Below are positions 1-32,549 of a DNA stretch of 32,549 nucleotides, piece after piece (position 1 is the first letter of the stretch; each line of letters begins with the position of its first letter). The notes under the pieces were generated by a model. It searched no databases. It saw only the letters and a program-made list of their open reading frames with translations, and was not told the DNA's origin. The stretch spans positions 1 through 32,549 of the forward strand of contig DAHUZT010000129.1 of assembly GCA_027315005.1 (NCBI GenBank). Reading direction: 5' to 3'. The position numbers and the translations under genes were made by a program. The stretch is from Acidimicrobiaceae bacterium. Its GTDB lineage: Bacteria; Actinomycetota; Acidimicrobiia; Acidimicrobiales; RAAP-2.

Positions 1-63
1 GAGAGTGTCACGTACGGTTCTGCGAGAGCGGGAGGGGGAGGCTCCCTCCCGCCACTCACTTGA
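1..63 (+). mobile_element. 3' end of a group II intron (partial domain V plus domain VI)
   Basis: The first 20 bases match the 3' half of a group II intron domain V: a GAGA tetraloop (1-4), a five-base stem strand (5-9), the ACG bulge region (10-12) and the lower-stem strand TACGGTTC (13-20). The spacing is the same as in the canonical 34-nt domain. A short linker leads to a strong hairpin with stem 28-36/44-52 (GCGGGAGGG with CCCTCCCGC), which fits domain VI. The pyrimidine-rich end (CACTCACTTGA, 53-63) resembles bacterial intron 3' ends, though the exact boundary (about 59-63) is not certain. The rest of the intron, including any reverse transcriptase gene, would lie left of the window. This rests on motif recognition only; the 5' half of domain V cannot be seen. 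Confidence 0.72.
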
Positions 64-113
64 AAGGGGGATGGGGAACCGGGCTCGCGAGAGCACCGCG
101 CCCCTGACTACCA

Positions 114-1208
114 ATGGACTTCGAGCTCTCGGAGGATCAGCAGGCCCTCGGTGCAGCGGCGCGGGACCTGCTCGATGATCTCTCCGATCATGACGCGGTC
201 CGTTCCCACCTGGTCTCGGGGGCACCGTTCGATGCCCGGCTATTCGAGGCCATGGCGAATCAGGGCTGGCTAGGGGTGGCCCTGGAGGAGTCCGAAGGCG
301 GCCTCGGTCTCGGATGGGTGGAGGCGGTGGTGCTGCTGGAGGAGCTCGGGCGCCACACGGCACCGGTCCCGTTCCTCCCCAGCCTGCTGGCGCTCAGCGC
401 GTTGGCCGGGTCGCGGTCCGGGGGCGAGTCGGTGCCGGACGAGTGGATCGCCGAACTGGCAGCCGGCCAGCGGCTCGGCTGCGTCGGATGGAGCAACGAG
501 CGCGCCGGCTCGGTGGCGTCGAGGCTCGGAACGAGTTGGGCGCTCACGGGCCGGTTCGGACTGGTCGAGGGGGCGGCTGTGGCCGATGTGGCGATCCTGG
601 CGGTTGCCGATGGAGTCTTCGCGGTCGACCTCTCCGTCACCGGTCGTCCGCCGAGCGAACCGGCGATGGACCGCACGAGGACACTGTCGTGGCTGGTCCT
701 CGAAGATGTCCCTGCCATCCGGCTCGGGGGGGAGAAGCTGGCCACCGACCTGATCGATCTCGGTGCGGTGGGTACCTCGGCGGAGCTGCTGGGCGGGGCC
801 TGCCGGGTCCTCGAGCTCAGCGCCCGCTACGCCAAGGATCGGATCCAGTTCGGTCGGCCGATCGGGAGCTTCCAGGCCGTCAAGCACCGCTGCGCGGACA
901 TGGTGGTGGACACTGAGGGCATGCGGTCGGCGACCTGGTACGCGGCGTGGTCCCTCTCCAACCACCAGGCCGGGCGGTCCCTCGACGCCTCGACGGCAAA
1001 GGTGTGGTGCAACGACGCATCCAGGCGGGTCATGGCTTCGGGATTGCAGGTCCATGGGGGGATCGGGTTCACCTGGGAGCACGACTTCCACCTGTACCTG
1101 AAGCGCTCCCAGTTCGAGCAGTGCAGCTTCGGGGACGGGGCCTACCATCGCCGGCGACTCTCTGGCCTCCTCCACGACCGGCTGGTCTCCGGGACCGACC
1201 TGTTCTGA
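114..1208 (+). CDS. Acyl-CoA dehydrogenase family protein (FadE-like)
   Basis: Flavin-dependent alpha,beta-dehydrogenation of an acyl-CoA thioester is the expected reaction. The 364-residue protein has the N-terminal helical domain, a middle beta domain, and the C-terminal helical domain with QFGRPIGSFQAVKH (about 245-258, FAD-contacting) and QVHGGIGFTWEHDFHLY (from about 312). It is slightly shorter than typical 380-400 residue enzymes. The usual C-terminal catalytic Glu context (YEGT) is not present; the corresponding stretch reads FGDGAYHR. This resembles the shorter subunits of heteromeric actinobacterial enzymes acting on steroid or other bulky acyl-CoAs, so a partner subunit may be needed (inference). 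No clear Shine-Dalgarno precedes the ATG. The only neighbour upstream in the window is the intron end, and the gene is convergent with the VOC–SDR–P450 group. Confidence 0.88.
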   Translation: MDFELSEDQQALGAAARDLLDDLSDHDAVRSHLVSGAPFDARLFEAMANQGWLGVALEESEGGLGLGWVEAVVLLEELGRHTAPVPFLPSLLALSALAGSRSGGESVPDEWIAELAAGQRLGCVGWSNERAGSVASRLGTSWALTGRFGLVEGAAVADVAILAVADGVFAVDLSVTGRPPSEPAMDRTRTLSWLVLEDVPAIRLGGEKLATDLIDLGAVGTSAELLGGACRVLELSARYAKDRIQFGRPIGSFQAVKHRCADMVVDTEGMRSATWYAAWSLSNHQAGRSLDASTAKVWCNDASRRVMASGLQVHGGIGFTWEHDFHLYLKRSQFEQCSFGDGAYHRRRLSGLLHDRLVSGTDLF

Positions 1209-1247
1209 ACGGGTCGGTCGGTCCGGTTCTGGCCCGGTCGGCACCGG

Positions 1248-1676
1248 TCAGCCGGTCAGCAGCTCGATGATCTGTCCGTCGGGGTCGGTGATGCACACGG
1301 CGGCACCGACGTCGGTTTCGCCGAGCACGGTGCCGCCGAAGTCCGGCACCCGTCCGACGAGTGAATCGCGTGCGGTGACGGTCAACGAGAGATGGGTGAG
1401 CCCGGGCTGGTTCATCGGGTGGTCCCGGGCTTCGGGGTTGCCGTCCCTGTCCCAGTGCAGGAGCTCGAGGACGAACCCGTCGAGCGTCAGATACACGGCG
1501 GTGAGGTTGGTGGGTGAGGCGACACGGCAGATCGTGGAGGTACCTCGATCCGGTGGCGTGAGCTGGCGTTGGTAGGAGAAGCCCAGGAGCTCCTCGTAGA
1601 ACCGCCTGCTCCGTACGAGGTCGGTGACGGTCACTCCGACCCAGTTGAACGACACCGAACCGGTGGTCCGGGTCAT
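1248..1676 (-). CDS. VOC (glyoxalase/bleomycin-resistance) family protein
   Basis: This 142-residue protein has the two beta-alpha-beta-beta-beta modules of the vicinal oxygen chelate superfamily: VGVTVTDLVRSRRFYEELLGF near the N-terminus, VLELLHW in the middle, then LTHLSLTV and DPDGQIIELL. Family members bind a metal through His/Glu ligands and act as glyoxalases, epimerases or dioxygenases. The first ligand, usually His just before VGLTV, appears to be Trp12, while the later Glu, His and Glu positions are kept. The metal site may therefore be altered. The start codon overlaps the stop of the preceding short-chain dehydrogenase as ATGA, so the two are probably translationally coupled. The substrate cannot be told from sequence. 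Confidence 0.85.
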   Translation of the reverse strand: MTRTTGSVSFNWVGVTVTDLVRSRRFYEELLGFSYQRQLTPPDRGTSTICRVASPTNLTAVYLTLDGFVLELLHWDRDGNPEARDHPMNQPGLTHLSLTVTARDSLVGRVPDFGGTVLGETDVGAAVCITDPDGQIIELLTG

Positions 1677-2572
1677 GTTCGGGCTGCGTCCTGGCTGAGA
1701 CCGCCAGGCATGACCATGCCGACCGGCTGGAGGTGCTGACCGAGCATCGAGTCGAACTCACCCGCCAGCGCGCCCGCGTCCCATCCGCCTTCACGATGCA
1801 TCCAGGCGATCGGGCGTGGATGCTGGAACAGGGTGAAGGCCCAGTCGGAACGTCCGAACAGCTGACCATTGACCCCCTCTGCGCGCTCCGAGGCCAGGTA
1901 GACGACGATCGGGGTGTTGAGCGCCGGGTCCAGGGTGGAAGGAGGTGCTTCCCCCCCGGCGTACAGCGAGGCGGTCATCCGGGTGGCGCCGGCCGGTGCC
2001 ACCGCGTTCACGGTGATCCCCGACCGACCGAGCTCCAGTGCCCACACGAAGGTCATCCCCATGATGCCGGCCTTGGCAGCCGCGTAGTTCGTCTGGCCGA
2101 AGTTACCGCGGAGCCCTGCCGATGAGGTGATGTTGATGACGCGCCCGTAGCCGACTTTCCTCATCGGGTCGACCGCATGCCGGGTGCAGTTGAAGGTCCC
2201 CTTCAGGTGGGTGGAGATGACCGCGTCGAAGTCGTCCGGCTCCAACTTCACCAGTGTCCGGTCGCGCACGATACCGGCGTTGTTGACCAGGATGTCGATG
2301 CGGCCGAAATGGTCGAGCGCGGTCCCGATGATGCGTCCGGCCGCTTCGAAGTCGGCGACCGAGTCATGGGAGACGACCGCGCGCCCGCCCCGGGCGGTGA
2401 TGGCGGAGCAGACCTCGGCGGCCGGGTCCTCCCCGGTTTCGTCGCCGCGGAGACCGACGCCGATGTCGTTGACCACCACCGCTGCACCTTCCGCCGCAAG
2501 CGCCAGGGCGAATTCGCGGCCGATGCCCCTCCCCGCTCCGGTCACGACGGCAACCCTTTCGTCCAACAACAT
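1673..2572 (-). CDS. Short-chain dehydrogenase/reductase (3-hydroxyacyl-CoA dehydrogenase-like)
   Basis: NAD(P)-dependent oxidoreductase of the classical SDR family, 299 residues from the ATG at 2572. That start is preceded by GGAGG at a 4-base spacing; an in-frame GTG at 2599 has no such support. Visible motifs are TGAGRGIG (11-18, dinucleotide binding), NNAG (97-100), ITSSAG with the catalytic Ser (about 150) and YxxxK (Tyr163, Lys167). The charged insert after the second beta strand and the roughly 60-residue tail after the core resemble the dehydrogenase part of peroxisomal-type multifunctional enzymes and steroid SDRs. A role in beta-oxidation of a bulky acyl-CoA is therefore plausible but inferred. 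It overlaps the downstream VOC gene by 4 bp and lies downstream of the P450 gene's divergent partner region on the same strand. Confidence 0.88.
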   Translation of the reverse strand: MLLDERVAVVTGAGRGIGREFALALAAEGAAVVVNDIGVGLRGDETGEDPAAEVCSAITARGGRAVVSHDSVADFEAAGRIIGTALDHFGRIDILVNNAGIVRDRTLVKLEPDDFDAVISTHLKGTFNCTRHAVDPMRKVGYGRVINITSSAGLRGNFGQTNYAAAKAGIMGMTFVWALELGRSGITVNAVAPAGATRMTASLYAGGEAPPSTLDPALNTPIVVYLASERAEGVNGQLFGRSDWAFTLFQHPRPIAWMHREGGWDAGALAGEFDSMLGQHLQPVGMVMPGGLSQDAART

Positions 2573-2625
2573 CGTGCCTCCGATCTCATCCACGCCCACC
2601 GGTCGTGGACGCTTGCAGATCCTAT

Positions 2626-2659
2626 TGAACCTTCAGCCGGACTGAACCTTCAGCCGGTC
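2626..2659. repeat. Two tandem 17-bp direct repeats upstream of the SDR gene
   Basis: TGAACCTTCAGCCGG occurs at 2626-2640 and again at 2643-2657 with a 17-bp period, followed by the degenerate TTGAGCCGGTCCGG (2666-2679). The repeats lie in the 134-bp stretch between the P450 stop and the SDR start and could be an operator or a simple duplication. No other feature is clear in that stretch. Confidence 0.7.
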
Positions 2660-2733
2660 AGGTCGGTTGAGCCGGTCCGGCTTCGTCGGCCTCGCTACGC
2701 CTGCCTCAGCACAGCCGGCTCAGCAGGGCCGAC

Positions 2734-3990
2734 TCAGAAGGGCCGCTCGACTCCGACCGTTGGTCCGGGAGTGAAGTCGATCGGCATCGTCACCACCCCG
2801 GCCAGCTCCGGATTCCCCCGATAGAAACGGGTGGCCTCCCGATCGACCCGGTAGTCGGGGATCCTGGTCAGCACTTCACGCATCATCGCCACGAACATCG
2901 CCCTCGCGATGTGCATACCGATGCAGCGGTGCGGCCCGACGCCGAAGGCCAGGTGAGGGTTGGGCGATCGGTCGAGCACCACCTCTTCGGGTCGATCGAA
3001 CACCTTCTCGTCGAAGTTGGCGGACAACCAGCTCAACAGCACGAAGTCTCCCCGTTCCAACTGCTGACCGCCCAGCTCGATGTCGGCGGTGACCGTTCTG
3101 GTGAGCGTCTCGTTGACCGAGGTGAAACGCAGGAACTCTTCGGTGGCCGGAACCAGGAGATCGGGATCGTCGATCAGCTTCTGGCGTAGCTCGGGACGGA
3201 CGTCCAGATGGTGGAGGGTCAGCGAGGTCAGGGACGTGGTGGTATCGAGCCCTCCGCCGATGAGGTTCCACAGCACGCCGATCAGCTCGTCGTCGCGCAA
3301 CCTTCGGCCGTCCTCGATCTCCAGAGCCACCAGGCGGCTGAGGATGTCCTCTTTCGGTTCGACGCGACGTTCGGCTGCCACCCGCAACAGCTCGGCGATC
3401 ATGGCGTCCATGAGCGACCGGGCGTGGGCCGCTTGCTCGGATCCCGCCCCGTGGGCGTTCATGGAGTGGAAGACCTCGGCGTAGTAGGACCAGCTCTCGC
3501 AGGGCAGTCCGACCATCTTCATGGTGAGGATGGCCGGGACCGGGTTGGCGAAGTCCTTCACCACGTCCATCCGTCCCTCGCTGATCATCTGGTCGAGGAA
3601 CCACGTGGCGCACTGCTCGATGAAGGGCTGGTAGCCGGCGACCGCCGAGGGGAGCATGAACGGATTGAGAAGCCTTCGGAGCGCGGCGTGGGTCGGGCCC
3701 TCGACCTCGGCGATGAGTGCCGGGGGCACCCCGGGCATGCGGGGAATGCCCATGATTCCAAGGTATTCGATCCCGTCGGGAGAACTCTCCTCGTACTTGC
3801 TGGTGAAGGTGGCGCCGTCCCGGGATACCGCGGCGACCTCGTCGTAACCGCTCACCACCCAGAAACCCCCGTAGTGGGGGTTGTGGGCGACCGGGCAACG
3901 GCGCTGCCTCATCCACTCTTCGTGCCGGTGGTCGAAGAATTCCTCCGAATGATGATCGAACTCGGAGATTGCGCCGTCGGTCACAGGCAT
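2734..3990 (-). CDS. Cytochrome P450
   Basis: Haem-thiolate monooxygenase, 418 residues from the ATG at 3990. The start is set by a strong ribosome binding site (AGGAAGGAA, 6-8 bases before the ATG); the frame stays open upstream to 4113 but has no such site. It has the I-helix acid-alcohol motif (GGGLDTTTS), the K-helix ExxR (EEFLRF) and the haem loop FGVGPHRCIG, with the ligand Cys at about residue 356. There is no membrane anchor, as expected for a soluble bacterial P450 using separate ferredoxin and reductase, neither of which is nearby. Sequence style resembles the CYP125/CYP142-like lipid hydroxylases of actinobacteria, and the SDR, VOC and acyl-CoA dehydrogenase neighbours fit sterol or fatty acid catabolism, but the substrate is not known. 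Confidence 0.93.
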   Translation of the reverse strand: MPVTDGAISEFDHHSEEFFDHRHEEWMRQRRCPVAHNPHYGGFWVVSGYDEVAAVSRDGATFTSKYEESSPDGIEYLGIMGIPRMPGVPPALIAEVEGPTHAALRRLLNPFMLPSAVAGYQPFIEQCATWFLDQMISEGRMDVVKDFANPVPAILTMKMVGLPCESWSYYAEVFHSMNAHGAGSEQAAHARSLMDAMIAELLRVAAERRVEPKEDILSRLVALEIEDGRRLRDDELIGVLWNLIGGGLDTTTSLTSLTLHHLDVRPELRQKLIDDPDLLVPATEEFLRFTSVNETLTRTVTADIELGGQQLERGDFVLLSWLSANFDEKVFDRPEEVVLDRSPNPHLAFGVGPHRCIGMHIARAMFVAMMREVLTRIPDYRVDREATRFYRGNPELAGVVTMPIDFTPGPTVGVERPF

Positions 3991-4235
3991 CGACCATTCC
4001 TTCCTCTCGCAGCTCGCGCAGCCGGATCCCGGCGGGCGGTCGAGTCCGACGCTCCCCGGAGGCGGGCTTGCCCGCAGCCAGGGGAGCCGACCTGACGCCC
4101 CACAGCCTGCCACCCGGCAGGGCCCCCCGGGAGAATCGGGCCTCGGCGCTCGAACGCGGGGTTCGCCACCTGGTCGCGGCGGCGCCGGTCACCCCGCCGG
4201 GACGGGAGATGACCGGCGAGGACCCACGTTCCCGG

Positions 4236-4248
4236 TACTGTTCACTCC
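4236..4248 (+). promoter_or_regulatory. Candidate leaderless promoter -10 of xerC
   Basis: TACTGT (4236-4241) lies 7 bases before the ATG at 4249, and no Shine-Dalgarno is present. This spacing places the transcription start at or next to the start codon. The remaining divergent region (3991-4235) shows GC-rich inverted repeats but no clear -35. Confidence 0.5.
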
Positions 4249-5190
4249 ATGGCCTGGGAGATCGACGGGTTCGAGCGGTCCATCGGTGGCCTGGCGCAGT
4301 CGACCGTGCGGGTCTACGTGTCCGACGTCCGACGGTTCGCCGACTGGGCGGCCCGGGGCGGAGCCGCGGGCCCCTCTGACTGCGACCGCCTGGTCTTGCG
4401 CCGGTACCTCGCCTCACTCTCGACTCGACGCTACGCCCGCTCGAGCATCGCCCGGACGGCGGCATCGTTGCGCTCCTACTTCCAATGGTGCGCCCGGCGC
4501 GGTCTCGTCGCTGGAGATCCCTCGGCCCGACTCTCCGCTCCGTCGGCCCGTTCCCGGCTGCCCCGGGTGCTGGCCCACTCCGAGCTCGAATCGCTCCTCG
4601 ATCCCGATGATGAGCGGCGCAACGGTCTCGAAGAGGATCGGGACCGGGTCCCCGAGACGGCGCAGGGTGGTGTCATTGCCGATCGTGGCCGTGAACCTGT
4701 CGATCTCCGCGACGACGCCGCGCTCGAGCTTCTCTACGGGAGCGGTCTCCGGGTGGGTGAGCTCTGCGGCCTGGACCTGCGCGACGTCGACTGCGAACGA
4801 TTGACGCTGACCGTGATGGGAAAGGGATCCAAGCAACGCCAGGTGGTGATGCACCAACGTTGTGCCAATGCGGTGCGCACCTGGCGTGACCGGGGCCGGC
4901 CGGCGATGACGACCGGCGAGAGCCCGGCTTCGGCGCTCTTCCTCAATCGGCGCGGACATCGACTGGGACCCCGTGATGTCCGCCGGATCGTCGATCGGAG
5001 ATCTCCGGTCCCGACTCACCCACATGCGCTTCGCCACAGCTTCGCCACTCACCTCCTCGATGGAGGAGCGGACCTTCGAGTGGTGCAGGAGCTGCTCGGG
5101 CACTCCAGCCTTCAGACGACACAGGTCTACACTCATGTGAGCAAGGAGCGGTTGCTTGCCGTCTACTCGGGGACCCACCCGCGGGCCTAA
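4249..5190 (+). CDS. xerC: Tyrosine recombinase XerC
   Basis: Site-specific recombinase that, with XerD, resolves chromosome dimers at dif. The 313-residue protein has the N-terminal core-binding SAM-like domain (about 1-105) and a complete catalytic domain: Arg168 (GLRVGEL), Lys192 (GKGSKQR), His259 and Arg262 (HALRHSFATH), His285 (LGHSS) and the nucleophile Tyr294 (TQVYTHVS). Position next to a WhiG-type sigma factor and rpsB is the standard actinobacterial xerC context, which argues against a phage or island integrase. An insertion of about 28 charged residues (roughly 122-150) lies between the two domains and is absent from typical XerC. The stop codon is 8 bp before the sigma factor start and sits within that gene's ribosome binding region. 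Confidence 0.92.
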   Translation: MAWEIDGFERSIGGLAQSTVRVYVSDVRRFADWAARGGAAGPSDCDRLVLRRYLASLSTRRYARSSIARTAASLRSYFQWCARRGLVAGDPSARLSAPSARSRLPRVLAHSELESLLDPDDERRNGLEEDRDRVPETAQGGVIADRGREPVDLRDDAALELLYGSGLRVGELCGLDLRDVDCERLTLTVMGKGSKQRQVVMHQRCANAVRTWRDRGRPAMTTGESPASALFLNRRGHRLGPRDVRRIVDRRSPVPTHPHALRHSFATHLLDGGADLRVVQELLGHSSLQTTQVYTHVSKERLLAVYSGTHPRA

Positions 5191-5198
5191 GGGGACAA

Positions 5199-6044
5199 TT
5201 GCCTACGAACTCGGAAATGGCGGGGCACGGCGTCGAGGCGCTGTGGTCGGAGTACAAACGCACCGGCAGGCGTGCCCTTCGCGATCAGCTCATCGTGCAC
5301 TACGCCCCGGTGGTGAAATATGTGGCCGGCCGGGTGTCGGTGGGCCTGCCGCGTCACGTGGACGAGTCCGATCTGGCCAGCTACGGGATCATCGGGCTCA
5401 TGGATGCCATCGAACGGTTCGAACCGGAACGGAAGATCAAGTTCGAGACCTACGCCATCCCCCGCATCAAGGGCGCGATCATCGACGAGCTCCGTTCCAT
5501 CGACTGGGTACCACGTTCGGTGCGATCCAAGGCTCGAGCTGTCGAGCAGGCGTACTCCCGCCTCGAGGCGACGTTGCACCGGACGCCGACCGACGCCGAG
5601 GTGGCGGCCGACCTGGAGATGACCGACACGGAGTTCCAGACCACATTGCGCAAGATCTCGTTCGTCGGAGTCGTGGCGCTGGACGAGGTGTTCCGGGGGG
5701 CTGACCGGTCGGACCGCTCGACACTCGGGGAGACCCTCCCGGACAGCACGGCCGGTCCCATGGACACCTTTGAGGTGAAGGAGACCAAAGAGGCGCTCGT
5801 CCGTGCGGTGAGCCAGATGGCCGAGCGGGAGAAGACCGTGCTCACCTTGTACTACTACGAAGGTCTCACCCTGGCCGAGATAGGCGACATCCTGGGAGTG
5901 ACCGAGAGCCGGGTGTGCCAGATCCATACCAAAGCGGTCCTCCAACTCCGGGCCAAGTTGGCCGACCGTCCCGAGGGGTCGAACCGCCGCACGTCGTCGG
6001 GCGATCTCGATGCGAAGCGGGTGACCACCTCTCGGGCCGGCTGA
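5199..6044 (+). CDS. whiG: RNA polymerase sigma factor, FliA/WhiG family
   Basis: Alternative sigma-70 family factor, 281 residues, with region 2 (ASYGIIGLMDAIERFEP and the region 2.4 helix), region 3 (RTPTDAEVAADLEM) and the region 4.2 helix-turn-helix (LTLAEIGDILGVTESRVCQ). In Streptomyces the orthologue WhiG sits beside rpsB and controls sporulation; in motile actinobacteria the same family drives flagellar genes. Which role applies here cannot be decided. I use the TTG start at 5199 because AAGGGGAC lies just upstream, overlapping the xerC stop. An in-frame ATG at 5217 lacks a ribosome binding site. The 8-bp gap suggests coupling to xerC. The family is often held by an anti-sigma factor; none is encoded here. 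Confidence 0.88.
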   Translation: MPTNSEMAGHGVEALWSEYKRTGRRALRDQLIVHYAPVVKYVAGRVSVGLPRHVDESDLASYGIIGLMDAIERFEPERKIKFETYAIPRIKGAIIDELRSIDWVPRSVRSKARAVEQAYSRLEATLHRTPTDAEVAADLEMTDTEFQTTLRKISFVGVVALDEVFRGADRSDRSTLGETLPDSTAGPMDTFEVKETKEALVRAVSQMAEREKTVLTLYYYEGLTLAEIGDILGVTESRVCQIHTKAVLQLRAKLADRPEGSNRRTSSGDLDAKRVTTSRAG

Positions 6045-6386
6045 GCACCGGGGCCGATTGCGGGGTCCGAGCCTCGGCGTGGGCCGTCGGAACCGTCACA
6101 TCCCCTCCTGATCGTTCCCGTTCCGGCCGGTCGGGCCGGTCGGGCCGGGTGGGGTACCGGCTGCGTCGAGTGGAGCGGGGGCGACTGGAGCGGTACCATG
6201 AACCGGCCGTGTCGCCCGTACCTCGATGGACTGGTACGGCAATGGACTGGTACGGCAATGGAATGGTACGGCAGTGGACTGGTACGGCAATGGAGCAGCA
6301 CCAATCGAGCCACCGACCGCGTCCACGGTCACCCTGGAGACGGGGTGCGTCGGTCGGGATGGAAAACCGTAGCGAGGAGACGTTGC
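6045..6386. other. Gene-free leader region before rpsB
   Basis: This 342-bp stretch has no convincing gene. It contains short GC-rich repeats (CCGGTCGGG in near-tandem copies around 6125-6150), two GGTACC sites about 40 bp apart, and four 16-bp tandem repeats (listed separately). The rpsB frame stays open upstream to an ATG at 6198, but that extension is repeat-derived and unlike S2. No strong promoter hexamers are evident, although rpsB probably has its own promoter here. Confidence 0.6.
6226..6289. repeat. Four tandem 16-bp repeats in the rpsB leader
   Basis: The unit ATGGACTGGTACGGCA is repeated at 6226, 6242, 6258 (one change: ATGGAATGG...) and 6274 (first base G), followed by a partial unit (ATGGA) at 6290. 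The period of 16 is not a multiple of three, so this is not a coding repeat. It ends about 97 bp before the rpsB start. Confidence 0.92.
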
Positions 6387-7262
6387 ATGGCTGTCGTTAC
6401 CATGAAGCAACTGCTGGGCGCGGGTGTCCACTTCGGACACCAGACCCGCCGTTGGAACCCGAAGATGCGCCGCTTCATCCTGGGTGAGCGCAACGGCATC
6501 TATCTGATCGACCTCCACCAGACGATGGAAGGCATCGAGGAGGCTTACGGCTACGTCCGCGACCTGGTGGCCGGGGGCGGGACCATCCTGTTCGTGGGTA
6601 CGAAGAAGCAGACCCAGGGCCCTGTTGCCACCTTTGCAGCGGCATGCGGCATGCCGTACGTCAACGAGCGCTGGCTGGGTGGGATGTTGACCAATTTCCA
6701 GACCGTCTCGACCCGGGTCAAGCGGATGAAGGAATTCGAGGCCATGCGCGACGCAGGTGACTTCGACGCCATGCCGAAGAAGGAGGCTCTGCGGCACACC
6801 CGGGAGTTGGAGAAGCTCGAACGCAATCTGGGAGGCATCCGGGGATTGGAGAACCTGCCCGACGCCATCTTCGTCATCGACACGAAGAAGGAGCAGATCG
6901 CGGTCACCGAGGCCAACAAGCTCCATATGCCGGTGGTCGCCGTCGTCGATACCAACTGCGACCCGGATGTCATCGACTTCGTGATACCCGGCAACGACGA
7001 CGCCATCCGGTCGGGGACCCTGCTCTGCCGAGTGATCGCCGACGCGGTCGTGGAGGGACGGTTCGTGGCCGACCAGCGCCCGGCGGTCGAAGCGGCCACC
7101 GCCGCTGCGGCGTCTGCTGCGTCTGCTGCGTCTGCTGCGTCTGCTGCGTCGGGCGCATCGGTCGTCCCGACCCCGACCGCCCCTGTCGCCTCCGAGCCGG
7201 AAGCCCCGACCGCCCCTGTGGCCTCCGAGCCGGAAGCGTCCCTCACCGGGGAGACTCCGTAG
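6387..7262 (+). CDS. rpsB: 30S ribosomal protein S2
   Basis: Structural protein of the small subunit, needed for S1 binding and initiation in many bacteria. The 291-residue product begins [20 protein letters not shown], the conserved S2 N-terminus, and keeps [32 protein letters not shown] and the DTNCDPD region. GAGGAGA ends 6 bases before the ATG and decides this start over the longer open frame. The body ends near residue 230. A low-complexity tail of about 60 residues follows, rich in Ala, Ser, Pro and Glu and built from short DNA repeats (7110-7150 and 7173-7238). The stop TAG shares its G with the GTG start of tsf. Confidence 0.97.
7110..7150 (+). repeat. 9-bp tandem repeat inside rpsB
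   Basis: GCGTCTGCT is repeated 4.5 times in frame (7110, 7119, 7128, 7137 and partial 7146), encoding an Ala-Ser-Ala run in the S2 tail. The triplet-multiple period allows copy changes without a frameshift. Confidence 0.95.
7173..7238 (+). repeat. 33-bp tandem duplication inside rpsB
   Basis: Two nearly identical 33-bp units (7173-7205 and 7206-7238) encode [11 protein letters not shown] twice in the C-terminal tail of S2. Confidence 0.93.
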
Positions 7263-8056
7263 TGGCCACGTTCTCGGCCAAGGACGTGCAGCATCTTCGC
7301 CAGCTGACAGGTGTGGGGATGCTCGACTCCAAGCGTGCACTCGAAGCCAACGACGGCGACACGAACCGTGCGGTGACCTGGCTCCGCGAGCAGGGACTGG
7401 CCGGTTCGGCCAGGCGGGAGGATCGTGACGCGTACGAAGGGACGGTGGCGGTGGCCAGGTCGGGCCGCGCCGCCGCAATCGTGCAGTTGCGTTCGGAGAC
7501 CGACTTCGTGGCGAAGTCCGACGAATTCGTGGATCTGACGAACGAGCTCGCCGCCACCGTCGCCGATCAGGGAGTCGACGCGGTGGAGCGGCACGTAGCC
7601 CGGATCGGGGATCTCAATGCCACCCTCAAGGAGAACATCTCGTTGGGTCGCGTGGTTCGTGTCGAAGCCCCCGAAGATGGTGTGGTGGATTCCTATCTGC
7701 ATCTGCAGGCCGGCCGGGGGGTGAACGCCGTCGTGGTGGCTCTGGACGGGGGCACCCCCGAGCTGGCCCATGATGTCGCCGCTCACATCGCGTTCGCCCG
7801 TCCCACCTACATCACCCGCGACGAGGTTCCAGAGGAGGAGATAGCGGCCGAGCGGGAGACCGTCGAGAAGATCGCCCGCAACGAGGGCAAGCCGGACGCG
7901 GCGCTCCCGAAGATCGTCGACGGGCGCCTGAACGGATGGTTCAAGGAGCGGGTCTTGGTGGATCAGGCGTTTGTGAAGGATGAGAAGCAGACCATCGGCA
8001 AGCTCCTCGGCCCGGCACGCGTGATCCGGTTCGAGCAGGTCGTCGTCGGCGACTGA
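7262..8056 (+). CDS. tsf: Elongation factor Ts
   Basis: Guanine nucleotide exchange factor for EF-Tu. The 264-residue protein has the N-terminal UBA-like domain (residues 1-45, with LRQLTGVGMLDSKRALEAND) and the EF-Tu-contacting TDFVAKS motif (80-86), followed by the core domains. It starts with GTG overlapping the rpsB stop by one base. GGGGAG (7248-7253) inside rpsB is placed 8 bases upstream. Co-transcription with rpsB is expected from this junction and from the wide conservation of the pair. Confidence 0.97.
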   Translation: MATFSAKDVQHLRQLTGVGMLDSKRALEANDGDTNRAVTWLREQGLAGSARREDRDAYEGTVAVARSGRAAAIVQLRSETDFVAKSDEFVDLTNELAATVADQGVDAVERHVARIGDLNATLKENISLGRVVRVEAPEDGVVDSYLHLQAGRGVNAVVVALDGGTPELAHDVAAHIAFARPTYITRDEVPEEEIAAERETVEKIARNEGKPDAALPKIVDGRLNGWFKERVLVDQAFVKDEKQTIGKLLGPARVIRFEQVVVGD

Positions 8057-8060
8057 ACCA

Positions 8061-8783
8061 GTGGTGGTCGATGGGCGGCGCATCGTCTTGAAGCTGTCGG
8101 GTGAGGCGTTGGCCTCTTCGGCCTCGGACGAGACCATCGACGCGATCGTGGTCGAGCGGTTGGCCGTGGAGATCGCCGAGACCCGATCCGACCTGGGACT
8201 CGAACTGGCGGTCATGGTCGGAGGTGGAAACATCTGGCGGGGAACTACCGGAGCAGGGGCGGGCATGGACCGGGCCACATCGGACACGATGGGGATGCTG
8301 GCCCCCGTCATCAATGCCCTGGCCCTCCAGGACGCCCTCGAGCACCATGGTCAGCCGACCCGGGTGCTGTCGGCTGTGCACATGGCAGAGGTGGCCGAAC
8401 CGTACATCCGTCGCCGGGCGATCCGTCATCTGGAGAAGGGCCGGGTGGTGGTGTTCGCCGCCGGCATGGGGAACCCCTACTTCACCACCGACACCTCTGC
8501 CGCCTTGCGTGCAGCGGAGATCGAGGCGGGACTGCTGTGCAAGGGCACCCATGGCGGAGTGGACGGTGTCTACTCGGCTGACCCCCGGATCGATCGGAAC
8601 GCCGTCCGCTACGACGAGATCTCCTTCAAGGAGGTGGTCGCGAAGGACCTCCGGGTGATGGATCTGACCGCCATCACCTTCTGCATGGACAACGGGCTGC
8701 CGATCCGGGTCTTCGACCTGATGAGTCCCGGCAATCTGGCGAAGGCGCTGGCCGGTGATGCCATCGGAACCCTGGTCCGATGA
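8061..8783 (+). CDS. pyrH: UMP kinase
   Basis: Amino acid kinase family enzyme that phosphorylates UMP to UDP in pyrimidine nucleotide synthesis. The 240-residue hexameric-type protein shows KLSGEAL (11-17), GGGNIWRG (from about 54), the UMP-binding region DRATSDTMGMLAPVINALAL, and the C-terminal DNGLPIRVFDL. It starts with GTG 4 bp after the tsf stop, without a clear Shine-Dalgarno, so reinitiation after tsf is likely. Its place between tsf and frr is conserved across bacteria. Confidence 0.97.
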   Translation: MVVDGRRIVLKLSGEALASSASDETIDAIVVERLAVEIAETRSDLGLELAVMVGGGNIWRGTTGAGAGMDRATSDTMGMLAPVINALALQDALEHHGQPTRVLSAVHMAEVAEPYIRRRAIRHLEKGRVVVFAAGMGNPYFTTDTSAALRAAEIEAGLLCKGTHGGVDGVYSADPRIDRNAVRYDEISFKEVVAKDLRVMDLTAITFCMDNGLPIRVFDLMSPGNLAKALAGDAIGTLVR

Positions 8784-8845
8784 ACCTCCAGGTCCGCCCA
8801 CTCCACCGGATGAAGCCGGCGCCTCGTGACTACGCTGGGTGTTCG

Positions 8846-9415
8846 ATGGACGAAGACCTGACCGGACTGGTGGTGTCAGAAGCGCGGGATCACATGGCCA
8901 GAGCCGTGGAGCATACCCGGGCCGAATTCGGAACGATTCGGACCGGTCGGGCTTCCCCCGCCCTGGTCGAGCATGTGAAAGTCGACTATTACGGCACCGA
9001 GACCGAGCTTCGCCAGATCGCCGGCTTCAGCGTGCCGGAGGCCCGGCTGCTGGTCGTCGCCCCCTACGACAAGGGTGCACTGGGCGCCATCGAGAAGGCC
9101 CTGCAGAGTTCCGATCTGGGTATCACCCCTTCGAACGACGGCGCGGTCATCCGCTTGAACTTCCCGGTACCCACCGAGCAGCGTCGCAAGGAGCTCGTGA
9201 AGATGGTCCGGCACAAGGCCGAGGAGGGGAAAGTGAGCGTTCGCAACGTGCGTCGCGCCGCCCGTCAGGACCTCGAGTCCATGCAGAAGGACGGCGACAT
9301 CTCGACGGACCAGCTCAAAGGGGTGGAGAAGGATCTGGAACGGTGCACCCAGGACCAGGTGGCGGCGATCGACAAGCTGCTCGTGCACAAAGAGCAAGAG
9401 CTCCTCGAGATCTGA
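8846..9415 (+). CDS. frr: Ribosome recycling factor
   Basis: Releases ribosomes from mRNA with EF-G after termination. From the ATG at 8846 the product is 189 residues, close to the usual 185, with the conserved FGTIRTGRASPALVEHV near residues 29-45 and the C-terminal helical bundle strand. The frame stays open to an ATG at 8780 that overlaps the pyrH stop (ATGA), which would add 22 non-conserved residues. I prefer 8846 on length and alignment. A TACGCT hexamer at 8831-8836 could be a -10 for a nearly leaderless transcript. Confidence 0.94.
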   Translation: MDEDLTGLVVSEARDHMARAVEHTRAEFGTIRTGRASPALVEHVKVDYYGTETELRQIAGFSVPEARLLVVAPYDKGALGAIEKALQSSDLGITPSNDGAVIRLNFPVPTEQRRKELVKMVRHKAEEGKVSVRNVRRAARQDLESMQKDGDISTDQLKGVEKDLERCTQDQVAAIDKLLVHKEQELLEI

Positions 9416-9463
9416 ACCCGTCCCGGAGCCAGTCACTCCGGGCGGTGGGAGGGATTTGCAGAC

Positions 9464-11767
9464 GTGGAAGACGTCCGAGACCAGCCGGATGACGAGGTGA
9501 CCGAGACCGGCACTCCTCCAGCGCGACCCGAACCGGTGGGCCCGATCAGTGAGCGGGTGCGCATCGTCGGCGCCGAACCGGCCGGGGAGAGCACGATCGA
9601 GCTTCCGGTCGTCCGTACCGATTCGCCGCGCGATGCTCCAGAGCGCGAGGGCACCGGACCGGGAACGACCGAGCCGGTCGAGTGGGATGAAGAGATCCCA
9701 TGGTTCGGCACCGAGCCTCCCGACAGGACCGAGCCTCCCGACAGGACCGTGGAGCCGAGCCCTGAGCTGATCGATGTTCCGGACCGGGATGAGGAATCGG
9801 AAGGCGGATCACCCTCGGTGCGACTGATCGATGAGCCTGTCGAACCGGTGCCGGAGGGTCGTGCCGTCGAACCGGTCGTACCTGGGCAGACCGCCGTGCC
9901 GACGCCGACAGCGGTGTCCACCGAGCTCCCGCACTGGACCGAACCGCCCACCGGTCAGGTGCCTGCCGTCCTGTCCCGAGACGGTGGAGATGAGGGCGTT
10001 GGCCAGGGAGTCAGCGGGCCGACCTGGCGAGAGGAGGATGCCGACTGGGAGGCCCACGAAGAGGAATTCGAGCCGAGTATGTTCGCCGACGAGGAGTTTG
10101 CGGTGGGCTCGCTCGACGAGACCAATCGAACCGACGCGGACCGCCGACCCTGGGAATTCGATCTGGAGACAGAGCCGCGGACCCTCGTGCAAGAACCGGT
10201 TACCGAGCCGGTGGAGATCGTGGGACCGGTGGTGGACAGGAGCGACCGGCCGAAGGGCACCGAGCGTCGTTCCTCCACGTCGCAGAGGCCTGGGCCGCGC
10301 AAGCCAGCCGGTGAACCGGTCCCCACCTCCGTCACCCCGGCGGTTGCTCGGGTACCAGACGACGAGCCCGGAGCTCCTGCCGATGAGCTGCCTGCCGATG
10401 AGGAGCTGTTCACCGAACGTCCGCGTCCGAGCGGTGTCCCGCGATCGGGCAGGCCCCGGAGTAGTGGATTGCGGCCGGAGCGCATCCGGGCGAAGCGCCC
10501 TGATGATGTCGACGCGCTGATCGACACCCCGCTGGCGGCGGAACCGCCAGGTGCCTCGGTCACCGAGGTGCCGGGAGCGGGTCGGCGCCGCGGTGGTCTG
10601 GCCGACCTGGCTGCCGCCGACCGTCTCTCCGAGCGCTCCGGAGCGGGGTCCGTGCCCCTCGAGGGTGACGGGATCGAAGGTCCGTGGCCGGACGAGGACT
10701 TGCCGGAGCGCCCGCGTCGAGCAGGTAGTAGGTGGCGCCGGGCGGCGCGGCGGCCCCCGGGCGGCGGTGACGAACCGCCGGTTGAGGCAACCCGAGAGGC
10801 CACCCTCGCCCGGGCCGCGCCGGCAGCTCCGCGAGAGACGGTCCCCGGTCGCGCACCGGCCGGCATCGAGCCCGTCAGTGGGGGCCCACCGGACCCCAAG
10901 CGGGTCGAGGTCGGCGCGATGCTGGCCGCCTCGAAGGCCGACCGCCGGCCCGATAGCTCGATCGGGGTGCGGGTGGGAACCGGGCTGGGCGTGGCCGTGA
11001 TCGCCCTGGTGGCGTTCAAGTTGGGAACGGTCACCTCCCTGCTGCTCAGCGTGGTGGTGGTCACCATCGCTGCCGGCGAGTGCTTTGGCGCCCTGCGACG
11101 AGCCGGCTACCACCCGGCCACGCTGATGGGTCTCACCGGGACCGTGCTTCTGGTGGTCGGGGCCTACTTGAAGGGCGTCGGCGCCTTTCCGTTGATCATG
11201 GTCCTGGTCTTCGTCTTCACCCTGCTGTGGTACCTGTTCGGGATCGAACGAGGGTCGCCGGTGGCCGGCGCCGCCGCCACCCTGTTGACCTTCGGCTGGG
11301 TGTCGGTTCTCGGCGCATACGCTGGGCTGCTCCTTGCACCCTCGGAGTTCCCCGACCGGACCGGAATCGCGTTGCTGCTCGGCGCGATCATCGCCACCGT
11401 TGCCAATGATGTGGGTGCCCTGGCCATCGGCAGCTGGTTCGGTCGTCACCCCCTGGCCTCGGGTATCAGCCCGAACAAGACCTGGGAGGGTCTGCTCGGC
11501 GGAGCGGTGGCTTCCATCGTCATCTCGGCTGTCGTGGTGGGTGCGATCCATCCCTGGAACATCTCGCATGCTGCTCTGCTCGGTGTGGTGGTGGCGGTGG
11601 TGGCACCAATCGGTGATCTGTGCGAATCACTCCTCAAACGGGACCTGAGGCGCAAGGATATGGGCAGCATGCTGCCCGGCCACGGCGGCGTCATGGATCG
11701 GGTCGACGCCCTCCTCTTCGTGCTGCCCGCCACCTACTACCTGGTGCGCGCGCTCCATATCGCCTGA
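9464..11767 (+). CDS. cdsA: Phosphatidate cytidylyltransferase with a long N-terminal extension
   Basis: Makes CDP-diacylglycerol from phosphatidate and CTP at the membrane. The C-terminal part (about 498-767) is a complete CdsA with several hydrophobic membrane segments and the signature SLLKRDLRRKDMGSMLPGHGGVMDRVD (split: SLLKRDLRRKDMGS then MLPGHGGVMDRVD). The first roughly 485 residues are hydrophilic, rich in Glu, Pro, Arg, Thr and Val, and probably disordered. They include an exact duplication of TEPPDR. An internal ATG at 10919 would give a normal 282-residue CdsA, but then 1.5 kb would be non-coding, and the frame is open throughout. Actinobacterial CdsA often has a disordered N-terminus, though usually much shorter. 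The GTG at 9464 follows GGTGGGAGGG at a rather long spacing. Confidence 0.9.
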   Translation: MEDVRDQPDDEVTETGTPPARPEPVGPISERVRIVGAEPAGESTIELPVVRTDSPRDAPEREGTGPGTTEPVEWDEEIPWFGTEPPDRTEPPDRTVEPSPELIDVPDRDEESEGGSPSVRLIDEPVEPVPEGRAVEPVVPGQTAVPTPTAVSTELPHWTEPPTGQVPAVLSRDGGDEGVGQGVSGPTWREEDADWEAHEEEFEPSMFADEEFAVGSLDETNRTDADRRPWEFDLETEPRTLVQEPVTEPVEIVGPVVDRSDRPKGTERRSSTSQRPGPRKPAGEPVPTSVTPAVARVPDDEPGAPADELPADEELFTERPRPSGVPRSGRPRSSGLRPERIRAKRPDDVDALIDTPLAAEPPGASVTEVPGAGRRRGGLADLAAADRLSERSGAGSVPLEGDGIEGPWPDEDLPERPRRAGSRWRRAARRPPGGGDEPPVEATREATLARAAPAAPRETVPGRAPAGIEPVSGGPPDPKRVEVGAMLAASKADRRPDSSIGVRVGTGLGVAVIALVAFKLGTVTSLLLSVVVVTIAAGECFGALRRAGYHPATLMGLTGTVLLVVGAYLKGVGAFPLIMVLVFVFTLLWYLFGIERGSPVAGAAATLLTFGWVSVLGAYAGLLLAPSEFPDRTGIALLLGAIIATVANDVGALAIGSWFGRHPLASGISPNKTWEGLLGGAVASIVISAVVVGAIHPWNISHAALLGVVVAVVAPIGDLCESLLKRDLRRKDMGSMLPGHGGVMDRVDALLFVLPATYYLVRALHIA
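9710..9745 (+). repeat. 18-bp tandem duplication inside the cdsA extension
   Basis: An 18-bp unit (9710-9727) is exactly repeated at 9728-9745, encoding TEPPDR twice in the low-complexity N-terminus. Confidence 0.93.
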
Positions 11768-11787
11768 GGTTCGGGCAGGCTTGAGTG

Positions 11788-13041
11788 ATGGGCTCCCCGA
11801 CCGCCGCCACCCGGTCCGTGCCGCAGGTGGTGCAGGCATCGGAGCGGGCCGGATCGGTCCCAGGCGCCGACGGTCTCGTTGCCGTGAGCCTTCTCGGTTC
11901 GACCGGATCGATCGGTACGCAGTGCATCGAGGTGATCGAGTCCTGTCCCGACCGGTTCGAGGTCGTCGCGCTCGGAGCGAACCATTCCATCGACCGTCTC
12001 GCCCAACAGGCCCAGCGATTCCACCCTCGGGTCGTGGCACTGGCTGATCCGACCCGGGCCGACCGGCTGGCCTCGATGCTGCCAAGCGGAACGGAATTGC
12101 TCACCGGGGCACACGCTCTGGCCGAGATCGCCACCACCGGGGATGTGGTGGTGAATGGGATCGTCGGGTTCGCCGGACTGCCGGTTACCCTGGCCGCGCT
12201 CAATTCCGGTCGCCGGTTGGCGCTGGCCAACAAGGAGTCGATCATTGCAGGTGGCCCGGTCGTCCGGCAGGCCAGGACGACCGGGGGCGCGGAGATCATC
12301 CCCGTCGACTCGGAGCACTGTGCCCTGCACCAGTGCCTGCGTTCCGGCGGCGCCTCCGAAGTGGGTCGCCTGATCCTGACCGCCTCGGGAGGGCCCTTCC
12401 GAGGTTGGACGGACGACCAGCTTGCCACCGTCGACGTCGAGGGCGCCCTCTCCCATCCGACCTGGACGATGGGACCGAAGATCACCGTGGACTCCTCCAC
12501 CTTGATGAACAAGGGCCTCGAGGTCATCGAGGCACACGAGCTCTTCGGGCTCGAGGTCGATGCCATCGACGTCCTGGTCCACCCCCAGTCGGTCGTCCAT
12601 TCGATGGTCGAGTTCTGCGACGGGGCCACGATTGCCCAGCTCTCCCTGCCCGACATGCGCCTGCCGATCGGCTACGCCCTCGGCCATCCCGACCGGCTGC
12701 CGGTTCCGTTCGGTTCCATCGACTGGGCGGTCCTCGGCGGGCTGTCGTTCGAGGAGCCGGATCGTGTCCGATTCCCGTGCCTAAACCTGGCCTATCAGGC
12801 CGGCCGGACCGGCGACCTGGCGCCGGCCTGGCTGAGCGCGGCCAACGAGGTGGCAGTGGAGGCGTTCCTGGGGCGACGGATCTCATGGAGCGCCATTTCC
12901 GAGGTGGTCGGAACCACACTCGATCGCTACGATCCACCGAGCCCGTCGGCTACGGGACGTACGGTCGACGACGTGCTCGAAGCCGACGCCCGTTCACGGC
13001 AGTGGGCGGCCAAGGCGGTACGCGGCAAGGAGGCAGCGTGA
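11788..13041 (+). CDS. dxr: 1-deoxy-D-xylulose 5-phosphate reductoisomerase
   Basis: Second enzyme of the MEP isoprenoid pathway, converting DXP to MEP with NADPH and a divalent metal. The 417-residue protein has the NADPH loop GSTGSIGTQ (37-45), LANKESII, the metal and substrate segment PVDSEHCALHQCL, LTASGGPFRG, HPQSVVHSMVEF and GSIDW. It carries about 30 extra residues before the first strand compared with typical enzymes. I use the ATG at 11788; a GTG one codon upstream (11785) is equally in frame. The stop overlaps the rseP start (GTGA). Together with ispG two genes downstream it forms the usual actinobacterial dxr–rseP–ispG order. Confidence 0.96.
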   Translation: MGSPTAATRSVPQVVQASERAGSVPGADGLVAVSLLGSTGSIGTQCIEVIESCPDRFEVVALGANHSIDRLAQQAQRFHPRVVALADPTRADRLASMLPSGTELLTGAHALAEIATTGDVVVNGIVGFAGLPVTLAALNSGRRLALANKESIIAGGPVVRQARTTGGAEIIPVDSEHCALHQCLRSGGASEVGRLILTASGGPFRGWTDDQLATVDVEGALSHPTWTMGPKITVDSSTLMNKGLEVIEAHELFGLEVDAIDVLVHPQSVVHSMVEFCDGATIAQLSLPDMRLPIGYALGHPDRLPVPFGSIDWAVLGGLSFEEPDRVRFPCLNLAYQAGRTGDLAPAWLSAANEVAVEAFLGRRISWSAISEVVGTTLDRYDPPSPSATGRTVDDVLEADARSRQWAAKAVRGKEAA

Positions 13042-14375
13042 CCGTGGCCGACCGGGGCCGGGGTCGGGAGCCCCGGTCCGACTCTCGAGACGTCGGGCCC
13101 GAGGACGGGCCGAGCGATCAGGTCGGACCAGCCCGACGGCCGGCGATCCAGCTGGTGGTTGCGGTGGTGGCGATCGTGGCCCTGGCGGTTTCGACCGGGG
13201 CCACCGATCTGCTGATCGTGATCGCCGCGGTCGTGGCCATCGTCATGCTGCACGAGCTCGGCCACCTCCTGGCGGCCAAGCGCGGTGGCATGAAGGTCAC
13301 CGAGTACTTCCTCGGGTTCGGACCGCGCCTGTGGTCGATCCGGCGGGGGGAGACCGAGTACGGGGTGAAGGCGTTTCCACTGGGCGGCTACGTGAAGATC
13401 CCCGGGATGACCAATCTGGAGGATGTCGATCCGGCCGACGAGGCCCGCAGCTACCGTCAACAACCGTTTCGGTACCGGTTGCTCGTGGCGGTGGCCGGCT
13501 CGGGCATGCACTTCCTGATGGCCTTCGTGCTGCTCTGGTCCCTCCTCGCCTTCGTCGGCACGGGGAACCCGAACCACGTGCAGGTCCAGGCGCTCCAAGA
13601 GGTGGCCGGTCGGCCGGGTCCGGCCCAGACGGCGGGGGTCAAGGTCGGGGACATCATCGATTCGGTCGACGGCAGGGCGGTCGGGGGTGACGTCGGGCTG
13701 CTGACCGCGCTGTTGCACGATCACCCCGACCAGCCGGTCACCATGGTGGTCGAGCGCGGGGGGGTGCGACACTCCCTCGTCGTCGTCCCCGCCAACGGCC
13801 GAACCGATCACGAACCCGGGGTGGTGGCACCGTCCGGCTTGGCACCCTACGGCGTCATCGGGGTGAGCCTCGGTGAACCCACGCAGCGTACCCCACCACT
13901 GCAGGCGTTCGGCTCGACGGTCACCGGACTGGTCCGGTACACCGGGGCGACCGTGGCTGGGGTCGCCCATCTCTTCTCCCCTGGCGGCGTGGTCTCCCGC
14001 TTCCATCAGGCGGTGAGCGCCAAGGCCGCCAACCGGGCCGCGGCGAACGGTACCCGGGTCGAATCGGTGGTGGGGGCGGTCCGCACGGCCACCCAGGCGG
14101 CCCAAGCCGGCATCGGAGCTTTCCTCGCCATCTTGGTCTCCCTCAACCTCTTCCTCGGCGTCTTCAACCTCTTTCCGATGCTGCCGCTCGACGGCGGGCA
14201 CGTGGCCATTGCCGTCTACGAGAAGATCCGGACCGGCAGGCACCGGATCGCCTATCACGCCGACGCGGCCAAACTGATGCCGTTCACCTGGTTGATGTTG
14301 CTCTTCATAGGAGTGCTGTTCGCCACGGCACTGGTCACCGACATCCTCCATCCGATGGCCAACCCGTTCCGTTGA
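13038..14375 (+). CDS. rseP: Site-2 protease RseP (zinc metalloprotease)
   Basis: Intramembrane protease that cleaves transmembrane anti-sigma factors or signal peptides after a first cut. The 445-residue product has the zinc motif HELGH (72-76) in a membrane segment, a central PDZ domain (about 185-265, around AGVKVGDIIDSVDGRAV) and the third-ligand motif NLFPMLPLDGGH near residue 380. Membrane helices sit at about 36-52, 57-80, 155-175, 360-380 and the C-terminus. The GTG start overlaps the dxr stop and follows a perfect AAGGAGG. About 30 hydrophilic residues precede the first helix, which is unusual. The open frame upstream within dxr is a shadow. Confidence 0.95.
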   Translation: MTVADRGRGREPRSDSRDVGPEDGPSDQVGPARRPAIQLVVAVVAIVALAVSTGATDLLIVIAAVVAIVMLHELGHLLAAKRGGMKVTEYFLGFGPRLWSIRRGETEYGVKAFPLGGYVKIPGMTNLEDVDPADEARSYRQQPFRYRLLVAVAGSGMHFLMAFVLLWSLLAFVGTGNPNHVQVQALQEVAGRPGPAQTAGVKVGDIIDSVDGRAVGGDVGLLTALLHDHPDQPVTMVVERGGVRHSLVVVPANGRTDHEPGVVAPSGLAPYGVIGVSLGEPTQRTPPLQAFGSTVTGLVRYTGATVAGVAHLFSPGGVVSRFHQAVSAKAANRAAANGTRVESVVGAVRTATQAAQAGIGAFLAILVSLNLFLGVFNLFPMLPLDGGHVAIAVYEKIRTGRHRIAYHADAAKLMPFTWLMLLFIGVLFATALVTDILHPMANPFR

Positions 14376-14398
14376 TCTCATCGCGAGCACACCAGCCC

Positions 14399-14410
14399 TA
14401 CCATGGAGGC
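14399..14410 (+). promoter_or_regulatory. Candidate leaderless promoter -10 of ispG
   Basis: TACCAT (14399-14404) lies 6 bases before the ATG at 14411. The GGAGG at 14405-14409 is only one base from that ATG, too close to act as a ribosome binding site, so initiation on a leaderless transcript is more likely. Confidence 0.45.
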
Positions 14411-15643
14411 ATGGCACGAACCGGCTGGGACCTCGCCGAGCGGCGCCCTACGCGGCAGATCCACGTGGGAGACGTAGCGGTGGGCGGGGGTGCACCGGTG
14501 ACGGTGCAGTCGATGACGACCTCCAAGACGGCCGATGCCGAGGCAACCTTGGCCCAGATCTACGCGCTGGCGGCCGCCGGTTGCGATCTTGTCCGGTGTA
14601 CGTGCAATGAGGAGGCGGCGGCCGAGGGGCTGGCCCGAATCGTCCCCCGGTCACCGGTTCCGATCATCGCCGACATCCACTTCCACCACGAGATGGCCCT
14701 GGCTGCACTGGAGGCTGGGGTGAAGGGCCTTCGGCTCAACCCGGGCAATCTGCGCAAGGAGGTGGAGATCAAGCAGGTGGCCGCAGAGGCGAGGGACCGC
14801 GGCGTCCCGATCCGCATCGGGGTCAATGCCGGTTCGCTCCACCCGGACCTGTTCAAGCGGTTTGGTGGGGCGACGGCCGAAGCTCTCGTGGAATCGGCCC
14901 GCATGGAGCTGGAATACTTCGCCGAGGTCGGTTTCGATGACGGGAAGATCTCGGTAAAGGCGTCGTCCGTGCCGCGCATGATCGATGCCTACCGCCTCGC
15001 GTCGGAGACCTTCGATCATCCACTCCACCTCGGGGTGACCGAGGCCGGTCCACCTCCGGCCGGGCTGCTGAAGGGTACAGCGGGCATCGCTACCCTTCTC
15101 TCCGAGGGCATCGGCGACACCATCCGATATTCGCTGACCGCCGACCCGGTGGAAGAGGCGAAGGCGGGTCGCCAATTGCTCGAAGCGCTCGGTCTCCGCG
15201 AGCGGCGCGACCTCGATCTCATAGCCTGTCCGAGCTGCGGTCGTGCGGAGATCGACGTGATCGCGGTGGCCCAGGCCGCGCAGAAGGCGCTCGAGGGTCG
15301 GAACCTCCCCATCCAGGTCGCGGTGATGGGATGTGTGGTGAATGGTCCGGGAGAGGCTCGCAGTGCTGATCTGGGGATCGCCGCAGGTCGCCACCGGGGC
15401 CACCTGTTCATCAAAGGGAAGATCGTCCGGGTGGTGCCCGAGGACGAAATGGTCGACGCGTTGGTCAACGAGGCCGAGCAGCTGGTCGTCCAGGGGGCAG
15501 AGGCTCGGCTGGCAGCCGCCGATGCCGGCGCCGAGGCCGCGGCCGAAGCCGACCGCCTGGCACTCCTCGATGACAAGGGGGCCGATGCGAATGCGTCGGA
15601 GACCAGGGTCGAGCTCATCCGCAAGAAGTTCGGAGCCGATTGA
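14411..15643 (+). CDS. ispG: 4-hydroxy-3-methylbut-2-enyl diphosphate synthase (flavodoxin/ferredoxin)
   Basis: [4Fe-4S] enzyme of the MEP pathway that converts MEcPP to HMBPP. The 410-residue protein has the TIM barrel (VTVQSMTTSKTAD, DIHFH, LRLNPGN) and the cluster ligands Cys273 and Cys276 (ACPSCGR) and Cys308 (MGCVVNGPGE), plus Glu315. After the catalytic part it has an Ala/Glu/Asp-rich tail of about 50 residues, longer than in most bacterial IspG. The start is the ATG at 14411; an upstream TTG overlapping the rseP stop (14372) adds only unconserved residues. Confidence 0.96.
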   Translation: MARTGWDLAERRPTRQIHVGDVAVGGGAPVTVQSMTTSKTADAEATLAQIYALAAAGCDLVRCTCNEEAAAEGLARIVPRSPVPIIADIHFHHEMALAALEAGVKGLRLNPGNLRKEVEIKQVAAEARDRGVPIRIGVNAGSLHPDLFKRFGGATAEALVESARMELEYFAEVGFDDGKISVKASSVPRMIDAYRLASETFDHPLHLGVTEAGPPPAGLLKGTAGIATLLSEGIGDTIRYSLTADPVEEAKAGRQLLEALGLRERRDLDLIACPSCGRAEIDVIAVAQAAQKALEGRNLPIQVAVMGCVVNGPGEARSADLGIAAGRHRGHLFIKGKIVRVVPEDEMVDALVNEAEQLVVQGAEARLAAADAGAEAAAEADRLALLDDKGADANASETRVELIRKKFGAD

Positions 15644-15683
15644 CCGCCGATCACCTGGTCGCCCCCCGATAACGTAGCGGCCA

Positions 15684-17156
15684 ATGCTTCCCACTCCCGA
15701 CGCCCCGGCCGCTGCCGCCACGGTCGGGGCCAAGGCTGCCCTCACCTCCCGGAGCGAGGACTTCCCGCGTTGGTACCAGGAAGTAGTGGCGAGGGCCGAG
15801 CTGGCAGAGAACGGGCCGGTGCGGGGGACGATGGTCATCCGTCCCTGGGGATACGCCATCTGGGAACGACTCCAGAGTGCTCTCGACCTTCGGATCAAGG
15901 CGGCCGGCGTGGAGAACGCCTATTTCCCGCTCTTCATACCGGAGTCGTATCTCCGGCTCGAGGCAGAGCACGTGGAGGGTTTCAGCCCCGAGCTGGCGGT
16001 GGTGACCCATGGCGGAGGTCGACGGCTCGAGGAGCCAGTGGTCGTGCGTCCCACCAGTGAGACAGTGGTCAACAGCTACTTCGCCCGGTGGGTCCAGAGC
16101 CATCGCGACCTCCCCCTGCTCATCAACCAGTGGGCCAACGTGGTCCGGTGGGAGCTTCGTCCCCGGTTGTTCCTGCGCACCAGCGAGTTCCTGTGGCAGG
16201 AGGGCCACACCGCACACGCCACCGAGACCGACGCCTACGCCTTCGCCCTCAGGATCCTGAACGACGTCTACGTCGAGACGATGACCGAGGTGGCGCGAAT
16301 CCCCGTGCTCACCGGGGAGAAGACGGAGCGCGAGCGGTTCGCCGGCGCCACCCGCACCTGGACTTGCGAAGGGATGATGGGGGACGGCAAGGCGCTGCAG
16401 ATGGGGACCAGTCACGAGCTCGGCCAGAACTTCGCGCGGGCCTTCGGTATCCAGTTCACCAGCGAGGAGGGACGACTGGAGTACGCATGGCAGACCTCCT
16501 GGGGGGTGTCCACCCGGTTGATCGGCGCGCTGATCATGGCCCACGGCGACGACGCCGGCCTGCGACTGCCTCCGGCTCTGGCTCCGATCGAGGTGGTGGT
16601 GCTCCTGGTCAGGGATTCATCGGATGTCCGGAGTGCGGCCGACACGCTCGCATCCCGCCTTCGCGACGGAGGGCACCGGGTGCGGCTCGATGACCGGACG
16701 GATACCTCGTTCGGCCGACGGTCGGTCGACTGGGAGCTGAAGGGTGTACCGGTCCGGGTCGAGATCGGGCCTCGAGATCTGGCCGATGGCAAGGTGACCG
16801 TCGTCACCCGTCACACCCGCTCGAAGGCGACGGTAGGGATCGAGCGGGCCGCTGGGATGGTGTCCGAGGTCCTGGCCGGGGTCGGAGAGGAGCTCTACAG
16901 GGAGGCATTGGCTGCCCGAAGGGCCCGTACGGTTGAGGTGAGCACGGTGCCAGAAGCCGCCGAAGCCGCAGCCGGTGGGTTCGCTCTTCTTCGGTGGTCG
17001 GAGCTCGGGGAGCAGGGAGAAGATGCGTTGGCGGCCCACGCGATGAGCGTCCGGTGCCTTCACCCGGCTGGCGACCTCGAGGCCGCCGTTCGGTCCGACC
17101 GGGAAGATCGGTCCGACCGGGCGTCGCTGGTAGCGGTGGTGGCACGGTCGTACTGA
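15684..17156 (+). CDS. proS: Prolyl-tRNA synthetase, archaeal/eukaryotic type
   Basis: Charges tRNA-Pro with proline. At 490 residues this is the short class II ProRS without the bacterial editing insert. It has motif 1 (IRPWGYAIWERLQ), the TSETVVNSYFARW loop, motif 2 (RLFLRTSEFLWQEGHTAH), motif 3 (SWGVSTRLIGALIMAHGDD), an anticodon-binding domain (about 295-400) and a C-terminal domain ending in Tyr, as in archaeal-type enzymes. Many actinobacteria instead carry a bacterial-type ProRS with the editing insert near this same operon, so this looks like replacement in place (inference). TAACGT at 15670-15675, 8 bases before the ATG, could be a -10 for a near-leaderless transcript. A 13-bp repeat (17091-17103 and 17109-17121) encodes RSDREDRSDR near the end. 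Confidence 0.95.
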   Translation: MLPTPDAPAAAATVGAKAALTSRSEDFPRWYQEVVARAELAENGPVRGTMVIRPWGYAIWERLQSALDLRIKAAGVENAYFPLFIPESYLRLEAEHVEGFSPELAVVTHGGGRRLEEPVVVRPTSETVVNSYFARWVQSHRDLPLLINQWANVVRWELRPRLFLRTSEFLWQEGHTAHATETDAYAFALRILNDVYVETMTEVARIPVLTGEKTERERFAGATRTWTCEGMMGDGKALQMGTSHELGQNFARAFGIQFTSEEGRLEYAWQTSWGVSTRLIGALIMAHGDDAGLRLPPALAPIEVVVLLVRDSSDVRSAADTLASRLRDGGHRVRLDDRTDTSFGRRSVDWELKGVPVRVEIGPRDLADGKVTVVTRHTRSKATVGIERAAGMVSEVLAGVGEELYREALAARRARTVEVSTVPEAAEAAAGGFALLRWSELGEQGEDALAAHAMSVRCLHPAGDLEAAVRSDREDRSDRASLVAVVARSY

Positions 17157-17191
17157 GCTCCCTTTCCGTCGCGAACCTGCACGTCACGCCG

Positions 17192-17220
17192 TTTACAGCG
17201 GCACAGGCCACTGCTATACT
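17192..17220 (+). promoter_or_regulatory. Consensus housekeeping promoter of the rimP–nusA–infB operon
   Basis: TTTACA (17192-17197) and TATACT (17215-17220) are separated by exactly 17 bases. This is the best match to a primary-sigma promoter in the window. Transcription would start near 17227, giving a leader of about 160 bases before rimP. Confidence 0.82.
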
Positions 17221-17262
17221 TTCGTGCCTGCCGTTCGGTTGGACTCAAGTGGCGCTGATGGA

Positions 17263-17292
17263 GCGTGGGCGGACAGCCCACGCTTTTGTTTT
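17263..17292 (+). terminator. Attenuator-like intrinsic terminator in the rimP leader
   Basis: A perfect 8-bp stem (GCGTGGGC 17263-17270 with GCCCACGC 17276-17283) with a 5-base loop is followed by TTTTGTTTT (17284-17292). It lies after the promoter and about 95 bases before rimP, so transcripts must read through it. In Bacillus subtilis NusA represses its own operon through a NusA-dependent terminator at this position. A similar feedback loop is plausible here but not shown. Confidence 0.82.
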
Positions 17293-17388
17293 GGCCTGAC
17301 CTCGGTCGGCAACGGAGGTGTAGGACCGCAGTTCACCAGCACGGGACACGACACAGATCGCCAGTGGCATCGGAAGGAGGCAACACAG

Positions 17389-17952
17389 ATGACCGACGAC
17401 CTCTACGGCATGGTCGAGCCAGTGGTGTCTGCTCTCGAGCTGGAGTTGGTGGACGTCGAACAGCGTTCCGGAGTGGTGTTGGTGACGGTCGATCGTCCAG
17501 GTGGCGTGGATCTCGAATCGCTGGTCCGTGCCGACAGGGCGGTGACGGTCGCCTTCGACGAGGTCGGGCTGTTCGAGCGGAGATACACCTTGGAGGTTTC
17601 GAGTCCCGGGGTGGAGCGGATGCTGCGCCGGCCTGAGCACTTCACCCGGGCGATGGGGGAGATGATCTCGGTCAAGACGCGGCCGCAGGTCCCCGGAGAG
17701 CGGAGGCTTCGGGGGACCCTTGTGGAGGCCGACGACGAGGGGTTCGAGCTGTCGACCGGCCAAGCCGGCACTGACCGGGTTCGGCTGGCGTACTCCGATG
17801 TCGACCGGGTTCGGACGGTGTTCGAATGGGGTCCGGGCCCGCGCCCGGGTGAACGGGGAAAGGCGAACGCCGGCCGCACCGGGCACGATGGCGATGCCCG
17901 GACGGGGGGCGGCACGGATCAGGCGGAGAGGAAGCAGGTCGCGACGTCATGA
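17389..17952 (+). CDS. rimP: Ribosome maturation factor RimP
   Basis: Assembly factor for the 30S subunit. The 187-residue product has the N-terminal domain (ELELVDVEQ) with VTVDRPGGVDLESLVRADR, the hallmark LEVSSPGVERMLRRPEHF (about 65-85), and a C-terminal SH3-like domain. A tail of about 40 Gly-, Arg- and Asp-rich residues follows. GGAAGGAGG (17372-17380) fixes the ATG at 17389; the open frame upstream belongs to the leader. The stop overlaps the nusA start (ATGA). It is the first gene of the operon driven by the promoter at 17192-17220. Confidence 0.95.
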   Translation: MTDDLYGMVEPVVSALELELVDVEQRSGVVLVTVDRPGGVDLESLVRADRAVTVAFDEVGLFERRYTLEVSSPGVERMLRRPEHFTRAMGEMISVKTRPQVPGERRLRGTLVEADDEGFELSTGQAGTDRVRLAYSDVDRVRTVFEWGPGPRPGERGKANAGRTGHDGDARTGGGTDQAERKQVATS

Positions 17953-19214
17953 GCAAGACGAACTTCGAGTTTCTCGACGCGTTGGGCCAGATCGCCCGTG
18001 ACAAGGGCATCTCCGTCGACACGCTGCTCGATGCCCTGGCCAATGCGCTGGTGGCCGCCTATAAGCGTCGTCCAGATGCCGCCGAGGAAGCCGTTGTCAC
18101 CATCGACCCCGACTCCGGCGAGATCCGCGTCTACGGACAGGAGCTCGACGACGACGGCAACGTCGTACGCGAATGGGACGACACGCCAGACGACTTCGGC
18201 CGTATTGCCGCCCAGACTGCCAAGCAGGTGATTTTGCAGCGGATCCGTGAGGTCGAGCGCGATCTCAAGTACGAGGAGTACGCAGGTCGGGAAGGTGACA
18301 TCGTCACCGGAATCGTCCAACAGACCGACAACCGGTACACTTTGCTCGATCTGGGCAAGGTCGAGGCCCTGCTTCCCCAGGCGGAACAGGTCTCCTACGA
18401 GCGGTACGATCATGGAGCCCGTCTGAAGGCCTACATCGTCGAAGTCCGCAAGACGACCAAGGGTCCCCAGATCGTGGTGAGCCGGAGCCATCCTGGTTTG
18501 ATCAAGCGTCTGTTCGAGCTCGAGGTGCCCGAGATCTCCTCGGGGGCGGTGGAGATCAAGGCGGCCGCCCGGGAGCCCGGGCACCGGACAAAGATCGCGG
18601 TCTGGTCCAACGATCCCAACGTCGATCCGGTGGGCGCCTGTGTCGGCGCACGTGGATCACGGGTCCGGATGGTCACCAACGAGCTCCGGGGCGAGCGTGT
18701 CGACGTGGTCCCCTTCTCCGACGATCCGGTCGAGCTTATCCAATCCGCCCTTGCTCCGGCCCGAGTGCGTGAAGTCCGCCTCGATGACGAGACCGGAACG
18801 GCCACGGTCGTGGTGAGCGACTATCAGCTCTCCCTGGCCATTGGGAAGGAAGGGCAGAACGCGCGCCTGGCCGCACGGCTCACCGGCTGGCGAATCGATA
18901 TCAAGAGCGAGTCGCAGCTGGCCGAGGAAGAGTCCGGCTATGCAGGGGAGGAATGGGCCGAAGGGGAATGGATCCAGAACGAAGCGGGCGAGATGGTCTG
19001 GCAGCCTGCCGAGGGGGGCACTGCGGTATCGGCTGCTGAATGGTCACGGGGCGCCGCGCCCGAGGCAGCCGCGCCCGAGGCAGCGGAGTCCAATGGAGGT
19101 GGCGAAGCGGACGCCGCGGACGCCGTCTCCGACCCGGTGGCCGACGTCGATGCGGTGCCGGCCGGGGTCATCGAGCCGGCTGGAAGCGAGGCCGCGGGGA
19201 AGGGTACGGCATAG
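17949..19214 (+). CDS. nusA: Transcription termination/antitermination factor NusA
   Basis: RNA polymerase-associated factor controlling pausing and termination. The 421-residue protein has the N-terminal polymerase-binding domain (1-110), an S1 domain (about 112-185), and two KH domains with DPVGACVGARGSRVRMVTNE (from about 220) and SLAIGKEGQNARLAARL (from about 296). A C-terminal tail of about 90 acidic, Ala-rich residues follows, with the duplicated APEAAAPEAAE. There are no acidic repeats of the E. coli AR type, as usual outside proteobacteria. It overlaps rimP by 4 bp and ends in TAG embedded in ATAG, where ylxR appears to begin. Confidence 0.97.
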   Translation: MSKTNFEFLDALGQIARDKGISVDTLLDALANALVAAYKRRPDAAEEAVVTIDPDSGEIRVYGQELDDDGNVVREWDDTPDDFGRIAAQTAKQVILQRIREVERDLKYEEYAGREGDIVTGIVQQTDNRYTLLDLGKVEALLPQAEQVSYERYDHGARLKAYIVEVRKTTKGPQIVVSRSHPGLIKRLFELEVPEISSGAVEIKAAAREPGHRTKIAVWSNDPNVDPVGACVGARGSRVRMVTNELRGERVDVVPFSDDPVELIQSALAPARVREVRLDDETGTATVVVSDYQLSLAIGKEGQNARLAARLTGWRIDIKSESQLAEEESGYAGEEWAEGEWIQNEAGEMVWQPAEGGTAVSAAEWSRGAAPEAAAPEAAESNGGGEADAADAVSDPVADVDAVPAGVIEPAGSEAAGKGTA

Positions 19215-19504
19215 TCCCTGTTCGGACCTGCGTCGGATGCCGGAGGAGACGTTCTTGCGACGAGCTGGTTCGGATCACGGCCGGGCCTCGGGGACTGGAG
19301 CCCTCCCGGCACGGTCCGGGCCGGGGCGCCTGGTTGTGCCTGGATACGCTCGACTGCTTCGATCGGGCGGTGAGGCGGAAGGCTTTCGACCGGGCCTTGC
19401 GGACGCGGGTCGGAACAGAAGGGCTGGCCAAGCTCGGTGGATTGCTCGCCGCTCGACGCAGGCCCGGTGGGCTCGAGCCGGGCTCGGAGGAACCATCCCC
19501 GTGA
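19211..19504 (+). CDS. ylxR: YlxR family RNA-binding protein (DUF448), apparent AUA start
   Basis: Small protein conserved between nusA and infB; a YlxR structure suggests nucleic acid binding. The frame encodes VPVRTCVGCRRRRS, then GRGAWLCLDTLDCFDRAVRRKAFDRAL, the standard YlxR landmarks. There is no ATG, GTG, TTG or CTG in frame between the nusA stop and the conserved CVGCR; the nearest standard start is the ATG at 19040, deep inside nusA. ATA at 19211 overlaps the nusA stop as ATAG, and GGAAGGG (19198-19204) lies 6 bases before it, ideal for initiation. From there the product is 97 residues. GTC at 19214 is an alternative non-standard start. A sequencing error at the start codon is also possible. 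Confidence 0.82.
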   Translation: MVPVRTCVGCRRRRSCDELVRITAGPRGLEPSRHGPGRGAWLCLDTLDCFDRAVRRKAFDRALRTRVGTEGLAKLGGLLAARRRPGGLEPGSEEPSP

Positions 19505-19572
19505 TGTGCGAGGATAGAGAGTCGTGCGTGCGTGCCAGCGCGTGCGACCTGGACGAAGGGCAGTAGCAGCCG

Positions 19573-22500
19573 TTGCCGAAGAAGATCCGTGTCTACGAGC
19601 TCGCACACGAGCTCGGTCTCACCAACAAGGAAGCGCTCGACCTCTGCCTTTCGTTGGGCATGGGGGTGAAGAGCCACTCATCATCCATCGAGGACGCTCA
19701 GGCCGACCGCGCCCGGCGAAAGGCGGACCGGGAAGGGCTGCGCCGGCCGGTGCAGCCCGAGGAGCCGGCTCCCGCCGGGAAGGGTTCAGCCGAAAAGGCG
19801 ACTGCCGGGAAGGCTTCAGTCGGGAAGGCTCCAGCCGAAAAGGCGGCTGCCGTACGGTCGGTGGCCCCACCATCCGTGGACTCGACCTCACCTGGTGCCA
19901 CCGGTGGGCACGCCGACCGGGCAGGGGCTGGAACCGCCATCGACCGTGGGTCGGTCGGGGACGTGCCTTCCGACGGGGCCGGATCCGTGCGGCCTACCAA
20001 GCGATCGGGCGCCCGATTGATCACCAGCCGCCCCTCGTCGGAGATGCCCGGCCCCCCCTCCATCCCATCTTCCCCACCCCGGGCAGCGGCGCCTCCGACC
20101 GCGCCGGCCAGGGCACCCGCACCGACTCCGGCCAGGGCACCCGCACCGGCGCCGGCCAGGGCACCCGCAAAGCCGGCCCCGCCGGCCGCCGGCACGGTCT
20201 CTCCGGCCGCCGCATCTCCGCTGCCGGGATCACCGGTAGCTTCGACGAGCGCGCCGGTCCTGGACCCGGCGGCCTCCGGCGAATCCGCCACCCAGGTGCC
20301 CGCGCCGTCGGGTTCGCCGCCGAACGTCGGGCCCGGGGCGCCGCCTTCATCGACCGGCGATCCAGGCGGGTCTGTCGCAATGGCACCAGCTGGTTCCCCC
20401 ACCCAGGCTCCGGCGCCCCAGACTCCACCGGGTACCGCACCCGGCGACCCCGTACCTCCCGCCCCCGGCGGTCCACCGCGGTCGTTGAGTGGGAAGCCCA
20501 TCCCGCCACCGCCCGGTTCAGGCGGCCGTCGCCCGACGCCAGGTGCCTCACGCCCGGCCGGGGCCGGCGGGTATTCCGGTCGTTCCGGTGGATCCACCCC
20601 GGGAGGGGTCCGAGGGGGCGTGCCGCGAAGTGGTGGTGGTGGATTCGCCGGGCGCCCCGGCGGCGGTCCCGGTGGTGGCCCTGGCGGTGGCCCGAGCGGT
20701 GGGTTCGCAGGGCGACCCGGTGGACCCGGCGGACGCGGCGGTCCCGGAATGGGCCGCGGCCGCCCCAACCAACGCCGGCCACGTCGCCGGAGACGCAATC
20801 TCGAGGAGCTGGAGCCGACCCAGCTGACGGCCTACGCGCCCTCCACAGCGCCGGTTCCCGACTCCGAGGTGATCGTCGAGCGAGGTTCGACGGCTCGAGA
20901 CCTCGGGCCGAAGCTCAACCGTTCGGCGGGGGACGTGATCCGCTTCCTTCTGTTGCAAGGGGAGATGGTGACCGCCACCCAGTCCCTGTCCGACGACATG
21001 ATCGAGCTGTTCGCAGCTGAGCTGGGCGCCGAAGTGCGGCTGGTCGACCCCGGCGAGGAGCGCGAGGCCGAACTCATGGCCAAGTACTTCGACGATGACG
21101 AGGAGGAGGTCGATGAGTCGGAACTGCGTCCGCGTCCGCCCGTCGTCACCGTCATGGGACACGTCGACCACGGCAAGACGCTCCTGCTCGATCGGATCCG
21201 ATCCTCGAACGTCGTGGCTGCCGAGGCCGGCGGTATCACGCAACACATCGGTGCCTATCAGGTCGAGTGGCACGGCCATCCGATCACCTTCATCGATACA
21301 CCTGGTCACGAGGCCTTCACAGCCATGCGGGCCCGCGGGGCCGAGGTCACCGACATCGTGGTCCTCGTGGTCGCGGCGGACGACGGAGTGATGCCCCAGA
21401 CCGTCGAAGCCATCGATCATGCCAGGGCGGCCGAGGTCCCGATCATCGTGGCCGTCAACAAAGTGGATCGGGAGGAAGCCGACCCGAGTCGCGTCCTGCA
21501 GCAGCTCTCTGAGCACGGATTGGTCCCCGAAGCGTGGGGGGGCGACACCATCAGCGTGGAGGTCTCCGCTCTCCAGAACCTCGGAGTCGACGATCTGCTC
21601 GAGCAGATCGTCCTCGTCGCGGAAGTCGAGGAGCTGGTGGCCACGCCCGAGGGGAGGGCCCGCGGCGTGGTCATCGAGGCCGAACTCGAGATCGGTCGCG
21701 GTCCGGTGGCTTCGGTCATCGTGGAGCAGGGCACCTTGCGGGTGGGCGATCCCATCGTGGCCGGCGCAGCGTGGGGAAAGGTCAAGGCGTTGGTGGACGA
21801 TCGGGGCGAGCAGGTGAAGGAAGCTCCACCGTCCACCCCGATCCAGGTTCTCGGCTTCTCCGAGCCTCCCGAGGCCGGGGACGAGCTCCGGGTGGCGCCG
21901 GAGCTCGCACAGGCCCGCACCATCGGTGAGGCCCGAGCCCACCGTTACCGAGTGGCCGGGCACGTTCCGGCGGCGACCACCGCCCTCGGTGGGGCGAAGC
22001 TCGAAGATCTCTTCGAGCAGATCCAACGCGGGGAGACCGCGACCCTCAATCTGATCCTCAAGGCAGACGTGCGGGGCTCTCTGGAAGCGGTCACCGAGAG
22101 TCTTCGCAAGCTCGAGCGGGAGGACGTCAAGCTCAGCTTCGTCCATCGCGGCGTCGGGGGGATCACCGAGTCGGACGTGGAACTGGCTCAGGCATCCACC
22201 GCCACCATCATCGGGTTCGATGTCCGGCCCGACCGCCGGTCGAGGGAGATGGCCGCCAAGGCCGGTGTGGAGATCCGCACCTACGAGGTGATCTACAAGC
22301 TTCTGGAGGATCTGGAATCGGCCATGCTCGGACTTCTTGCGCCGGTGTTCGAGGAGATCGTCACCGGAGAAGCGGAGGTCCGCCAGGTGTTCAGGGTGCC
22401 GAGAGTGGGCGCCGTCGCCGGCTGCTACGTGAGGGACGGGGTCATCACCCGCGGTTCGAAGGTCCGCTTCCTGCGGGAAGGCGTGGTCATCTGGAAGGGC

Positions 22501-22647
22501 ACCATCACCTCGCTCCGTCGCTTCAAGGATGACGCACGTGAGGTGTCTTCCGGATTCGAGTGCGGCATCGGTCTCTCCGACTACCAGGATCTGAAGGACG
22601 GCGACATCATCGAGACCTACGACGAGCGGGAGATTCCCCGTACGTAG
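19573..22647 (+). CDS. infB: Translation initiation factor IF-2
   Basis: GTPase that brings initiator tRNA to the 30S subunit. The 1024-residue protein starts with TTG and the conserved IF2 N-terminal domain ([20 protein letters not shown], residues 3-22). Then comes a linker of about 400 residues rich in Pro, Ala and Gly with short repeats, ending in an RGG-like stretch and an Arg cluster. A second IF2_N-like module (about 425-500) leads to the G domain with GHVDHGKT (529-536), DTPGHEAF and NKVD, then domains II to IV. The ribosome binding site (GAAGGG, 19555-19560) is 12 bases from the TTG, longer than ideal. It is 68 bp after ylxR. Confidence 0.97.
20104..20170 (+). repeat. 24-bp tandem repeat in the IF-2 linker
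   Basis: Three units with a 24-bp period, sharing the core CCGGCCAGGGCACCCGCA, start at 20104, 20128 and 20152 and encode [16 protein letters not shown] and PARAPAKP. The linker is under weak sequence constraint, so copy number may vary between strains. Confidence 0.93.
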
Positions 22648-22724
22648 CAGTCAACATCACCGGCATCTGGCTGGCCCGGTCGGCACCCGAGGGGTCCAAG
22701 CGGTGTCTCGTGAACGGAGGAGCA

Positions 22725-23168
22725 GTGGCAGCACGCCGCTACGACAATCGGGGCGCAGCGCCCTACCCGCGAGCCCTGCGGGTCAACCAGGTGCTCCGAC
22801 AGGTGCTCGCCGAGGAACTCGAGAGGCTGGCCGACGCCGAAGACCGGTTGGAGTTGATCACGGTGACCGCAGTCGACACCGCCCCCGATTTCAGTCATGC
22901 CACGGTCTACGTGAGCTCGATGGGGACCGAAGCCGCCGAGGCACTCGGTGAACGCCGCGCCCAGCTGCAACGTGCCGTCGGACGGCAGGTTCGGATGAAA
23001 CGGACACCGCTCCTCGAGTTCGCAGTCGATCCCGCGGTGATAGCCGGCGAGCGGCTCGAGTCGAGACTTCGTCGGATCCGACAGAGCGAGTCAGCGCCGG
23101 GAACCGATCGGGTGGAGCGGTGGACCGGAGGCAACGGCGTCGGTGCGTCCGACCCGGACCCTGAGTGA
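22725..23168 (+). CDS. rbfA: Ribosome-binding factor A
   Basis: Late 30S assembly factor with a single KH-like domain. From the GTG at 22725 the product is 147 residues: RRYDNRGAAPYPRALRVNQV, then VLAEELERLAD, ITVTAVDTAPDFSHATVYVSSMG and the C-terminal RMKRTPLLEFAVDPAV segment, all typical of RbfA. GGAGG (22716-22720) precedes the GTG by 4 bases. Another GTG 15 bases upstream (22710) is possible. The frame is open further upstream only as a shadow over infB. The C-terminal 30 residues are charged and unconserved. The stop overlaps the truB start. Confidence 0.94.
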   Translation: MAARRYDNRGAAPYPRALRVNQVLRQVLAEELERLADAEDRLELITVTAVDTAPDFSHATVYVSSMGTEAAEALGERRAQLQRAVGRQVRMKRTPLLEFAVDPAVIAGERLESRLRRIRQSESAPGTDRVERWTGGNGVGASDPDPE

Positions 23169-25081
23169 TGGCGGCGCCCGAGGACCAGACCAGCGGGCTG
23201 GTGGTCGTTGACAAGGAGGCGGGTTGGACCTCCCATGACGTGGTGGCCCGATGCCGGAGGGCCTTCGGCCAGCGCCGGGTCGGGCACGCTGGGACGCTCG
23301 ATCCGGATGCGACCGGGGTGCTCCTCGTCGGGCTCGGCCGGGCCACGCGTCTCCTGCGCTTCCTCACGGCACTGCCCAAGACCTACGAGGCGGAGGCGGT
23401 GCTCGGTACCACGACGTCCACCCTCGACGCATCGGGCGAGGTGACCGGAACCTTCGACATGGGACGTGTGAGCCTGGCCGATGTGCGGAGGGCAGCGGAG
23501 TCGTTCACCGGCCCGATCGAGCAGGTCCCACCGATGGTCTCCGCAGTGAAGGTAGGCGGACGCCGCCTGCATGCCCTGGCCCGTCAAGGGATGGAGGTCG
23601 AGCGTGAGCCGCGACCGGTCGTCATCTACCGATTGGAGGTCGATCCAGGTCTCACTCCCGGGGTGTTCCGAATCATCGTGGAGTGCTCGGCCGGCACCTA
23701 TGTGCGGACCCTTGTGGCAGATCTCGGAGCCGCGCTCGGTGGGGGGGCCCATCTCCGGAACCTTCGGAGGACGCGTGTCGGGTCGTTCTCCCTGGACGAG
23801 GCGCGTCTGGTCGACGAGCTGACGCCGGCAGTGGTGCTGACTCCCGCCCAGGCCATGAGGGATCTGGAGCAGGTCGTCGTCACTCCCGACGTGCAACGCA
23901 ATGTCGCCTGTGGTCTCGCCCTCGACCGGGTACCCCTCGGCGTGGTCGGCCACGGTCCGTGGGGGCTGGTCGACGAGGGCCACCATCTCTTGGCCGTCTA
24001 CGAAGCCACCGAGACGGATCGAATCCGACCGGCGGTCGTCGTCGAGGCGGCAGGGAGAGGTGAAGGGCGACTGCCAATCGCCGAGCACGCCCGGATGGAC
24101 AGAAGCCGGACGACCCGGCGGTATCCTTCGTCGATGATGGAGATCGTGACACTCCCGGCGGACGTGCCACCACCGCCGGGCGGCAGTGCGGTGACCATCG
24201 GCGCCTATGACGGGGTCCACCTCGGACATCGGGCCCTGCTGACCGAGCTGTCCGCACGAGCCGCTGATGCCGGATTGACCACGGTGGTGGTGACCTTCGA
24301 TCGGCATCCCGCCTCGGTGGTACGCCCGGAGTCTGCTCCGCAGTTCCTCTGTGACCTCGATCAGAAGCTCGAGTTGCTCGGTGAGGCCGGGGTGGACCGT
24401 ACCGTGGTTGTCCCGTTCGACACCGATCGGGCCAACGAGACCGCAGAGGACTTCGTCGAGTCCGTGCTCGTACGCGGACTGCGTTCACGTTTGATCGTGG
24501 TGGGGGAGGACTTCCATTTCGGCCACGGGCGGAAGGGAAACGTCGCCCTTCTCCGGGAGCTCGGCGCCACCTCGGGCTTCGACGTTGCAGGGATCTCGCT
24601 CCGCGGAGACGGTGGCACGGCCGGACCTGCTATCTCGTCGACGAGAATTCGAGCGCTGGTGAGCGAGGGACGGGTGGAGGATGCGGCCGTACTGCTGGAT
24701 CGACCCCACCAGGTACGCGGTCCTGTGGTGACCGGCGACCGGAGGGGCGGTTCCGAGCTCGGCTTTCCGACGGCCAATGTCGCCGTCGGAGGAGGCATCT
24801 GCTTGCCGGCGTGCGGGATCTATGCAGGGTGGTACGAGCGGCCCGACGGATCGCGCTTTGCTTCCGCCATCTCCGTGGGCCGGCGCCCGACCTTCTACCG
24901 GGACCAGGCAGAGCTTCTGGTCGAGGCCCACCTGCTGGACTTCTCCGGGGAGCTCTACGGTGAAGAGGCCCGGGTGTGCTTCGTCGCTCGCTTGCGGGAC
25001 GAATTCCGTTTCGACTCGCCCGAGGCGTTGGTCGCCCAGATGGAACGGGATGTGATCGCCTCCCGCTCCGCCCTCGGCTGA
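23165..25081 (+). CDS. truB: tRNA pseudouridine(55) synthase TruB, in one open frame with RibF
   Basis: The first 323 residues are TruB, which makes pseudouridine 55 in the T loop of tRNAs. They show VVDKEAGWTSHDVVARC, the catalytic GTLDPDATG with Asp46, the YEAEAVLG strand, VPPMVSAVKVGGRRLHALAR and the VECSAGTYVRTL motif, plus the actinobacterial C-terminal domain. No stop codon separates this part from a complete RibF (residues 324-638), so the frame encodes a 638-residue fusion if read from the truB start. The usual arrangement is two adjacent genes. A fusion made by loss of the truB stop, or two products through internal initiation at 24134, are both possible. The start GTG (23165) overlaps the rbfA stop; ATG at 23168 is an alternative. 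Confidence 0.9.
   Translation: MMAAPEDQTSGLVVVDKEAGWTSHDVVARCRRAFGQRRVGHAGTLDPDATGVLLVGLGRATRLLRFLTALPKTYEAEAVLGTTTSTLDASGEVTGTFDMGRVSLADVRRAAESFTGPIEQVPPMVSAVKVGGRRLHALARQGMEVEREPRPVVIYRLEVDPGLTPGVFRIIVECSAGTYVRTLVADLGAALGGGAHLRNLRRTRVGSFSLDEARLVDELTPAVVLTPAQAMRDLEQVVVTPDVQRNVACGLALDRVPLGVVGHGPWGLVDEGHHLLAVYEATETDRIRPAVVVEAAGRGEGRLPIAEHARMDRSRTTRRYPSSMMEIVTLPADVPPPPGGSAVTIGAYDGVHLGHRALLTELSARAADAGLTTVVVTFDRHPASVVRPESAPQFLCDLDQKLELLGEAGVDRTVVVPFDTDRANETAEDFVESVLVRGLRSRLIVVGEDFHFGHGRKGNVALLRELGATSGFDVAGISLRGDGGTAGPAISSTRIRALVSEGRVEDAAVLLDRPHQVRGPVVTGDRRGGSELGFPTANVAVGGGICLPACGIYAGWYERPDGSRFASAISVGRRPTFYRDQAELLVEAHLLDFSGELYGEEARVCFVARLRDEFRFDSPEALVAQMERDVIASRSALG
24122..24133 (+). promoter_or_regulatory. 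Candidate internal leaderless promoter -10 of ribF
   Basis: TATCCT (24122-24127) lies 6 bases before the ATG at 24134, inside the linker of the truB–ribF frame. No Shine-Dalgarno precedes that ATG. If active it would give free RibF from a leaderless mRNA. Confidence 0.5.
24134..25081 (+). CDS. ribF: Bifunctional riboflavin kinase/FAD synthetase (internal start within the truB frame)
   Basis: Converts riboflavin to FMN and then FAD. The 315-residue segment is a full-length RibF. The N-terminal nucleotidyltransferase domain has TIGAYDGVHLGHRAL, FDRHPASVVRP, the VGEDFHFGHGRKGN loop and ISSTRIR. The C-terminal flavokinase domain has GSELGFPTAN and ISVGRRPTF. The N-terminus MMEIVTLPADV fits a normal RibF start, which supports independent initiation at 24134 as well as, or instead of, the fusion with TruB. 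RibF commonly follows TruB in this operon. The rpsO and pnp genes that often come next are missing; the next gene is convergent. Confidence 0.9.
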   Translation: MMEIVTLPADVPPPPGGSAVTIGAYDGVHLGHRALLTELSARAADAGLTTVVVTFDRHPASVVRPESAPQFLCDLDQKLELLGEAGVDRTVVVPFDTDRANETAEDFVESVLVRGLRSRLIVVGEDFHFGHGRKGNVALLRELGATSGFDVAGISLRGDGGTAGPAISSTRIRALVSEGRVEDAAVLLDRPHQVRGPVVTGDRRGGSELGFPTANVAVGGGICLPACGIYAGWYERPDGSRFASAISVGRRPTFYRDQAELLVEAHLLDFSGELYGEEARVCFVARLRDEFRFDSPEALVAQMERDVIASRSALG

Positions 25082-25145
25082 CGACGCTCAGATCCCGCCG
25101 GGGGGGCAGGGCTCGGCTTCGGTTCGCGCGGTGACCCGGCTGGGT

Positions 25146-26975
25146 TCAGACCGAGGCGGAACCGCCCTGGAGCTCGCTCCGGAGCTGCCGCTTGAGTACC
25201 TTGCCGGCCGGATTACGGGGAAGGGGTTCAGGCCGGAACCAGAACCGGGTGGGAACGCTGAACGCGGCGAGACGCTCGGAGGCGAATCTTCCGAGCTCTT
25301 CCGCGGACACCTCTGATCCCGGGCGCAGCACCACGACTCCCCCCACCTCTTCGCCCAGCACCGGATGGGGAATGCCGATGACGGCACAGTCCGCCACCGA
25401 CGGGTGCTCGTAGAGGGCGGCTTCGACCTCGGCGCAATACACGTTCTCGCCGCCACGGATGATCATGTCCTTCGACCGATCGACGATGAACACGAAACCC
25501 TCCTCGTCGATTCGGGCCACGTCACCGGTATGGAGCCATCCCCTAGTGAAGGTTGCCGCAGTCTCCTCGGGCCGGTTCCAGTAGCCGCGGACCACGTTCG
25601 GGCCCTTGATCCAGAGCTCGCCGATCCGTTCGGGATCGAGAGGCGCATCCGGGGGTTCATCACCCTCATGGTCTTCAGCCACGACAGCCACCTGGCAAAC
25701 CGGTGCGGGTGGGCCGACACTGTCCGGCTTGCGTACGTAGTCGTCGCCGGTGTTCATCGTGGTCATCGCCGACGTCTCGGTGAGACCGTAGCCGTTGCCC
25801 GGTGCACCGGAAGGGAAGAACTCCTTGATCCTTCTGACCAGGTCCGGAGGACATGGTGCCCCGCCATATGAGATGGACCTGACCGAAGAGGTGTCCCGAC
25901 GGGCGAACTCAGGTGAATCGATCACTTGCATGACCATGGCGGGTACCCCACCGAAGATGGTGATGTGCTCGCGCTCGATCAACTCCAGTGCCCGCTCGGG
26001 GTCGAAGTGGTGCATCATCACCAACTTGCCCCCAGCAAGTGTGTTGGTGACGAGCACGGCATGGCAACCGGTGGCATGGAACAGCGGTACGGACAAGAGG
26101 TTGGCGTTGCGGGGGGAAGATGTCACGTCGACCAATGGCCCACTCCGCCGGATCGAACCGACCGTCGAGACGAAGAAGAGGTTCATCAGGTTCGAAGTGC
26201 TATTGCGATGTGTGCCGACAGCGCCCTTCGGTTTGCCGGTCGTTCCCGAGGTGTAGAAGATGGTGGCATCGTCATCGGCTTCGATCGCCACATCGGGCAG
26301 GTTCGGTTCGAGGAGCGGCTCGGCGGTCAGCTCGTGGAACGGGATCACCGGCAGCGGATGACCACCGGTACGGTCCAGGCTCCCTCCCTTTGCCTTCCGC
26401 CGCCGGCCCGCGCGATCTGGTTCTTCGCTGCAGAGCACCATCGTCTCGAGGTTGCAGAGCTCATCCACGTGGGACATGATCCGGCCCCTCCGCTCCTCGT
26501 CGACGAACGCGACGGTCGAACCCGAGTCGGAAAGTCCGTATGCCAGCTCGGGTCCGGTCCACCAGGCATTCAAGGGAACGACGACAGCACCCACCGCGAC
26601 TGCGGCCCAGAAGGTCACGATCCATTCCGGCAGGTTGCGCATGGCAACCGCCACCCGATCGCCCTTCTTGACCCCGCACCGTTCGACGAGAGCTCGTGCC
26701 AGGCCGACGACCATCCGGAGATGCTCCGAGTAGGTGATCCGTTCGTCCTCGTAGACGAGGAAGTCTTGTTCGCCGTGGGCGGCTGACGCCTCGAGGACGG
26801 TCCGTAAGGTGGCCGGTGCCGACTTCCATGTTCGGGTGTCGATCCCGCGGATCGGGACCACCTCGATTTCGAAGGGCTGCCCGGGTGCGGTGAGCTGGGC
26901 GGTGACCTCTGCCAGGGTGGGGACGGTATCGGTGCTCGGAGCGTCGGCGGTCGCATGGGTGCTTTTCTTGTCCAT
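25146..26975 (-). CDS. Acyl-CoA synthetase (AMP-dependent ligase, FadD-like)
   Basis: Activates a carboxylic acid to its acyl-CoA through an acyl-adenylate. The 609-residue protein has the phosphate-binding loop YTSGTTGKPKG (about 243-253), the NGYGLTETSAM motif, the WLHTGDVARID motif, the hinge DRSKDMIIRGGENVYCAEVE and the C-terminal catalytic Lys in NPAGKVLKR. This is the ANL-family medium/long-chain ligase pattern; the chain length preference cannot be read from sequence. GAGAGGAG precedes the ATG. It lies 21 bp after orn on the same strand and is probably co-transcribed. It is convergent with truB–ribF, with a 64-bp gap and no clear terminator. Confidence 0.93.
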   Translation of the reverse strand: MDKKSTHATADAPSTDTVPTLAEVTAQLTAPGQPFEIEVVPIRGIDTRTWKSAPATLRTVLEASAAHGEQDFLVYEDERITYSEHLRMVVGLARALVERCGVKKGDRVAVAMRNLPEWIVTFWAAVAVGAVVVPLNAWWTGPELAYGLSDSGSTVAFVDEERRGRIMSHVDELCNLETMVLCSEEPDRAGRRRKAKGGSLDRTGGHPLPVIPFHELTAEPLLEPNLPDVAIEADDDATIFYTSGTTGKPKGAVGTHRNSTSNLMNLFFVSTVGSIRRSGPLVDVTSSPRNANLLSVPLFHATGCHAVLVTNTLAGGKLVMMHHFDPERALELIEREHITIFGGVPAMVMQVIDSPEFARRDTSSVRSISYGGAPCPPDLVRRIKEFFPSGAPGNGYGLTETSAMTTMNTGDDYVRKPDSVGPPAPVCQVAVVAEDHEGDEPPDAPLDPERIGELWIKGPNVVRGYWNRPEETAATFTRGWLHTGDVARIDEEGFVFIVDRSKDMIIRGGENVYCAEVEAALYEHPSVADCAVIGIPHPVLGEEVGGVVVLRPGSEVSAEELGRFASERLAAFSVPTRFWFRPEPLPRNPAGKVLKRQLRSELQGGSASV

Positions 26976-26996
26976 GATGCTCCTCTCGAGGGATCC

Positions 26997-27560
26997 TCAT
27001 CCGCCGGCGGCCCCCACCTCGGCGCCCGCGTCCTTGAAGATGGTGCTCCGGTAGTACGCCAGCTCCGCGACGCTTTCCTTGATGTCGTCCATGGCGCGAT
27101 GGCCACCGGCCTTGGAGGGAGCCTGTGCCACAGCGGACGGGTACCAGCGGGTCGCCAGTTCCTTGATCGTCGAGACGTCGACCGAACGGTAGTGGAGGTA
27201 GTCCTCGATCGCCGGCAGGTGTGCCGCCAGAAACCGCCGGTCGGTCCCGATCGAGTTACCGGCCAACGGAACCGTTCTCGGCTTGGCCACATGGGTCCGT
27301 ATGAAGTCGAGGGTCACCGATCCCGCTTCTTCCAGGGATACGGTCGAGGCGGCGATCGCCTCGAGCAGGCCGCTCTTCTGATGCATGGTACGGACGACGT
27401 CATCCATGAGATCGAGCTGCCCCGCCAGGGCGCTCACCACGAGGTCAGGTCCCTCGCCCACGACAGTCAGGTCATCGTCGGTCACCAGACTGGCGATTTC
27501 GACGATGACGTGGCGAGCCGGATCGAGTCCGGTCATCTCGAGGTCCATCCACACCAGCAC
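26997..27560 (-). CDS. orn: Oligoribonuclease
   Basis: 3'-5' exoribonuclease of the DEDDh family that degrades RNA dinucleotides, including pGpG from cyclic di-GMP. The 187-residue product begins at GTG 27560 and has WMDLEMTGLDP (Asp6, Glu8), AGNSIGTDRRFL (third acidic residue) and HRAMDDI (His and final Asp). The length matches the family. No Shine-Dalgarno is present; a promoter with its -10 six bases upstream points to a leaderless mRNA. Pairing with an acyl-CoA ligase has no obvious functional logic. Confidence 0.96.
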   Translation of the reverse strand: MLVWMDLEMTGLDPARHVIVEIASLVTDDDLTVVGEGPDLVVSALAGQLDLMDDVVRTMHQKSGLLEAIAASTVSLEEAGSVTLDFIRTHVAKPRTVPLAGNSIGTDRRFLAAHLPAIEDYLHYRSVDVSTIKELATRWYPSAVAQAPSKAGGHRAMDDIKESVAELAYYRSTIFKDAGAEVGAAGG

Positions 27561-27595
27561 GCGGTGAGGCTACCGGGTGGACGCCCGGCGGTAAA
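27561..27595 (-). promoter_or_regulatory. Promoter of orn (leaderless)
   Basis: On the minus strand TTTACC (27595-27590) and TAGCCT (27572-27567) are 17 bases apart, and the GTG start follows the -10 after 6 bases. Transcription should begin at or next to the start codon. Of the leaderless candidates in the window this is the only one with a good -35. Confidence 0.68.
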
Positions 27596-27713
27596 AGGGG
27601 CGCACTCCGCTCGGACCGGCGCCTGGTCGGAGGCCATTCGCCACCGGCCTGGTCCTTGCTACTCGGCGGCGCTAGCGTCCGGACGGCGAGGGCGGTCGGA
27701 GAGTCGGTCGGTG

Positions 27714-28241
27714 ATGCGCGAAGCGGATGACGGCGTGGAGGTCGATGTGATAGCGCCGGCTGGAGACGCACCGGCATGGGCGGCCTCTCCGGACTCCACG
27801 GATCCGATAGTCGTACCGGCGGTGCGGATCGATCCCGATCTTCGCCTTCCGAGGTATGCCCGGCCGGGGGACGCCGGGCTGGATCTGGTCGCCCGGATCG
27901 GAGCCACGCTGTCCGCCGGGGGAGGGCGGGCCCTCGTGCCCACCGGCATCGCTCTTGCCATCCCGACCGGCTGGGCCGGATTCATCCAGCCTCGCAGTGG
28001 CCTCGCCCTTCGCCACGGGGTCACCTGTCTCAACACCCCCGGCCTGATCGATTCCGGATACCGCGACGAGTTGGCGGTCCTGCTCGTCAACACCGATCCG
28101 TCCGAACCCTACGAGGTTCGTCGTGGCGACCGGATTGCCCAGCTGGTCGTCCAACCAGTGGCAACCGTCACCTTCTCGGAGGTCGCGACGCTGCTTCAAA
28201 GTGAGCGGGGCCAGAATGGCTTCGGCTCGACCGGACGGTAG
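27714..28241 (+). CDS. dut: Deoxyuridine 5'-triphosphate nucleotidohydrolase
   Basis: Trimeric dUTPase that hydrolyses dUTP to dUMP. All five motifs are present in the 175-residue product: AGLDL (54-58), PRSGLA (93-98), NTPGLIDSGYRDEL (107-120, catalytic Asp113), RGDRIAQLV (137-145) and GQNGFGSTG (166-174). About 40 unconserved residues precede the core. ATG 27714 or the adjacent GTG 27711 is the start; the open frame further upstream is antisense to orn. TAGCGT at 27673-27678 may be its -10, giving a short leader. The stop is 2 bp before the WS/DGAT gene. Confidence 0.95.
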   Translation: MREADDGVEVDVIAPAGDAPAWAASPDSTDPIVVPAVRIDPDLRLPRYARPGDAGLDLVARIGATLSAGGGRALVPTGIALAIPTGWAGFIQPRSGLALRHGVTCLNTPGLIDSGYRDELAVLLVNTDPSEPYEVRRGDRIAQLVVQPVATVTFSEVATLLQSERGQNGFGSTGR

Positions 28242-28243
28242 CC

Positions 28244-29788
28244 ATGGATCGGCTGACCGGAATCGACGGGGCATTCCTCTCCCTGGAGACCGACACGGTA
28301 CCGCTGCACGTCTTGGGAGCGATGATCCTCGATCCGACCGGAGTCGACGGGGCCTTCGATGTGTGGCAGGTGCGCCGCCTCATCGCCGATCGCCTGCATC
28401 GCATTCCACCCTTCGGCCGGAGGGTGGTCCCGGGCCCGCTCGGTTTCGGGAGCCCGATGCTCGTCGAGGAGGCCGATGTGGACCTCGAGTACCACGTGCG
28501 TGCGGCCGCGATCCCGTCCCCTGGGTGCACCGACCAGCTGCTCCGGTTCGTCGCCGAGCTGGCCTCGCTACCTCTCGACCGTCACCGGCCGCTGTGGGAG
28601 CTGCACGTCGTGGACGCAATGGCCGACGGATCGCGGGCCGTGGTGGCCAAGGTGCACCACGCAATCCTCGACGGCGTCTCGGCAGCCGAAGTGCTGGGCG
28701 AGCTGTTCGACCTCTCGGCCGATCCCTCGCCTCGCATGCTCTTCGGACCAGCACCATCCACATCCCCCGCCGACGGTGGGAACGCTCTGCTCGTTCCGGG
28801 CGGATGCCGCTCCGGCCAGGGCGCTCCGGACGACGTGTCCTCGGACGATGGGCGAAGCACGCTGGGGCCGATCCCTGGTGCCGTGGCCGCCGGGGGGTCT
28901 CTGCTCGCAGATCTCGCTCGCCGCACCGATGAGCTCGCCCGCACGGCCGTCATGACGGTCCGGACGGTCAGATCCTGGCGGTCGCAGGACGGGTTCTCGG
29001 ACGGACCACTTCCCCCACTGCCGTTCGCGTCCCCACCGACCTCGATCAACCGGTCCGTGTCGGGCCACCGCCGGGCGGCGATTGCCGAACTTCCCATGGC
29101 ACAGATCGATCGGGTCCGCCAGGCGCTCGGTGGCACCGTGAACGATGTGGTCCTCTCCGTCGTCTCCGGCGCTCTGCGGTCGTTCTTCGCTGCCAGGAAC
29201 GAGTCGCCGGCCACCTCCCTGGTGGCGATGGTCCCCGTCTCGGTCCGGACCGATGAAGAACGGGGCACCTTCGGCAACAAGGTCTCGGCCATGCTGGTGA
29301 CGCTGGCCACCGGGGTCGCCGATCCCGTGGCCCGGTACCATCAGGTCCGGAAGGGCGCCCGGTCGGCCCGGGACCGAACCCCGCCGGTGGTCTCGCAGAT
29401 GGTGGCCGGCTGGGCCGATGCCGTCATCCCGTCTTTCGCCACCCACCTGAGTCGCCTCGTGTCCCGTTCCCACCTGTTCGATCACCTTCCTCCACCGTTC
29501 AACGTGATCGTCTCGTACGTGCGCGGTCCGGACGTCCCGCTGTATCTGGCCGGCGCCCGCCTTGTCGCCCTGTATCCCTTCGGCCCCATCGTCGAGGGAG
29601 TCGGGCTCAACATCACCGTCTTCTCCTACGGCTCCTCGATCTTCGTCGGTGTACTCGGCTGCTGGGACCTGGTCCCCGACGTTCACGCCGTCGCCACCGG
29701 GATGACGGATGCCCTCTCCGAGCTGCTCGGTGCCGTCGACCGTTCGAATCGGCCGGTCCCCTGGTGGCACGCCGAGCTACCTGCGTAG
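28244..29788 (+). CDS. WS/DGAT family O-acyltransferase (wax ester/triacylglycerol synthase)
   Basis: Transfers an acyl group from acyl-CoA to diacylglycerol or a fatty alcohol, making storage lipids at the membrane. The 514-residue protein has the N-terminal LTGIDGAFLSLET, the active-site HHAILDG (138-144, with His139 as base), and the C-terminal domain with GTFGNKVSAM and the NVIVSYVRGPD and VEGVGLNITVFSYG regions. Length and motifs match actinobacterial Tgs/AtfA enzymes. It starts 2 bp after dut with no ribosome binding site of its own, so it probably depends on dut translation. The acyl-CoA ligase upstream could supply substrate, though it is on the other strand. Confidence 0.92.
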   Translation: MDRLTGIDGAFLSLETDTVPLHVLGAMILDPTGVDGAFDVWQVRRLIADRLHRIPPFGRRVVPGPLGFGSPMLVEEADVDLEYHVRAAAIPSPGCTDQLLRFVAELASLPLDRHRPLWELHVVDAMADGSRAVVAKVHHAILDGVSAAEVLGELFDLSADPSPRMLFGPAPSTSPADGGNALLVPGGCRSGQGAPDDVSSDDGRSTLGPIPGAVAAGGSLLADLARRTDELARTAVMTVRTVRSWRSQDGFSDGPLPPLPFASPPTSINRSVSGHRRAAIAELPMAQIDRVRQALGGTVNDVVLSVVSGALRSFFAARNESPATSLVAMVPVSVRTDEERGTFGNKVSAMLVTLATGVADPVARYHQVRKGARSARDRTPPVVSQMVAGWADAVIPSFATHLSRLVSRSHLFDHLPPPFNVIVSYVRGPDVPLYLAGARLVALYPFGPIVEGVGLNITVFSYGSSIFVGVLGCWDLVPDVHAVATGMTDALSELLGAVDRSNRPVPWWHAELPA

Positions 29789-29811
29789 CCCACGATCTCG
29801 GGCCTCGGCAC

Positions 29812-31095
29812 TCAGCGCTCGCCGGGGAAGAATCGCGGCAACCAGTGGCGGTTGGCGGCGAGCAGGGCGTCGGCCAGCTGCTCCGCTCGTGGGTACTGAC
29901 CGACCAGCGGATTGGCCACCAAGGCTCGGATCATCGTGTCACGGCTGCCGGTGATCGCCGCTTCCACAGCCAACCGTTCGTATGCCTTGCAGTGGGCCAC
30001 CAACCCGGCCATGTCCGGTGGAAGGGCACGCTGGGGCAGTGGGTGGGCTCCGGTGGCATCGACCTTGCAGGGGACCTCGACCACGGCATCGTCGGACAAC
30101 TCCGCCAGGGCACCATCGTTGCGCACGTCGACGACCTGGATGTCACCGGTCCCGGCACCGAGTGACGCCATCAGGCGGACGGCCGCCTCGGAGTAGAAGG
30201 CGCCACCCCGGAAGGAGAGCTTCTCCGGTCGGGTGATCAGGTTCGGATCTCGGTACTCGTCGAGCAGTTCGCACTCGAGTTCGGCCACCACCTCGGCCCG
30301 GGTTCGCCATCCCGGAGCTGCCTGTTCGGCGACGTTGTGGTCGAGGCAGTAGTAGTAGTGCAGGTAATAGGAAGGAAGTGCACCGAGGAGACGGAGCAGA
30401 CCGGCCGGAATCCCAGTCTCCAGCTCGAACTCGGCACGGTAACGCTCGAGCAGTTCGGGCATCCGGTTCACACCGTCGACGGTCGCGGATCGGGCCCAGG
30501 TCAAATGGTTGAGACCGACGTGCTCGAGCTCGACCCGATCCGGATCGAGGCCGAGGTAGTGCCCGATCCGGCGCTGGACCAGCATGGCCACGTTGCACAG
30601 ACCGACGGCACGGTGACCTTCGTCGAGCAGCGCCTGGGTCACGATCCCCACCGGGTTGGTGAAGTCCACCAGCCAGGCGGCCGGCGCTGCCCGCTCGGCG
30701 GTCTCTTCGGCGATCTCCAGTACGAGGGGAACGGTGCGCAGGGCCTTGGCCAGTCCCCCCGGCCCGGTGGTCTCCTGGCCGAGGCAGCCGTATCCACCAG
30801 GCACGGTTTCGTCCGAATGTCGCGCGGACTGGCCACCCACCCGGAGCTGCACGACCACGAAGTCGGCACCATCGATCGCCCGATGACGATCTGAGGTCGT
30901 GGTCAAGGTGCCGGTCCAACCCTTGGCCCGCAGGATGCGGTCGGTAAGGCCGCCCACGGCTTCCAGGCGATCGGTGTCCGGGTCGAGGAGGACGAGCTCG
31001 TCGACGGAGATCCGGTCCTGGTGGTCGCAGAGACTGTCGACCAGCTCGGGCGTATAGGTACTGCCGCCGCCGACCACGGTGACCTTGGTGCCCAT
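29812..31095 (-). CDS. Glycoside hydrolase family 4 (6-phospho-beta-glucosidase-like)
   Basis: GH4 enzymes cleave phosphorylated (sometimes free) disaccharides by an NAD- and Mn-dependent redox mechanism. The 427-residue product has the dinucleotide fold VTVVGGGSTYTPEL (5-18), LRVGG (84-88), DFTNPVGIVT, Cys167 in LCN and His197 in GLNH, the two metal ligands. These features favour the 6-phospho-beta-glucosidase branch; alpha-specific members cannot be fully excluded. It is divergent from a BadF-type sugar kinase with 47 bp between start codons, suggesting a shared amino-sugar or disaccharide pathway. TACGTT lies 6 bases before the ATG, so the mRNA may be leaderless. No phosphotransferase genes are visible nearby, which raises the question of how a phosphorylated substrate would form. 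Confidence 0.92.
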   Translation of the reverse strand: MGTKVTVVGGGSTYTPELVDSLCDHQDRISVDELVLLDPDTDRLEAVGGLTDRILRAKGWTGTLTTTSDRHRAIDGADFVVVQLRVGGQSARHSDETVPGGYGCLGQETTGPGGLAKALRTVPLVLEIAEETAERAAPAAWLVDFTNPVGIVTQALLDEGHRAVGLCNVAMLVQRRIGHYLGLDPDRVELEHVGLNHLTWARSATVDGVNRMPELLERYRAEFELETGIPAGLLRLLGALPSYYLHYYYCLDHNVAEQAAPGWRTRAEVVAELECELLDEYRDPNLITRPEKLSFRGGAFYSEAAVRLMASLGAGTGDIQVVDVRNDGALAELSDDAVVEVPCKVDATGAHPLPQRALPPDMAGLVAHCKAYERLAVEAAITGSRDTMIRALVANPLVGQYPRAEQLADALLAANRHWLPRFFPGER

Positions 31096-31101
31096 CCATC
31101 G

Positions 31102-31111
31102 AACGTAACAT
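31102..31111. promoter_or_regulatory. Overlapping divergent -10 elements between the GH4 and kinase genes
   Basis: AACGTAACAT carries TACGTT on the minus strand (31107-31102), 6 bases from the GH4 ATG, and TAACAT on the plus strand (31106-31111), about 30 bases before the kinase GTG. The two hexamers share the TA at 31106-31107, so one site may direct transcription both ways. Confidence 0.5.
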
Positions 31112-31142
31112 CATCGATCGTGACCACGTGCAGAGGAGCCCG

Positions 31143-32192
31143 GTGAACCCTCGTCATCCGGATCAGGGGCGGCTGACGCTCGGAGTGGACGGCGGCGCCT
31201 CGAAGACCGATGTATGGCTGGTGGACGGGGAGGGCTCGCTGATCGGGTCGGCCCGGGGAGAGGGGTGCAACCACCAGTTCTCCGGGATGGATGCAGCCAT
31301 GGACGCTCTGGACGCGGCGATCGCCTCGGCATGTGCCGCTGCCGGACGTGCCGGCGGTGCTCTGCCCGTGGCCGACACCGGCGCTTTCTGTCTGGCTGGG
31401 GTGGACTTCGCCCTCGACGAGGAGCGTCTCGGGCGGGCGATCGCCGCCCGGGGTTGGTGCGCCAACGACATCGTCCAAAATGACACCCTGGCCGTTCTGC
31501 GAGCCGGTGCTCGTTCTGGTTGGGGAGTCGGGGTGGTCTGCGGATCCGGTATCAACTGCGCCGGACTCGGCCCCGACGGCTCGGTCGAGCGGTTTCCCTC
31601 GCTGGCCGAGCTCTCCGGCGACTTCGCTCCGGGAGGGTCGTGGTTGGGAGTCCGGGCCCTGGGCCTGGCTCTGCGGTCCCGTGACGGCCGGGGAGGTGCG
31701 ACCTCCTTGGCGGAACTGGTCCCGGCGCATTTCGGTCTGGCCGATCCAGAGTCTGTACTCGAGTCGGTGTACACGGGCGCAATCGGGTACGGGCGCCTCT
31801 TCGAGCTGGCCAGGGTCTGCATGGACGCTGCTGGACAAGGTGACGAGGCGTCGGCCGAGGCGGTTGGCATCCTGGCAGATGAGGTGGGGCTCATGGTGAC
31901 TGCGATGATCGGCCGCCTCGGGGTCGCCGACCGCACGGTCGAGGTCGTCCTCGGTGGAGGGGTCTTCGACACCGCCTACGAGGGTTTCGTCGACCGGGTC
32001 CAACGGAAGGTGCAGGAGGTCGCGCCGAAGGCGGAGTTGGACCGGCTCGCCGCTCCACCCGTTCTGGGAGCGGCACTGCTGGCCCTCGAGGCATCCGGGG
32101 GTTCTCCGGAGGCTGAAGAGCACCTGCGTGCGGCAGCTGCGACGATGGGCACGACCGGTGACGCTGAGACGAGCCGTAGCACCGACCGGTGA
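31143..32192 (+). CDS. BadF/BadG/BcrA/BcrD-type ATPase, probable N-acetylglucosamine kinase
   Basis: Sugar kinase of the ASKHA superfamily; relatives phosphorylate N-acetylglucosamine or related amino sugars. The 349-residue product has phosphate-1 (LGVDGGASKTDVWLV, near 12-26), the VCGSGINCAGLGPDG adenosine/phosphate-2 region and the C-terminal LGGGVFDTAY. I use the GTG at 31143 because GAGGAG (31133-31138) precedes it at a 4-base spacing; a GTG at 31128 would add five residues. Its divergent GH4 neighbour suggests a small module for salvage of disaccharides or cell-wall sugars (inference). There is no 2-ketoacyl-CoA reductase activator context that would point to the other branch of the family. 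Confidence 0.88.
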   Translation: MNPRHPDQGRLTLGVDGGASKTDVWLVDGEGSLIGSARGEGCNHQFSGMDAAMDALDAAIASACAAAGRAGGALPVADTGAFCLAGVDFALDEERLGRAIAARGWCANDIVQNDTLAVLRAGARSGWGVGVVCGSGINCAGLGPDGSVERFPSLAELSGDFAPGGSWLGVRALGLALRSRDGRGGATSLAELVPAHFGLADPESVLESVYTGAIGYGRLFELARVCMDAAGQGDEASAEAVGILADEVGLMVTAMIGRLGVADRTVEVVLGGGVFDTAYEGFVDRVQRKVQEVAPKAELDRLAAPPVLGAALLALEASGGSPEAEEHLRAAAATMGTTGDAETSRSTDR

Positions 32193-32278
32193 AGGTGTGC
32201 CGGCCCGGAATGGGCTGAGGTGGCGACGGCCGCGCTCAGGTGGGCTGGTCTGCTCAACTGCTAGGGTTGCAGACGCGC

Positions 32279-32354
32279 GAGGACGTGGCTCATTTGGTAG
32301 AGCATCACCTATCCAAGGTGAGGGTCGCGGGTTCGAATCCCGTCGTCCGCTCCA
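32279..32354 (+). tRNA. tRNA-Gly(TCC)-like gene with encoded CCA
   Basis: The cloverleaf can be drawn fully: acceptor 32279-32285 with 32344-32350, D arm GCTC/GAGC, anticodon stem TCACC/GGTGA, loop TATCCAA with anticodon TCC (32312-32314), a 5-base variable loop, T arm GCGGG-TTCGAAT-CCCGT, discriminator T and an encoded CCA. The discriminator U73 and C35-C36 fit bacterial tRNA-Gly. Two oddities are an A·G mismatch at pair 2:71, a known glycine identity position, and A in place of the nearly universal U33. It may be a weakened or pseudo-tRNA, or a copy altered by integration at its 3' half. TAGGGT at 32262-32267 is a possible -10. Confidence 0.85.
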
Positions 32355-32549
32355 TGGGTCACCGACAAAAGTGACCCCCCTGCAACGACAAAACTCATCG
32401 TTGCACTACTGGCAGTATGGCTCGCGGCTGTCACAACAGCCTCGCTGGGTGTCCGACAGGGCGCCCAGCGGAAAACCGGCGTCTGCCTTGAGCCCTCGGA
32501 CATGGCCGATCAGGCAGGTATGCAGATCCGGTTGTTGCTGTTATGCCGA
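32355..32549. other. Gene-free tail with three successive stem-loops
   Basis: Directly after the tRNA there are three hairpins: GGGTCAC/GTGACCC (32356-32362 with 32371-32377), GCAACGA/TCGTTGC (32382-32388 with 32398-32404) and GGCTGT/ACAGCC (32426-32431 with 32436-32441). None is followed by a T-run. Base composition is visibly less GC-rich than the rest of the window. No convincing gene is present; an antisense frame here is spurious. The stretch could be the start of an element integrated at the tRNA 3' end, but no integrase is in view. Confidence 0.6.

Follow-up and report, generated by a model that had tools for sequence, protein, structure and literature searches.

In the window, by which the whole analysed stretch of 32,549 nucleotides is meant (Acidimicrobiaceae bacterium, assembly GCA_027315005.1, contig DAHUZT010000129.1), the gene ylxR very probably starts at the AUA codon at 19211 by re-initiation after nusA, with a low yield and perhaps under discrimination by IF3. 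As far as comparison can show, this AUA start is real, and it appears to be old and widespread in Acidimicrobiia. Initiation at AUA had been proposed in a sequence-only reading of the same DNA, and comparison now lends the proposal good support: the codon is kept in 98 of 164 class-level loci, 60 of these 98 have no standard start available, the Shine-Dalgarno spacing fits, and two relatives carry ATG at the homologous position. Conserved AUA starts are already known from Staphylococcus aureus; new here are the gene, the overlap of AUA with a stop codon and the spread through much of a class. An AUA start of ylxR was not found in the titles and abstract openings of the open-licence part of PubMed Central, and to our knowledge, from a search that was not exhaustive, no other natural AUA start outside infC would match it in breadth of conservation.

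The nusA-ylxR junction in the window

The operon in the window has the order rimP, nusA, ylxR, infB, rbfA and a truB-ribF reading frame, and the features given with coordinates in this section lie on the plus strand. The rimP gene (17389-17952; PF02576 and PF17384) has an ATG start with AGGAGG upstream and ends in an ATGA overlap with nusA, which had been noted before and is present at 17949-17952. The nusA gene (17949-19214; PF13184, PF08529 and others) starts at ATG and ends with ...ACG GCA TAG, GCA being its last sense codon and TAG (19212-19214) its stop codon. In the ylxR frame the same junction reads ...TAC GGC ATA GTC CCT GTT CGG ACC TGC, where ATA, the proposed start codon, occupies 19211-19213 and overlaps the nusA stop as AUAG. 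The two co-directed genes therefore share a 4-base stop-start overlap (19211-19214), the arrangement of a termination-reinitiation pair. Both the overlap and a GGAAGGG (19198-19204) ending 6 bases before ATA are as claimed in the sequence-only reading; the latter belongs to a Shine-Dalgarno-like stretch, GGGGAAGGG (19196-19204), with its AAGG core 7 bases before ATA. Compared with most relatives, the window has a weak Shine-Dalgarno match (4 bases, -7.2 kcal/mol), and RNA structure at the junction did not exceed chance (z 0.27; 19172-19252, window only).

The gene downstream of the junction is ylxR (rnpM-like; 19211-19504 with the stop codon included), encoding 97 aa if read from AUA. The frame 19211-19501 matches PF04296 over residues 5-70 (E 1.5e-17), with the domain match starting at 19223, and its score of 63.7 bits against a curated cut-off of 26.9 places it in the YlxR/RnpM family, as does its position between nusA and infB. 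It is the single PF04296 match found in the window's genome. The following infB (19573-22647; PF11987, PF00009 and PF04760) has a TTG start, and a GCCAGGGCACCCGCA-like short repeat was seen by eye at 20104-20170, in the Pro/Ala-rich N-terminal part of its product. Further downstream, one 638-aa frame (23165-25081) contains TruB domains and then FAD synthetase and riboflavin kinase domains, which makes it a TruB-RibF fusion.

The earlier statement that no standard start lies in frame nearby holds close to the junction, but the open frame is longer than was implied and contains an ATG at 19040-19042, the sole ATG, GTG, TTG or CTG upstream of the RTC motif in the ylxR frame. An altered initiator tRNA reading AUA was considered and rejected: one pattern search with one mismatch allowed returned one initiator tRNA gene with the usual CAT anticodon, and the other match (L325) was not accompanied by a called tRNA carrying that arm.

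Conservation of the overlapping ATA and its properties as a probable start codon

The genus set comprised 14 genomes, the window's own included, and YlxR was found in 13; in the remaining one (G007, 69% complete) a YlxR match was absent. Further loci were taken at the family, order, class and phylum levels, together with 80 named loci found with the window's NusA: 38 from Acidimicrobiales (NCBI ranks), 41 from other or unranked Actinomycetota and one (L298) labelled Acidobacteriota. The class was taken as Acidimicrobiia on the names of these named loci, all of whose titles but one are those of metagenome-assembled genomes, the exception being Aciditerrimonas ferrireducens MV1 (L300; Acidimicrobiales). 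Of the 293 loci entering the joint analysis, 281 had a YlxR match. Those with distinct junction sequences numbered 233, comprising 144 from the window's class by kinship codes and 20 named (together 164), 68 from other classes and one second copy. The second copy (L014, on contig C2 of genome G002), which was kept out of the 164, is a second YlxR adjoining a nusA-like end; it has an ATAG of its own, has GTG at -3, and represents either contamination or a true duplicate. One locus, L097, had entered the ATA group through a fallback rule, and its removal changed the ATA count from 99 to 98; it is still counted as ATA in the NusA tree, the Shine-Dalgarno control figures and duplex-energy medians, the nusA codon and start counts, the chance estimates for standard starts and the synonymous-codon result for the motif. 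Four of the 98 ATA loci were placed without a nusA match, by ATAG itself.

The comparison of the codon in related genomes, which had been suggested as a check, showed that all 13 genus-level loci, each with ylxR beside nusA, share the ATAG junction at this position. Across the class, ATA overlaps the nusA stop in 98 of the 164 distinct loci (82 as ATAG and 16 as ATAA), a proportion that, like the others given here, is no unbiased census, as loci of the whole-genome searches were taken partly for their best score. A near-cognate AUH codon is thus kept at the same place in relatives, including Aciditerrimonas ferrireducens MV1, where ATAG is preceded by GAAGGGGG. Other overlaps among the 164 were GTA (16 loci), CTG in CTGA (5) and GTG in GTGA (1), the rest being without such an overlap; the 116 overlaps tallied for the class did not include ATGA. 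Sorted by kinship code, 13 of the ATA loci come from the genus, 49 from the family, 22 from the order and 1 from the class, and 13 are named, a distribution suggesting that the ATA habit is mainly that of the window's order. The general expectation that AUA starts are very rare therefore does not extend to ylxR of Acidimicrobiia, for which the sample shows AUA as the apparent start more often than any other codon.

In a tree of NusA with 156 rows, the distribution of ATA needs 25 changes compared with 49.4 when labels are shuffled (quick method, L097 as ATA). One clade of 112 rows is mainly ATA (84 rows), and the other, of 44 rows, is mixed (9 ATA); additionally, ATA and GTA are both present within single genera (g7, g8, g10 and g11). 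In other classes of the phylum, 56 of 68 loci have ATG, GTG or TTG at -2 to -20 codons of the motif, compared with about 36% that would have such a start by composition, as measured in the frame of the window's class.

The base preceding the overlapping stop behaves as the first base of a start codon would. Among the 114 NTAG or NTAA overlaps this base is A in 98 and G in 16, with no C and no T, whereas the last codons of nusA, whose third positions are 12% A, 39% C, 38% G and 11% T, predict 56.7 pyrimidines; the corresponding binomial figure of 1e-34 supposes independent loci, which these are not, being related and in part selected by score, and overstates the case, but the direction is clear. 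The 6 NTGA overlaps have CTG (5) or GTG (1) as the codon. As controls, 42 class loci in which ylxR does not overlap this way have A before the nusA stop in 7 cases (5 of the 24 with TAG or TAA), and 6 named relatives in which ylxR was not found behind nusA have it in none; two loci were dropped from the latter control, L288 with its contig ending inside ylxR and with the same ATAG, and L299 with its contig ending 19 bases after nusA.

Standard starts are absent from most members. In 60 of the 98 ATA loci there is no ATG, GTG, TTG or CTG in the open frame before the RTC motif; in one of these 60 (L047) the frame runs off its contig, and in 18 an in-frame stop lies no more than 15 codons from the motif. 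Within 20 codons, 96 of the 98 are without ATG, GTG or TTG. A 19-codon stretch of this frame lacks all three by chance in 64% of cases; therefore, the absence means little in a single locus and counts only in combination. Downstream of the proposed start, Pro is found at codon -2 in 73 of 81 loci (a recount without L097), with all four Pro codons in use, and the R and C of the RTC motif are fixed with mixed synonymous codons, suggesting that coding constraint begins right after AUA.

The region upstream of ATA also has the features of an initiation site. A Shine-Dalgarno match of at least 5 bases occurs in 62 of the 98 ATA loci (likewise a recount without L097), compared with 14.4% at control places, and of the 92 ATA loci with any match, 62 have a spacing of 7 bases. 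The median duplex energy is -10.1 at ATA loci and -5.0 at control places (L097 included); for comparison, the nusA ATG starts in 64 of the same loci have a median of -6.4 (L097 included). In two relatives, L322 and L323, nusA ends at a stop of its own and the homologous -4 codon is ATG. ATA is otherwise little used in the neighbouring gene: it accounts for just 20 of 1541 internal Ile codons of nusA, and the nusA start in the same loci is ATG in 85 of 108 and never ATA, with 19 aligned starts falling on no start codon.

Alternative readings and loci outside the pattern

A rather unlikely alternative accepts AUA as the real start and takes it as a weak codon without a regulatory role, AUGA having drifted to AUAA or AUAG along with the nusA stop and strong Shine-Dalgarno re-initiation tolerating the outcome. 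Such drift requires little, as one change from TGA to TAA makes ATGA into ATAA, and the likely history of the junction runs in this way, from ATGA to ATAA by one change of the nusA stop and then to ATAG. All 6 named relatives in which nusA was not found to be followed by ylxR likewise end nusA with TAG or TAA, and GTA stands in place of ATA in 16 loci. However, a weak start under no selection to stay would be expected to be repaired to ATGA, which is missing from the 116 overlaps tallied, and ATA has been kept over deep divergence, as the 25 changes against 49.4 in shuffles of the NusA tree indicate. The neighbouring nusA start, moreover, stayed ATG, followed by A, in 77 of 108 loci.

It is very unlikely that ylxR has no separate start and is joined to NusA by a -1 shift at the nusA end. 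The two frames are related by -1 across the 4-base overlap, and a Shine-Dalgarno stretch inside a gene can stimulate frameshifting; yet the last nusA codon is variously GCA, GGA, GAA, CCA, CGA and others, and the NusA-YlxR fusion was rejected since no conserved slippery sequence is found among these codons. The 7-base spacing suits initiation, a first base confined to A or G points to a start codon, and L322 and L323 have their separate ATG after a closed nusA frame, all of which argue against a shift.

Still more improbable is a start of YlxR at ATG 19040, with a 57-residue Arg/Gly-rich extension read from inside nusA. The frame is open over this distance and the ATG is there, 57 codons before ATA and deep inside nusA; because the open frame holds it, the window alone is insufficient to exclude the extended protein, which is excluded by the relatives. 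This start was rejected on the 60 of 98 ATA loci that have no ATG, GTG, TTG or CTG in frame, 18 of them with an in-frame stop within 15 codons, and the extended form scores slightly lower against PF04296 (62.2 vs 63.7 bits). Finally, although the window's genome is a draft of 130 contigs, a sequencing or assembly error has practically no likelihood left and is refuted, since 98 distinct loci, spread over many assemblies and including a named strain, share the junction.

The class-level loci without an ATA or GTA overlap number 50 of 164. Among the 49 of these that were listed (L097 not among them), 20 have no ATG, GTG or TTG at -2 to -20 codons, and several have no recognisable start. In L061, L063, L122, L228 and L229 the nusA stop is one base closer and in the other frame, with no recognisable start and the YlxR motif intact, and L058 and L310 are likewise without a recognisable start. 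In L228 an ACG lies behind a good Shine-Dalgarno stretch, which is suggestive of ACG as the start where the nusA stop is one base closer; elsewhere in such loci, ACG is probably a by-product of Asp codons in the NusA tail. Overall, the non-fitting loci may represent further near-cognate starts or misread junctions.

Other near-cognate codons were also observed at the start of ylxR. L077 and L110 have ATT and ATC as candidate starts with a Shine-Dalgarno stretch and with no ATG, GTG or TTG available, and the same holds for L216, from another class, with a candidate ATT or ATC start. GTAG or GTAA occurs in L032, L034, L043, L051, L053, L055, L057, L060, L068 and 7 more loci. GTA at the overlap possibly represents natural GUA starts; a Shine-Dalgarno match of at least 5 bases is found in just 4 of the 16 GTA loci, weaker than in the ATA loci.

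infC, IF3 and the proposed control of YlxR

For re-initiation at AUA 19211, the reading preferred here, the following course is proposed. Ribosomes finishing nusA at the overlapping UAG would be held by the Shine-Dalgarno sequence in the nusA end, a minority of them would re-initiate one base back, and the initiator tRNA would pair with AUA through a third-position mismatch. YlxR would thus be made at a fixed, low ratio to NusA and IF2, which would suit the partner of a scarce ribozyme. Initiation at AUA, its coupling to nusA termination and the low yield are what we infer from the aligned sequences.

The part of IF3 in this mechanism draws on infC. In E. coli, infC and pcnB start at AUU, a codon against which IF3 discriminates, and infC is autoregulated; it is established for E. 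coli that IF3 rejects AUA as well. The two E. coli genes resemble ylxR in having a weak start, and ylxR differs from them in the third base, which is A and not U, in being another gene and in its stop-start overlap. In the window's genome, infC (L184:1740-1738, minus strand, contig C56) has ATA at the expected start after GGGAG, with no ATG, GTG, TTG or CTG in its open frame and with following genes that resemble rpmI and rplT by eye. Among the 41 genomes searched, infC was found in 40, and 30 loci were read, the window's genome included; by a tally made by eye, the expected start is ATA in 20 (L160 being the least certain), ATC in 9 and ATT or ATC in 1. No ATG, GTG, TTG or CTG is present in the open frame in 20 of the 30, the less sure loci being L182, where an ATG lies in frame seven codons ahead of the conserved stretch, and L179, where there is a CTG. 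Covariation of the infC and ylxR start codons was not seen by eye, as ylxR ATA occurs beside infC ATA, ATC and ATT/ATC.

Combined, these observations suggest that infC and ylxR apparently share codons against which IF3 discriminates. Since IF3 rejects AUA and infC itself seems to start at AUA, YlxR may be IF3-responsive, and the apparent ATA start of infC in the same genome gives circumstantial support to the earlier suggestion that ylxR output is tied to initiation-factor levels. This response is a tentative matter and the least certain step of the mechanism: YlxR output may rise when IF3 is short and fall when IF3 is plentiful.

The closest known starts are those of S. aureus, where, in the available portion of PMC13009471, AUA is described as the start of infC, ccpN and citZ and AUU as that of cvfC1, and where IF3 is said to discriminate against such near-cognate start codons. 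The same portion reports, for the three genes tested in poor medium, that AUA and AUU starts reach about 10% of the AUG yield, and for ccpN in rich medium up to 30% (PMC13009471); the AUA yield in ylxR would be expected to be of the same order as in these reporters. Like ylxR, the S. aureus genes combine a near-cognate AUH start with a strong Shine-Dalgarno sequence, and for ccpN and cvfC1 the start is conserved across relatives (PMC13009471, as far as the available portion goes). Unlike them, ylxR has its codon inside the upstream stop codon and conserved over much of a class. The junction also has the same 4-base co-directed overlap as the ATGA termination-reinitiation overlaps treated in the accessible part of PMC6728339, but it reads AUAG or AUAA and its coupled start is near-cognate.

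The ylxR product belongs to the same protein family as B. subtilis YlxR (RnpM), an RNase P modulator. According to the excerpt available of PMC11898665, that protein binds the RNA of RNase P and modulates the enzyme in vitro, and about 400 genes are affected when it is lost. In many genomes of Acidimicrobiia, gene finders that allow ATG, GTG and TTG only would overlook ylxR or place its start wrongly. The finding points to a stop-start overlap that would work without AUG, and it makes IF3 control of a second gene directly testable. More tentatively still than the response to IF3, infC and ylxR of Acidimicrobiia could form a small IF3-sensed set, in which the AUAG or AUAA overlap of ylxR (GUAG or GUAA in some lineages, with GUA as a natural start there) would let IF3 supply set the level of an RNase P modulator. 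If this reading is true, at such a re-initiation junction the start codon would cede its third base to the stop codon, and initiation capacity would be linked to tRNA and mRNA processing.
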